A stretch of DNA of 64,000 bases, taken from the NCBI RefSeq assembly GCF_900636965.1, contig NZ_LR134331.1, positions 2,542,001-2,606,000 of the forward strand, read 5' to 3'. The position numbers were made by a program, and so were the translations under genes. Positions 1 through 64,000 of this stretch are shown piece by piece (position 1 is the first letter of the stretch; every line of letters starts with the position of its first letter). The stretch is from Lacticaseibacillus rhamnosus (GTDB lineage: Bacteria > Bacillota > Bacilli > Lactobacillales > Lactobacillaceae). A model generated the notes under the pieces. The model had not been told where the DNA came from. It worked only from the letters and a program-made list of their open reading frames with translations, and did not search any database.

Positions 1-1440
1 GCACCGGTCATCGGCTGTCGATCAGGGAATTTGTCATCTTTGATCGTTTCCGCCTGCTTCTTGATGGCTAGCTGTCCAGGTTTCTTCTGGTTGGTCGCCG
101 TTACCTTTAGCTGCGTCTGATCCGTCTTAATTGTGAAATTGACACTTCCAGCCCGTAAGCTTGCTTCCCAGCGCTGACGTTCAGCACCGGTTGTCAAGTT
201 TGCTTGATCGCTGGCATCCCCGCGATAGTGCTTTGGTGCTTCAGTTTCAACTAAGCGATAAGCACGATCAGATTGTAAGCCCTCAACCGCATACTCACCA
301 GCTTTGAGTGGCGTGTCAAAACTGCTTGCCGCGCCAAACTTCAGCTGGCCGTCACTGTTAGTCTTCATGCCAGCTTTCAAAGTCTTGTTCTTCACGGTGT
401 CCACAAGTTTATATGTGGCACCCGGCAACAAGTATTTCTTAAGCGTTGCTGCATCATCAGACTTATCAGCGCGATTATCATACTTGGTCAAAGCCACCTG
501 ATACGGATCATCCGCGATTTCCTTGGTCACCGTAATTGCGCTTGGGGTTTCACCAGAAGCCAAAGTGATTGGATAAACGGTTGTATCGAGTTTATAACCT
601 GCTGGTGCTTTTACTTCAGTCAATGAATAATGACCCAGCAGCAGGTCGCCAAATGAAGCCAAGCCGTCTTTACCAGTTGTGATGTCACGACTGTAGCCGG
701 CACTGTTAGTCAACCGGAAAGTTGCTCCGGCCAGCATGTGATCCTTATACTGGCTATCAACCTTTTTGACATTAATCGTCTTGACCTGATAGTTTGTGAC
801 ATCGACAGTGATCGGCTTTTGCTTGTTCTCAGTCGCTAAGGCTGCTGCCGTCTGTGTTTGATCGGTTTGTTTTACGGTAAATGAATGCTTATCAGTATTT
901 GGCCGATATGGTGGCAATGTCTTAGTTTCTTTAAAGTAATACGAGCCTGCCGGTAAATTAAACGGCAAGTTGACTTGGCCCTTTTCGTTGGTGACTAGGT
1001 CTTTAGCAAGCTCGGTTCCATTTTCACGATAAAGGGCATAGGTGATCCCAGCAATTGGATTACCAAAATCACCATCAGTCTTGTTCAAAGTGACAGCGCG
1101 TCGGAAAACTGGTTCCTCAATGGTTGGGAACTTCAGCGTTTGGTCACCTGTGATCTCAACGTCCACACCTTTAGCCAAATCAGTTGGAATGACATAGCCA
1201 GCTGGTGCTTTGGTTTCAATTAATTGATACTTGCCTTCATATAAATCATTGGCGTTAAACGAAACGGTGCCATCGGAATTGGTAACAGTGGCTTGCCACG
1301 ACTTATCATAGTCAAGCTTGCCATCATCCCCATAGCGATAAAGCTTAAACGCTGCCCCTGTCATCGGCTGACGATCTGGGAAGTGATCATCCTTAATCGT
1401 TTCTGCCTGCTTCTTGAGGTCCAACTGTCCCGGTTTCTTT
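1..1440 (-). repeat. Internal repeat of the adhesin gene, period about 1353 bp (451 codons)
   Basis: The stretch encoding KKPGQL..KKQAETIKDD.FPDRQPMTGA occurs at about 1354-1440 and again at 1-90, an offset of 1353 bp, a whole number of codons. A second marker, the stretch encoding HYRGDA.DQAN, recurs at about 1570-1595 and 205-235. The gene therefore carries at least two long tandem blocks of several Cna-B domains, and more copies may lie left of the window. Such repeats change in number by recombination in surface proteins of this type. Confidence 0.8.
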
Positions 1441-4400
1441 TGATCGTAGGCCGCAACCGTTGCTGTTGGCGTTTCATCGCTAATGGCTGTCGTGACACTG
1501 CCGGCATTAAGACTGTCGATCCAAAGTTGCTTATCCGGTCCGCTGGTGACATTGGCCTGATCATGGGCATCACCGCGATAATGTTCCGGTGCTTCGCGTT
1601 CAATCAACTTATAATGCCCCGGCTTAAGCCCTTCAAGCACATATTGGCCGGCCTTCAAATCTGGCTTAAAGTCATCATTCGTGTAATTACCTGAAAAACT
1701 TGTCGCCGTGCCGACCGTGATCTGACCATCATCGTTAGTCTTCAAGTCTGTCAGTAATTTCTTCTGGGTGTCCGTATCAATCAAATCGTAAGTGGCATTG
1801 GCAAGCTGATATTGTTTGCGGTTGGCTTCTGACTGGCCTTCAGCACGGTTATCATACTTGGTCAAAATGATTTGATAAGGTTGATTTTCAACTTCTTGCG
1901 TCTGGATCGCGGTGCCACTGTCAGACGTGGTATTCAATCTAATCTTTTGTGGTGCCATTGGTTTGTAACCTGCTGGCGTATTAAGTTCTGTCAGCGTGTA
2001 ATCACCAAGTGGTAAGCCTTGGAAAGTGGCGGTTGAATTTTGGCTATTCGCATCTAATTTAGTTGTCGCTTCAAACGTGTGGGTACCATCACTGACGCGG
2101 AATTTAACGCCAGGGATTGGTGCGCCGCTAACGCTATCTTTCTTTTCGACCACTAAATTGGCCAGTTGGGTAATGGTTTCACCACTGATGCCGGAATCCC
2201 ATGAAGGTAGGAAACCATTCGTAGTGGCAATTCTGGCATTTTCAGGTACACCGTCACTTGGTTTTTTAGTCGTTTGACTTCCATCCCACGCAACCGCACT
2301 TGTGTTGCCAACAGTTCCTGAATTCTTACTACTCGTTGCATAATAAACATTGACCCGATAGTTATTTAACGGATTGCCATCGGTTTGTGTCAAATTACCA
2401 AAAGTTCGATGGAAGGTGACCGTGAAGTTATTACCGTCCAAGGCAAGGTCATAATCTTTTCCTTTATCTAAAGTGACTTCATCTGCTGAACCGACTTGTA
2501 GCGTCACTTTAAAACTGGTGGCATTGATTTCTGCGCCGCTTCCGTAGGGTTCCAAGGTGTCCGTAATGATTGGATTCACCATTGGTCGGTATTTATCTTG
2601 AATATTCTCCAGTTGAACATGCCAATTAAGCACATTCTTCTGCTTGGCATCTTCGCTAACTGTTTTATTAATCGGCGTCCAGTAACTCTGCGCCGATTTA
2701 GAGGCAGACGGATTAAACGTTGGAATCGTCGTTGTCGTCTTAGTGTCTGTCACGGTTGCTTGGTTCGTAAAGTTAGGATCGTTATAGTTCCATTGATTAG
2801 CACGTTTTGTCTTGAAAACAACCCAAACACGACCGGTGTCGATATTGGGAAAATCGAAATCCAATTGTTGGGTTAGATCTTTATTGTTCTTAAGCCACGT
2901 ATCAGGTGGATTGGTCGGCAATAAGCTTTGCTGTTTAGCATCATCAGCTGTTAATGCGGTGGATACCCAGCCACTAGTGCCGTAGTATGGATTGGTTTTG
3001 ATTTCTTTTACATCACCGGAAGTCGTTGGATCACCGGTATTTGATGGATCAACGCCATCTGGTCCCGTGACTTCATAAAACTTGATGGAGTCAGGAATTA
3101 GCTCGTAATTAACCCCATCGAATCGCGGCAAAATGTCAGTCAAATGCAAATGACCATATTTAAGGCCTAGCTGATTGACCAACACACCCCAATACTGCGT
3201 GTCTGGTGCATCACTCCAGGAATTCTTCAAGGCACCGCTGAAGGAACCTTTTTGTGGCGTTGGTGTTGAACTCCCACCTCCACTTGCGACTTCATCATCA
3301 CCTGGTGGTAGGTCAAAGAAGAAAAAGGCGCGATTGTTGAGCGCTTTAGCTAAAGCATCGTTATCGTGACCAACTTGCCCCAACTTCAGCATATCCAGCT
3401 TTGTATGCGTATAAATGACGATTTGAGAATCGGTTTCGGCATACTTGCCTTTGAGTGTCACGACAAATCCACGAATTCCCTTTTCTTGACCATTAGCATC
3501 GATTTGACCGATCTTGTCTTTATCGTTGTATTGTTTGACAGCAGTCTGAACATCGCCATCGTTAGTACTCATGGTATAGTCGGTTTCCGGTTTCAGTAAG
3601 GTTCGATTCCCATCTGGATCCTGTGCGTAAACTAAAATACCGTCATTTGCACCATCGTCATCATCTTTAGTCACATACTCCCCAGAGATAGTATTGATAT
3701 TGGCGGCAGTCGGATCAGTATCTAGTTTGTCGACCCCATCCGGGAATAAATCAAATATCTTTCCATCGCGCATATTACGGAACGTTCGATTAGCATTAAT
3801 CCGCCATGTCATTTGCCCAAGATATGCATCAATCTTGCCACTAACTTTTTGGATTGCGCTTGGCAATCTAACGGGATAAGTGGCATGTGTGTAATGATTT
3901 CTTTGATCATTGACAATATTGGATATGTCACTGCCGTTTTCCGGTGTATTTTTTAGCTTCGTTTGATATTGAATTCGAAATGATGCATTGTCAGGTAAGT
4001 CGCCGCCACCCAGATAAGTTAAAGTAAACTCACCGTTACCTTTATCCGTTAATTTGAAATATTTTGCAATATCATCTTTCGAAACAGTGGGATTTGCATT
4101 TTGGTCGAACGTAACCTGAAAGACTTTCAAAGATTGGGTATCAAGCGACTGATTATCGTCTTTTTCAATCTTGGGCTGACCATGATCATCGGTTCCATTC
4201 ACCTGTTTACCAAAACGATCGGTTAAAGTAGCTCCAGCCTTCATCGTGTCCATGCTAAAGTCCCAATCAATCTGCCAGTTCATTGCCCGAAAGTTGTTGG
4301 TAATATCGCCGGATTTGGTGATCGCCACGCCTGAATTACGCATCGTGGCGCTCTTGTAACCATACCCGTTATTTGTTTGCGAACCGGTCAGAAAACGATA

Positions 4401-5791
4401 CCCTTCAACTAACGCGCTGCCCATTTTACCGGTATCGTCCAAAGAACGATCAATACTTGCCGTGTAATCTACTTGATAGCCAGTGGACTTTTTAAATCCG
4501 CCTGTCAAATAAATCTTAACGGTACGTTTGTCATCGGATAAGACCGCGTGATAATCTCGCCCTGCTACCAGCGATTTTGTGGCTTCGGTAAAGTCACCTA
4601 ACACATTCACGGGTGCAGATGAAACCTTAATTTTCGCCAAATCGCTATCACTAAAAGTCAGTGATTTCGGATAGGTTTCACCGCTGCCTTGTGCGGTCAA
4701 GGTCAGTTCCATGTCCGCGTTTTTAGATCGCTTAGCTGGATCACTGTCCCATTTAGTCGGATCGGTCTTACTAGTTTCAGCGCCATTTAAATTAAACTTA
4801 GCACTACCTTCAATACCAGTCGGGTTGAAACTTTGCGGTGTTGCCTTAGGGTCAGCTACCTCCACAGGCTCCGCATTCGATTTGAAGCTGATTGGGATCT
4901 TGGTATCGTGATCTTTCGTGTGAAATACCAGTGTCTGGTCCAGTGAGTCATTGGCTGTGAGCTGCTTAAAGTTGGTGGTGATGTTCACCTTCCAAGAGCC
5001 AAAGCTAACAGCCTTCAATAGTTTGATGGTCAACTGAGCAGTGGTGTGGTCAAAACTGTATTCAGCTACGTCCCCATCAAACACACCGCTACCATCTTGG
5101 GCAAAGTCAATCTGGTTTTTTGGCAGCGTCGTTGTAAATGAAGCGCCTGCTGGAAACGGCGTACTTGTTTCCGGTATTATAAATGTCATCTCCAGCTTGA
5201 CTGTACTCTGCTGCTCAATCTCTGTACCTAATGGTTGCCCATTGCCGTCTTTTAAAACAACATTAGTGAAAATATTGGGCAATTTAACATCATCGTTTGT
5301 CTCTGCTGCTGCGCTTGCATGAGTGCCCGGAGTTGCCGCCTTTGCTGACGACGAAGCTGAACGCTCACTGTTACTGGCAATCGTGGCAGATGCACGGCTC
5401 TTAAACAGTAACGTGGTTTGCTCAGAAGCTGCGACGCTAAAGTTTTTCGTCTGTTCAATGGCTGTATAACCTGCGACAGACTGTGTTTCCGTGGCAGATA
5501 GTTTCCGACTGGCAAGTTCGAGATGGTTGCTTGCCCGTCTTGACTGATACTGCTAGTTGCCACAACTTGATGGGATTCATTGCGAATCTCATACTTAGCC
5601 CCATTTAACGGTGAGCCTTGTTCATCTTGGTTCTTAATCGTGAGTGCACCAGTCACTGCTTGTGTCGGGTTCTCGGCTGCAAGGGTCAGTGCTGGTGAAA
5701 GCAGTTGCACGATCATGCCTAGGATCACGGTAAAATAAACCCCAACCTTAAACATGAAGTGCCATGTTTTCTTGACACCTAGCTCCTCCAT
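1..5791 (-). pseudogene. Large Cna-B/SpaA-type surface adhesin, frameshifted, 3' end beyond the left edge
   Basis: Starts at 5791 after a purine-rich AGGAGGAGG/GAGG stretch. The N-terminus is a signal peptide: a KK-containing head, then a hydrophobic core VGVYFTVILGMIVQLLSPAL, with probable cleavage near LTLAA. A first Cna-B domain follows and breaks in the run NLPVGNY at about 5496. The frame from 5791 continues into unrelated sequence and stops at 5252. One missing base restores ...TETQSVAGYTA, and that second frame is open from 5495 to position 1, by hand reading with spot checks near 4700, 4000, 2300, 1354 and 329. The restored product has a long adhesive region (roughly 5450-2200), then repeated Cna-B domains (about 2170-1) of the type that form isopeptide-stabilised stalks. 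The LPXTG sorting signal would lie off the window. Likely role if intact: wall-anchored host or matrix adhesin. With the frameshift the product is a secreted stub of 179 residues. A sequencing error cannot be excluded. Confidence 0.85.
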
Positions 5792-6162
5792 GATTTTCCT
5801 CTTCCTCCTCCTAGAAGATTTGTCTGGCCCTTCCCCATGAGGCCATTAAGTTATAAATTATGCATGTATTAATTAACCTTAAGCTCACCATTATTGTATA
5901 ACACTTTTTATAATATTGAAGCGTTTATATGAAATACTCATCAAATATATATTTTCCCAAAATAATATTTTGGTTAACCGTGGCCTTTTTTCTCCCACGA
6001 TTTAGCCTGAAAAGTTTTTAAAAATGCAGGTTTTAAGAGAAATACATTTGTCATTTTACTTACTTTTTGTTACGAAAGCGTTGTCGATATTGCTAAATCG
6101 ATCATATTGCATCGTTATCAAGCGCCATCCATTTTTTAGCGAAATTTATTCTATGAAGTGAG
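5792..6162. other. AT-rich divergent intergenic region between the adhesin and the comC-like gene
   Basis: No gene is seen. It must hold the promoter of the leftward adhesin gene and possibly that of the rightward comC-like gene. A possible -10 for the adhesin lies near 5895-5905 (TATACAAT on the minus strand), but no good -35 is seen. A cre-like sequence CGAAAGCGTTGTCG lies at 6073-6086. It differs from the CcpA consensus at its first base and at its last position, so I do not annotate it as a site. Confidence 0.5.
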
Positions 6163-6675
6163 GTGGTGGCTTTGATTCTAACTTTATTTTTACTAACCGT
6201 GATCAGCGTAACAAAGCGTTTAACTAGCATTAATCAGTCAGTTCATTGTGTTTTGGCGATTCTTTTAGGGATAAGCAGTACGACCTGGTTACCTTTTTTC
6301 CTCAGTATCGGTTTGCTTATGTTTAGCATTGCTGATTGGCATGAACGCAGCGTTTCACTCATCAATTTTTGTGGCTGGTGGTTTGGTATCATTGTGGTTT
6401 TTCCCTGCAATTTGTTTAATTTAATGATGTTAGGTTCCATGGTTGGCGGGTTAGCACTGATGTCGCACGGTTTAGGCAGTGCTGATGTTTTACTGATTGC
6501 ATTATTAGGTGGCGTTCTGCAATTAGAAGCTGCCTTGGTCATCACGTTAATTGCTTGTATCAGCGCTGGCGGTCACTGGTTCATTACCCGTTTAGAGACG
6601 TTACCGATGATTAGTCATATAGCGATCGGTTACGGTTGCTTTAGTTTGGCAGCTAATTGCCTTGGCATTTTTTGA
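6163..6675 (+). CDS. comC: Type IV prepilin peptidase-like membrane protein (ComC/A24 family), short form
   Basis: 170 residues, almost entirely hydrophobic, with about six membrane segments. A24 aspartyl prepilin peptidases use two cytoplasmic aspartates. Candidates here are Asp58 in SIADWHERSV and the Asp in GLGSADVLLIALLG (about residue 106), which corresponds to the GxGD motif with Ala in place of the second Gly. Family members process ComGC-type pseudopilins needed for DNA uptake. The usual N-terminal methylase domain with its Cys pairs is absent, and the protein is shorter than the usual 220-250 residues. GTG at 6163 is the start used, but GTG 6166 or TTG 6172 behind AGGTGG are possible. 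It stands alone, divergent from the adhesin and convergent with rpoC. Function is by family resemblance only. Confidence 0.65.
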   Translation: MVALILTLFLLTVISVTKRLTSINQSVHCVLAILLGISSTTWLPFFLSIGLLMFSIADWHERSVSLINFCGWWFGIIVVFPCNLFNLMMLGSMVGGLALMSHGLGSADVLLIALLGGVLQLEAALVITLIACISAGGHWFITRLETLPMISHIAIGYGCFSLAANCLGIF

Positions 6676-6770
6676 TCGTGGTCATTTGTGTACAAGTCAA
6701 AACGTATGCCTTGGCACAGAGATTGGTATGTAAGCAGCTCGTGACCGTTCCAGCTCGCGTGCATATAAAA

Positions 6771-6810
6771 AAGCGGCGCAAGTATCTTTTTCAAGATACT
6801 TACGCCGCTT
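6771..6810 (-). terminator. Intrinsic terminator of rpoBC
   Basis: Inverted repeat 6771-6788 / 6793-6810, an 18-bp stem with one wobble and a 4-base loop. On the minus strand it is followed by a T-run (6765-6772). It lies 43 bp after the rpoC stop and between convergent genes, so it may also stop readthrough from comC. Confidence 0.9.
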
Positions 6811-6852
6811 CTTTTGTGGCCAGATGCTTCAGTTTGACCACCGACAAGGCGA

Positions 6853-9800
6853 TTACTGTTTATCAGTGTCGCTTTGCTGGTTGTCTTTTTCCTTCATCTG
6901 CTTTTCGATGTCTGAAATCGAATAAACACTGTCGGAAACTGTACCGACACTCTTAGGTTCCTCGTGACGATAGGTGGCCATCCCGGTACCAGCCGGAATG
7001 ATCTTCCCGATGATGACATTTTCTTTCAGACCAACCAGTGGATCGTTCTTGCCGCGAATGGATGCATCGGTTAAGACACGCGTGGTTTCTTGGAAGGAAG
7101 CAGCTGATAAGAAGCTGTTAGTTTCCAGAGAAGCCTTGGTAATCCCCAGCAAGACCGGACGACCCGTTGCCGGGATCCCGCCACTGATGATTGCTTGCGT
7201 GTTCTTTTCCTTGAAGTCCGCAATGTCGAGCAAGGTGCCTGGCAGAATATTCGTGTCGCCCGGATCCATGACGCGGATCTTACGTAACATTTGCCGTACC
7301 ATTACTTCGACGTGCTTATCACCGATGTCAACCCCTTGCATACGGTAAACTTTCTGAACTTCAGAAAGCAGGTAGTTTTCGGTTGCCATCACATCGCGCA
7401 CCTTGATCAATTGCTTAGGATCAATTGAACCACCAGTTAAGCGTTCGCCACGGTTAATGTGATCTCCTTCTGCAACGGCCACACTAGAAGCATATGGCAC
7501 GCTGTAAGTCCGGGTATCGGTGTCACCTTTGACGGTAATTTCACGCGTATGCTCGGCTGGGTTTTCATCAATTGCCGTTACTTCACCAGTAACTTCAGTG
7601 ATAACCGCTTCACCTTTAGGGTTCCGTGCTTCAAAGATTTCCTGAACACGAGGCAGCCCTTGCGTGATATCTTCGCCACCAGCAACACCACCGGTATGGA
7701 AGTTACGCATGGTCAGCTGGGTACCTGGTTCACCGATTGACTGTGCCGCCACGGTCCCGACAGCTTCACCGACTTCAACCTGTTCGCCGGTTGCCATGTT
7801 ACGACCATAGCACTTCTGGCAAACACCATGCTTCGTGTTGCAGGTAAAGACCGAACGAATGGTAACGGCTTCAACACCAGCATCCACAATCTTCTGAGCC
7901 ATGTCTTCATCCATAAGCGTATTGCGTTTAACCAGCACATCGCCAGTCTTTGGATCAAGAACGTCTTTCATCGTGAACCGGCCAACCAAACGATCATACA
8001 GCGGTTCAATCATTTCGTTACCTTCACGAATTGCACGAACAACCAACCCACGATCAGTACCGCAGTCTTCTTCGCGAACAATGACGTCTTGGGCAACATC
8101 AACCAAACGACGGGTCAGGTAACCTGAGTCAGCCGTCTTCAGCGCCGTATCGGTCATCCCTTTACGTGCACCGTGAGTTGACATGAACATTTCCATAACG
8201 GTTAGACCTTCACGGAAGTTCGAGATAACAGGAACTTCCATCATCCCTCCGTTAGGCGCAGCCATCAGACCACGCATACCGGCAAGCTGAGTAAAGTTTG
8301 AGATGTTACCACGAGCACCGGAATCGGACATCATGGAAATTGGGTTGTTCGGGTCAAAAGAATCAACCAGTTTTTGCTGAATTTCATCTTTAGCGTCGTT
8401 CCAGATCTGAATGACCCGGTCATGCCGTTCATCGTCAGTAATTAAACCACGACGGAACTGCTTAGAAACCGTTGCAACCTTCTTATGGGCTGCCGCCACA
8501 ATCTCTGGCTTTTCCTTCAAGTTCGTAATGTCGGCAATCCCAACCGTCAAACCGGAATTCGTTGACTGAGTATAGCCGAGTGTCTTCATGTCATCCAGCA
8601 AGTCACTGGTCCGCTGAACTTTATAAACCTTGAAGACTTGGGCAATGATGTCAGACAGGAATCCTTTCTTGAATGGATCGATCAAAGGTGCATCTTCAAG
8701 ATAAGCATGGATGTCTTCACCTTTGTCTATGAAGTATTTATCCGGCACACCATTGACGATGTTGTCCTGAGTCGGTTCGTTCAAATACGGGAAGTCTTTT
8801 GGCATGATCTCGTTAAAGATCGCCTTGCCGACACTCGTCACCATAATCTTTTGTTTCTGCTCATCAGTAAACGGTTTGTCCGTAAAGGAGTTCGCCGCAA
8901 TCCCGACACGACTGTGCAGATGAACATAGCCATTTTGCAACGCCATCAACACTTCATTGGTATCCTTGAAGATCATGCCTTCGCCTTCGCGGCCCTTCTG
9001 CTCCATGGTCAGGTAGTAGTTACCTAACACAACGTCTTGAGAAGGGGTAACGATTGGCTTGCCGTCTTTAGGTGCCAAAATGTGGTGCGCTGCCAGCATC
9101 AGCATGCGCGCTTCTGCCATTGCTTCATCAGATAGCGGTACGTGAATCGCCATCTGGTCACCATCAAAGTCAGCGTTATAAGCTTCGCAGACCAGTGGGT
9201 GCAAGCGAATGGACTTACCATCAACCAAGACAGGTTCAAATGCCTGAATACCCAGTCGATGCAAAGTAGGCGCACGGTTCAAAAGGACTGGCCGTTCCTT
9301 AATCACATCTTCGAGGACATCCCAGACATCATCATCTTGGCGATCAATCTTCCGGCGAGCATTTTTAATATTGCTTGCCATATCGCGCTTAACCAGTTCG
9401 CGCATGACAAATGGCTTAAAGAGTTCCAAGGCCATTTCACGCGGAACACCACACTGATAAAACTTCAACCATGGGCCAACATCAATAACCGAACGGCCAG
9501 AGTAATCGACACGCTTACCTAACAGGTTTTGACGGAATCGGCCTTGCTTCCCTTTCAACATGTGGGACAAGGACTTCAGCGGGCGGTTACCAGGTCCGGT
9601 AACCGGACGTCCGCGCCGACCGTTATCGATCAAGGCATCGACGGCTTCCTGCAGCATGCGCTTTTCGTTTTGCACGATAATACTTGGTGCATTGAGATCA
9701 AGCAGACGCTTCAGACGGTTGTTACGGTTGATGACCCGGCGATACAAGTCGTTTAGATCAGAGGTCGCAAACCGGCCTCCTTCAAGCTGAACCATTGGCC

Positions 9801-10515
9801 GCAAATCCGGTGGAATAACAGGAATCGTGTCCATAACCATCCATGCCGGATCATTACCGGACTCCTTGAACGCATCCAAAATGTCCAGACGGCGAATCGC
9901 ACGGGTCCGTTTTTGACCCTGAGCTGATTTCAGGTCTTCTTTTAATTCAGCGACTTCTTTTTCGAGATCAACATCCTGCAACAATTCCTTGATGGCTTCA
10001 GCACCCATTTTGGCATTGAAGGTCTGTCCATATTCTTCCCGCTTTTCGCGATATTCGCGTTCGGTTAGCAGCTGCTTTTTCTCCATTGGCGTATCGCCTG
10101 GATCAATCACAACATAGGAAGCAAAATAGATGATTTCTTCAAGTGAACGTGGCGACATGTCGAGTACCAGACCCATCCGGCTAGGAATTCCCTTGAAGTA
10201 CCAGATGTGCGTCACCGGTGCAGCTAATTCGATATGACCCATCCGTTCGCGCCGAACCTTGGACCGGGTGACTTCAACGCCGCAGCGATCACAAACGATT
10301 CCCTTATAGCGGATTCGCTTGTACTTACCACAGGCACATTCCCAGTCTTTGGTCGGTCCGAAGATACGTTCATCGAATAAGCCGTCCCGCTCAGGCTTTA
10401 GGGTCCGATAGTTGATCGTTTCGGGCTTTTTGACTTCCCCATAAGACCAGCTGCGGATCTTGTCCGGCGAGGCTAAGCCGATTTGCATACTTTCAAACTT
10501 ATTGACATCAATCAA
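6853..10515 (-). CDS. rpoC: DNA-directed RNA polymerase subunit beta'
   Basis: 1220 residues, full length for Firmicutes beta'. Visible landmarks are the N-terminal zinc cysteines in [20 protein letters not shown] (about residues 60-79), the active-site Mg-binding motif NADFDGDQ (about 449-456), the bridge helix/trigger loop region and a second zinc site [11 protein letters not shown]. The start is TTG at 10515, eight bases after AGGAGG; the ATT-GAT-GTC codons that follow match the conserved IDVN start. It lies 12 bp downstream of rpoB and is clearly co-transcribed. The C-terminal tail is rich in Lys, Asp and Gln. It forms the catalytic core of RNA polymerase with beta, two alpha subunits and omega. 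Confidence 0.98.
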
Positions 10516-10527
10516 AGGGCTAACCTC

Positions 10528-13500
10528 CTATTTCTTATCGTCGGTACTATTGTCGGCAGACTGACCGTCACTTGCTTGGGTTGCGGCTTCGTGTGCCTTC
10601 TTTTCTTCTTGCTGAGCTGCGAACTTCGCTAATGCATCGACAGAAACAACATCGTCTTCGTCATCGTCCATGTCGCGCAATTCGATTTCCTGCTTATCAG
10701 CACCTAGAACCTTCATATCAAGTCCCAGCGCTTGCAATTCCTTGACAAGCACACGGAATGATTCCGGTACGCCAGGCTTTGGAATTGGATCGCCTTTAAC
10801 GATGGCTTCGTAGGTCTTAACTCGGCCAACAACGTCATCGGACTTATAAGTCAAGATTTCCTGTAAGGTATACGCTGCACCATAAGCTTCAAGGGCCCAG
10901 ACTTCCATTTCACCAAACCGCTGGCCACCAAACTGAGCTTTACCACCAAGAGGCTGCTGGGTAACTAAGCTGTAAGGTCCAATTGAACGCGCATGGATCT
11001 TATCATCAACCATGTGAGATAGCTTCATGTAATACATGACACCGACAGATACCCGGTTTTCAAATGGTTCTCCGGTACGGCCATCATATAAGACTGACTT
11101 CCCATCAGATGGCATGCCGGCTTCTTTAACGGTTGCCCACAAGTCTTTATCGTTGGCACCGTCAAAGACTGGCGTTGCAACATGAATGCCTAAGTTACGA
11201 GCAGCCATGCCCAGATGCAATTCCAGCACCTGCCCGATGTTCATACGACTTGGCACACCCATTGGCGACAAGCAAATATCGACTGGGGTACCATCTGGCA
11301 AGTATGGCATGTCTTCTTCAGGCACAACGACGGAAACCGTCCCTTTGTTCCCATGACGACCGGCCATCTTGTCACCAACTTGAATTTTCCGCTTCTGCGT
11401 GATGTAAACCCGTACCATCATGTTGACGCCAGGAGATAATTCATCTCCAGCTTCACGGGTGAAGATTTTGACGTCCTGAATAATACCGCCGCCACCATGC
11501 GGAACCCGCAGCGATGTGTCGCGAACTTCACGTGCTTTTTCACCAAAAATTGCGTGCAGCAGGCGTTCTTCGGCAGATAATTCCGTGACTCCCTTAGGCG
11601 TTACTTTACCAACCAGAATGTCGCCATCCCGAACTTCGGCACCGACACGGACAACCCCGAATTCATCGAGATCCTTGAGGGCTTCTTCACCAACGTTTGG
11701 AATCTCACGCGTGACTTCTTCAGGTCCAAGTTTGGTGTCACGTGCTTCTGATTCATATTCTTCAATATGGATTGACGTGTAAACATCATCTTTAACCAAC
11801 CGTTCAGACAGCACAATCGCATCTTCGTAGTTGTACATGTTCCAAGTCATGAAGGCGATGATTGGGTTTTGCCCCAATGCCAATTCACCATTTTGCATGG
11901 CTGGTCCATCAGCAATGATTTCATCGACATCGACATGGTCACCGATCGTAACAATCGGACGTTGGTTGTAGTTCTTACCGGCGTTACTACGCTTGAATTT
12001 CATCAATTTGTAAGTGTCCAAGGCACCGTCTTCACGACGTACCCGGATTTGCTTAGCATCGACATATTCAACCGTACCGGCATTGTTAGCCAAAACCGCG
12101 GTTCCAGAGTCATGGGCGGCTTTGTACTCCATCCCGGTCCCGACAAGCGGGGCATGCGGGTTGATCAAAGGTACCGCCTGACGCTGCATGTTAGCACCCA
12201 TCAACGCACGATTAGAGTCGTCGTTTTCCAAGAATGGAATGCAGGCGGTTGCGACTGCGACAACCTGCTTAGGCGAAACGTCCATGTAGTCGACTTTGTC
12301 TGGTGAAATTTCAATATTGTTATCTTTATGCCGGGCCAAAACCGTGTCATCAACGAAGGACCCATCATCGTTTAGTGGCGAGTTTGCCTGCGCAACAATG
12401 TAGTTATCTTCTTCGTCAGCTGTCAGGTAATCGATCTTGTCGGTAACCTTATGCGTATCCCATGAAACCCGTCGATATGGCGTTTCAATGAAGCCGTATG
12501 GGTTAACGACCGCGTATGAAGCCAAGCTGTTAATCAGCCCGATGTTCGGGCCTTCAGGGGTTTCAATCGGACACATCCGGCCATAATGGGTGTAATGAAC
12601 ATCTCGAACTTCATAACCCGCACGATCACGAGTCAAGCCACCAGGTCCAAGGGCAGACAGACGCCGTTTATGGGTTAATTCGCCCAACGGATTGGTCTGA
12701 TCCATGAACTGTGACAACTGGGAACTACCAAAGAATTCCTTAATTGAAGCGACAACTGGCCGAATATTGATCAATTGCTGCGGTGTAACGGTTGCGGTGT
12801 CCTGAATCGACATCCGTTCGCGAACAACCCGTTCCATCCGCGAAAGCCCGATCCGGAACTGATTTTGCAATAATTCACCAACGGAACGAATACGACGATT
12901 ACCCAAGTGGTCAATATCATCAACCGTGCCAAGGCCCTCCTGCAAGTTCAGGAAGTAGTTCATCGATGCCAAAACGTCAGCTGGCAAAATATGCTTAACT
13001 TTCTTGCCAATATGCCCATTGCCAATCAAATTAATTTCTTTATCCGGGGTCACCTGTGAGTAAACTTTAATACTCTGCAGCTCAATCGGATCGGTCATCA
13101 CACCTTGATCAGAAGGTTGATAAGTGACCGTCTTGAAATCATCCCGATCCAAGTACGGTGCCAGCTTATCCATCACTTGGCGATCCACTTTGGTCCCTTT
13201 TTGGGCAAGGACTTCACCTGTATCCGGATCAGCCAGTGTTTCCGCTAAAACCTGATTCAATAGCCGGGTCTTCAGGCTCAGCTTCTTGTTCACCTTGTAA
13301 CGCCCAACAGAGGCTAAGTCATAACGCTTCGGGTCAAAGAAGCGGGCATACAAAAGTGACCGCGATGAATCAGCAGTCTTAGGTTCGCCTGGACGTAGAC
13401 GTTCATAAATATCCTTCAAGGCTTCATCAGTACGGGAATCATCCGTATTCTTATGCACATCTTTTTCAAGCGTGAGCATCAACGAATCGTTATCCCCGAA

Positions 13501-14130
13501 CATATTAATAATGTCTTGATCGGAGCCAAAGCCCAATGCGCGAACCAATTCGGTCAGAGGAATCTTCCGCGTGCGATCAATCCGGACATACGCAATGTCC
13601 TTCGCATCGGTTTCATATTCCAACCATGCCCCACGGTTAGGAATGACAGTCGTGCCATACGTCACCCGTGAATTCTTATCTGTTTCACTATGGAAGTAAA
13701 CGCCAGGAGAACGAACCAGCTGGGAAACGATAACCCGTTCTGCCCCGTTGATAATGAACGTTCCTTGTTTCGTCATTAATGGAAAATCACCAAAAAAGAC
13801 GTCCTGGCTCTTGATTTCGCCAGTTTCATGATTCGTCAAACGTAAGGTTACATGCAATGGTGCGGAGTAGTTCGCATCGTGTTGGCGTGCTTCCTCGACA
13901 GTATATTTCGGTTCCAGCAGTTGATAGCCGACAAATTCCAGTGACAGTTTCCCCTGAAAGTCATCGATCGGCATAATATCGTCGAACATTTCTTTAAGAC
14001 CTTCATCGAGGAACCATTGGTAAGAATTCGTTTGGATCTCGATCAGATTAGGAAGATCCAAAACTTCCTTGATCCGGGCATAAGACCGGCGTGTCCGGTG
14101 CTTACCATAATTCACTAAGTGTCCTGCCAA
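10528..14130 (-). CDS. rpoB: DNA-directed RNA polymerase subunit beta
   Basis: 1200 residues from the chosen start, a TTG at 14130 giving (M)[19 protein letters not shown], six bases after AAGGGGTG. The frame stays open upstream to 14289, but that extension is the transcribed leader and contains a terminator-like hairpin. The rifampicin region ([20 protein letters not shown], then [10 protein letters not shown]) shows the wild-type Asp, His and Ser, so no rifampicin-resistance change is seen there. The C-terminal part has [20 protein letters not shown], the conserved beta-beta' interface, followed by a charged tail rich in Asp, Glu and Lys. It is first gene of the rpoBC operon, under the promoter at 14351-14379. 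Beta forms one pincer of the polymerase and part of its active centre. Confidence 0.98.
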
Positions 14131-14230
14131 ATTATTCACCCCTTGTAAGATTTTCCGGCTTGATGATTGTAAAAATAATGTAAATATTGTTAAATTTACA
14201 TGACATTGACCATCCCGCAGACATTTTGAG

Positions 14231-14281
14231 CAAAAAAAAACCAAAAACAGATCGACCTTCAACCAGCCTGCTGTTTTTGCT
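14231..14281 (-). promoter_or_regulatory. Terminator-like hairpin in the rpoB leader (candidate attenuator)
   Basis: On the minus strand GCAAAAACAG and CTGTTTTTGG are separated by about 20 bases and followed by an uninterrupted run of nine T (14229-14238). It sits about 65 bases after the predicted start of transcription and about 100 bases before the rpoB start codon. A hairpin plus T-run inside a leader can end transcription early. Whether an alternative fold or a protein prevents this is not visible. Confidence 0.6.
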
Positions 14282-14350
14282 TTTTTCATTAGTCAGAACG
14301 GACAATAGATCGTCCTGACAGCCTGTCCAAACCGAAATGCGATTTATTTA

Positions 14351-14379
14351 ATAATACGCGTGCGGAGTAACAATGTCAA
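14351..14379 (-). promoter_or_regulatory. Sigma-A promoter of rpoBC
   Basis: On the minus strand the -35 is a perfect TTGACA (14374-14379), the spacer is exactly 17 bases, and the -10 is TATTAT (14351-14356). Transcription should start near 14344, giving a leader of about 210 bases before rpoB. Confidence 0.85.
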
Positions 14380-14389
14380 GCACCTGCTT

Positions 14390-14431
14390 GTCAAAGTAAT
14401 GCAAGGTGTCGATCGTCAAAGTAATGCAAGG
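14390..14431. repeat. 17-bp direct repeat just upstream of the rpoB promoter
   Basis: GTCAAAGTAATGCAAGG occurs at 14390-14406 and again, without change, at 14415-14431, a 25-bp period. On the minus strand the repeat places two TTTGAC sequences 11 and 36 bases upstream of the -35 box. It could be a duplicated -35 region, a binding site or a short slippage duplication. Confidence 0.75.
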
Positions 14432-14480
14432 CCAGATAGCATCAAAATCGCGTCCCGCCATCACTGACTGTTTTGGCAAA

Positions 14481-14527
14481 ATAAATCGGTCCCAGAGATA
14501 ATGCTTCACCTCTAAGACCGATCTTTT
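14481..14527 (-). terminator. Terminator of ctsR-clpC
   Basis: Inverted repeat around ATCGGTC..AGAG and CTCT..GACCGAT with a loop of about 12 bases, followed on the minus strand by TTTATTTT. A T-run also flanks the plus-strand side, so it may work both ways. It lies about 45 bp after the clpC stop. Confidence 0.7.
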
Positions 14528-14571
14528 TAAGCGTTATTAGTGGAACCTGACATATTTGAGCCTGCTATTGA

Positions 14572-17079
14572 TCATGCCTTGACAGGTTCTTTAGAAGCGC
14601 CGTTTTCTTTATGCTTACCTTTGTTTTCCTTGACTGTAAACGTCAGCTTGCCTTTTTTAGCGCCGATTTGAATCAAATCACCGGTTTTAGCCTGACCCGT
14701 CAGCAATAGCTCACTGAGTTGGTCTTCAACATCCGTTTGCAAGGCACGGCGGATCGGGCGCGCACCATATTCAGGATCAAACCCAGCCGCGGCAATCGCA
14801 TCAATCCCGGCTGGCGTAATTTTAACGTCAATTCCTTGATCTTTGATACGACTAAGCACGGTTTTGGTCATAATCTTGACGATCTCATGCAACTCAGCCT
14901 TGTTCAAGCTATGGAAGACAACAGTTTCGTCAATTCGATTAAGAAATTCTGGACGGAAGCTCTTTTTCAGTTCAGCCAACATCCGACTCTTCATGGCATT
15001 GAAGTCGGCTGTTGGATCTTTTGCACCAAATCCAACTGTCTTATCATCGCGAATGGCAGTTGCTCCGATATTGCTGGTCATAATCAAAATGGTATTCCGA
15101 AAATCGACCCGCCGACCCTTAGCATCGGTTAAATAGCCATCATCCAAGACTTGTAACAAAATGTTGAAGACATCAGGATGCGCCTTTTCAACTTCATCGA
15201 GTAAAACGACCGAATATGGCTTGTTGCGAACCTTTTCCGTCAATTGACCGCCTTCGTCATAACCGACATAGCCTGGCGCTGCGCCGATTAACCGGCTCGT
15301 ACTGAATTTCTCCATATACTCGGACATATCGACCCGAATCATGGCGTCCTCGGAACCAAACATCGCTTCTGCCAACGCTTTAGCTAATTCGGTTTTGCCG
15401 ACGCCGGTTGGTCCCAAGAACATGAAGGAGCCAATCGGTCTGGTCGGATCCTTCAACCCGGAACGAGCACGCCGAATTGCCCGTGCAACTGCTGAAACGG
15501 CTTCATCCTGGCCAACAACTCGCTGATGCAGAATCTTCTCGAGATTAACCAACCGTTCAGATTCCTTTTTCTGCAGTTGCGTGACCGGCACGCCGGTCCA
15601 TTGCGATACAACTTCGGCAACGTCTGCGCCCGTGACCTTGATATCGGTACGAACACCACTTTCATTCACCGGTTCAGGCGTATCGGCAAGTTTAGCCTTG
15701 ACGCCCGCTTCTTTAGTCCGGATTGTAGCAGCCGTTTCGAAGTCTTGATGATCAATTGCATCTTCTTTGTCGGCAACCAGTTTAGCTAATTCATCCTGAA
15801 GTTTATCAGCTTTGGTCTCCACGTTAGCTTTATCAAGGCGAACTTTAGCCGCACTTTCATCGACCAAGTCAATAGCCTTATCCGGAAGAAAACGCGTTGT
15901 AATGTAACGTGACGACAACACAACCGCTTCATGCAGCGCTTCATCGGTAATCGTAACGCCATGGTGTGCTTCGTAACGCGGACGCAAACCTTTCAGAATC
16001 TGTTCGGCTTCTTCCTCAGTCGGTTCGTCAACTTGAATTGTTGCAAACCGCCGCTCCAAGGCCGCATCTTTTTCAATGTACTTTTGATATTCATCTAAAG
16101 TCGTGGCGCCGATTAGCTGAAGCTCGCCACGTGCCAATGCCGGTTTCAGGATATTTGAAGCGTCAATTGCCCCTTCAGCACCGCCAGCACCGATCAATGT
16201 GTGCAATTCATCGATGAATAAAATGACATTGCCATCTTTATAAATCTCATCAATAATTTTCTTCAGCCGATCTTCAAACTCACCACGATACTTAGTGCCT
16301 GCAACCAACGAACCCATGTCAAGCATCATCAAGCGTTTGTTCAGCATATCATCCGGCACTTTTCCAGCCACAATTTTTTCAGCGAAGCCTTCTGCAATGG
16401 CCGTTTTGCCGACACCGGGTTCACCAATCAAGACCGGGTTGTTCTTAGTGCGCCGAGCCAAGATTTGAATCAAGCGCCGAACTTCTTTGTCGCGACCAAC
16501 CACCGGATCCATCCGATTTTCGCGCGCCATCTGGGTTAGATCACGGGCGAGGCCATCAAGCGTTGGTGTCCCCTGACCGTCTTGGCGAGCGCCGCCACGT
16601 GCCATTGGCCGCCGCTTTGCCGCCGTATCCGCAATGCCCATTTTCTTGAAGACCATCTGACGCGTCTTCGAGAGACTGAGCCCTAAGTTTTGTAAAATCC
16701 GCGCAGCTAAAATATCGTCTTCTCGCAATAGTCCCAGCAGAATATGCTCGGTGCCGATTTTTAACGCCCCTAAGCGTTTTGCTTCGTCCCCGGCAAATGC
16801 CAGAATTTCCTTGCCTTTTGGTGAGTATGGCAAATAACTATCGCTAGCTTGACTGGCGGCATCAACAGTTCCATATCCTGTGAAGCGCTCGATCTCGTCA
16901 TGGACATCATTTTCTGTGACCCCTAACTGACGCAGCGTCTTACCAGCGATACCATCCTTTTCCATAACCAAAGCCATAAGCAAGTGTTCCGTGCCAACAG
17001 CATGATGATGGAAGTACTTCGCTTGTTCCTGGGCTAAAAGCAACACATTTTTAGCACTAGGGGTAAATAAGTTGTCCAT
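14572..17079 (-). CDS. clpC: ATP-dependent Clp protease ATP-binding subunit ClpC
   Basis: 835 residues. Class I Hsp100 AAA+ unfoldase that feeds proteins to ClpP. Order of parts: Clp N-repeat domain (about 1-145), first AAA+ module with GEPGVGKT (about 220) and FIDELH, UVR/coiled middle region (about 420-455), second AAA+ module with GPTGVGKT (about 560) and [13 protein letters not shown], then the C-terminal D2-small domain and a Lys-rich tail. The ATG at 17079 is chosen because AAGGAG lies seven bases upstream; an in-frame GTG at 17085 overlaps that site. It follows ctsR by 39 bp in one operon and should be under CtsR control. The mcsA and mcsB genes that lie between ctsR and clpC in Bacillus are missing. 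Confidence 0.97.
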
Positions 17080-17118
17080 AAGCACGCTCCTTTTTTAAAA
17101 AGCCAATTATAAACTGTT

Positions 17119-17586
17119 TTATCTTTCATACCGCAAACGATCCAAAAATGCAAGAAACAAACGCGATCGTAAGTGTTCTTCTGTTTCTTGATCAAGAATT
17201 CCCAAAGTCTCATGATTGATCACGGCTAGCATTAAATTGCCGGACTGTTGGGAAATAAGCCCATTATCAAACAGTTCCTGCAGCAAATCCCGTGCATCGC
17301 GTAACCGCAAGCGACTAGGAATGTGCTGGCGCATGATTTGAATGAGATCCTGATCATCTGTCAATTTGACCTTCACGATCCGAATGTAGCCACCGCCGCC
17401 ACGCTTACTTTCAACAATGTACCCACGTGCCGGTGTAAAACGCGTCTTGATAACATAATTAATTTGCGAAGGAACACAATTAAAGCGCCGTGCAATTTCC
17501 GCTCGCCGAATCTCAACAGCCGCTTCCTGTGCCAGTATCGTTTTTAAGTATGTCTCAATAATATCCGAAATATTTTCGCGCTGCAT
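17119..17586 (-). CDS. ctsR: Transcriptional repressor of class III stress genes CtsR
   Basis: 155 residues from ATG 17586, nine bases after AAGGA; an in-frame TTG at 17595 overlaps the site. The N-terminus ENISDIIETYLKTIL and the winged helix-turn-helix (AEIARRFNCVPSQINYVI, then the glycine-rich wing RGGGGYIRI) are hallmarks of CtsR. The protein binds tandem heptads of the type GGTCAAA and is released on heat stress. It heads the ctsR-clpC operon, and a likely operator at 17607-17623 overlaps its own start of transcription, so it should regulate itself. The wing arginine phosphorylated by McsB in Bacillus is present, but no mcsB is nearby. Confidence 0.97.
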   Translation of the reverse strand: MQRENISDIIETYLKTILAQEAAVEIRRAEIARRFNCVPSQINYVIKTRFTPARGYIVESKRGGGGYIRIVKVKLTDDQDLIQIMRQHIPSRLRLRDARDLLQELFDNGLISQQSGNLMLAVINHETLGILDQETEEHLRSRLFLAFLDRLRYER

Positions 17587-17606
17587 GCCATTCAATCCTT
17601 TTTGAC

Positions 17607-17623
17607 TTTGACCAATCTTGACT
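17607..17623 (-). promoter_or_regulatory. CtsR operator
   Basis: On the minus strand AGTCAAG-ATT-GGTCAAA, two heptads separated by three bases, close to the CtsR consensus (A/G)GTCAAA-NAN-(A/G)GTCAAA. The last base of the first heptad and the spacer centre deviate. It lies directly after the -10 box of the ctsR promoter, a suitable position for repression. Confidence 0.7.
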
Positions 17624-17630
17624 ATTACAC

Positions 17631-17659
17631 ATTATACTGGCATCAATGTATTTATACAA
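17631..17659 (-). promoter_or_regulatory. Sigma-A promoter of ctsR-clpC
   Basis: On the minus strand a perfect -10 TATAAT (17631-17636), a 17-base spacer and a -35 TTGTAT (17654-17659, four of six matches). The start of transcription should fall near 17624, beside the CtsR box. Confidence 0.7.
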
Positions 17660-17792
17660 ATATATGCTTTGAGGTAAACGAAAACAGTACCGGTTAGAAT
17701 TCAGAATGTGAGTGGCTGTACACGTTATAGGCGCTGAGTTTACGGTCACCTACACGCAGGCAGCCACCATGACCAATGTTTTTTGGAGAACG

Positions 17793-17819
17793 AAAAAAGG
17801 ACCACGATTGTCGTGATCC
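17793..17819 (-). terminator. Terminator of the rrn-tRNA operon
   Basis: On the minus strand GGATCACGA-CAA-TCGTGGTCC followed by TTTTTT, directly after the last tRNA gene. It is a textbook intrinsic terminator and closes the transcript begun near 24017. Confidence 0.9.
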
Positions 17820-17824
17820 AAGAA

Positions 17825-17898
17825 TCGGGAAGACAAGATTCGAACTTGCGACCCCTACGTCCCGAACGTAGTGCTCTACCAAGCTGAGCTACTTCCCG
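17825..17898 (-). tRNA. tRNA-Pro (CGG)
   Basis: Full cloverleaf read by eye: 7-bp acceptor CGGGAAG/CTTCCCG, anticodon stem CTACG/CGTAG with loop TTCGGGA, anticodon CGG, T-loop GTTCGAATC. CCA is not encoded. It is last of the eight tRNAs after 5S. Confidence 0.92.
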
Positions 17899-17902
17899 GT
17901 AA

Positions 17903-17974
17903 AGCGGAAGACGGGATTCGAACCCGCGACCCCCACCATGGCAAGGTGATGTTCTACCACTGAACTACTTCCGC
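17903..17974 (-). tRNA. tRNA-Gly (GCC), copy 1
   Basis: Acceptor GCGGAAG/CTTCCGC and anticodon loop TTGCCAT with anticodon GCC. The sequence is the same as the other tRNA-Gly at 18206-18277, three genes upstream. Confidence 0.93.
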
Positions 17975-18024
17975 ATACCGAATATGAAATTTGATCAGCG
18001 CCACAGCTTCATAGCGACCAATGA

Positions 18025-18098
18025 TGCACCCAGTAGGAGTCGAACCTACAACCTTCTGATTCGTAGTCAGACACTCTATCCAATTGCGCTATGGGTGC
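18025..18098 (-). tRNA. tRNA-Arg (ACG)
   Basis: Acceptor GCACCCA/TGGGTGC and anticodon stem TCTGA/TCAGA with loop CTACGAA, anticodon ACG. The first base is normally deaminated to inosine by TadA, allowing CGU, CGC and CGA to be read. Confidence 0.93.
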
Positions 18099-18108
18099 TT
18101 CAACAAAA

Positions 18109-18194
18109 TGCCGAGGACCGGGATCGAACCGGTACGGTCATCACTGACCGCAGGATTTTAAGTCCTGTGCGTCTGCCAATTCCGCCACCCCGGC
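18109..18194 (-). tRNA. tRNA-Leu (TAA)
   Basis: Class II tRNA with a long variable arm. Acceptor GCCGGGG pairs with CCTCGGC; anticodon loop CTTAAAA, anticodon TAA. Confidence 0.93.
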
Positions 18195-18205
18195 ATAAAG
18201 TGAAA

Positions 18206-18277
18206 AGCGGAAGACGGGATTCGAACCCGCGACCCCCACCATGGCAAGGTGATGTTCTACCACTGAACTACTTCCGC
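18206..18277 (-). tRNA. tRNA-Gly (GCC), copy 2
   Basis: Same sequence as the gene at 17903-17974, anticodon GCC. A local duplication within the cluster. Confidence 0.93.
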
Positions 18278-18345
18278 ATATCAAAGCTATTCAATTGTGA
18301 CCGAGGAGCAGCCTTTAGAGCCCGAGCAAATCATGTAAGATACAA

Positions 18346-18428
18346 TGCGGGTGAAGGGACTCGAACCCCCACGGTCAAAAACCACTAGAACCTAAATCTA
18401 GCGCGTCTGCCAGTTCCGCCACACCCGC
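18346..18428 (-). tRNA. tRNA-Leu (TAG)
   Basis: Class II tRNA with a long variable arm. Acceptor GCGGGTG/CACCCGC; anticodon stem CTAGA/TCTAG, anticodon TAG. Confidence 0.92.
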
Positions 18429-18443
18429 AAAAGGTGGGTTAAA

Positions 18444-18516
18444 TGAGCCGTGACAGGCTCGAACTGTCGACCCACTGATTAAAAGTCAGTTGCTCTACCA
18501 ACTGAGCTAACGGCTC
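18444..18516 (-). tRNA. tRNA-Lys (TTT)
   Basis: Acceptor GAGCCGT/ACGGCTC; anticodon loop CTTTTAA, anticodon TTT. It lies two bases from the neighbouring tRNA-Val gene. Confidence 0.93.
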
Positions 18517-18518
18517 AA

Positions 18519-18591
18519 TGGAGGATACAGGGCTCGAACCTGTGACCCTCTGCTTGTAAGGCAGACGCTCTCCCAACTGAGCTAATCCTCC
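18519..18591 (-). tRNA. tRNA-Val (TAC)
   Basis: Acceptor GGAGGAT/ATCCTCC; anticodon stem TCTGC/GCAGA with loop CTTACAA, anticodon TAC. First tRNA after 5S rRNA. Confidence 0.93.
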
Positions 18592-18600
18592 ATATGTAAG

Positions 18601-18717
18601 CGTGGCAGCTTCCTACCCTCGCAGGCAGTCTCCCACCAACTACTCTCGGCGTGAAGAAGCTTAACTTCTGTGTTCGGCATGGGAACAGGTGTATCCTTCT
18701 TGCTATCGCCACCACAC
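18601..18717 (-). rRNA. rrf: 5S ribosomal RNA
   Basis: About 117 bases. The minus strand starts TGTGGTGGCGATAGC, contains the conserved CCGAACACAGAAGTTAAGC segment and ends GGAAGCTGCCACG, which pairs with the 5' end. It follows 23S by about 110 bases and precedes the tRNA cluster. Ends are approximate. Confidence 0.95.
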
Positions 18718-18828
18718 TTATGAGAACTTTGCGCTCTCAAAACTGGCTATCATTGTTGTTGTTTTTACCGGAACTTAACGTATTTCATCGAAACGCGCGC
18801 TGGCGTTACGCCAGTTTGCGCTTTACTT

Positions 18829-21744
<2,916 letters not shown>

Positions 21745-21907
21745 TGTACTGACTTACGTCAGCGGTTATGCGATGCGAATTTCTATTATTAGAAACTCAT
21801 ACAAATACGCTGTGTTCTCGGCAATTTAAAACATTTACAACAATGATATCCAGTTTTCAAAGAACAAAGAATCGCCAACTAACGTCAACGATCGGCCTGA
21901 CGGCCAA

Positions 21908-21980
21908 TGGAGGATAACGGGATCGAACCGATGACCTCCTGCTTGCAAAGCAGGCGCTCTCCCAGCTGAGCTAATCCCCC
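21908..21980 (-). tRNA. tRNA-Ala (TGC)
   Basis: In the 16S-23S spacer. Acceptor GGGGGAT pairs with ATCCTCC (one G-T pair); anticodon loop TTTGCAA, anticodon TGC. Confidence 0.94.
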
Positions 21981-22014
21981 ATAAGGGTTGTTTAATTAAC
22001 AAGCGAACGCTTGA

Positions 22015-22088
22015 TGGGCCTAGATGGACTTGAACCATCGACCTCACGCTTATCAAGCGTGCGCTCTAACCAACTGAGCTATAGGCCC
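22015..22088 (-). tRNA. tRNA-Ile (GAT)
   Basis: In the 16S-23S spacer, upstream of tRNA-Ala. Acceptor GGGCCTA/TAGGCCC; anticodon loop TTGATAA, anticodon GAT. This marks the long-spacer, tRNA-bearing type of rrn operon. Confidence 0.94.
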
Positions 22089-22170
22089 GATAGGCGTGTA
22101 GAAAGGGTAATCCCCTCAAAACTAAACAAAGTTTCGTGTGTGCAGGTTTCCGTCAGACTTTCAGTCTGTT

Positions 22171-23747
<1,577 letters not shown>

Positions 23748-23903
23748 ATATGAGCTGTTTGAATAGCTCGATTTGTTGTTCTAGCGAATTGACTTCGCAA
23801 ATGTTACTTTTTGCCTCGATACCGAAGTATCAAGGACCCTGCACATTTAAACGAAACTTTGTTCAGTTTTCAAAGGACTACCTTGTCAAAAGACAACTTT
23901 GAC

Positions 23904-23933
23904 ATATTATCACAAGCGATCAACGCTTGTCAA
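23904..23933 (-). promoter_or_regulatory. rrn promoter P2 (proximal)
   Basis: Minus strand: TTGACA (23928-23933), then TAATAT (23904-23909), 18-base spacer; a GATAAT frame gives a 16-base spacer. It lies about 150 bases before 16S. The spacer holds the palindrome AAGCG-TTGAT-CGCTT. Confidence 0.75.
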
Positions 23934-23988
23934 TAACTTTTTTTGATGTTTTGTTGCACATCAGCGTTGCTCATTTACGACGCTTTTT

Positions 23989-24017
23989 ATCATACCAACG
24001 GTTTGCGCTATCGTCAA
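23989..24017 (-). promoter_or_regulatory. rrn promoter P1 (distal)
   Basis: Minus strand: TTGACG (24012-24017), a 17-base spacer and TATGAT (23989-23994). It lies just after the lysS terminator and 84 bases upstream of P2, the usual tandem arrangement of Firmicute rrn promoters. Confidence 0.75.
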
Positions 24018-24031
24018 CAACTTTTTCAATT

Positions 24032-24068
24032 AAAAAAAGGTATCCGGATATTTTTTATCGAATACCTT
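24032..24068 (-). terminator. Terminator of lysS
   Basis: Minus strand: AAGGTATTCGATA and TATCCGGATACCTT form a stem with a short A-rich loop, followed by a T-run (24032-24038). It insulates lysS from the rrn promoters that follow. Confidence 0.85.
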
Positions 24069-24162
24069 ATATCATTCGTAAAATGATCGTGAGAGCACCA
24101 CAAAAGTGTTGGAACTTTCGGAAAATAAAAATGCCGCCCAAAATGGCGACATTATCACATAA

Positions 24163-25680
<1,518 letters not shown>

Positions 25681-25736
25681 TTATACCACTCTTTGATGAT
25701 GACAATTTTACCGCTAAAAAGCAACCTTCTACGCAT

Positions 25737-25789
25737 TAAAAGACGTTCGCCATGATTAATTGTCAATCAATCATCCTTGAACGCCTTTT
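25737..25789 (-). terminator. Terminator downstream of dusB
   Basis: Minus strand: AAAGGCGTTC pairs with GAACGTCTTTT, with an inner stem ATGATTGATT/AATTAATCAT, ending in TTTT. It separates dusB from lysS. Confidence 0.75.
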
Positions 25790-25809
25790 ATCATCAAAGG
25801 TTTTATGGC

Positions 25810-26811
25810 TTAATGGCTGCCTTGACGCTGACGGGCGCGCGCTTCAGTTTGCGCCACAAAGTCATCAAAAATATGATTGACTTCTGCTTGCGTATCAACC
25901 ATATTAACGGCTGCTTTGGTCTTTGCCGAGCGTGGAATGCCTTTTAAATAATAGGCTGCTTGCATCCGGAATTCACGAACGGCCTGGTGTTCTCCGTGCA
26001 GGTCAACCAACCGTTGTAACTGTAACTTGGCAGTGGCGATTTTTTCGCGCGGTGTTGGTTCCGGAATCAGCTCGCCATGATCAAGATAAGCTGCCATCTG
26101 CTTCAAGACCCACGGATTTCCTAATGCTGCGCGGCCCACCATGACTGCATCGGCGCCAACCTCATCAAGCATCCGTTTGGCATCTTGTGGGGTTCGCACG
26201 TCACCATTCCCGATAAATGGAATGCTCAGGTGTTGTTTGACTTCTTTTAAGATGTTCCAGTCAGCATGTCCAGAATATAGCTGCTTGCGTGTCCGCCCAT
26301 GCATGGCTAATGCGGCAGCGCCACCGCGTTCAGCTGCCAATGCATTTTGAACCGCATAAATGTGGTCTTCATCCCAACCCGTGCGCATCTTAACCGTGAC
26401 CGGCTTTGAAACCGCATCGGTCACAGCAGCCACCATTTCGTAAACTTTCTCCGGATCTAAAAGCCAGTGTGCCCCCGCATCGGTTTTGGTAACTTTCGGT
26501 ACAGGGCAGCCCATATTGATGTCAATGATGTCTGCAGCCGTGTTTTGATCGACAAACTTAGCTGCATTCACCAACGTTTCCTTGGTGCCACCAAAAATCT
26601 GAATGGAAATCGGATGTTCACGCGGATCAACAAACAGCATACTTAACGTCTTTTTATTTTTGTACATGATGCCGCGGTCACTAATCATTTCACAAACGAC
26701 CAAACCAGCACCGAATTCTTTGGCTGTCACCCGAAAAGCCGCATTCGTCACACCAGCCATGGGTGCAACAACGAGTCGGTTTGGGATCTCAACATCGGCA
26801 ATGTGCCACAT
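25810..26811 (-). CDS. dusB: tRNA-dihydrouridine synthase
   Basis: 333 residues. An FMN enzyme that reduces specific uridines in the tRNA D-loop. TIM-barrel start LVVAPMAGVTNAAFR, catalytic Cys in DINMGCPVPKV (about residue 100), Lys/Arg phosphate-binding segments VTVKMRTGWDEDH and AMHGRTRKQLYSG, then IGNGDV and VMVGRAALGNPW. ATG 26811 is preferred because GAGGTGG lies five to seven bases upstream; GTG 26820 is in frame but overlaps it. Gene order hslO-dusB-lysS matches Bacillus. Confidence 0.95.
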   Translation of the reverse strand: MWHIADVEIPNRLVVAPMAGVTNAAFRVTAKEFGAGLVVCEMISDRGIMYKNKKTLSMLFVDPREHPISIQIFGGTKETLVNAAKFVDQNTAADIIDINMGCPVPKVTKTDAGAHWLLDPEKVYEMVAAVTDAVSKPVTVKMRTGWDEDHIYAVQNALAAERGGAAALAMHGRTRKQLYSGHADWNILKEVKQHLSIPFIGNGDVRTPQDAKRMLDEVGADAVMVGRAALGNPWVLKQMAAYLDHGELIPEPTPREKIATAKLQLQRLVDLHGEHQAVREFRMQAAYYLKGIPRSAKTKAAVNMVDTQAEVNHIFDDFVAQTEARARQRQGSH

Positions 26812-26873
26812 ACAAGCCACCTCTTTCTTGCTTTCGCGTTGTTAACTTTACTTAAAATAAGCAAATACTGCAA

Positions 26874-27758
26874 CTATTCATGCCGGGCCAACAAAGCTTC
26901 AAGATCGGCCACACTGTAATGATATTGATTACCGCAGAACTTACAGGTCGTCTCGGCACCGCCGTCTTCATCAATCATTTCCTGCAATTGTTTCCGCGGC
27001 AAAGTGGCCATAATATCGCCAAAATGTTTCTTGGAACAATTACATGCAAACCGCAATGCTTGGGTATCCAGGAAGCGAACGGGCTCTTTGCCTGCAACAC
27101 GTTGGATAATCTGCTCGGGAGTCAGGCCACTTTTTAATAACTCCGATACAAGCGGTAGTGTTTTGACGTTTGCTTCCAGTTCTGACAATTCGGCATCGGT
27201 CGCACCGGGCAACGCCTCTAGCATGAAACCGCCAGCAACCTTAATCGTGTTATCGGCATTGACAAATACAGAGAGTCCGACTGCCGCGGGAATCTGCTCA
27301 GACTTAGCTAAATAATACGTAAAATCTTCTGCTAGCTCACCTGAAACCAGTGGTACCTGTCCCGTAAACGGCTCGCCGATTCCGATATCTTTCGTCACCG
27401 CAAGCATGCCGTGTTTGCCGACTGCTTTTGCCACATCGATTTTACCGACGAGATTGAGGGGAAGATTCACGTGCGGCTCCTGAACATACCCGCGAACGGT
27501 TCCGAGTTGCGTACCATCTGTGACGATCGAGCCAACCGGGCCATCCCCTTTGATACGCACAGTCAGCAAGTCATTCGTGTTTTTTAATCCCGATGCGGCT
27601 AATAACGCTGTGGCAATTAAAGTTCTGCCCAGCGCAGCCGAAGCCGCACTCCAGGTGTCATGGCGTCGTTGTGCTTCGCTTACCGTTTGCGTGGCGTCGA
27701 CTGCGAAAATTCGAAAATGGGCGTTGCGCGACAATGCACTCGCGATGTAGTCACTCAT
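26874..27758 (-). CDS. hslO: Redox-regulated chaperone Hsp33
   Basis: 294 residues. Cytoplasmic holdase activated when oxidation releases its zinc. The C-terminal zinc switch is complete: Cys-x-Cys in FACNCSKKHFGD and Cys-x-x-Cys in TTCKFCGNQYHY, about 30 residues apart. The N-terminal substrate-binding domain includes GPVGSIVTDG and VRGYVQEPHV. It lies 53 bp upstream of dusB on the same strand. The upstream side is a repeat-filled gap that separates it from ftsH. Confidence 0.96.
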   Translation of the reverse strand: MSDYIASALSRNAHFRIFAVDATQTVSEAQRRHDTWSAASAALGRTLIATALLAASGLKNTNDLLTVRIKGDGPVGSIVTDGTQLGTVRGYVQEPHVNLPLNLVGKIDVAKAVGKHGMLAVTKDIGIGEPFTGQVPLVSGELAEDFTYYLAKSEQIPAAVGLSVFVNADNTIKVAGGFMLEALPGATDAELSELEANVKTLPLVSELLKSGLTPEQIIQRVAGKEPVRFLDTQALRFACNCSKKHFGDIMATLPRKQLQEMIDEDGGAETTCKFCGNQYHYSVADLEALLARHE

Positions 27759-27826
27759 GTTGGATTGATCCTCTTTTCTGAAAGTTAAACGTGGCTATTC
27801 TACCAAAAATTGCCGTTATTGAAAAG

Positions 27827-28037
27827 CCGGCGCAGAAACCCACATGTCAAAACCTTGATGGCGATGGTCAAAGTCCGATCATCACATTTATGGCCACTTA
27901 TGTTCTGGCTTATGCCCATAACGCGCTCACCGGCGCAGGGATCTGCGTGTAAGGACCTCGAACGCGATGGCCAAGACCGGGCCATCACGTCCGAGGCCGC
28001 TTACACTCCGATCCCTAACCGCGCCGGTTCGCGCTTA
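27827..28037. repeat. Two units of a 103-bp palindromic intergenic repeat
   Basis: CCGGCGCAG begins at 27827 and again at 27930, exactly 103 bp apart, and the sequences between align. The second unit is a long imperfect palindrome: inner arms TGTAAGG..CCTCG..CGATGGCC and GGCCATCACG..CGAGG..CTTACA, outer arms CGCGCTCACCGGCGCAGGGATC and its partner GATCCCTAACCGCGCCGG. The first unit is diverged. It belongs to the same family as 54491-54925. It lies between ftsH and hslO, which run the same way. Open frames through it are not genes. Confidence 0.85.
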
Positions 28038-28040
28038 ATA

Positions 28041-28074
28041 AAAAAACACCACCAACATTTGGCAGTGTTTTTAT
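28041..28074 (-). terminator. Terminator of ftsH
   Basis: Minus strand: AAAAACACTGCCAA-ATG-TTGGTGGTGTTTTTTT, immediately after the ftsH stop and directly before the repeat units. Confidence 0.85.
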
Positions 28075-28076
28075 AC

Positions 28077-30227
28077 TTAGGCTTGCGGATTCTGATGATC
28101 GTCATCGGACGGGTTACTGCCAGGTGTTGTGTCGTCTGGCTTTTCCACACTGTCCGTCGTATTGTCATCATGCGCATCTTGGTCTGTTTGATCAGCATTC
28201 GACTGACCCTCAGACTTAGCATGTGCTTCTTCGTCTGCTTGCTTTTCTTTATCCTTGTGTTCCAAGGCTGCTTTGGATTGCTCAAAAGTTGCGGCCTTTT
28301 CACTTGGAAATTCGTCTTGATCGCGTTCTGGCATCTTGCCGTCATTGAACAAGCTGAGAATTTCTTTTTCATTCAAGGTTTCGTACTTAAGCAATGCTTC
28401 GGCAATCAACTTGTGCTGGTCACGATGGGCTTGGATAATTTCGTAGGCCTGTTTGTGGGCCTCGTCAATAATCCGCCGCACTTCATCATCAATTGCCGTT
28501 GCGGTTGTTTCTGAGTATGGCGGTGTTTGGCCATACTGAGCACCCAAGAACGGCTGCCCTTCAGTCTCAAGCTGAACGGTTCCAAGCCGATCAGACATCC
28601 CATACTGTGTGACCATACTGCGTGCAATTTGCGTTGCCTGTTCAAAGTCATTGGAAGCTCCAGTGGATTCAACGCCGAAAATAATTTCTTCAGCTGTGCG
28701 ACCACCAAGTAAACCAACAATTTGTTCGGTCAATTCCTTCTTGGTTAGCAGGAATTGATCGTCTTTTGGCAGCATAATTGCATATCCGCCAGCACGACCA
28801 CGCGGAATGATGGTAACTTTGCGCACCGTTCGTGAATCGCTTAAGACTAAACCGACAATGGCGTGCCCAGCCTCGTGATACGCAACCATCGTCCGTTCTT
28901 TCGGGCTGATGACGCGGTCTTTCTTCGCCGGCCCAGCAATGACACGATCTTCAGCTTCATCCACATCAGCTGCATCAATCTGCTTCTTACTTCGCCGCGC
29001 TGCAACCAACGCCGCTTCATTCAACAGGTTTTCCAAGTCAGCCCCGACAAAACCAGGAGTCTGACGGGCAATTTCCTTCAAATCGACATTTGGTGCCAGC
29101 GGTTTGTTCTTTGCATGAACCTTCAAAATGGCTTCACGGCCTTTAACATCTGGTCGGCCAACCAAAATCTTCCGGTCAAAACGACCTGGACGCAGCAAAG
29201 CCGGATCAAGAACATCGGAACGGTTCGTTGCAGCAATGACAATCACGCCTTCATTACCCGTGAACCCATCCATTTCTACCAGCAACTGGTTTAATGTCTG
29301 TTCACGTTCATCGTGACCGCCGCCCATACCAGCGCCACGCTGACGACCGACCGCATCAATTTCATCAATGAAGATGATTGAAGGAGCTGCTTTTTTAGCC
29401 TGATCAAAAAGATCACGAACACGCGAAGCCCCGACACCAACGAACATCTCGACAAAGTCAGAACCGGAAATCGAGAAGAACGGTACGCCGGCTTCACCAG
29501 CAACCGCCTTGGCTAGTAAGGTTTTACCAGTACCAGGAGGACCCTCAAGCAAAACCCCGGCTGGAATACGGGCACCCAATGCCGAGAATTTACGCGGATC
29601 TTTCAGGAACTCAACCACTTCAACCAGTTCCTGCTTTTCTTCTTCTGCACCGGCAACATCAGAGAAGCGAACTTTATTGGCATTTTTATCGGCTTGTTTA
29701 GCCCGCGACTTGCCAAAACTCATCACGCGACCGGAGCCGCCGCCTTGACCTGCCTGATTCATCATCATATAGAAGAAGATCATCATGATGACAATCGGTA
29801 CAACTGTAATCAACAAGCTAAACCAAACACCGGACTGCGATTCCTCCTGCGTATTGGTCTTGACATTGTTGGCATTGGTCATTTTTTGGATCTGACTCAA
29901 AGTTGCATCATTCGTCGGAATATAAGTCGAGAATTTGGTAACTTTGGTTGACTGATTGCCAAAAAAGCTCAGAGAGTTGTTCGTACCGGAAGACTTTTCA
30001 GCCTTCTTGTATTCACCGCTGACCTTATAAACGCCACCAGATGGCTGGAGCGAATAGCTTTTGACATTGTCCTTTTTTAATTCGGACATAAAGGTGCTTG
30101 TTTCAATTTCTTGGGACGATGTTGTCCCATTATCGCGCATATAATACGCAAAACCGGTGACCAGCAGCACAAAAATGATGATATACGTCAGCGTGCTACT
30201 GAACAGGCCGTTTTGTTTTTTCTTCAT
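28077..30227 (-). CDS. ftsH: ATP-dependent zinc metalloprotease FtsH
   Basis: 716 residues. Membrane-anchored AAA+ protease that degrades membrane and regulatory proteins. Membrane segment 1 lies at about 9-27; an extracytoplasmic domain follows; membrane segment 2 is [20 protein letters not shown] (about 130-150). AAA+ Walker A is GPPGTGKT, Walker [10 protein letters not shown], and a second region of homology [20 protein letters not shown] is present. The zinc site is HEAGH with the distal Asp in the C-terminal half. The C-terminal 70 residues are strongly charged and low in complexity. It follows hpt by 61 bp in the tilS-hpt-ftsH order typical of Bacilli. Confidence 0.97.
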
Positions 30228-30288
30228 TTAGAACCTCCGGCAACATTCAATTAGTTCCTTATATACTACCACAAACACGGCGCTTAGA

Positions 30289-30837
30289 TTAAGATTTTGC
30301 CGCATAGACTTCTGGCTTTAATACCCCAATATAAGGTAAGTTACGATAACGTTCGGCATAATCCAAGCCATACCCAACCACAAATTCGTTTGGCACTGTG
30401 GTTCCCACATAGTCTGCCTGAACATCAACAACCCGTCCTTCAGGTTTGTCCATCAGCGCACAAATGCGGACCGATTTTGCTTTGCGGGTTTTAAAAATAT
30501 CGGTTAAGTACTTCAAGGTGCGTCCTGTATCAACGATATCCTCAACGATTAAGACATCGCGATCCTTCACGCTGGCATCAAGATCTTTAATAATCTTGAC
30601 CTCACCGCTAGATTCAGTCGCATCACCATAACTTGACACGTCCATAAAATCGAGTTCCATATAATCATCAATTTCGCGAACAAGATCAGTCATGAACATG
30701 ATGGCACCTTTTAAAATGCACACCACTAACGGATTCTTCCCCGCGTAATCACGCTTAAGTTCCGCGCCAAGTCTTGTCGTGATGGCGTGAATATCGTCTT
30801 GAGAATACAAAACCTTTAAAATATCGGGATTCATCAT
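30289..30837 (-). CDS. hpt: Hypoxanthine phosphoribosyltransferase
   Basis: 182 residues. Purine salvage: hypoxanthine or guanine plus PRPP gives IMP or GMP. The PRPP-binding loop is [17 protein letters not shown] (about 98-114), with the flexible loop [13 protein letters not shown] and the purine-recognition end [22 protein letters not shown]. Its ATG overlaps the tilS stop in ATGA, so the two are translationally coupled; the ribosome site GAGGATAA lies inside the end of tilS. Confidence 0.96.
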
Positions 30838-32141
30838 TTATCCTCACTTCTGTCAACATCTGGCAATTTCACCAGTACAACATGGAGTATATCAGTTTGA
30901 GCAGGGAGCGACAATCGTTCTAAAGGCTGACCTTCAATCCAAAAAATCTGATGACCTTGCGCTAATACCAGTAATTGATCGCGTGTTCGGGCCGGAACCT
31001 TTGCATTGATAAAAAATCGCCGCAGCTTCTGCTTCACGCCATTAGGCAGGTAAACAATATCACCGGCCTGGCGGGTCCTTAATGTAATCGGCAAGCGCAC
31101 ACGTACCGGAATACCTTGGTCACCAGCCACTTTTGTTCGTAGCTGAAATGTACCGCGAGCAGTTTGGCATTTTTGGCCAATACGAGAAAATGTTGCCGGC
31201 GCTAGTTTTGGTTTTGGCACCAACTTCACAATTTTGGCCGCTTGAACCGCAATCGTCACGCCAGCGCCAAGATCAAATCGTCGTTCGCGAGTATCATTCA
31301 GGCTTTTCAGGATCGGCATGAGCAGTCCGTGGTTAACTCTCGGCTGCCATTGGCGTAGCAAGGTTGCCAGCAGCATCAGCTGGATCGTGCGCGGCTGATT
31401 TGCTGCCGCGCGCCAATCAATTGTCACCGAATTAATCCGCAACCGCTGCTGCCATTCAGTCAGTTGCATTTGAGCCAGTGCAACCAGGCCAGACTGTTCC
31501 GTTGTAAATCTTTGGACATGCCGCAACAACTCGGGATTTTGCTTTTTAAATGCCGGAATCACTTGATGGCGCAACTGATTGCGGGCATAACGCGTATCGG
31601 CATTGGATGGATCGTCGCAAAAATCCAGACCGTGCCTGCCTGCATAAGCTCGAATATCATCTTTACTAAAATTCAGCAGCGGACGCACCAAACGCTTTTT
31701 ACGCCACGGTTGATCCGGACGAATTCCTACAAGGGCGGCCGGATCACCGGAGCGTCCTAACCGAAACAGGACCGTTTCAAGTTGATCATCCGCGTGATGC
31801 GCTGTCATGATCACCGTGGCTGCCTGAGAATCGGCACTCGCATTCAAGAAGTCGTAGCGTGCCTGTCGCGCCGCAGCTTCACTTACCGCAGTGGCGGCCG
31901 ATCGCTGCCATGTTCCAGTCACAACCGGAACATGATAACGCGCTGCTGCAGCCGCCACAAATGCTTGCTCCTGTCGGCTTTCTGGCCGCAAACGATGATC
32001 AAACGTTGCGACAACGACATCCAGATTCGGTGCTCGAACTGCCAGGTCCAACAAGACCATCGAATCCACGCCTCCGGAAACAGCCACTAACACCCGGGTA
32101 TGCGGCGTAAACTCAAACTGTTCAAAAAGCTTTGGACTCAT
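30834..32141 (-). CDS. tilS: tRNA(Ile)-lysidine synthase
   Basis: 435 residues from ATG 32141, chosen because GGAGGAG lies seven to eight bases upstream; the frame stays open to 32201. It converts C34 of the AUA-reading tRNA-Ile to lysidine, an essential step. The PP-loop ATP site is [13 protein letters not shown] near the N-terminus, followed by [14 protein letters not shown] and [15 protein letters not shown]. The C-terminal part holds the TilS substrate-binding domains. It overlaps hpt by four bases. Confidence 0.95.
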
Positions 32142-32220
32142 GTGTCTGCTCCTCCGCTTAGCATACTCGGCCAAGCATATTGATCGCATAACCACCATCA
32201 AATCGGCTTGGCAACAAAAT

Positions 32221-32260
32221 AGGCCCAGAACAAATAACCGTTTGTCCCAGACCTGATTTT
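32221..32260 (-). terminator. Terminator of the S1-domain gene
   Basis: AGGTCTGGGACAAA and TTTGTTCTGGGCCT pair (several G-T pairs), with T-rich flanks on both sides, including seven T at 32257-32263 on the plus strand. It lies just after the S1-domain gene and before tilS. Confidence 0.65.
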
Positions 32261-32261
32261 T

Positions 32262-32741
32262 TTAACTACGCCGACCGCCTCGGCCGCCGCGTTTGCCTTC
32301 GGTGTTGCGGCGAAGAACACTTAGGCGATCTTCGCTTTCTTTCAAATAGCCGGACATCATCGCATCAAAATCGCCTTTTACCGGTTGGGCTTTGTGGCCG
32401 AATCGATTGCCACTATTGCGTGCGCCGCCTTGGAAGCGGTTATTGCCAGCATGTGGCGCGGGTGCGTGTCTGTTTTCGTGATAATGATCATTTTCACGTT
32501 GTTGCGGTTTGTCAACTGCTTTCCGGATAGACAGGCCAATCTTACCATCTTGGATCGAAAGGACTTTAACCGTCACCGGTTCGCCAACATGCAGCACATC
32601 ATGAATATCTTTGACATAAGCGTCAGAGACTTCGCTAATGTGCACCAATCCGGTCTTGCCATCGCCTAACTCAACGAATGCACCGAATTTCGTGATCCCG
32701 GTGACTTTACCAGCCACTTTCGTACCAACTTCAACTGCCAT
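32262..32741 (-). CDS. yabR: S1 RNA-binding domain protein (YabR-like)
   Basis: 159 residues. One S1/OB-fold domain fills residues 1-72 (VAGKVTGITKFGAFVELGDGKTGLVHISEVS...VGEPVTVKVLSIQDGKIGLSIR). The rest is basic and low in complexity, with His, Asn, Gly and a final RGGRGGRRS, typical of flexible RNA-contacting tails. YabR-like proteins sit between divIC and tilS in Bacillus, as here. The precise role is unknown; general RNA binding is likely. Ribosome site AGGAGGACTT lies just before ATG 32741. Confidence 0.88.
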   Translation of the reverse strand: MAVEVGTKVAGKVTGITKFGAFVELGDGKTGLVHISEVSDAYVKDIHDVLHVGEPVTVKVLSIQDGKIGLSIRKAVDKPQQRENDHYHENRHAPAPHAGNNRFQGGARNSGNRFGHKAQPVKGDFDAMMSGYLKESEDRLSVLRRNTEGKRGGRGGRRS

Positions 32742-32776
32742 AAAAAAAGAAGTCCTCCTAATTAAATGTATCTATA

Positions 32777-32804
32777 AGTATAGCATGAGTGAAAAGACAC
32801 GCAA
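32777..32804 (-). promoter_or_regulatory. Promoter of the S1-domain gene
   Basis: Minus strand: extended -10 TGCTATACT with TATACT at 32777-32782, a 16-base spacer and a weak -35 TTGCGT (32799-32804). It lies about 40 bases before the start codon. The rest of the 280-bp gap up to divIC shows nothing else I can name. Confidence 0.6.
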
Positions 32805-33024
32805 GCACGACGTATTAGCCTAGCCAAAGCAACTGAATGCAGTCGTCAAAGGCAATTCGCCATGAAGAAAACATTTCAGCGTCTGTGCTCCCCGCCAATG
32901 CTTGCCACCTCATCAAGAATACCACTGAATCTCAAACCAACAACTCTAAAGTAGCCAAATGACTGCAGGGACGCGAATATAAAAAACGACCGGCACTTGC
33001 GTTTATTGCAACCCGTTTATCGCG

Positions 33025-33426
33025 TCATTGGGTAACGTTTAAGTCCGGCACTTTGTTTGCTTTATCCGGCAAATTAAAAATAATCTCTCCCGGTTTCGAA
33101 TAGAGGTATTTTTCACGAATCAGCTTGGCCGTGTAATCGTCATTATGCAATTGGTCAACCTGAACTTTAAGGGCGGCTTTGTTCGCCTTTAATTTATTCA
33201 AATTAGACTTGGCTTTGGCAACCGCCTGATTTGTTTCCCCCAGTGTCATTTGCGTGCGCATTAAACTGACGCCGCCTAAGCCCAAAATAGCAACCATCAC
33301 AATTAGCAAATTACGAATTCGTTTCATATGTACCGCGTGTGCCCGCGACTTAGGCACACGTGTCGACTTTTGCCTGTGTTCACGTGTATATGCATTATTT
33401 AATTGACTGATATTATTTTTCGCCAT
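33025..33426 (-). CDS. divIC: Septum formation initiator DivIC (FtsB family)
   Basis: 133 residues, single-pass membrane protein. A basic cytoplasmic head is followed by one membrane segment at about 38-55 (LLIVMVAILGLGGVSLM). A coiled coil (about 60-100, rich in Lys, Ala, Leu and Asn) comes next, and a short external end contains YLYSKPGEIIFNLP. This matches DivIC/FtsB, which works with FtsL and DivIB at the division septum. An extended -10 (TGTTATACT, 33478-33486) lies upstream, so it may be transcribed separately from rqcP. Confidence 0.92.
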   Translation of the reverse strand: MAKNNISQLNNAYTREHRQKSTRVPKSRAHAVHMKRIRNLLIVMVAILGLGGVSLMRTQMTLGETNQAVAKAKSNLNKLKANKAALKVQVDQLHNDDYTAKLIREKYLYSKPGEIIFNLPDKANKVPDLNVTQ

Positions 33427-33518
33427 CTGTCTGCACCCTCGTTTTCACCAGCCGTGTATCACTACTTCAGTAAATCAAGTATAACAAATCAGAGGGGCTG
33501 CTGTTCAATAAATCGGCA

Positions 33519-33782
33519 TTAAAATGTTTCTTTATAATCTTCTTTCAAAACCGTGTACATATCGGCCGCTTCGTTCTTTTTCGTTGTTTCAACTAAATCG
33601 TCCGCACGTACGGTCAATGTTTTGTTACCGAAATTAATCACCAGCGTGTCGCCAACTCCAACATCGGTACTCGACTTGGCAACTTTACCGTTGATCGTGA
33701 TCCGGCCCTTATCCGCAATTTCCTTGGCAACGGTGCGCCGTTTAATGATTCGTGAGACTTTAAGGAACTTATCCAATCGCAT
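33519..33782 (-). CDS. rqcP: S4-domain ribosome quality-control factor RqcP (YabO)
   Basis: 87 residues, almost all S4 RNA-binding domain: [33 protein letters not shown]. RqcP/YabO stabilises P-site tRNA on 60S-like 50S complexes while RqcH adds alanine tails to stalled chains. It follows the flippase gene by six bases, so they are one transcript. It keeps the Bacillus place between yabM and divIC. Confidence 0.93.
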
Positions 33783-33788
33783 GTCTTT

Positions 33789-35363
33789 TTACCTCGCTTT
33801 TATTCGTCGTAACAATCGTAAATACTTTTTCCCGCCTGGCAGATCTAGCATCTCGCGTAACGTCAACAATCGCAGCCATGTTCCGGCAATCAAGAAGACC
33901 ACGACGCCGATGACAACGCCAAGCAACGTGACACCGACTGCCACAGTTCTTGAGCTCAGCGGAATCCATCCCACCGTAACATGCACAATAACCGTCATAA
34001 TCCCGGTCACGGCAACAAGCTTGGGTACAAACAGCCGCAGTGCACTTCTGCCTTTGATCGTCTCAGGAACTGCATAATAAATCAAGCACAGGATCACACC
34101 CAAGGCCAAAATTGTCGCCCCGCTTGCTCCTGCTGTTCCAAAGCGCATCACCAGTGGTTCATTGCTCAGCGCCTTCACCACAATGCCGAGTAATAAGGCC
34201 ACACTGATCCCTGTATACCGATCAAGGCTTTGCAAAATCGCATTATACGCGTTGATCATGGCAACAACGGCAATGGCAAGTGCATATAACTGCAAGGCAT
34301 AAGTGCCAGCCGTATCGCCAAACAATAATAGATTAATCGCCGGCATCAAGACAATCAGTCCCGAAGCCGCCGCCAGCGCAAAGGCTAAGTTGAAATGGAC
34401 TAATTCGGCTCCGCGCTGAATGAACTGGCGGCGCTGTCGTAATTGCCGCGCCTGAGTCAGACTGGGTAGCAACGTTGTAGACAAAGACGCTGCCACCACC
34501 AAACCCAATTGGACCAGTGGCTGGCCGCGATCATAAACCCCTTTTAAGCTCTTGGCAGTTGCCATTGCAATCCCTGAACCAGTCAAACCTTTCGTCACCG
34601 TGAAGCTGTCAATCAGCTGTAGCAAGATCAACAAAGCCGCATAAAGCGTAATCGCCCCACCTTCACGGATAAACCGACTAATTAAGCGGCCGTATGCGTG
34701 AAGCCCGGGAAATTGATACTGCTGCTGACCAAAAACTTGCCGATAAGGCCGCCATAAAGTCAAAGCAGCGGCGGCCCCGCCAAAAAATGCCCCACTCATG
34801 GCAACAGCGCCCATTTGATAAACGCTCCAGTGATATTGCAGAAACCACCAAGCCGCTAGCAGAATCACCGCCACCCGGACAAGCTGTTCAACCACTTGAC
34901 TCGTTGCGGTTTTTACCATATCAAAAGTGCCTTGAAAATAACCGCGGCCAGTTGCCAGTAGCGGCATGGTTAAGAACATAAAGGCCACCATTTGGATTAA
35001 CGGCAACAATTCCGGATCCGCCATCGCCTGCGCAATTGCGGCCCCAAAAAATTCGAGTCCCAAAAATAACGCCCACGAAATCCAAGTCAAAATGACCCGA
35101 CTTTGATGGGCCACTGTTCGTTTGGCTTCGAGACTGTCAGCTTCTGCAACCAGCTTGGAGATATAAACCGGAAACCCTGACAACGCAAACGTCATGCCCA
35201 GTCCATAAATCGGATAAATTTGCTGATAGGCGTAAAACCCAGTGTCGCCAACCATATTCTGGAAAGGAACGCGATAAACGGCGCTTAGAATCTTTGCAAT
35301 CAAGGAACTAAGACTCAAGATCCACGCACCGCGCATCAAATGTTTCATTTGTTGATTATGCAT
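33789..35363 (-). CDS. Polysaccharide/lipid flippase of the MOP superfamily (YabM/SpoVB-like)
   Basis: 524 residues with about 14 membrane segments. The N-terminus LMRGAWILSLSSLIAKILSAVYRVPFQNMVG followed by GFYAYQQIYPIYGL is typical of the YabM/SpoVB/MurJ-like group. Such proteins move lipid-linked glycans across the membrane; candidates here are lipid II or another wall precursor, but the substrate cannot be told from sequence. Start ATG 35363 follows AGGAGATC. It lies between mfd and rqcP as yabM does in Bacillus. Confidence 0.9.
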   Translation of the reverse strand: MHNQQMKHLMRGAWILSLSSLIAKILSAVYRVPFQNMVGDTGFYAYQQIYPIYGLGMTFALSGFPVYISKLVAEADSLEAKRTVAHQSRVILTWISWALFLGLEFFGAAIAQAMADPELLPLIQMVAFMFLTMPLLATGRGYFQGTFDMVKTATSQVVEQLVRVAVILLAAWWFLQYHWSVYQMGAVAMSGAFFGGAAAALTLWRPYRQVFGQQQYQFPGLHAYGRLISRFIREGGAITLYAALLILLQLIDSFTVTKGLTGSGIAMATAKSLKGVYDRGQPLVQLGLVVAASLSTTLLPSLTQARQLRQRRQFIQRGAELVHFNLAFALAAASGLIVLMPAINLLLFGDTAGTYALQLYALAIAVVAMINAYNAILQSLDRYTGISVALLLGIVVKALSNEPLVMRFGTAGASGATILALGVILCLIYYAVPETIKGRSALRLFVPKLVAVTGIMTVIVHVTVGWIPLSSRTVAVGVTLLGVVIGVVVFLIAGTWLRLLTLREMLDLPGGKKYLRLLRRIKAR

Positions 35364-35440
35364 GGTGATCTCCTATCAACATCGCTGCATCGCTGTGCCA
35401 AAATAACGCAGCGCACATCGATATCCAGCAGTTCATCTTA

Positions 35441-38400
35441 TTAGGCGGCAGGCTTTTTTCCCGGCTGCGGATTCACAACCGCCAGCAATCCCTTCATGAA
35501 AGCAGTTAGTTGCCCTAGCCACTCGTCTTCTTTCATGGTTGCTGGCACAGCGAGCGTTACCGTCAGCTTTCCATCGGCAATTGCTACTTGTGCTTTCAAA
35601 GTCGTAGCCGCCAACGCCTTGAAGATCGGTTCGCCTTGTGCTTTAGCAGTCGCTTGCGGGGTTAACACCACCGTCATTTTCTGGTCGTTTTTCTGGACGT
35701 GATCCACCCAAGCCAAATCAGCGAAACGTTTCAGATGTGCGATTGCCAAAAGATTCGTCACCGGCTGTGGATAATCGCCGAATCGATCAATCAAATCTTC
35801 ACTAATCTCGGTTTCGGCTTCATCACTGTCTGCTTCACGAATCCGTTTGTACAGTTCAATTTTCTGGCGCGAGTCGGCAACATAATCCGTTGGCAGGTAT
35901 GCTTCCAGACCCAAGTCGATTTCCGCATCGGTTTTTTGAACGGTTTTAAGTCCGCGGCGTTTGTTAACCGCCTCTTGTAACATCTGCGTGTACAAGTCAT
36001 ACCCAACCGAATCAATAAATCCATGCTGTTGTTTGCCTAACAAGTTCCCCGCACCGCGAATCGACAAATCACGCATCGCAATCTTAAAGCCGCTACCTAA
36101 TTCCGTGAAATCCTTAATCGCCTGCAGCCGTTTTTCGGCCACTTCATTAAGTACCTTCATCGGTTGATACATGAAATAAGCGTAAGCAACACGGCTGGAA
36201 CGCCCGATACGTCCGCGTAACTGATACAACTGGGACAATCCATAATGATCCGCATTTTCAATAATCAGCGTATTGGCGTTCGGCATATCGACCCCGGTTT
36301 CAATAATGGTCGTGGTCACTAATACGTCATACGCGCCATGCAGAAAATCATAGATGACATTTTCCAGCTGGGTTTCCGTCATCTGACCGTGGGCATACCC
36401 GATGCTAGCGTCAGGCACTAGCTCTTCCAATTGACTCACGGTTCGCTCCATATCCTCCACCCGATTATGCAGGTAAAAGACTTGACCACCGCGTTCCATT
36501 TCGCGTTCGATGGCTTCCCGAATGACCCCGGGGTTTTGCTCCATCACAAAGGTCTGAATCGGATAGCGATTTGTCGGTGGCGTCTCAATGACACTTAAGT
36601 CCCGCACGCCAAGCATCGACATGTTTAGCGTACGTGGAATTGGCGTTGCCGTCAGCGTTAACACATCCACATTGCTTTTCAGTTGCTTAATCCGTTCCTT
36701 GTGCTTCACCCCAAAACGCTGCTCTTCATCAATCACCAACAAACCGAGGTCACGAAATGCCACATCTTTAGAAAGCAGTCGATGGGTGCCGACAACAATG
36801 TCAATCGTGCCGTTTTTGAGTCCTTTAATCGTCATTTTATTTTGATGCGGTGTCTGGAAGCGCGATAACAAGCCGATTTTAACCGGAAAATCGGCAAATC
36901 GATCCTTCATGGTGTCAAAATGTTGCTGCGCCAAGATGGTAGTCGGTACTAAAATTGCGACCTGCTTACCATAGTCAACTGCTTTAAATGCTGCCCGTAA
37001 CGCGACTTCGGTTTTGCCAAAGCCCACATCCCCGACAAGCAAGCGATCCATGGGTTTGGGTTTCTCCATATCCCGCTTAATTTCTTTTGCCGATCGCAGT
37101 TGATCAGGCGTCTCGGGATAAGGAAACTCATCTTCAAATTTTTGCTGCAGATCATCATCCGGCCCGAAAGCATAACCTTTTTCCGCTTCCCGTTTTGCGT
37201 ACAAGTCAATCAGCTCGTCGGCAATGTCTTCGATTCGAGCCGCCACTTTGCGTTTGGTCTTTTGCCACTCGGTACCGCCAAGCTTATTGACGTTAGGCGT
37301 TTTGCCATCTGCAGAAACATATTTCTGAACCAGATTTAATTGGTCAACCGGAATAAACAGTTTGTCATTGTTGCGATAAACGATGGTGATGTAATCGCGA
37401 TGGACACCGTCAACTTCAAGCGTCTCCATGCCGGTATATTGCCCAATCCCGTGGTTGACATGAACAACATAATCGCCAGGCTTTAATTCATTATAGCTGC
37501 GGAGGCGTTCCGTATTTGCCAACGTCTGATGGCGAGCCCGCCGCCGCTGCCGAGCATTGAACAGCTCGTGTTCTGTCACCACTACCAGCTTCAAATCCGG
37601 CAATTCAAAGCCGTTCTTCAGACTGCCATCGGTTAACTGAACTTTTCCTGAAAGCAGCTGATTAGGTTCGGTCACCACATTACTAATCTCAAAATCATGT
37701 AAAGTAGCACTCAGCTTATCCAAACGGTTCTTATCGGAAACCAGGAAAACCACGGTCTGCTTTTGTTTCACCCACCGATCCGTTTCGGTTTTGAGCAATG
37801 GCATCTGACTAAAGAATTGTTGAACATTGCGACTCGGCACGTTAGTCAAGCTATCCAACCGCAACTGACCCATTCCTTTTTGGAAAAGGCTCAAGTAAAG
37901 CCGCGGATGCCGATCACGCTGATTAAGCGCTTGGATCGTAGGATTAGGTGTTTTAGGCAACAAACGGCCTTCCTCTTGCAGCTGTGAATACCATTCAGCC
38001 GTATCCTGCACCAAATTCGTATCACTATCCAACAGGCGACTGTAATCATCAAACGCTACCAGCGCATCACCGGCAAGATAATCAGTAATGCGGTGATGTT
38101 CCGGATACAGCTCCGGCGCATACAATGCCAGGTTTTCTGGCCGTTCTAATGCTTGTAACTGCTGGCTGGTCGTCAACAAGCCATCGGTAATCGCTTGCTT
38201 TGCCGCTGCATCCTTGACTTTCGCTTTGTAAGCTGTTGCCTGCTTACCGATTCGCGCACCGGCATCGGTCAGCACCTGATCGGAAGCGATCATGTCAGTA
38301 GCCGGTGCAATGACAATCTGATCAAGCTTTTTCAAACTGCGCTGGGTAGCAATGTCGAAGCTGCGAATCGAGTCGATTTCCGTATCAAACAACTCAATGC

Positions 38401-38968
38401 GAATCGGATCATCCTGATTTAATGGATAAATATCGATAATCCCACCGCGAATGGCAAATTGGCCGGGCGCACTCACTAATGAATCACGCCGATAACCCAT
38501 CGCCACAAGCTGCTTGGCGACCGTTTGCGGATCAAGCTCTGAATCCATATCAACAACCAACTCACTTGCCGCCCATGCAGCCGGTGCGGGTAAAATTCGC
38601 TTATATCCTGCCAGGCTGGTAACAATAATGCCCGGTTGGCCGCTTTGAATAAAGGTCAGTGCGTTGATCCGGTCGTTGCGGGTTTCCGGTGAACTGACCG
38701 CCACTTCAGCCGCCAATACATCTTCAACCGGAAAATCATAAACAAGCGCATCGCCTAATAAACTACTCAAATCTGCTGCCAACTCGTCTGCATGAAACCG
38801 ATTATTTTCGACAATCAGCAGCTGCTTTTTTTGCTGCTGCAAGAGTGCGCCAAAAAAGACCGTCTTGGCCGAACCTGATAGTCCTGTCACCAAATGGCGG
38901 CCTGTCTCGAGCTTAGGCCATAATGCCGACAGTTCCGGATCTGCCTGCACCATGTCGATTAAATTCAT
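35441..38968 (-). CDS. mfd: Transcription-repair coupling factor
   Basis: 1175 residues from ATG 38968, behind AGGTGGAG; the frame is open to 38998. It removes stalled RNA polymerase from lesions and recruits UvrA. Parts in order are a UvrB-like N-terminal module (the TGLSGSAKTVFF loop is degenerate), a CarD-like polymerase-interaction domain at about 500-560 (LKPGDYVVHVNHGIGQYTG), and a RecG-like translocase. The translocase has Walker A GDVGFGKTEVAL, the DEEQ box VIDEEQRFGVKHKE, TATPIPRTL and QLRGRIGRS. A C-terminal TRCF domain ends the protein. It is 45 bp downstream of pth and likely in one operon. Confidence 0.97.
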   Translation of the reverse strand: MNLIDMVQADPELSALWPKLETGRHLVTGLSGSAKTVFFGALLQQQKKQLLIVENNRFHADELAADLSSLLGDALVYDFPVEDVLAAEVAVSSPETRNDRINALTFIQSGQPGIIVTSLAGYKRILPAPAAWAASELVVDMDSELDPQTVAKQLVAMGYRRDSLVSAPGQFAIRGGIIDIYPLNQDDPIRIELFDTEIDSIRSFDIATQRSLKKLDQIVIAPATDMIASDQVLTDAGARIGKQATAYKAKVKDAAAKQAITDGLLTTSQQLQALERPENLALYAPELYPEHHRITDYLAGDALVAFDDYSRLLDSDTNLVQDTAEWYSQLQEEGRLLPKTPNPTIQALNQRDRHPRLYLSLFQKGMGQLRLDSLTNVPSRNVQQFFSQMPLLKTETDRWVKQKQTVVFLVSDKNRLDKLSATLHDFEISNVVTEPNQLLSGKVQLTDGSLKNGFELPDLKLVVVTEHELFNARQRRRARHQTLANTERLRSYNELKPGDYVVHVNHGIGQYTGMETLEVDGVHRDYITIVYRNNDKLFIPVDQLNLVQKYVSADGKTPNVNKLGGTEWQKTKRKVAARIEDIADELIDLYAKREAEKGYAFGPDDDLQQKFEDEFPYPETPDQLRSAKEIKRDMEKPKPMDRLLVGDVGFGKTEVALRAAFKAVDYGKQVAILVPTTILAQQHFDTMKDRFADFPVKIGLLSRFQTPHQNKMTIKGLKNGTIDIVVGTHRLLSKDVAFRDLGLLVIDEEQRFGVKHKERIKQLKSNVDVLTLTATPIPRTLNMSMLGVRDLSVIETPPTNRYPIQTFVMEQNPGVIREAIEREMERGGQVFYLHNRVEDMERTVSQLEELVPDASIGYAHGQMTETQLENVIYDFLHGAYDVLVTTTIIETGVDMPNANTLIIENADHYGLSQLYQLRGRIGRSSRVAYAYFMYQPMKVLNEVAEKRLQAIKDFTELGSGFKIAMRDLSIRGAGNLLGKQQHGFIDSVGYDLYTQMLQEAVNKRRGLKTVQKTDAEIDLGLEAYLPTDYVADSRQKIELYKRIREADSDEAETEISEDLIDRFGDYPQPVTNLLAIAHLKRFADLAWVDHVQKNDQKMTVVLTPQATAKAQGEPIFKALAATTLKAQVAIADGKLTVTLAVPATMKEDEWLGQLTAFMKGLLAVVNPQPGKKPAA

Positions 38969-39043
38969 CGCTCCACCTGCTTCTTTCATATTCTTCAAGT
39001 TTACCCATTACCCCAAGCTTCATCAGCCAGCGAGGGGCAAGTT

Positions 39044-39601
39044 TTAATTAAACTTATTCATCAACTGGGCAAATGGCATGCCGTTTAGCCAATCTTCCAA
39101 TGCATCATCCGCTTTAGTGATAGCAGCATCAATCACTGGTTGATCGGTTTTGGCAAATGGGGTCAACACCCAGTCCACAACTCGCTGCCGCTGCGGGTGC
39201 TGAATGCCGATCTTTAACCGATAGAATTCGTCACTTCCCGTAGCGCTGATAATGTCCTTGATACCGTTGTGACCGCCGGCTGATCCTCGCTGGCGCAATC
39301 GTAACTTGCCCAATGTCAGATCCATATCATCGTGTACCACTAGAATTTCGTCTAACCTAATCTGGTAATACATCATTAACTGCCGCACTGCGCGTCCCGA
39401 CGCGTTCATATAGGTCTGTGGTTTAACCAGGAAAACTTTTTCATCATGAACACGTGTCGTTGCTGTGGCAGCATCGAATTCAAGCTTGTTAAGGGTGAGC
39501 CCCATTCGCTGTGCCAAGCCATCAACCACCATGAATCCCATATTGTGCTTCGTGCCTGCATATTGACGTCCGGGATTTCCCAGACCCACAATCATTTTCA
39601 T
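39044..39601 (-). CDS. pth: Peptidyl-tRNA hydrolase
   Basis: 185 residues. It frees tRNA from prematurely released peptidyl-tRNA. Motifs are MKMIVGLGNPGRQYAGTKHN with Asn9 and catalytic His19, VVHDDMDLTLGKLRLRQRGSAGGHNGIKDI, and FYRLKIGIQHP. It is first in the pth-mfd order, as spoVC-mfd in Bacillus, and has a long structured leader. Ribosome site GAGGAGA lies just upstream of ATG 39601. Confidence 0.97.
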   Translation of the reverse strand: MKMIVGLGNPGRQYAGTKHNMGFMVVDGLAQRMGLTLNKLEFDAATATTRVHDEKVFLVKPQTYMNASGRAVRQLMMYYQIRLDEILVVHDDMDLTLGKLRLRQRGSAGGHNGIKDIISATGSDEFYRLKIGIQHPQRQRVVDWVLTPFAKTDQPVIDAAITKADDALEDWLNGMPFAQLMNKFN

Positions 39602-39681
39602 ATTATCTCCTCATCGTATCGAGCTTAAATTCATGCAATCCTGCTTGGTTTACCGGTGATGCTGACACTTAACCAAGCCAA

Positions 39682-39740
39682 GCGAAGAACACCAAACGCC
39701 TAACCCAGATAAAGAAGTTAGCTGCTTGGTGTTGCTTCGC
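39682..39740 (-). promoter_or_regulatory. Long hairpin in the predicted pth leader
   Basis: Arms 39682-39704 and 39717-39740: GCGAAG-(G)CAACACCAA pairs with TTGGTGTT-CTTCGC, with an inner stem CTAAC/GTTAG and a 12-base loop. No T-run follows on either strand, so it does not look like a terminator. It would lie in the leader between the putative start of transcription near 39781 and pth. Function unknown. Confidence 0.65.
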
Positions 39741-39787
39741 CGAATGTTAAATGCTGCATGTCCGCGCACTGTTTTCTATTAGTAAGT

Positions 39788-39796
39788 AGTATAACA
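39788..39796 (-). promoter_or_regulatory. Extended -10 promoter of pth
   Basis: Minus strand TGTTATACT (TGn followed by TATACT at 39788-39793). No clear -35 is seen, as usual for extended -10 promoters. The predicted leader is about 180 bases. Confidence 0.5.
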
Positions 39797-39869
39797 CATG
39801 CCGGCTGACTGACTGTATGTCTCCCTTTCTGCGAACTGTTAAGTTTTGTTAATTCGTGAAAATAGATGT

Positions 39870-39883
39870 TGCAAGCGTTTACG
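39870..39883 (+). promoter_or_regulatory. cre box (CcpA site) upstream of ldh
   Basis: TGCAAGCGTTTACG matches the core TGNAANCG-N4-C of the catabolite-responsive element. It lies about 125 bases upstream of the ldh -10, a position more suited to activation than to a roadblock. Confidence 0.65.
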
Positions 39884-40005
39884 TTCCTGAAAGCCAGCTT
39901 GTCTCAGGATTCACAAGCCTTGGCATTGTAAGGCTCAGCCCCGCTTTTTAACAATGACAAAATCATGAAAAAGTCAGTCAATTTTGTTTCAGTGATTTGA
40001 TAATG

Positions 40006-40014
40006 TGTTATACT
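40006..40014 (+). promoter_or_regulatory. Promoter of ldh
   Basis: Extended -10 TGTTATACT (TATACT at 40009-40014) with a poor -35 (TTGTTT at 39984-39989, 19-base spacer). The start of transcription should be near 40021, giving a leader of about 40 bases. Confidence 0.6.
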
Positions 40015-40022
40015 CACAATGA

Positions 40023-41042
<1,020 letters not shown>

Positions 41043-41107
41043 TCTTCACCATAACTGATTTTAAACCGGCGTCAACCGTGATTTAATCAGTGAGTATCAA
41101 AGTGGAT

Positions 41108-41140
41108 CAACCCCAGAGATGAAAAACGTCTCTGGGGTTG
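41108..41140 (+). terminator. Terminator of ldh
   Basis: CAACCCCAGAG and CTCTGGGGTTG form an 11-bp stem with a short A-rich loop, followed by ATTTCGTTT. Strong stem, weak T-run. Confidence 0.75.
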
Positions 41141-41449
41141 ATTTCGTTTACGCCACCACAACCGATGCAGGTGGCGTCAACCAATACCGAAGATGGCCGA
41201 CTCAATTCCCATATCATCACCAGTCTGTGCTTTTCAAAGTCATTGGCTTGCGCTTCGTTTCATAATGTTTTTTTAAGTTTACCGTTCATTAACTGTAAGT
41301 GGTATGATACCGCAGTTCCTTCACCACCGTTCGAGAGGCGTTGCTTTTATTTCCGGCGTTGGTATCTTATAATAAGTAAAAATAACGTCATTTTTAAGGA
41401 AGTGCTTGTTACGAAACAGGAACAAACAAGAAGCAGGAGGCAGCAATCA
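41141..41449 (+). other. Leader and promoter region of the first L,D-transpeptidase
   Basis: No separate gene is seen. A perfect -10 TATAAT lies at 41368-41373, with TTTTAT at the right distance as a poor -35. The open frame that begins at 41138 runs through this region in the same frame as the transpeptidase, but it contains this promoter and lacks a ribosome site, so I treat it as non-coding. Confidence 0.5.
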
Positions 41450-42820
41450 GTGAATAAGAAAAAATGGTGGCTCCTCGCGCTCGGCGCCGTAGTCATTCTT
41501 CTAGGCGGATTCTATATCTTCCGAAGTATGCACTACCGCGATCATTTTTTGCCCAATACAGAAGTTCTGGGCGTTGATGTTTCCGATCAAACCGTTAGCG
41601 CGGCAAATAAGAAACTCATCCAACAATTTAGTGAACGCCAATATACCTTTGTTGAAGATGATAAAAAAGTCTTGAAAGTCAAAGGCAGTGCTTTGGGTAT
41701 CAGTCAAGACTTCAATCAAGGACTTACTCAAGTGCTGAATAAGCAAAATCCTTGGCAATGGACAACTTCCATTTTTGCGGGCCAAAAAGCCCATGCCGAG
41801 GAAGACCCGTCAATTAATAAGACGGCCTTAACCAAGTTTGCTCAGACGACTGCTGACAAGCTTAATCAAGGGCGTCAGGGGCCGGAAAATGCAAAACTAG
41901 TCGCGGATGGCACTAAATATAAGATTCAAAAAGAAGTCAACGGTACCCAAATCGATGCGGATAAGCTTGCAACAACGGTAACGAATGTCCTTGATAATCA
42001 TCAGCAAACCGTTAATCTGGCCGCTGCGTACAAGAAGCCGACTGTTACCGCGTCTAGTAGCAGCTTGCAAACAACCGAACGCGACATGAACAAGCTGGCA
42101 GGGACTAATGTTTCATTGCAGATTCAGACCAAAACGGTGACCGTTCCGCAAGCAACCGTGATGAGTTGGATCATAAACGATAATGGCAAGGCAACGGTTT
42201 CAAGTCAGGCCGTTACCAATTACGTTTCTGCCTTATCGCAACAGTACAGCACCATCAAAAAAACGCGTCAATTCAACTCGCAACAACAAGGAACAGTGAG
42301 TGTTCCTGCTGGCACCTATGGCTGGAGCATTAATGTTAGCGCCACAACCGCCATGATTGTTGCCAGTGTCAAAGCCGGACAGGATCTCAATAAAGAAATT
42401 GTCCACAACGGTTCCGGTTACTCAACAGACGGCGACATTGGCAACACGTACGTTGAAGTATCCAAAGAAAAACAACATGAATGGTATATTAAAGATGGTA
42501 AAGTCGTCATGGACTCCGACATTGTCACCGGTAAGCCAGGTCAAGACACCCCATCCGGCGTCTTCTATGTCTGGTCCAAACAGCGTAACGCAACGCTACG
42601 TGGAAAAAACGACGATGGCAGCGACTACGCCAGTCCTGTTTCGTACTGGATGCCAATTGATTACACCGGGGTCGGCCTCCACGATAGTCCGTGGCAGCCT
42701 AAGTACGGCGGCGACTGGTACAAGGAACACGGATCGCATGGATGTGTCAACAACCCGCCAGACTTCATGGCAAAGTTGTATGCCGCAGTTGACGAAGGCA
42801 CGCCTGTGATCGTGTATTAA
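41450..42820 (+). CDS. L,D-transpeptidase with peptidoglycan-binding-like region (YkuD family)
   Basis: 456 residues from GTG 41450, nine bases after AGGAGG. The basic head NKKKWW is followed by one membrane anchor (about 6-24), then an extracellular region of about 290 residues. That region has two halves resembling the PG-binding_4 repeats found before YkuD domains. A C-terminal YkuD domain has the catalytic motif HGSHGCVNNP near residue 430. YkuD enzymes cut the D-Ala from donor stems and form L,D cross-links or attach proteins. It is followed by its own terminator. The acceptor in this organism (L-Lys with a D-Asx bridge in the L. casei group) is inferred, not seen. Confidence 0.9.
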   Translation: MNKKKWWLLALGAVVILLGGFYIFRSMHYRDHFLPNTEVLGVDVSDQTVSAANKKLIQQFSERQYTFVEDDKKVLKVKGSALGISQDFNQGLTQVLNKQNPWQWTTSIFAGQKAHAEEDPSINKTALTKFAQTTADKLNQGRQGPENAKLVADGTKYKIQKEVNGTQIDADKLATTVTNVLDNHQQTVNLAAAYKKPTVTASSSSLQTTERDMNKLAGTNVSLQIQTKTVTVPQATVMSWIINDNGKATVSSQAVTNYVSALSQQYSTIKKTRQFNSQQQGTVSVPAGTYGWSINVSATTAMIVASVKAGQDLNKEIVHNGSGYSTDGDIGNTYVEVSKEKQHEWYIKDGKVVMDSDIVTGKPGQDTPSGVFYVWSKQRNATLRGKNDDGSDYASPVSYWMPIDYTGVGLHDSPWQPKYGGDWYKEHGSHGCVNNPPDFMAKLYAAVDEGTPVIVY

Positions 42821-42854
42821 GACGTACCTGATAAAATGAAGGTACAAGAAATGG

Positions 42855-42891
42855 CTTGATTCCAAACTACTACGGAATCAAGTCTTTTTTT
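42855..42891 (+). terminator. Terminator of the first L,D-transpeptidase
   Basis: CTTGATTCC and GGAATCAAG, nine-bp stem, followed by TCTTTTTTT. Confidence 0.9.
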
Positions 42892-42948
42892 GGCCATGAT
42901 TGGACGTACATGTTTATCCAATCAGAATTACAGCTGTCACCTCGAAGA

Positions 42949-43485
42949 CTAGCGGTGCTCTGAGTCGTTTCCCTTTGGCTCGTCTGTCTGTAAATATGCT
43001 TTTAACGTCTTGATCTGCGCCTCATACTCGGCAATGCCAACCGAAAAAGAAAGATGCTGGGTTTTAGTCATGTTTGGCCATTCTTTTAGCCGCAACTGTA
43101 ATTTGTCAATTTGCATTCCTAACCACCCAATTTGCTGTTGAATCATCGCTTGTAAGGCTGTATCCGATTCGTATTCACCAAAGTAGAGTCGCATCAAGAA
43201 ATCTGAATGACGGGTATCCGGAACAACTGACGCATCAAGCGAGTCTTCAAAAACCTTTTTACCTTCTTCAGTAATGGCATATTGATTTTTATTTGGTCGC
43301 CCACTTTGGACGACCATTTTTTTGGAAACAAGGCCATTCTTCTCTAGACGTCGCAAGGTTGGATAAATCATACCAAAAGAAGCGTCATAAAAATGACTGA
43401 AAATATTTTTAAAGACTTCGTTCAATTCGTACCCTGTTCTCGAATGTTTATATAGCAAGCCAAGGATAATCTGCTCATTATTCAT
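42949..43485 (-). CDS. PadR-family transcriptional regulator
   Basis: 178 residues. The winged helix N-terminal domain (NEQIILGLLYKHSRTGYEL ... ASFGMIYPTLRRLEKNGLV ... RPNKNQYAITEEGKKVF) is typical PadR. It is followed by a helical C-terminal dimerisation domain of the Vir_act_alpha_C type (about 95-170), placing it in the longer PadR subgroup. It is transcribed divergently from the YhgE-type gene, with palindromes in between. It probably represses the adjacent transport/reductase genes, and itself, until a phenolic, drug-like or envelope signal is bound. Ribosome site GGAGG lies before ATG 43485. Confidence 0.92.
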   Translation of the reverse strand: MNNEQIILGLLYKHSRTGYELNEVFKNIFSHFYDASFGMIYPTLRRLEKNGLVSKKMVVQSGRPNKNQYAITEEGKKVFEDSLDASVVPDTRHSDFLMRLYFGEYESDTALQAMIQQQIGWLGMQIDKLQLRLKEWPNMTKTQHLSFSVGIAEYEAQIKTLKAYLQTDEPKGNDSEHR

Positions 43486-43521
43486 GCTAAAACCTCCAAT
43501 GATGTTGTCTATATCTTACCA

Positions 43522-43535
43522 CGTTAATATTAACG
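43522..43535. promoter_or_regulatory. Palindromic operator 1 (PadR)
   Basis: CGTTAATATTAACG, a perfect 14-bp palindrome just upstream of padR. Related sequences occur at 43572-43594 and 43597-43610. Confidence 0.7.
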
Positions 43536-43551
43536 GAAACAATATTAATTC

Positions 43552-43580
43552 TTGACATATAAATGAGGGCGCGTTAATAT
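43552..43580 (+). promoter_or_regulatory. Sigma-A promoter of the YhgE-type gene
   Basis: TTGACA (43552-43557), 17-base spacer, TAATAT (43575-43580). The -10 lies inside a CGTTAATAT half-site, so a bound repressor would block the polymerase. Confidence 0.8.
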
Positions 43581-43596
43581 CCTTTTATATTAATCC

Positions 43597-43610
43597 CGTT
43601 AATATAAACG
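43597..43610. promoter_or_regulatory. Palindromic operator 2 (PadR)
   Basis: CGTTAATATAAACG, one base different from operator 1, just after the predicted start of transcription. Another half-site pair, GTTAATAT and ATATTAAT, lies at 43573-43594. Confidence 0.65.
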
Positions 43611-43631
43611 AAAAAAATATGGAGGCGCAAC

Positions 43632-45083
43632 ATGATTAAATCAGAATGGTTATCTGTCTTAAAACGACCAATGGTGATCGTTGTTCTTTTCTTCATTACT
43701 CTTATTCCGGCAATCTATTCAGGTGTCTATCTCTCTTCAATGTGGAACACCTACGAGCACACGAAGGATTTACCTGCCGCAATTGTCAATAACGACACTG
43801 GTATAACCGACAACGGTCAAGCGGTTAACGCCGGAAAAGATCTTGTCAAAGGGGTGCTCAAGTCAGATTCAATGCATTATCACGTCACTTCAAAACAAGA
43901 AGCTGACCGCGGTTTGAAAAATGGCGACTATTATCTTGTCATTGAAATTCCAAATCATTTTTCAAAAGACTCCCGATCACTTTTAACGCAACATCCCACG
44001 GCCATGAATATCACGTACAAAGTGAATCCAGGAACAGATTTCTTTGCCTCACAAATAGCAAAGGGCACGGCCACTGCTATTCAAGCCAAGCTCAACCAAC
44101 AGATTTCCGCTATTTACTTTAAAAATCTAACGGCAGGGGTCGTTTCTGGAACCCAAGGCAACGCAAAATTACTAACTGCCATTGATGCACTTAATGCCGG
44201 CAGTCAAGCCTTATCCACTGGTCTGTCGCAACAGAAAACGGCGATCACCGCACTCAGTAACAACCTTCCGAGTACAGCCCAACCGTTGGCAACGCAGCTA
44301 ACCTCATCGAACATTGCACTATCTAACGCTGCGACCTCGCTAACAGCTGGTACGGCAAAGGTTCAAAGTGCCTTAACCCAATCACTTAAAACGCAGCCCA
44401 GACTAGCCGTCGCCTCCAAGAATATTCACTTATTATCCGCCCCTGTCACTTTAACCCGTGTTGACATTTCCCATACACCTACTAACGGCGTCGGCATGGC
44501 ACCATTCGCGATTGCAATCGGCCTTTATGTCGGCTGCATCTCGCTTAGTTTTATGTACGACATGTACTCACCAAAAACAAAACCAACCAAAGCAATTGCA
44601 TGGTGGTGGAGCAAATATAGTCTGCTGTTAGTTCTAATTGGGATTCAAGTAGGCTGTCAGGCCATCGTTGTCATGAGCCTAGGACTAAAACCGTTATCCA
44701 TTGGCAACACTTGTTTAGCAATGTTGGTCACGGCTATCACCTTCATAACCTGTGTTTTTGGCCTAAATACCATTCTTGGTGCTTTCGGCAAATACCTGGT
44801 CACCATTTTATTGATTCTTCAACTAGGTGCTTCGACCGGCGTCTATCCGTTGGAAACAGCCAATGTTTTCACCCGTATCTCTAGCCCATTCTTGCCCATG
44901 ACCTATGGCATCCACGCCATGCGCGAAGCAATTTCAATAGGCGGTCAAATGACCCACGACTTGGTTGTCATGTTAGTAGTCACCCTTGTCATCAATGGTT
45001 TAGTCATTGTCAAACTTGAGTTGGATCGTAAACACGAAAAGTTTAGCGATCTTGTTGATGATGTCGTGTCATCCATCAACTAG
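43632..45083 (+). CDS. YhgE/Pip-type ABC-2 membrane protein, short form
   Basis: 483 residues. The N-terminal membrane segment (about 14-33, VIVVLFFITLIPAIYSGVYL) is followed by the signature LPAAIVNNDTGITDNGQAVNAGKDLV, diagnostic of YhgE/Pip N-terminal domains. A helical external region (about 150-270, Ala, Ser, Thr and Leu rich) follows, then five membrane segments in the C-terminal ABC-2 region. Typical family members have 700-900 residues because of a longer coiled stalk, so this is a reduced form. Family roles include phage infection (Lactococcus Pip), export and secretion-linked transport; none can be assigned here. Ribosome site GGAGG before ATG 43632. PadR control is likely. Confidence 0.85.
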   Translation: MIKSEWLSVLKRPMVIVVLFFITLIPAIYSGVYLSSMWNTYEHTKDLPAAIVNNDTGITDNGQAVNAGKDLVKGVLKSDSMHYHVTSKQEADRGLKNGDYYLVIEIPNHFSKDSRSLLTQHPTAMNITYKVNPGTDFFASQIAKGTATAIQAKLNQQISAIYFKNLTAGVVSGTQGNAKLLTAIDALNAGSQALSTGLSQQKTAITALSNNLPSTAQPLATQLTSSNIALSNAATSLTAGTAKVQSALTQSLKTQPRLAVASKNIHLLSAPVTLTRVDISHTPTNGVGMAPFAIAIGLYVGCISLSFMYDMYSPKTKPTKAIAWWWSKYSLLLVLIGIQVGCQAIVVMSLGLKPLSIGNTCLAMLVTAITFITCVFGLNTILGAFGKYLVTILLILQLGASTGVYPLETANVFTRISSPFLPMTYGIHAMREAISIGGQMTHDLVVMLVVTLVINGLVIVKLELDRKHEKFSDLVDDVVSSIN

Positions 45084-45146
45084 TCTCGCTGGCAATCAGC
45101 AAAAAAGCAGATCGCATGTCATCATCCAGGAGGCGTCACAAGGAAT

Positions 45147-45743
45147 ATGGCCACTAAATTAATTTTGATCGTGTATTGTCACCCTTACACCCACAGCTTT
45201 AATCATGCTGTGTTAACGCACTTAGAAAAAAACCTCACCGATCATGGTCTTCATTATCAACTCATCGACCTATACGGCGATCACTTTCAACCTTTTTACG
45301 ATATTGAAGAGTTGCGCTTGTTCCATCAAGGGCAAACACATGATCCGCTTGTTAAACATTATCTTGATCAATTAAAAACAGCTCAAGGGATCATTTTCGT
45401 CACGCCAATTTGGTGGAACAGCGTCCCTGGCATGCTCAAAGGTTTCATTGATAAAGTGATGAAGGAAGGCGACGGTTTAACGCATACTGTCACCAAAACT
45501 GGCGTCCGCGGCTGCTTGACTAATTTAAAACGAGCCTATGTTTTCACCACTTCTACATCACCAACATTTTGGTTCCGTACCACATCTGGAAACAGCATTC
45601 AGAAAATCTTCATCAATAAAACGCTGAAACAATTGGGCATTCAGAAAGCCAAGTGGTATAACTTCGGCAACATCAGTCATGCATCGAAAACCCAACGCGA
45701 TCATTATCTGGTGACATGCCAGAAACGACCCCTGCTCTTTTGA
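45147..45743 (+). CDS. Flavodoxin-like NAD(P)H-dependent oxidoreductase
   Basis: 198 residues. Flavodoxin-like fold 2 (quinone reductase/modulator of drug activity type): phosphate loop in VYCHPYTHSFNHAVL, flavin-contacting FVTPIWWNSVPGMLKGFIDKV, then GCLTNLKRAYVFTTSTSP. Probably an FMN-dependent two-electron reductase of quinones or azo/nitro compounds. It is 63 bp after the YhgE-type gene and probably in its PadR-controlled unit. AGGAGG lies 16 bases upstream of the ATG and AAGGAAT only two, so the start is not certain. Confidence 0.87.
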   Translation: MATKLILIVYCHPYTHSFNHAVLTHLEKNLTDHGLHYQLIDLYGDHFQPFYDIEELRLFHQGQTHDPLVKHYLDQLKTAQGIIFVTPIWWNSVPGMLKGFIDKVMKEGDGLTHTVTKTGVRGCLTNLKRAYVFTTSTSPTFWFRTTSGNSIQKIFINKTLKQLGIQKAKWYNFGNISHASKTQRDHYLVTCQKRPLLF

Positions 45744-45828
45744 AAGTCAGAGTTATTGACCGGCACTCATCAAACATAGCTATCAGGTCGCTGACAGTCT
45801 TCTTCCGCATGAACACCCCAGAAAAACG

Positions 45829-45856
45829 TTACACCGCCAGCGAACTATGGTATCAT
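45829..45856 (+). promoter_or_regulatory. Promoter of the CBS-domain gene
   Basis: TTACAC (45829-45834), 16-base spacer, TATCAT (45851-45856), about 50 bases before the ATG. Confidence 0.6.
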
Positions 45857-45911
45857 AAAGCAAGATTAGAACATTTTAATAAAGTGATAGTTGTTTGATG
45901 GAGGAAAGCGC

Positions 45912-46577
45912 ATGTTAATTAAGTCGTTAGTATTAAAAAAGGAATTCCTGACCACTGTCAAGGAAACGGTTACCCTTGAAGAAGCGCTGAAGATCCTTGA
46001 AGACTCCGGCTTTCGGTGTGTGCCGATCCTAGATGAGAGCGGCACGATCTTCCGCGGCAATATTTACAAGATGCATATCTATCGCCATAAATCTCAAGGC
46101 GGCGATATGAGTTTGCCGGTTACTTATCTGCTGAAGAATGCAACCAAAACCATTCCGGTCAATGCGCCATTCTTTAAGGTCTTCTTTAACATCAAGGATC
46201 TGCCGTACATTGCTGTTTTAGATGAAAATGCCAACTTCTATGGTATTTTGACTCACGCTAAACTGCTTGGGATGCTGTCAGAAGCTTGGAATGTCGATGT
46301 CGGCTCTTACGTTTTGACGGTCATGTCAACTGGTGAACGTGGAGACCTGGCAAAAATGAGTAAAATCCTTGCTCGCTACGTTTCGATTTCCGGTTGTATC
46401 ACGTTGGATGCTAAGCGTGACGAGTTTGTGCGGCGGACGCTTTTCACCTTGCCGGCCGGTACAGATGAAAATACATTAAATGAAATTGTATCTCGACTAG
46501 AGAAGAAGAGCTTCCGGGTTGTCGAAATTGATGATCTCCAATCCGGTCAGCCGCTTCGAGTAGACGAAGAGCTTTAA
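45912..46577 (+). CDS. CBS-domain protein, probably cyclic-di-AMP-binding (CbpA/CbpB type)
   Basis: 221 residues from ATG 45912, behind GGAGGAA; the frame extends to 45891. Two CBS motifs fill about 1-140 (VKETVTLEEALKILEDSGFRCVPILDESGTIFRGNI, then VNAPFFKVFFNIKDLPYIAVLDENANFYGILTHAKLL). An ACT-like end follows (RYVSISGCITLDAKRD... SRLEKKSFRVVEI). Proteins with this CBS plus ACT make-up in Firmicutes bind c-di-AMP (CbpA type) and link it to stress signalling; that assignment is by architecture only. It is a single-gene unit with its own promoter and terminator. Confidence 0.8.
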   Translation: MLIKSLVLKKEFLTTVKETVTLEEALKILEDSGFRCVPILDESGTIFRGNIYKMHIYRHKSQGGDMSLPVTYLLKNATKTIPVNAPFFKVFFNIKDLPYIAVLDENANFYGILTHAKLLGMLSEAWNVDVGSYVLTVMSTGERGDLAKMSKILARYVSISGCITLDAKRDEFVRRTLFTLPAGTDENTLNEIVSRLEKKSFRVVEIDDLQSGQPLRVDEEL

Positions 46578-46610
46578 TCTGCCCAATCACGTGCGCCATC
46601 AGTACAAAAC

Positions 46611-46685
46611 AAGCGTGTAAGAACCTCGGACACAACCATTAAGGCCACTTAGCCGTTCGTTTCCGACTAGCCGACTCACGCTTAC
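46611..46685. repeat. Degenerate single copy of the 103-bp palindromic repeat
   Basis: GCGTGTAAGAACCTCGGAC is very close to the left inner arm of the repeat at 27946-27965. AAGGCCACTTA and the flank GACTCACGCTTAC correspond to the right inner and outer arms at 54874-54919. The middle is shortened. It lies between a gene stop and its terminator. Confidence 0.6.
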
Positions 46686-46720
46686 AAAAAGCTCGGCAGC
46701 ATTGACTGTCGGGCTTTTGT
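46686..46720 (+). terminator. Terminator of the CBS-domain gene
   Basis: AAAAGCTCG and CGGGCTTTT, a nine-bp stem with one G-T pair. The T-run is the end of the stem itself. Confidence 0.7.
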
Positions 46721-46873
46721 GATGGTTGAAAAATGCCATGATGATACGAGCAAAGGTGCTGGAATCGTGCACTGGTTTGGACTTTGGCGATCCTTTATAA
46801 TACAGTGAACAGTGAAGTTGTTTTATTTTTATTGCTGCAAATGCATCAAGTGCGAATAGAAAGGATGCTACAT

Positions 46874-47572
46874 GTGAAACGAATAACCGAACTGATGCAT
46901 CATCTTGCCGCGATGATGCATTACCTTCATTCACATCATCTGAAACCAAAGTACCGGAATCGCCTGCTTTTCATTGCTGTCTTCATAACGGTGTGTTTGA
47001 TCGCAGTCTTTACCGGACAACATGCTAAAGAGTCAGCTTCGACAGCGTCAAGCTATGCATCGGTCACAAAACTCGCCAAGACTAACCACACGCCGAGTTA
47101 CACCGCTGCTGAAATTACTCGGGTTACGCCTAAGAAGATTGACTGGAAAGCACCTTCCGAAAGTCGGCCTTATCCTGACGTCTCCAAGCATCCCAACCTC
47201 TCTTTGCATGTAAACTTGAAAAAGCAGCGGGTATTTATTAAAGATGGCAGCAAAACGCTTTATACAATGTATGCATCCACGGGCATTGACGACACAACCC
47301 CGCACGGTGACTTTACCATTCAGGATGAGCGCGGTTATGAATTCTTTAATCCTAACGAGCAAATGGGTGCACATTATTACACCAGTTTTTACTTACATGG
47401 TACCTATCTTTTTCATTCCGTACCGACAGATGTCAACGGTAACTACATTCAATCCGAAGCAGCAAAGTTGGGTAAAAAGCCGGGATCACACGGGTGCGTG
47501 CGGCTGAGTATTTCTGATGCCAAATGGATTTATGAACATATCCCAACAGGAACGCCGGTTTCAATTCATTAA
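46874..47572 (+). CDS. L,D-transpeptidase (YkuD family), short
   Basis: 232 residues from GTG 46874, nine bases after AGAAAGG; the frame is open to 46784, but a -10 TATAAT lies in that extension (46796-46801). One membrane anchor (about 31-50, LLFIAVFITVCLIAVFTGQH) follows a His-rich head. The YkuD domain begins near 110 (LSLHVNLKKQRVFIKDGSKTL) and has HGTYLFHS and the catalytic KPGSHGCVRLS. Unlike the enzyme at 41450 it has no stalk. Two different L,D-transpeptidases within 6 kb suggest separate wall-related roles, though the products cannot be told from sequence. Confidence 0.9.
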   Translation: MKRITELMHHLAAMMHYLHSHHLKPKYRNRLLFIAVFITVCLIAVFTGQHAKESASTASSYASVTKLAKTNHTPSYTAAEITRVTPKKIDWKAPSESRPYPDVSKHPNLSLHVNLKKQRVFIKDGSKTLYTMYASTGIDDTTPHGDFTIQDERGYEFFNPNEQMGAHYYTSFYLHGTYLFHSVPTDVNGNYIQSEAAKLGKKPGSHGCVRLSISDAKWIYEHIPTGTPVSIH

Positions 47573-47584
47573 CAGATGCCTATC

Positions 47585-47632
47585 AAAAAAGTCCCCTGTA
47601 GCAACTTATTCGTTGCCACAGGGGACTTTTTT
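47585..47632. terminator. Bidirectional terminator between convergent genes
   Basis: AAAAAAGTCCCCTGT..CAAC and GTTG..ACAGGGGACTTTTTT. The stem is symmetrical with A/T runs on both sides, so it ends the L,D-transpeptidase transcript and gltBD together. Confidence 0.9.
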
Positions 47633-47651
47633 CAAAGGCTAAACCGCCAAC

Positions 47652-49091
47652 CTATAACGCTTCACTTGCCAATGTTTGCAAGGATGCATCGACTTTTTCC
47701 GCACACATGCGGCCTTCGTGAATCCCCCAAATAACCAAGCTGGGGCCGCGGCGACAATCACCAGCAACATAAACCTGGGTATCATTGGTTGTGAAGTTAG
47801 TATTCTTGGCAGTAATCCCAAATGCATCAAAAACATCGGCTTCCGGACCGGTAAAGCCCATGGCCAGCACTACCAGATCAACTTTGACTTTCTTCTCTGT
47901 TCCCGCAATCGGTTTAAAATGATCGACTTGGCTAATCTCGGCTTCACTCACTTGACCATGCTCGCCAAAGAAAGCAGTCACCGTAGCGGCATAGGTGGTC
48001 ACATCGCCGCCAAAGAGCGCTTTTGCCTCCTTCTGGCCATAACCGGCTTTTAACGTCATGGGCCACTCTGGCCACTGATTGCCAGCAGTACGCTTGGGTG
48101 GTAACGCCGGGGTAATTTCAAGTTGCGTCACACCGGCACAACCTTGGCGAATCGCGGTTGCAATACAATCATTGCCCGTGTCCCCGCCACCGAGAACCAA
48201 GACGCGTTTACCTTTCAATTGGGTATTCGCTTGGGTACCATCTTTGAGGACTGTCTGAGTTGCTGTCTTGAGAAAATCAACTGCCTGAACAATACCGCCT
48301 AACTCGCGCCCCGGGACTGGTAACTCACGAGCCTGGCGAGCACCTGTGCAAACAATAACCCGGTCGAATTGCTGCTTGAGTTCATCTGCGGAAATATCTT
48401 TACCGACTTCCGTATTGGCAACTAATTCAATCCCGACTTGCTTCAGTGTTTCGATACGCCGCTGAACAACGATCTTTGGCAGCTTCATGTTGGGAATGCC
48501 ATACATCAAAAAGCCACCGAAGCGATCATCCCGTTCAAATATTGTCACGGAATGGCCTAATTGATTAAGCCGCCACGCCGCGGAAATGCCAGCCGGACCA
48601 CTACCAATGACCGCCACTTTTTTCCCGGTACGTTGCAGCGGATTTCCGGATGCAACAACCCAGCCATTTTTGAACGCCTGCTCGATGATGTACTTTTCAT
48701 TGTTACGAATGGTAACGCCGGGACCGTTAAGTGCTTGAACGCAGGAAACTTCACAGGGTGCCGGACAAACGCGTCCTGTCATATCCGGTAACATGTTGGA
48801 GCGACTCAACCGTTCAAACGCGCGCTTGTCTTCTGCACGGTAAACCAGATCGTTCCATTCGGGAATCAGATTGTCATTGGGACACCCGCTGACCGCGCGA
48901 CCGCCACCATAAAAGACGCCATGATGACAAAATGGAATGCCACAATTCATACACCGCGCTGCCTGTTTACGTCGTTCCTCCATGCTGACGTCCAGTTCCA
49001 ACGCATCAAAATCCTTGACCCGCTGCATAATTGGACGCATGGGATTATCTTTGCGCTGATACTTCAAAAAGCCTTTGGGATCTGCCATCAC
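47652..49091 (-). CDS. gltD: Glutamate synthase (NADPH) small subunit
   Basis: 479 residues. It passes electrons from NADPH through FAD and iron-sulfur clusters to GltB. N-terminal cluster cysteines are CMNCGIPFCHHG, VSGCPNDNLIPEWND and CPAPCEVSC. FAD site VAVIGSGPAGISAAWRLNQLGH near 150; NADPH site VLVLGGGDTGNDC near 290; final YVAGDCRRGPSLVIWGI. It lies 61 bp after gltB in one operon. Confidence 0.96.
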   Translation of the reverse strand: MMADPKGFLKYQRKDNPMRPIMQRVKDFDALELDVSMEERRKQAARCMNCGIPFCHHGVFYGGGRAVSGCPNDNLIPEWNDLVYRAEDKRAFERLSRSNMLPDMTGRVCPAPCEVSCVQALNGPGVTIRNNEKYIIEQAFKNGWVVASGNPLQRTGKKVAVIGSGPAGISAAWRLNQLGHSVTIFERDDRFGGFLMYGIPNMKLPKIVVQRRIETLKQVGIELVANTEVGKDISADELKQQFDRVIVCTGARQARELPVPGRELGGIVQAVDFLKTATQTVLKDGTQANTQLKGKRVLVLGGGDTGNDCIATAIRQGCAGVTQLEITPALPPKRTAGNQWPEWPMTLKAGYGQKEAKALFGGDVTTYAATVTAFFGEHGQVSEAEISQVDHFKPIAGTEKKVKVDLVVLAMGFTGPEADVFDAFGITAKNTNFTTNDTQVYVAGDCRRGPSLVIWGIHEGRMCAEKVDASLQTLASEAL

Positions 49092-49152
49092 GTTGCCCTC
49101 CTCATATCATTCGTAGGTACTTCTTTAGTCGTGCTTTTATCAAAATCATCGG

Positions 49153-52100
49153 CTAGTGTCCATTGCCCATCGCCGTGTCAAAAGCCTGCTCAATGACCTG
49201 TTCTTCAGACAACTCGGGCTTGGTAAACTTTTGAATGAGATCGCGCATCTTATGATAATCACGCGGATAAACTTTCACGAACTTTGTTTTCTCGGTTTCC
49301 CAGTGTGTCAAAATCATTTCGGCCGTCTCGGATTGTGTATATTGCACATGCTTTTTCAATAAATCCAGCAGCACACTATCATCGCCTGCTTCATCTAGCC
49401 GGTACAAGTCCACGAGCTCCTGGCTGCAATTTTTGGCAAAGTCATGTGTCCAGTCGTAAACATACGCAACGCCACCGGTCATCCCGGCCGCAAAATTGCG
49501 CCCTGTGCGCCCTAGAATGACGGCAACCCCACCGGTCATATATTCGCAGCCGTTATTGCCGACGCCTTCAACGACCACTTGTGCCCCGGAATTACGGACA
49601 CAGAAACGTTCACCGGCCCGCCCGTTAAAGTAAGCCTCACCGCCTGTTGCACCAAAGCATGCAACATTGCCGACGATCGGTGAATGCGTATAAAGTTCTC
49701 GCGCCTGTTCTGGTGCCGCCACAATCAACCGGCCGCCAGAAAGCCCTTTACCCACATAGTCATTAGCTTCCCCGACCAGTTTGATGGCTAATCCTTGCGT
49801 AATAAACGCCCCAAAACTCTGGCCTGCCGTACCGTGATAGTTAAACTGCAGCTGCCCCGGTTTCAACCCATTATTGCCAAAATGCGCGGCAATCCATCCG
49901 CCTAGGCGCGTTCCAACCGCCCGATCCACATTATTAATCGGTAAATCAATCGAGGTGGCATTTTGCTGTTTAAGACTGGTTTCAGCAAACCGATCCAAAT
50001 CCGGCCAGTCATATTTCGGCTTAAATGGATTGGCTTTTTTACGCGCAATCGGAACCGTCTTGCCTAACATTCGGTCATAATTCAATGTCTTTGCCTTGCC
50101 ATATGGCACATAGCGAGGTTTTAGGTGTTCTCCGTGTCCAACCATTTGATCTACGGTGCGATAACCCAAAGCCGCCATTTGTTCGCGCAGATCTTCGGCT
50201 AAAAATTGCATCATATGCATGACGTTTTCCGGGCGTCCGGCGTAGAGTTTGCGCAATTCCGGATTCTGGGTGGCGATGCCGACCGGACAGGTGTTGAGAT
50301 TGCATTTTCGCATCATCACGCATCCCAGCGCTACCATGGTCAGGGTGCCAAAACTGAACTCTTCGGCACCTAACATGATCGCAACCGCAATGTCGCGCCC
50401 GGTTAAGAGTTTACCGTCAACTTCCAAAGTCGTTCGCTGCCGCAATCGATTTAATGCCAGCGTCTGGTGGGCGTCTGCCAATCCCATTTCCCACGGCAAG
50501 CCACAGTCACGCGTGGAGTTTCGAGGAGCGGCGCCGGTTCCGCCGTCATAACCTGAGATGACGACCGTATCCGCGCCGGCTTTCACCACTCCGGCGGCAA
50601 TCGTGCCAACTCCGGTCGAGGACACAAGCTTAACGTTGATCTTGGCATAAGGATTGACTTGTTTGAGATCGTAAATCAACTGGGCCAAATCTTCAATCGA
50701 GTAAATATCATGATGCGGCGGTGGTGAAATCAGCTGAACACCGGCAATCGAACCCCGGATGCTCGCCACCCACGGATATGCCTTGCCAGCAGGTAGTTGC
50801 CCACCTTCACCGGGTTTAGCCCCTTGCGCCATTTTAATCTGAATTTCTTCGGCACTCATCAGATACTCGGTATTGACGCCAAATCGTGCCGTGGAAACCT
50901 GTTTGATCTTACTGTTGCGGTTGACGCCATCTGCCCCGACATGGAACCGATTGCGATTTTCACCGCCTTCACCCGAGTTGCTTCGGGCGCCCAGCCGGTT
51001 CATCGCAATCGCAATGGTTTCATGCGCTTCTTCTGAAAGGGCACCAAAACTCATCGCCCCGGCCTTGAAGCGTTTCACAATGGCACTGACCGGTTCGACC
51101 TCACTCAAAGGAACCGCTTGTTGGCCGCTTGGCACGATCGTCCACATCGAACGCAAGGTGACCGGAGTTGTTTTGGCTTCCTGTTCTACTTCGGCTGCAT
51201 ACTGCTGATAGGCCTGATAGTCACCGCTTCTGACCGCTTTTTGGAACTGGTAAATGCTCTTAGGGTTATAAAGATGCGCTTCTCCATCCGCCTTGAATTG
51301 GAAGCTGCCGCCTGAAGGTAAATCATCAATGGCATGATGACTGAAAGCCAGTTGATACTTCTGATAGTACTCATTTTCCAACTGATTCAGGTTAATCCCG
51401 CCGATTCGGCTTGGGGTGCCCGTAAAGTATTGGGCAACGACATCATCCGCCAGTCCAACCGCTTCAAACAGCTGGGCTCCTTGATAGCCGGCAGTCGTCG
51501 AAATCCCCATCCGACTCATAATCTTAATAATGCCTTTGGTGGCAGCAGCACAAAATGACGGCAGCTGCTGGTCATAGCCGCGCTCACGCAAGGTGGCAAA
51601 TGCGCCATAAGGATGAATGGCCGCCGCACCATACCCGACCAAGCAGGCAAAATGATGAATTTCGCAAGCTTCGGCCGTATCCACCACTAGCGATGCCGCT
51701 GTCCCTTTGCCTTGGCGTACCAGATAATTGTGCAATCCCGACACGGCTAAAAGAACCGGAATCGTCAGCTGGTTATCGGCAACTGGCCGGTCAGTCAAGA
51801 TTAGAATCGTCGCCCCGTTATCAATCGCATTTTCTGCTTGGGTAAACAATTCTTTGAGCACATGTGCCAGGCGATCAGGTCGGTCTGTCAAATCGTAGGC
51901 TAAAGATAACTTAGCGACCTTCAAAAGCGGCAAATCCAAACTAAGTACTTTGGCGTATGCTTGATCATCCAGAATAGGGCTATCAATTTTGAGTTTGTGA
52001 CAATTGTCCGCAGTATCGCGCGTGCAATCGCCATCGCGGCCAAGAAAACCAAATGTTCCAATGACTACTTTTTCCCGCAATGGATCAATCGGTGGGTTAG

Positions 52101-53619
52101 TCACCTGCGCAAAAGATTGTTTGAAGTAGGTGAAGAGTGATTGCGGGTGGTTACTTAAAACTGCTAGTGGCGAATCAAACCCCATCGCCAAGACAGGTTC
52201 GCCGCCGTTTTCAGCCATCGGGATCAACGCTGTCTGAATGACTTCATGCGTATACCCGTGCCGCAACCATAGTTTTTTGAGCTGATCAGGTGCAATGTCT
52301 TCTTTAGGCTGAACCTCTGGCAATTGATCAAGTGTGAGCCGATTAGCATTGATCCATTGTTGGTATGGATAGCCTTCTGCACAATGCCGTTTTAGCTCAT
52401 CGGTTTTGAAAATCCGTCCTGTACTTGTATCAAGCAGCAGCATTTCTGCAGGTGCCAGAATCCCCTTTTCAACAATATCGCCGGGATCAATATCCACGAC
52501 CCCGGATTCTGATGCGACGACCAGTTGGCGTTGGTTGGTCAAGGTATACCGCGATGGACGCAATCCGTTACGGTCAAGAAATGCGCCGACTTGAATGCCA
52601 TCGGTGAAACATAAAGCAGCGGGACCATCCCACGGTGCCATAAACGTCGCATTATATTCGTCAAACGCGCGCTGTTCATCCGACATTTCGGTACCCGCAC
52701 CCCAGGCTTCCGGTACCATCATCAGCAATGATTGTGGAATTGAACGGCCGTGTCGATATAAGTATTCCATGCAGTTTTCCAGCTTAGCAGAGTCGGAATC
52801 GGTTTCGTCATAAATTTCGATGCCGTGGCTTGTCATCCAATTTTCGGCGCCCTTAAGCGTATTAATCTCACCGTTATGCGCCAGAAAACGAAACGGTTGT
52901 GCCCGATCCCAGCTGGGAAACGTATTGGTCGAAAAACGCGAATGAATCAGGCAGATAGCACTTTGCATTTGTGGTCGATGCAAATCCGGATAAAAAAGAC
53001 TGACTTGATACGCATGCAACATGCCTTTATAGACTAGCGTGCGACTGGAAAAAGAACAAATGTACATTGATTGCCGATCAAAGGTCTTTTCCAACTGGCG
53101 GCGTAACGCATATAAATGATCCTCAAATTCACGCCCGGCCTTTGTGTCAGCCGGACGTTGCACCACAATCTGAACAAAACCCGGCATTGCTTGTTGCGCA
53201 GCCGGGCCGCAATTTTCATAAATAAACGGCACATTACGGGTCCGAAGTATCGGAAAGCCCGCGTCGTCAATTTGATCAACCACAGCCTGCAGCATGGCGG
53301 CCTTTTTGGCTTCATCATGGGGTAAGAACAATTGGGCAACCGCATAGTCACCCTTAGCCGGCAGTGTCAATCCTGCTTGCGTCATTTCATCGCGAAAAAA
53401 CGCATCCGGCATTGCCATCAGGATTCCGGCACCGTCACCGGTATCAGGTTCCGCGCCAGTACCCCCACGATGATTCATCCGCTGTAACATAGTCAATGCC
53501 TTTTCCACGATTTCATGACTGGCATGACCATCAACTTGGGCAATAAAACCCATGCCACAAGCCGCATGCTCATATTCAGGCAAATACATTAGATTGGTAT
53601 CATCTTTTAATCTTTTCAT
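49153..53619 (-). CDS. gltB: Glutamate synthase large subunit
   Basis: 1488 residues. Transfers the amide of glutamine to 2-oxoglutarate. Class II glutamine amidotransferase at the N-terminus: the nucleophile is Cys21 in HAACGMGFIAQ, after a 20-residue propeptide normally removed. A central domain, an FMN-binding synthase domain (PPPHHDIYSIEDLAQLIYDLK, ADTVVISGYDGGTGAAP) and the 3Fe-4S cysteines CVMMRKCNLNTCPVG follow. The C-terminal beta-helix is rich in Gly and Asn. Start ATG 53619 behind GGCGGAG. With gltD it allows glutamate synthesis from ammonia via glutamine. No dedicated gltC-type regulator is beside it. Confidence 0.97.
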   Translation of the reverse strand: MKRLKDDTNLMYLPEYEHAACGMGFIAQVDGHASHEIVEKALTMLQRMNHRGGTGAEPDTGDGAGILMAMPDAFFRDEMTQAGLTLPAKGDYAVAQLFLPHDEAKKAAMLQAVVDQIDDAGFPILRTRNVPFIYENCGPAAQQAMPGFVQIVVQRPADTKAGREFEDHLYALRRQLEKTFDRQSMYICSFSSRTLVYKGMLHAYQVSLFYPDLHRPQMQSAICLIHSRFSTNTFPSWDRAQPFRFLAHNGEINTLKGAENWMTSHGIEIYDETDSDSAKLENCMEYLYRHGRSIPQSLLMMVPEAWGAGTEMSDEQRAFDEYNATFMAPWDGPAALCFTDGIQVGAFLDRNGLRPSRYTLTNQRQLVVASESGVVDIDPGDIVEKGILAPAEMLLLDTSTGRIFKTDELKRHCAEGYPYQQWINANRLTLDQLPEVQPKEDIAPDQLKKLWLRHGYTHEVIQTALIPMAENGGEPVLAMGFDSPLAVLSNHPQSLFTYFKQSFAQVTNPPIDPLREKVVIGTFGFLGRDGDCTRDTADNCHKLKIDSPILDDQAYAKVLSLDLPLLKVAKLSLAYDLTDRPDRLAHVLKELFTQAENAIDNGATILILTDRPVADNQLTIPVLLAVSGLHNYLVRQGKGTAASLVVDTAEACEIHHFACLVGYGAAAIHPYGAFATLRERGYDQQLPSFCAAATKGIIKIMSRMGISTTAGYQGAQLFEAVGLADDVVAQYFTGTPSRIGGINLNQLENEYYQKYQLAFSHHAIDDLPSGGSFQFKADGEAHLYNPKSIYQFQKAVRSGDYQAYQQYAAEVEQEAKTTPVTLRSMWTIVPSGQQAVPLSEVEPVSAIVKRFKAGAMSFGALSEEAHETIAIAMNRLGARSNSGEGGENRNRFHVGADGVNRNSKIKQVSTARFGVNTEYLMSAEEIQIKMAQGAKPGEGGQLPAGKAYPWVASIRGSIAGVQLISPPPHHDIYSIEDLAQLIYDLKQVNPYAKINVKLVSSTGVGTIAAGVVKAGADTVVISGYDGGTGAAPRNSTRDCGLPWEMGLADAHQTLALNRLRQRTTLEVDGKLLTGRDIAVAIMLGAEEFSFGTLTMVALGCVMMRKCNLNTCPVGIATQNPELRKLYAGRPENVMHMMQFLAEDLREQMAALGYRTVDQMVGHGEHLKPRYVPYGKAKTLNYDRMLGKTVPIARKKANPFKPKYDWPDLDRFAETSLKQQNATSIDLPINNVDRAVGTRLGGWIAAHFGNNGLKPGQLQFNYHGTAGQSFGAFITQGLAIKLVGEANDYVGKGLSGGRLIVAAPEQARELYTHSPIVGNVACFGATGGEAYFNGRAGERFCVRNSGAQVVVEGVGNNGCEYMTGGVAVILGRTGRNFAAGMTGGVAYVYDWTHDFAKNCSQELVDLYRLDEAGDDSVLLDLLKKHVQYTQSETAEMILTHWETEKTKFVKVYPRDYHKMRDLIQKFTKPELSEEQVIEQAFDTAMGNGH

Positions 53620-53672
53620 AGAATCTCCGCCTTATTCATTAACGTCCGGTCCTTATCAGCGTTATTGTTCTC

Positions 53673-53701
53673 ATATTATTCTAATCATGTCTCATTGACA
53701 A
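53673..53701 (-). promoter_or_regulatory. Sigma-A promoter of gltBD
   Basis: Minus strand TTGTCA (53696-53701), 17-base spacer, TAATAT (53673-53678). It lies about 55 bases before gltB. Confidence 0.75.
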
Positions 53702-53781
53702 GATTTTTTTGACCGAACACGCGTGATGATTGCGCATATTTGTTTTGTCATGCACAAATTAAATTGCCGTCATAACCACAA

Positions 53782-53824
53782 AAAAACGGCTCCAAGCAGG
53801 CAACTTGCTGCTTTAGAACCGTTT
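53782..53824 (-). terminator. Terminator of queT
   Basis: Minus strand AAACGGTTCTAAAGCAGC and GCTTGGAGCCGTTT with a short loop, followed by T7. Confidence 0.85.
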
Positions 53825-53914
53825 ATCCGCTGTACCATGACACGCTTATAACTTCAAATAAGTCTTCAAGATTCCAAATAAACCCTGTATCACGAAAGAA
53901 CTTAGGCACCATCC

Positions 53915-54442
53915 CTATTTTTGCGCCATGGCCGTCCGAAAATGAACAATCCGATCAAGTGCCAGCATCACTGGGGCAGAAAGAGTCATGACAATGAACT
54001 CAGACAGCATCAGAGATCCATATGTTGGCAAAAACATGGTGGCAAACTTCAAGTGACCGGTCCAAATAATCTCAACTGCAATCAACGCCATCGTCAGGGT
54101 CATGACCGCAATATTCAACGCAAAACGTTGCCATAATTGCTTTAGCTTAGGCGCCAACCAAGCTACCACCGATAACCCAATTAGGCTCTGACCGCCACCA
54201 AAGACAACATCCAGCCAGCCTAATGGCGAAAAAATCGCGTTAAAAATGACGACGCCAGAAACCACGCCGATCAAGTAGCGACGATCAAAGACCACTAAAT
54301 GATTCAAGCTTTCCGAGAGTCGAAACTGAATCGCCCCGCTGGCAAGATTAAGGCTGGCCGGTCCTAACGATAAAACAATATAAATAGCCGCCACCAAAGC
54401 ATTTAAAACCCAACCGCGAATACCCATTTTTGTTTGCTTCAT
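53915..54442 (-). CDS. queT: QueT-family transporter (ECF S component, queuosine precursor)
   Basis: 175 residues, about five to six membrane segments. The N-terminus VLNALVAAIYIVLSLGPASLNLASGAIQFRLSESLNHLVVFDRRYLIGVVSGV is the QueT signature (QFRxSE). The family is thought to import preQ1/queuine with the shared ECF energy module, whose genes are not in this window. No preQ1 riboswitch is recognisable in the short leader, which begins almost at the repeat array 54491-54925. Neighbours do not inform on function. Confidence 0.88.
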   Translation of the reverse strand: MKQTKMGIRGWVLNALVAAIYIVLSLGPASLNLASGAIQFRLSESLNHLVVFDRRYLIGVVSGVVIFNAIFSPLGWLDVVFGGGQSLIGLSVVAWLAPKLKQLWQRFALNIAVMTLTMALIAVEIIWTGHLKFATMFLPTYGSLMLSEFIVMTLSAPVMLALDRIVHFRTAMAQK

Positions 54443-54490
54443 GCCGTTTACCGCTCCCTTACTTAAGCTTGGTTATGTATTACTTATTCT

Positions 54491-54925
54491 CCATAACACG
54501 CTCCCTGGTGCAAGGATCTGCGTGTGAGGACCTTGGTTGCAATGGCCAAAGCCCGGCCATACGTCTGAGGCCGCTTATGTTCTGGTTTACGCCCATAACG
54601 CGTTCGCCAGCCCAGAAGCCTGCGTGTAGGGACCTTGGGCGCAATGGCCAAAGACCGGCCATTGTGCCTGAGGCCACTTATGTTCTGGTTTACGCCCATA
54701 ACGCGTTCGCCAGCCCAGAAGCCTGCGTATAAGGACCTTGGGCGCAATGGCCAAAGCCCGGCCATCACGCCCAAGGCCACTTATGTTCTGGTTTACGCCC
54801 ATAACGCGTTCGCCAGCCCAGAAGCCTGCGTGTAAGGACCTTGGGCGCAATGGCCAAAGCCCGGCCATCACGCCCAAGGCCACTTACACTCCGGCTTCTA
54901 ACCGGGCTGGCTCACGCTCATCAAA
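54491..54925. repeat. Four-unit tandem array of a 103-bp palindromic intergenic repeat
   Basis: CCATAAC marks unit starts at 54491, 54593, 54696 and 54799; units 2-4 are nearly the same, unit 1 is diverged. Within a unit, TGTAAGGACCTTGGGCGCAA..TGGCC pairs with GGCCAT..GCCCAAGGCCACTTA as an interrupted stem of about 25 bp with the loop AAAGCCC. Outer arms GCCAGCCCAGAAGCC and GGCTTCTAACCGGGCTGG pair around the whole array's last unit. The period (103) is not a multiple of three and the open frames in it shift from unit to unit, so it is not coding. Same family as 27827-28037. It lies between mazF and queT, both leftward. Confidence 0.9.
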
Positions 54926-54954
54926 AAAGCGCCTCTTTTTCATCGAGGCGTTTG
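54922..54954 (-). terminator. Terminator of the mazEF operon
   Basis: Minus strand AAACGCCTCGATGAAAAAGAGGCGC followed by TTTTTT, directly after the toxin stop and against the edge of the repeat array. Confidence 0.9.
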
Positions 54955-54955
54955 C

Positions 54956-55339
54956 TTAGTTTTTATTATATGTTTTCGGCTTAGGCAAGCTGACGAGTCC
55001 GACCGATATCGCCAGTGCCCGATCCACCGCTGCCATTTTGGCACTTGAAAGAGCGGTAACGCGTGCCTGTAACCGTTGCTTATCAATTGTACGAATCTGT
55101 TCAAGCAAAATGACTGAATTACGCTCAACCCCGTCTTGCTTGGCGCGCAAACCGACATGGGTGGGCATTTTGGGTTTTTGGATTTTGGAGGTAATGGCAG
55201 CCACGATAACAGTGGGGCTATAATGGTTACCAACATTGTTTTGAATAATAAGTACGGGCCGGTTGCCGCCTTGTTCCGACCCGACAACCGGCGATAAATC
55301 GGCGAAAAATACATCCCCGCGTTTGACTGTTACATCCAT
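54956..55339 (-). CDS. mazF: MazF/PemK-family mRNA interferase toxin
   Basis: 127 residues from ATG 55339, seven bases after AAGGGGG; the frame is open to 55441, which would overlap the antitoxin. Typical MazF/NdoA start [34 protein letters not shown] with the active-site Arg after GGN, then the Thr/Ser in VAAITSK and [14 protein letters not shown]. It cuts specific mRNA sequences and is held inactive by the preceding antitoxin. The alr-antitoxin-toxin order is that of ndoAI-ndoA in Bacillus, so this is an old chromosomal pair rather than a recent arrival. PemK-type pairs are reported in L. rhamnosus. Confidence 0.93.
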
Positions 55340-55358
55340 GCTTTGGCCCCCTTGCTGC

Positions 55359-55607
55359 TTATCGAATATGGGCGTATGCCTCACTTTCGCAGGCGGAGAA
55401 AGCATGGCTGATTTCCGTATTGATTTGTCCCATTGCCACATAGCCAGAAATCAATTGATTGATCTCAGGTGCTTGTGACTGCAAAAACTTCGCCACTGCT
55501 TCAGTAATGACATCCTGAACACCCATATCATTCAACTCGCAATAGGCATCCAAACGCGCTTTGATAGCACTATCAAGCGCGACCGTTACTGACGTTTCCT
55601 TCTTCAT
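55359..55607 (-). CDS. mazE: MazE/PemI-type antitoxin
   Basis: 82 residues from ATG 55607, eight bases after GGAGG; the frame is open to 55679. The N-terminal [37 protein letters not shown] has the ribbon-helix-helix pattern of NdoAI/RelB-like antitoxins, and the acidic tail (about 50-82) should cover the toxin. It precedes the toxin by 19 bp. A palindrome ATCAGCTGAT (55656-55665) lies beside a possible extended -10 (TGCTAAAGT), a candidate site for autoregulation. Confidence 0.88.
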
Positions 55608-55718
55608 GACAACTTCCTCCAACTTCCCAAGTTCATGGTGATACTTTAGCACAAAATCAGCTGATGGGCTACCTGTCAAAAAAATCGATTCATCTAAGCC
55701 AGTTACTTAAAACCGATA

Positions 55719-56858
55719 TTAACGCGCAATCGGGTTGATACTTTGACGTTTCAACCGCGATGTTAAATTGCTGGCAATTTCATAATGAATGGTGTGGCTA
55801 TACTTAGCAACGTCCAGAAGCGTAATCTCCTGATCGCCACTTTGCCCGATTAACACAACTTTGGTACCTGCCGGATAAGCTTTTGGCAAGCGAATCATGA
55901 ACTGATCCATGCAAATTCGCCCGACGATTTCACACGGATGACCATCAACTAAGACGTGAAAGCCCTGTAACCGCCGCAGCCAGCCATCTGCATAACCGAC
56001 TGGCACCGTCCCGATAAACTCATCACCTGTAGCGCGATACGTCACCCCATAAGAAATCCCATCGCCGGCATGAACTTGCTTGCAAAAAGTTAATTCGCTC
56101 TCCAGTGACAAAGCCGGCTCAAGCGGAAACGGTGTGGTCGGAATCACATCACCTGATGGATTCAAACCGTAAATTGCCACACCATAACGAACCATATTGC
56201 CGTTACATGCTGCATGCCAAAGACTTGTTGCCGAATTTGACACATGGACATAGCGTGGCCGGTGCGGTAACAAAGCCACCATATGGTTGAATTTGGCAAC
56301 TTGCTGTTTGAAGTAAGCATCATCAGGATCATCAGCCGTAGCAAAATGCGTGAAGATCCCTTCAATTGTGAACGCCTTGGGATGCGCTTGAATGAAGGCA
56401 ACGGCATCCAAAAGTGTCTGATCATCCGTAAAACCAATCCGCCCCATACCGGTATCTAAAGCGATATGCAGCCGCAATGGTGGTAACTCCGGTTGCGCCT
56501 CTAAAACTGGCAAGGCCTGCTTGAGCCAGTCAACACTACTGAGCGGTAACGAAACCATCTGCGCAGCCGCAATGGCAGCATACTGACTCGGAACGATTCC
56601 CAACACCAGCACTGGCTCTGTATAGTTAGCCGCTCGTAAATCCAATGCCTCATCAAGCAACGCCACACAAAAACCGCTGGCACCGGCCGCTTTAGCCACA
56701 TGCGCCACCCGCAACATACCGTGTCCATACGCATCCGCCTTCACCACAGCAAACAGTTGCGTCTGCTTCTTCAAGCGCGCTACCTCATGTTGAACATTAT
56801 GCAAAATTGCCGTTTCATCAATCAAAACCGTTGCTGGTCGCAAGTTACCGATCGTCAC
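55719..56858 (-). CDS. alr: Alanine racemase
   Basis: 379 residues. PLP enzyme making D-alanine for peptidoglycan and teichoic acid. The PLP lysine is in FAVVKADAYGHGM (about residue 40). Fold type III barrel segments include HIALDTGMGRIGF, HVSNSATSLW and VRYGVAIYGLNP. The catalytic Tyr of the C-terminal domain is in GISYGVTYRA, followed by VPVGYADGW and ICMDQFMIRLP. Its start overlaps the end of acpS by 14 bp, so the two are coupled. Confidence 0.97.
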   Translation of the reverse strand: MTIGNLRPATVLIDETAILHNVQHEVARLKKQTQLFAVVKADAYGHGMLRVAHVAKAAGASGFCVALLDEALDLRAANYTEPVLVLGIVPSQYAAIAAAQMVSLPLSSVDWLKQALPVLEAQPELPPLRLHIALDTGMGRIGFTDDQTLLDAVAFIQAHPKAFTIEGIFTHFATADDPDDAYFKQQVAKFNHMVALLPHRPRYVHVSNSATSLWHAACNGNMVRYGVAIYGLNPSGDVIPTTPFPLEPALSLESELTFCKQVHAGDGISYGVTYRATGDEFIGTVPVGYADGWLRRLQGFHVLVDGHPCEIVGRICMDQFMIRLPKAYPAGTKVVLIGQSGDQEITLLDVAKYSHTIHYEIASNLTSRLKRQSINPIAR

Positions 56859-57219
56859 GTTCAGGACCTTCTTTTTCTAATATTACCTCGGTAAACACCA
56901 AAGTCTCACTATGGGAAATGGAAACAAATGCCTTTCCGGGAAAGGGATGTTTCGTCACAATTGGCTTGCCGAGTTCGTTATTCAAAACTTCCACATCTTG
57001 CAAGGCAACTTTACCCAGCCCTGTCCCAAAAGCTTTTGAGTAGGACTCCTTAGCCGAAAAGCGACCGGATAAATACTCCACCGCCCGCCGACCATCGAGT
57101 TGTTGATAATTCGCCAATTCTTTCGGCGTCAAAATCTTAGCAGCAAATCCATGGTTCTTCTCTTGAGCCGCTTGAATCCGCGCCAAGTCCGTCACATCAA
57201 CTCCAATACCATAAATCAT
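56845..57219 (-). CDS. acpS: Holo-[acyl-carrier-protein] synthase
   Basis: 124 residues. Transfers 4'-phosphopantetheine from CoA to ACP. Metal-binding Asp in IYGIGVDVTDLARIQ (Asp8) and Glu in LSGRFSAKESYSKAFGTGLGK; C-terminal FVSISHSETLVFTEVILE. Start ATG 57219 behind GGGAGGCGG. The cshA-acpS-alr order is as in Bacillus. Confidence 0.96.
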   Translation of the reverse strand: MIYGIGVDVTDLARIQAAQEKNHGFAAKILTPKELANYQQLDGRRAVEYLSGRFSAKESYSKAFGTGLGKVALQDVEVLNNELGKPIVTKHPFPGKAFVSISHSETLVFTEVILEKEGPERDDR

Positions 57220-57287
57220 GGCCGCCTCCCAAAAATCTGTGATACCGCTATTTTAACATTTCACCAAACAACCGCCTAGTGAGCACG

Positions 57288-57336
57288 AAAAAACGATCCC
57301 GGAAGATGCAGACTTGCATCACCAGGATCGTTTTTC
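57288..57336 (-). terminator. Terminator of cshA
   Basis: Minus strand AAAAACGATCC and GGGATCGTTTTTT around a GATGCA-AGTC-TGCATC inner stem. Strong intrinsic terminator about 50 bp after the gene. Confidence 0.9.
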
Positions 57337-57387
57337 AGCGCTGGTCATTGATTCGCATGAATGACCGGTCTATTAACGTACTGGTGA

Positions 57388-58896
57388 TTATTCACCCGTA
57401 CGGATTTTGAAATTACGCTTAACGTTTTTACGTTTGTCGCCAAAGTTGCGCTTCTTGTCATAACTGCGCTTGCCATCGCGATTACCTTGATAGCCGCCAT
57501 CGCGCCGCTTGCCTTTGTAGCCGCCTTTATAACCGCCACGATTGTTACCATGGCCGTGATTGTTGCGGCCGCGACGTGGTAATGGACGTTCTGGTGTAAT
57601 TTTAACCGGAACGGCACTCGCATCGTCAGGGCTGACTGCCTTGAGATACGCCGAAACCAGCTGCAACGGGGTGTAGTTTTCCAACAAGGTTTCAGCCATT
57701 GCTTCATACTTTTCGGTATCGTTAGCTTCAACTTGTTCCTTGATGGTTGCCAAGCCGCTGGAGATCTGGCCCATTAATGCTTCTTCAGCTGTCGGCGGCT
57801 TCATCGGTAACATCCGCTTCTTGGTGAGATCCTCAATGGTGTGCAGATATTCAATTTCATTTGGCGTGACAAAGGTAACGGATACCCCTTTATGTCCGGC
57901 GCGTCCCGTCCGACCGATACGGTGAACATAGGAATCCGGATCTTGCGGGATATCATAGTTGTAAACATGGGTGACACCAGAAATGTCCAACCCACGAGCA
58001 GCGACATCAGTTGCAACCAGAAAATCTAATTGGCCGCTCTTGAACTGCCGCAAAACGCTCATTCGCTTTTGCTGGGTTAAATCGCCGTGAATACCTTCAG
58101 CCCGATATCCGCGCGCCTTTAATCCCCGTGTCAGTTCGTCAACACGACGCTTGGTCCGTCCAAAAATCAGCGCCAAGTCCGGATCCTGAACGTCAAATAG
58201 TCGTGTCATGACATCGAACTTTTCATAGTCCTTGGCCCGAACATAATATTGCTCAACGGTATCTGCTGTCAGTTCCTTAGCCTTAATCTTGACAATCACA
58301 GGTTCTTTCATGAACTTGTTGGTTAAACGCATGATCGCTGCCGGCATCGTCGCGGAGAACAGTAGAGTTTGACGCTCAGTCGGCATTTGTTCAACAATCT
58401 TTTCAATATCGTCAATGAAGCCCATATCGAGCATTTCATCGGCTTCATCCAACACCAAGGTATCAAGGTGTTCCAGCTTTAAGGTATGACGACCAATATG
58501 ATCAAGAATCCGACCAGGTGTCCCAACCACAATTTGCGGATGGTCAGCAAGCTGACGAATCTGGCGGCGAATATCAGCGCCGCCATAGACAGCCTGAACC
58601 TTGATCTTCTTGTCGCGGCCTAAACGGTAAAGCTCTTCTTGGGTCTGAATCGCCAATTCCCGAGTTGGGGAAATGACCAATGCTTGGATACTCCGGTCGG
58701 CTTTATCGATGTGTTGCAGAATTGGCAAGCCAAATGCTGCCGTTTTCCCGGTACCGGTCTGGGCTTGACCGATCACATCTTTGCCTTCCAGAACCAGTGG
58801 GATCGTCTCCGCTTGAATCGGCGTCGCTTCCTCAAAACCTGACTGGGCGATTGCCTTTAAGAGATCATGATCCAAACCTAGTTCTTTAAACTTCAA
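57388..58896 (-). CDS. cshA: DEAD-box RNA helicase CshA
   Basis: 502 residues from TTG 58896, eight bases after GGAGG. It remodels RNA in mRNA decay and ribosome assembly and in cold. Motif [13 protein letters not shown], Walker [19 protein letters not shown] box [16 protein letters not shown], and [10 protein letters not shown] in order. The C-terminal tail (about 420-502) is basic with many Gly, Arg, Asn and Lys, fitting CshA rather than other DEAD-box paralogues. It lies between murF and acpS as in Bacillus. Confidence 0.95.
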
Positions 58897-58991
58897 ATGA
58901 GTTCCTCCTTGAGAATTCTTGCACGCGTTTACCCAAGCGTGTTTTCAAGAAATCCGCGGGCGTCACGTGCATTTTCAGTAAATGACAAAAA

Positions 58992-59057
58992 AACATATCC
59001 CAACAATAGTAGCACGTCCACTATCGAAAAACAAGGACGGCGATTGCGAGATATGTT
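58992..59057 (-). terminator. Terminator of murF
   Basis: Minus strand AACATATC and GATATGTT, far apart but joined by inner stems TTG/CAA and TAGT..ACTA, followed by T7 (58986-58993). Position fits the end of the murF transcript. Confidence 0.6.
59006..59034 (-). promoter_or_regulatory. Promoter of cshA
   Basis: Minus strand TTGTTT (59029-59034), 17-base spacer, TACTAT (59006-59011). It overlaps the murF terminator hairpin, so the two functions share the same bases. Confidence 0.45.
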
Positions 59058-59169
59058 AACCAGGCACAGGTAATGCCCACTTTCATCTATTAAAAGTAGT
59101 AAAAGCTTTTAGTATTTTCAAGAAAATTAAACTTACTGATGCCCCTCAATATCTTGTTCAAAGTCCGAT

Positions 59170-60561
59170 TCACGCATGTCCGCCTGCGACCAGCGCAGCC
59201 AAAACAGTTTCCAGATGCAGACCATGGCTCGCTTTTAGCAACACCATGTCATCGTGCCCGACATCGTTTTGCAAATCGCGAATCATGGTACTTTTGGCAT
59301 CCAGCGGGTAATAGTGTACTTGATCTTGCGGATACTTTGTCGTTAACGCTTCGGCAAGTGCCTGCATTTCCGAACCGTATAAGTAAACCTCCTGAATTTC
59401 GTGCGGATCAAGTGCATCGGCTAGTCCCGCATGCAACGCCCGGCTTTGATCGCCAAGTTCAAGCATGTCACCTAAAACAGCAATGTGGCGTCCTGCCGTC
59501 TGAAATTCGCTAAAATCATGGATGACTGCTTTCATCGCGGTTGGGTTGGCATTGTAAACATCGCTCAGAATCTGCTCGCCGACATCGCCAATTAACCATT
59601 GTGTGCGATTAGCCGTCACCTGAAAATGCGCCAGTGCTTTTTGCATGGCTTCCGGTTTGACATGGAAACGCCGACCTACTAGCAACGCAGCCAAAGCATT
59701 GACCACATTGTATTCACCCATAATAGGAATTGAAAAGGTCAATTCCGGCCACTGTTCGACGGTAAATTCGGTATGATTGCGATGGCCGCTAATCGAATGG
59801 GCAAAAAGCGTATTTTCCGGATGTAAACCAAATGTTTCTTGTGATTGGGTGACTTGCTTAGCGCGGCTCACCAATAACGGTTCGTCACCGTTAAAAATAA
59901 AGGTGCCATCCTCTTTCAAGCCATCCGTAATTTCCATCTTGGCATCTGCAATCTTAGCGCGCGTCTTGAAAAATTCAATATGGGCCTCGCCAATCATGGT
60001 AATCACTGCCACATCCGGTTCGGCCAACGATGACAATGCATGTAATTGGCCGGGCCGATCCATCCCCATCTCAAGCACCAGCACTTCGGTATTGGGCTCC
60101 ATACTGAGAATCGTCATTGGGACACCGATTTCATTATTGTAATTATCCGGCGTCTTCACAACATGGTATTGCGTTGCCAAAATCGCCGCAGTCATGTCTT
60201 TTGTCGTGGTCTTCCCATTGCTGCCGGTGATGGCAACGACTTTAGGGTTCACTTTCATTAGCAAATAATACTGGGCTAACTTCTGCATGGCTGCCAGCGG
60301 ATCCGGGACCACCAATGTTGGCAGTTTAGTCGTCATTGGCAGATGGTCCTCTGCCACAAAAGTTGCGACTGCCCCCGCAGCAGCCGCCGCTGGAATAAAC
60401 TCGTGCCCGTCACGCTCGCCATGCAATGGGACAAATAACATTCCCGGCTTCAATCGCCGCGAATCAAATGCCACCCCGGTTGCCACTTGCGAACCGACTG
60501 TTTCAGAGAGTGGCTGGGCTTTTACGACACGTGCGATCTCTGCCAATGTCATTTTCATCAT
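59170..60561 (-). CDS. murF: UDP-N-acetylmuramoyl-tripeptide--D-alanyl-D-alanine ligase
   Basis: 463 residues. Adds D-Ala-D-Ala to the UDP-MurNAc tripeptide, the last cytoplasmic step of stem peptide synthesis. N-terminal uridine-binding domain (FDSRRLKPGMLFVPLHGERDGHEF), ATP loop ITGSNGKTTTKDMTAAIL (about 112), ligase core LEMGMDRPGQLHALSSLAEPDVAVITMIGEAHIEFF and the carbamylated-Lys region, and C-terminal domain with VLGDMLELG. ddl, which precedes murF in Bacillus, is not upstream here. Confidence 0.96.
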   Translation of the reverse strand: MMKMTLAEIARVVKAQPLSETVGSQVATGVAFDSRRLKPGMLFVPLHGERDGHEFIPAAAAAGAVATFVAEDHLPMTTKLPTLVVPDPLAAMQKLAQYYLLMKVNPKVVAITGSNGKTTTKDMTAAILATQYHVVKTPDNYNNEIGVPMTILSMEPNTEVLVLEMGMDRPGQLHALSSLAEPDVAVITMIGEAHIEFFKTRAKIADAKMEITDGLKEDGTFIFNGDEPLLVSRAKQVTQSQETFGLHPENTLFAHSISGHRNHTEFTVEQWPELTFSIPIMGEYNVVNALAALLVGRRFHVKPEAMQKALAHFQVTANRTQWLIGDVGEQILSDVYNANPTAMKAVIHDFSEFQTAGRHIAVLGDMLELGDQSRALHAGLADALDPHEIQEVYLYGSEMQALAEALTTKYPQDQVHYYPLDAKSTMIRDLQNDVGHDDMVLLKASHGLHLETVLAALVAGGHA

Positions 60562-60673
60562 TAACTCGACTCCAATTCTTCAACTTCACCTCGTTTTTCA
60601 ACAAGATGACAAACATTTTTCAATCAAAATCACGGAACAATTTGCAATTACAACAGGTTCTTCCTGCCTAAAA

Positions 60674-60703
60674 ACACGAAACTGCCCCACAACAGGCAGT
60701 TTC
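60674..60703 (-). terminator. Terminator of the gene at 60705
   Basis: Minus strand GAAACTGCC-TGTTGTGG-GGCAGTTTC, nine-bp stem, then GTGTTTTTAGG, directly after the stop codon. Confidence 0.8.
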
Positions 60704-60704
60704 T

Positions 60705-61469
60705 TTAGCGCTCGGTTTTTTCTTGATTTCTATCGGGATCTAGCAACCATTGATTCTTTTGCCGCATTAAAACTAGCTTACCGAGTTTACGGGCCGTCTC
60801 ATCCGGAAAAATACCATCCGGAATAAACCGCTCATGCAGCGCCAGCAACGGAATCGTGATCCGTTCACGCGAAAACTGAACGTGACGGAAATCAAATACC
60901 ACACCATCTTCAAGTAAAGGTAGCAGCTGCGTATAGGCACCGTGCGACAAATGTGAAAAGTGTTGTTGTCGCAGCCGCAACCAAAATGGCTGTTCATTGG
61001 CAATTCGTCGTAAGTATTTATTGATCGCCGCAGCTAAAAAGGCCTCAAATAAGCTTTCATGCCGTAAATACATATTGACCGTGCCATTACGCATCGGCAA
61101 ATAAACCAGCTCATTTTGCAATTTATAGTAAAACGGTGAGTTCAGATGCGTTTTCGCATGACCTAAGTATAGCAGTTCTGCGATCTCATTAGGGGTCAGT
61201 TCCTGCAAAAACCGCGAACGCGAATAATCCAACCAGCAGCGGGTTTGCCCTTCCTTACTACGCAAAAAATCCCGCACTTGATCCTTGCCATTGATAATAT
61301 TAAACCAAGTGTGCGGATCAATCTGTTCCTGTTCATTGACAGGTGGCAACAGGAGCAAATGTTCCGGCAGTTTTTGCTGGCTATTCAGCAAATCACTCGC
61401 CGAAATCCCATAAGTCAAAAACAAATGGGCTAATGGTTCATGGTGAACATAAATCAGTGCATTCCGCAT
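60705..61469 (-). CDS. Conserved hypothetical protein, function not recognised
   Basis: 254 residues, soluble, rich in Leu, Arg, His and Gln, with no signal peptide or membrane segment. I recognise no domain. The sequence is plainly coding: AAGGGG lies eight bases before ATG 61469, a perfect -10 TATAAT (minus strand, 61499-61504) lies upstream, and a terminator follows. Segments such as FLRSKEGQTRCWLDYSRSRFLQELTPNEIAELLYLGHA and VVFDFRHVQFSRERITIPLL suggest a helical protein. It is divergent from the SUKH-like gene at 61671. The similar placement in other lactobacilli is not something I can check. Confidence 0.75.
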   Translation of the reverse strand: MRNALIYVHHEPLAHLFLTYGISASDLLNSQQKLPEHLLLLPPVNEQEQIDPHTWFNIINGKDQVRDFLRSKEGQTRCWLDYSRSRFLQELTPNEIAELLYLGHAKTHLNSPFYYKLQNELVYLPMRNGTVNMYLRHESLFEAFLAAAINKYLRRIANEQPFWLRLRQQHFSHLSHGAYTQLLPLLEDGVVFDFRHVQFSRERITIPLLALHERFIPDGIFPDETARKLGKLVLMRQKNQWLLDPDRNQEKTER

Positions 61470-61670
61470 GGTTAAAACCCCTTAATACTCCCACCACTAT
61501 TATACGACTTTCGCGGCTCTTCATTCATGCAGTATGATGAATTTAAAGCGCACGTGACATCGACAAACTGCACGGTTAGGCACCGGCCCTCTCTGCAGCT
61601 ATGAAAACACGCTAAAAAGCGCACCCATCGCCTAGGTACTGGCGCTAACAAGAAAAGAGGAGGTTGCAAC

Positions 61671-62312
61671 ATGCTACCATGGCCAAAAAAGATCCCACAA
61701 CCTAATTTACCAACAATTCCAGAAACCGACCTCATACCTTCGACTTATTTTTCAATCATTCAAAATGGGATTTTCCCTAAAAATTGGTGGTTGTCGACAT
61801 CGGAGCCGACAAGCGATGGTTTGACCGGCGTCGGCCTTCATGCACTGGCAACACCCGGTCCGGCAATCACCTCAGACGACCTGCCATCAGACTTTTTGCC
61901 TTTTGCCCACACTGCTCACCAATACTTCGGCTTTGATTTGCATCATGAGGTTCGCCGAATACGTTACATTGACACCGAAGTCGACCAATGGCTGACGGTT
62001 GCGCCGGACTTTGATACGTTTCTCAAACGCCTGCAACCGCACCCGATTCAGCTACCTGAGCTACCGGTCGACCCACAGATTTTCGGTCACATGGCCGTGA
62101 TGGCAACGGCTTCAGATTGGCCGGCCTTATTTGATCACGCCCGCGAATTTATGTCTGGCGAAACACTCGGCCAATGGTTAATGTGGCTAGCCGCCAGCGA
62201 TGATCCGGCTAAACGCCAAGCTGCTGCAGAAGAGTACCGTTTTCTCGTGCGCTATCAGCCCAACTTGCTTACGCCCAATGTCACCATGAACCTGCAACAT
62301 TTACTGCATTAA
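61671..62312 (+). CDS. SUKH (SMI1/KNR4-like) superfamily protein
   Basis: 213 residues, soluble, behind GAGGAGG. The pattern STYFSIIQNGIFPKNWW... LPFAHTAHQYFGFDLHHEVRRIRYIDTEVDQW... VAPDFDTFLKRLQ follows the SMI1/KNR4 layout: loading helix, FA..G..FGFDL strand, then the SFxxFL helix. SUKH proteins are often immunity proteins against polymorphic toxins but also serve as general adaptors. No toxin or LXG gene is next to it, so the role is open. The C-terminal third (about 140-213) is helical, with Trp and Ala rich segments, and is outside the usual SUKH core. Confidence 0.6.
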   Translation: MLPWPKKIPQPNLPTIPETDLIPSTYFSIIQNGIFPKNWWLSTSEPTSDGLTGVGLHALATPGPAITSDDLPSDFLPFAHTAHQYFGFDLHHEVRRIRYIDTEVDQWLTVAPDFDTFLKRLQPHPIQLPELPVDPQIFGHMAVMATASDWPALFDHAREFMSGETLGQWLMWLAASDDPAKRQAAAEEYRFLVRYQPNLLTPNVTMNLQHLLH

Positions 62313-62327
62313 GTAGCACCAGGCAAC

Positions 62328-63005
62328 TCATTTATGACGAGTTTGATGCGGTTGAAAAGCAAACGTCTTCAACCAGCTTAAGTCACGTTTAATGCCAAAA
62401 TAGCCAACCAACGCCAACCCTAATGAACCCAGAAAGTCCATCAATAAATCACCCATCGTATCCATGAGCGCAGCCCGACCACGTAATAGTTCACCACCAG
62501 CAGCCATATATCGCTGCATGTTCATACCCAATAATCCATCAAATGTAAACTCATAAAACTCCCACAATACCCCGATGGTTGTTCCAAACGCGAGGGCAAA
62601 TAAAGCCATCAGCAATGGACTTGTCGCGGCCAACCGTTTTGCCGGCGTCAACGCTGTAAAAATAGCAAAGCCAAGCCCAGCAAGCATCGCCGCACTGAAT
62701 AAATGCTCAAACTTATCCCAGTACGGTACGCTATAGCATTGCAATCCTGTACCCAGTAAAACACTCAAGAGGATAAAAATTTCAAATAAGTAAATCAAAC
62801 TCGGCGGAAAACGAAAATGCCACCAGTGCTCCATCAAACGCGGCAAACTAACAATTAAGATGCCTGATGCCACCTGAGCAAGTAGCATCATCTGACCATG
62901 AAACAAAGAATGACCACTAAGATAAAGCCCGCCGACAATCAGTAAGTAAAGCATATCGCCACCGATGTTTAACCAATACAAAAAATTCGATCGTTTAGTC
63001 ATCAT
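62328..63005 (-). CDS. Membrane protein of the DUF2238/YjdF-like family
   Basis: 225 residues from ATG 63005, behind AAGAGGAAA; the frame is open to 63065. About six membrane segments. Conserved polar features inside the membrane region are PYWDKFEHLFSAAMLAGLGFA, GVLWEFYEFTFDGLLGMNMQ and DTMGDLLMDFLGSLGLALVGY, which resemble the DUF2238 proteins with acidic and His residues in helices. Function is unknown. It is convergent with the SUKH-like gene, 15 bp apart, with no terminator recognised in between. Confidence 0.75.
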   Translation of the reverse strand: MMTKRSNFLYWLNIGGDMLYLLIVGGLYLSGHSLFHGQMMLLAQVASGILIVSLPRLMEHWWHFRFPPSLIYLFEIFILLSVLLGTGLQCYSVPYWDKFEHLFSAAMLAGLGFAIFTALTPAKRLAATSPLLMALFALAFGTTIGVLWEFYEFTFDGLLGMNMQRYMAAGGELLRGRAALMDTMGDLLMDFLGSLGLALVGYFGIKRDLSWLKTFAFQPHQTRHK

Positions 63006-63059
63006 TTTCCTCTTTTCTTTGTGATTGTGAACCAGCTTGGTTACTCCTGGCACACGCAG

Positions 63060-63245
63060 AAGCAACCCGCGCTTTTTGTTTATGTCTGTTTCCGGCTCCC
63101 ACTTCCATCAATATGGGGGTCGGGAGTGCGCCATTTAAGTCGTGGGTTTTGGCTCAGGAGCAAACTCGAGAAACGAAGCCCGCCATTTTCTGGCATCAGT
63201 GCAATTAATATGCTTTTGTAAGCGCTTGGTGTAGACTCAGCTTTA
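63060..63245. other. Structured gap upstream of the DUF2238-type gene
   Basis: About 190 bases with no ribosome site fitting either overlapping open frame. It contains CTCCC-ACTT-CCAT and ATGG-GGGTC-GGGAG as a small hairpin (63095-63126) and a GC content unlike the neighbouring AT-rich gaps. The promoter of the gene at 63258 should lie near 63205-63235. It may be a relic or a repeat; it is not assigned. Confidence 0.35.
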
Positions 63246-63257
63246 GGAGGTGATTCC

Positions 63258-63686
63258 ATGCCAATCAAAACGTTACCCGAAGATCAACTTATTGCCATGA
63301 GCCAGTCCGTCGTCAAAGAAGTCGCCAAAGCGTTTAACTTTCCTTATTATGTCAATGATCTGACGCATGATGCAAATTTTGACACTGATCACACTGCGAC
63401 CAAGCTCGAATTTGAGCTCACCTTGTTGAACGACCCCGATCCAGAGCGTACCATCAGTTTTTACAGTGACGCCAGCGCCGATCCAATTATGGGCGGCGCC
63501 GCTTCTGCACAAGTGACGATTGTATCTGATATCACGTTTATTTATCTAAACGACGGGTACAAGGATTCGTATCTCATTATCATCCATGATGGTAAGGTTG
63601 TTCAAAATCTCAAATTAGAACAACAGATTCTGTCAGGCCCCGAAATTGAAAACTTAATCAACCAAGTTATCCCGCAAGCCCAATAA
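63258..63686 (+). CDS. Conserved hypothetical protein
   Basis: 142 residues, acidic, soluble. TAGGAGG lies eight bases before the ATG and a terminator follows, so it is a real single gene. A helical start (IAMSQSVVKEVAKAFNF) is followed by alternating beta strands (TKLEFELTLL, RTISFYSDA, QVTIVSDITFIYLNDGYKDSYLIIIHDGKVV) and a helical end. No catalytic motif or known family is recognised. Confidence 0.8.
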   Translation: MPIKTLPEDQLIAMSQSVVKEVAKAFNFPYYVNDLTHDANFDTDHTATKLEFELTLLNDPDPERTISFYSDASADPIMGGAASAQVTIVSDITFIYLNDGYKDSYLIIIHDGKVVQNLKLEQQILSGPEIENLINQVIPQAQ

Positions 63687-63698
63687 GTCTTAGCGTAA

Positions 63699-63727
63699 GA
63701 AAAGCAGCTGAAAGGCTGTTTTTTTGT
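63699..63727 (+). terminator. Terminator of the gene at 63258
   Basis: AAAAGCAGC and GCTGTTTTT with one G-T pair, followed by a T-run. Confidence 0.8.
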
Positions 63728-64000
63728 TATCCTCGGTTTTGTTAATCACGTAACCTTCAGTTTAGCCGCAAAAAACTTTATCGAAGCAAAATATACCTCT
63801 CGACAGAATTCACATTTTAACGGCCGATTTAGGGAACCCATAAATATTTTATATTAAAAATATAATGCCCACGCTCAAGACTTTGAGAACACAAAAAAAC
63901 CACCATTAAAGGTGGAAAAGTTTGGGGGAACTTTTTTGGGAGTGTAAGTTAATGTGTAAGCTTAAGGCTAAAATACCTCTGCCTTATTGATTTAAGTATA
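63728..64000. other. AT-rich right-hand end of the window
   Basis: No gene is seen. A minus-strand terminator lies at 63893-63915: CCACC-TTTAAT-GGTGG followed by TTTTTTT. It probably ends a leftward gene or RNA that starts beyond the window. An AT palindrome (near 63844-63864) and no other named signal are present. Confidence 0.5.

Follow-up and report, generated by a model that had tools for sequence, protein, structure and literature searches.

The intergenic region between hslO and ftsH of Lacticaseibacillus rhamnosus raised the question of whether a repeated palindrome found there is an accident of the locus or part of an element with an organization of its own, and whether its hairpin is under selection. 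The region lies in a stretch of 64,000 nucleotides (the window; contig NZ_LR134331.1, positions 2,542,001 to 2,606,000), in which positions are given below unless a genome is named. Both flanking genes, hslO (Hsp33; 26874-27758, NCBIfam NF001033) and ftsH (28077-30227, NCBIfam TIGR01241), are on the minus strand. A preliminary description of this DNA reported that the nonamer CCGGCGCAG recurs at exactly 103 bp, and this was reproduced, with copies at 27827 and 27930 and no third copy in the window. The nonamer alone is weak evidence (two matches occurred anywhere in 8 of 100 shuffles); pairs of it with gaps of 90-100 bp were found 23 times genome-wide compared with 0 for the reversed-pattern control.

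Units of two types were distinguished. The full (F) unit measures about 120 bp and forms a nearly perfect hairpin of about 112 nt, in which 39 pairs are conserved, as are the bulges. In the truncated (T) unit, the 5′ arm and core are retained, but a conserved junction (approximately TTCTGGYTTAYGCC) stands in place of the outer 3′ arm and continues into the CATAACGCG of the next unit. The array between hslO and ftsH (27827-28038, plus strand) has the composition T-F. Its F unit, at 27918-28038, folds as one long hairpin (arms at about 27923-27972 and 27980-28034) with a calculated energy of -73.7 kcal/mol (z -9.8; no shuffle equalled it) and scores 148 bits with model R1. The T unit, at 27827-27917, was assigned by sequence and by comparison of units genome-wide; it begins with CCGG, immediately 3′ of sequence that can be aligned to relatives, and is without its left end and without the outer 3′ arm, in whose place stands junction J (about 27898-27917). 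The junction sequence, TTCTGGCTTATGCCCATAACGCG, was located by exact match at 27903-27925 on the plus strand, where it links the T unit to the following unit; 64 matches were found in the genome and 0 for the reversed control. On the right, the array abuts an A-tract and hairpin (28038-28072, minus strand) presumed, from sequence and right-end statistics, to be the ftsH terminator.

The inner palindrome of the first unit (GATGGTC/GATCATC) had been cited as partly keeping its pairing, and in it a C-G pair is indeed replaced by a compensated T-A pair and a G·T wobble is present. Elsewhere in its core, two pairs are broken and another wobble occurs; thus, the unit is a decayed copy and cannot carry the argument for selection alone. 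The proposed link to a second locus, 54491-54925, was borne out, as both belong to the same repeat family. There the composition is T-T-T-F, with plus-strand T units at 54493-54594, 54595-54697, and 54698-54800 (sequence and genome-wide unit comparison) and a terminal F unit at 54801-54921 (sequence and model R1), beyond which an A-tract and a hairpin resembling a terminator lie at about 54923-54950. In both window arrays the left units are degraded and the last units are perfect or near-perfect, and both arrays adjoin the A-tract of the presumed terminator of a converging gene (ftsH and the gene at 54956-55441, respectively). Open reading frames of about 98-100 amino acids cross the second array on both strands (54430-54883); these are probably spurious and could be mis-annotated as proteins.

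A census of units and arrays was performed in the window's genome (G000, a single 2.99-Mb contig) over 365 kb around hits. At least 268 units in at least 120 arrays were counted, or about 1% of the chromosome; loci were selected by their best full unit, such that arrays of T units only may be missed. A profile search found at least 150 full units at at least 120 places, and 22-mers of the right arm with at most one mismatch numbered 210 compared with 0 in the control. The arrays are located mostly between genes, neighboring full units are all head-to-tail, and in 40 of the 41 arrays that contain both types, T comes before F. These data bear on the suggestion that the 103-bp period and the multi-unit state are features of the element. 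Multi-unit arrays, of two to six units, account for 93 of the 120, so the state is no local accident; however, the other 27 are single units, and it is not obligatory. Similarly, 103 bp is the commonest period at T-type junctions (29 of 66, followed by 101 bp in 11 of 66), and J is conserved among loci (86% identity compared with 77% in the core), but the period is not family-wide, as F-type junctions mostly have periods of 119-127 bp with modes of 122 and 126. Four arrays (near G000:514841, 738856, 797299, and 1816819) form a subfamily whose termini differ (GAAACGCGTTC ... CACGCTCTG) and are uniform inside each array. To the left of G000:340430 (L049), a short hairpin, CCGGTGC...GCACCGG, followed by CTCACGCTCAC, resembles an internal-deletion derivative of the unit.

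Conservation of the hairpin was examined by the scoring of compensatory changes that the preliminary description had proposed, and the outcome agreed with its expectation: among 31 units, double changes were observed in 13 of 39 pairs compared with 5.9 in shuffles, with none of 500 shuffles as high. When the partner was slid by one column in these units, pairing fell from 97.9% to about 35%. Over the 39-pair structure in 163 gapless units, 6128 of 6357 cells (96.4%) were Watson-Crick; a 42-pair list, which counts one pair twice and contains one mostly unpaired pair, gave 95.0% paired compared with 84.4% when shuffled. The helix 20-26/93-99 occurs as 14 different heptamers, all exactly complementary. 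Hairpin pairing is therefore strongly preserved, far beyond chance. The mismatch pattern does not suggest selection on an RNA hairpin: G-T mismatches (83) were no commoner than A-C mismatches (104) over the 39 pairs, or with three extra pairs of which one is counted twice (92 compared with 135). Selection on a wobble-tolerant mRNA hairpin is not supported; instead, pairing seems to matter for the DNA or for the spreading population. The minus strand was considered as carrier of the structure, given the A-C excess over G-T in rightmost units (50 compared with 25; binomial P = 0.005, with related copies that are not independent), and was set aside in view of this non-independence and of the absence of any match with transcription direction.

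The arrays are polar in both placement and integrity. Of 119 right ends, 75 adjoin a Shine-Dalgarno (SD) site or an A-tract, compared with 8 of the 119 left ends. An SD with start codon lies within 30 nt of 31 right ends, and of the others 44 have an A-tract within 16 nt; the corresponding left-end counts are 2 and 6, and random positions give 1.2% and 2.9%. Where the right end has an A-tract, 26 of 45 also have a hairpin and T-tract and resemble the rear of a terminator. The same trend in anchoring was found in two other carrier genomes of the genus, G005 and G023. Non-Watson-Crick pairs rise from right to left, with means of 0.90, 2.06, and 2.92 per unit (2.25 for inner units together compared with 0.90 for rightmost), and a paired test of 41 arrays gave 0.71 compared with 2.24 mismatches, with the rightmost unit more intact in 26 arrays and less so in 4 (P = 5 × 10−5). 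Decay of the inner units looks neutral.

Comparison among genomes revealed a patchy and changing distribution. Within the genus, 25 genomes (G000-G024) were compared: four have many copies and one a single copy, the carriers including L. zeae and L. chiayiensis, and the repeat was absent from all 16 genomes of other genera examined. Copies were also identified in 15 plasmid records (Lacticaseibacillus and Pediococcus), two of them between PTS IIB and IIC genes. A phage origin was rejected, as no match was found in 50,697 phage records. Orthologous sites free of the element were found in sister species for G000:340430, 647277, and 541682, and the hslO-ftsH gap is without it in G005 and G010. 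Seven sites carry the element in both G000 and G005, and there the similarity ranks of the last units run from 16th to 112th of 120; being no more alike than random pairs, these units do not look orthologous. Furthermore, a loop variant is specific to G005 (14 of 31 units, compared with 0 of 201 and 0 of 34 in other genomes). Together, the empty sites, the shared-site units, and the loop variant indicate that the family was still spreading, or being homogenized, after species separation; gene conversion among copies could be an alternative source of the non-orthologous units. Other sequence was noted at some of the compared sites, including: (i) an extra gene resembling a small flavin reductase (putative) in the hslO-ftsH gap of G005 and G010 (L191 and L198); (ii) about 6.8 kb of DNA in the same gap of G023 (L202); and (iii) a near-identical intergenic sequence in place of the element at the G000:647277 orthologues of three other species (L186, L192, and L200), an identity that suggests a recent transfer of the region.

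We give an even chance to the reading that the repeat is a BOX- or MITE-like non-autonomous interspersed hairpin element of the casei group, with arrays that grow by directional, site-anchored accretion. The mobilizing machinery would recognize the hairpin, such that the copies that spread remain palindromic and those already landed drift. The array would be built by repeated arrivals at one boundary, each to the right of the units already there, with the older copies displaced leftwards to decay there; the right-end anchor would then represent a target preference and array growth would represent insertion. We propose more tentatively a specific version, in which each intergenic region has a single fixed boundary, just before an SD or just behind a terminator, where an enzyme repeatedly inserts the unit, always to one side of those already present, and leaves an ordered record with the youngest unit on the right. 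If this version is true, the polarity would be comparable to that of CRISPR arrays, here with a mobile element building the array. Mismatches are more numerous in single units (1.68) than in the last unit of an array (0.72), a difference that simple accretion alone does not predict. Alignments across empty sites have no clean target-site duplication that can be read, and left ends carry older remnants. Two mobilizer families, Y1_Tnp and RVT_1, were searched. The Y1 transposase (PF01797) had 0 matches in G000, G005, and G023 and one in G010, and reverse transcriptase was absent from G000, G005, and G023; RAYT mobilization and retro-mobilization like that of group IIC introns were rejected on the absence of these respective families from the three carriers. 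Group IIC introns also target terminators.

The repeat could instead be an intergenic regulator selected by the host, with transcribed hairpins acting in mRNA (e.g., as RNase III sites or as stability barriers between genes) and only the unit beside the ribosome-binding site or terminator being of consequence and kept intact. Such a role would fit the great stability of the structure, the integrity of the rightmost unit, and the right ends at SD sites, which on plasmids occur also inside operons (e.g., a mannose-type PTS operon). We consider it unlikely, as the rightmost units do not favor G-T (25 compared with 50 for A-C, against 58 and 54 in inner units), with G-T not commoner than A-C for either direction of transcription of the neighboring gene. 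Their integrity also has no clear dependence on context (1.00 mismatches at an SD, 1.22 at an A-tract, and 0.44 elsewhere). At shared sites the units give the impression of replacement, not of conservation, and sister species lack the element at several sites. An even less probable account, to which we give little weight, is upkeep of the palindrome by replication, in which template switching between the arms repairs mismatches and neither selection nor a transposase is needed. The double Watson-Crick changes, the scarcity of intermediates, and the lack of an excess of wobbles are consistent with a process at the DNA level. However, nearly all units retain mismatched bulges (at about 27-30/89-92, 48-49/69-70, and 100-103), which arm-to-arm copying should erase and which argue against simple repair of this kind, and inner units decay despite having the same arms. 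Least probable is local tandem amplification of an old intergenic sequence by unequal crossing-over with the terminal unit as a fixed edge: the spacers of one array resemble each other, and T units are more alike within arrays (86%) than between (79%), such that local duplication probably accounts for the growth of some T arrays, yet F units are nearly as different within arrays as between (85.5% compared with 83.7% identity), such that most arrays are not fresh local duplications, and 120 dispersed loci with empty sites require dispersal.

The hairpin repeat was compared with known elements. Closest in organization is BOX of Streptococcus pneumoniae, with the structure boxA-boxB(n)-boxC and a suggested role in mRNA processing (PMC3049150); BOX was compared here by description rather than by sequence. 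Both are small, interspersed, intergenic hairpin repeats of a small Firmicute clade with about 120-125 loci per genome, and both have a modular build in which the number of inner modules ahead of a fixed end varies. What sets the casei-group repeat apart is that its repeated module includes the 5′ arm together with the core, that there is repetition of full units too, that an SD or terminator anchors the right end, that Rfam has no family for it, and that its host clade is another. In place of the boxA/boxC outer stem around boxB modules, each F unit closes on itself, and the T unit repeats the 5′ arm without the outer 3′ arm. REP/REPIN sequences with their RAYT, in which some clusters formed by insertion beside existing copies (PMC3116915), are likewise high-copy extragenic hairpins of conserved structure, and insertion of this kind is proposed here too; however, REPs are of 20-40 bp, usually in inverted pairs, compared with 120-bp units placed head-to-tail here, and the cognate RAYT/TnpA-REP (Y1_Tnp) was absent in three of the four copy-rich genomes tested. 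With Correia elements (NEMIS) of Neisseria, for which a role in mRNA processing was reported (PMC2649163), and with other MITEs, the repeat shares its short, non-coding, non-autonomous nature, inverted complementary ends that pair, many copies, and position beside genes. A transcribed copy could, as in NEMIS/Correia, be an RNase III substrate, and a role in mRNA processing is possible as a side effect. The differences are the polar arrays, the lack of a clearly readable target duplication, and the lack of a parent IS in searches with Y1_Tnp and RVT_1. A known structured RNA was rejected as a candidate: the repeat loci matched no Rfam covariance model at the gathering score, and the relaxed threshold gave nothing relevant, its matches being mostly to unrelated RNAs, among them eukaryotic miRNA precursors.

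The family was thus not described in Rfam, nor was a description found in the literature searched, a search that left most subscription journals outside. Its units are often placed precisely at translation starts or transcription ends, beside ftsH and within sugar-uptake operons, where the repeat may shape the expression of its neighbors and can mislead annotation. With the polarity of the arrays and their turnover among genomes, the mobilization of small hairpins in Firmicutes, an open matter for BOX-like elements, becomes testable by the comparison of strains of widely used laboratory lactobacilli.
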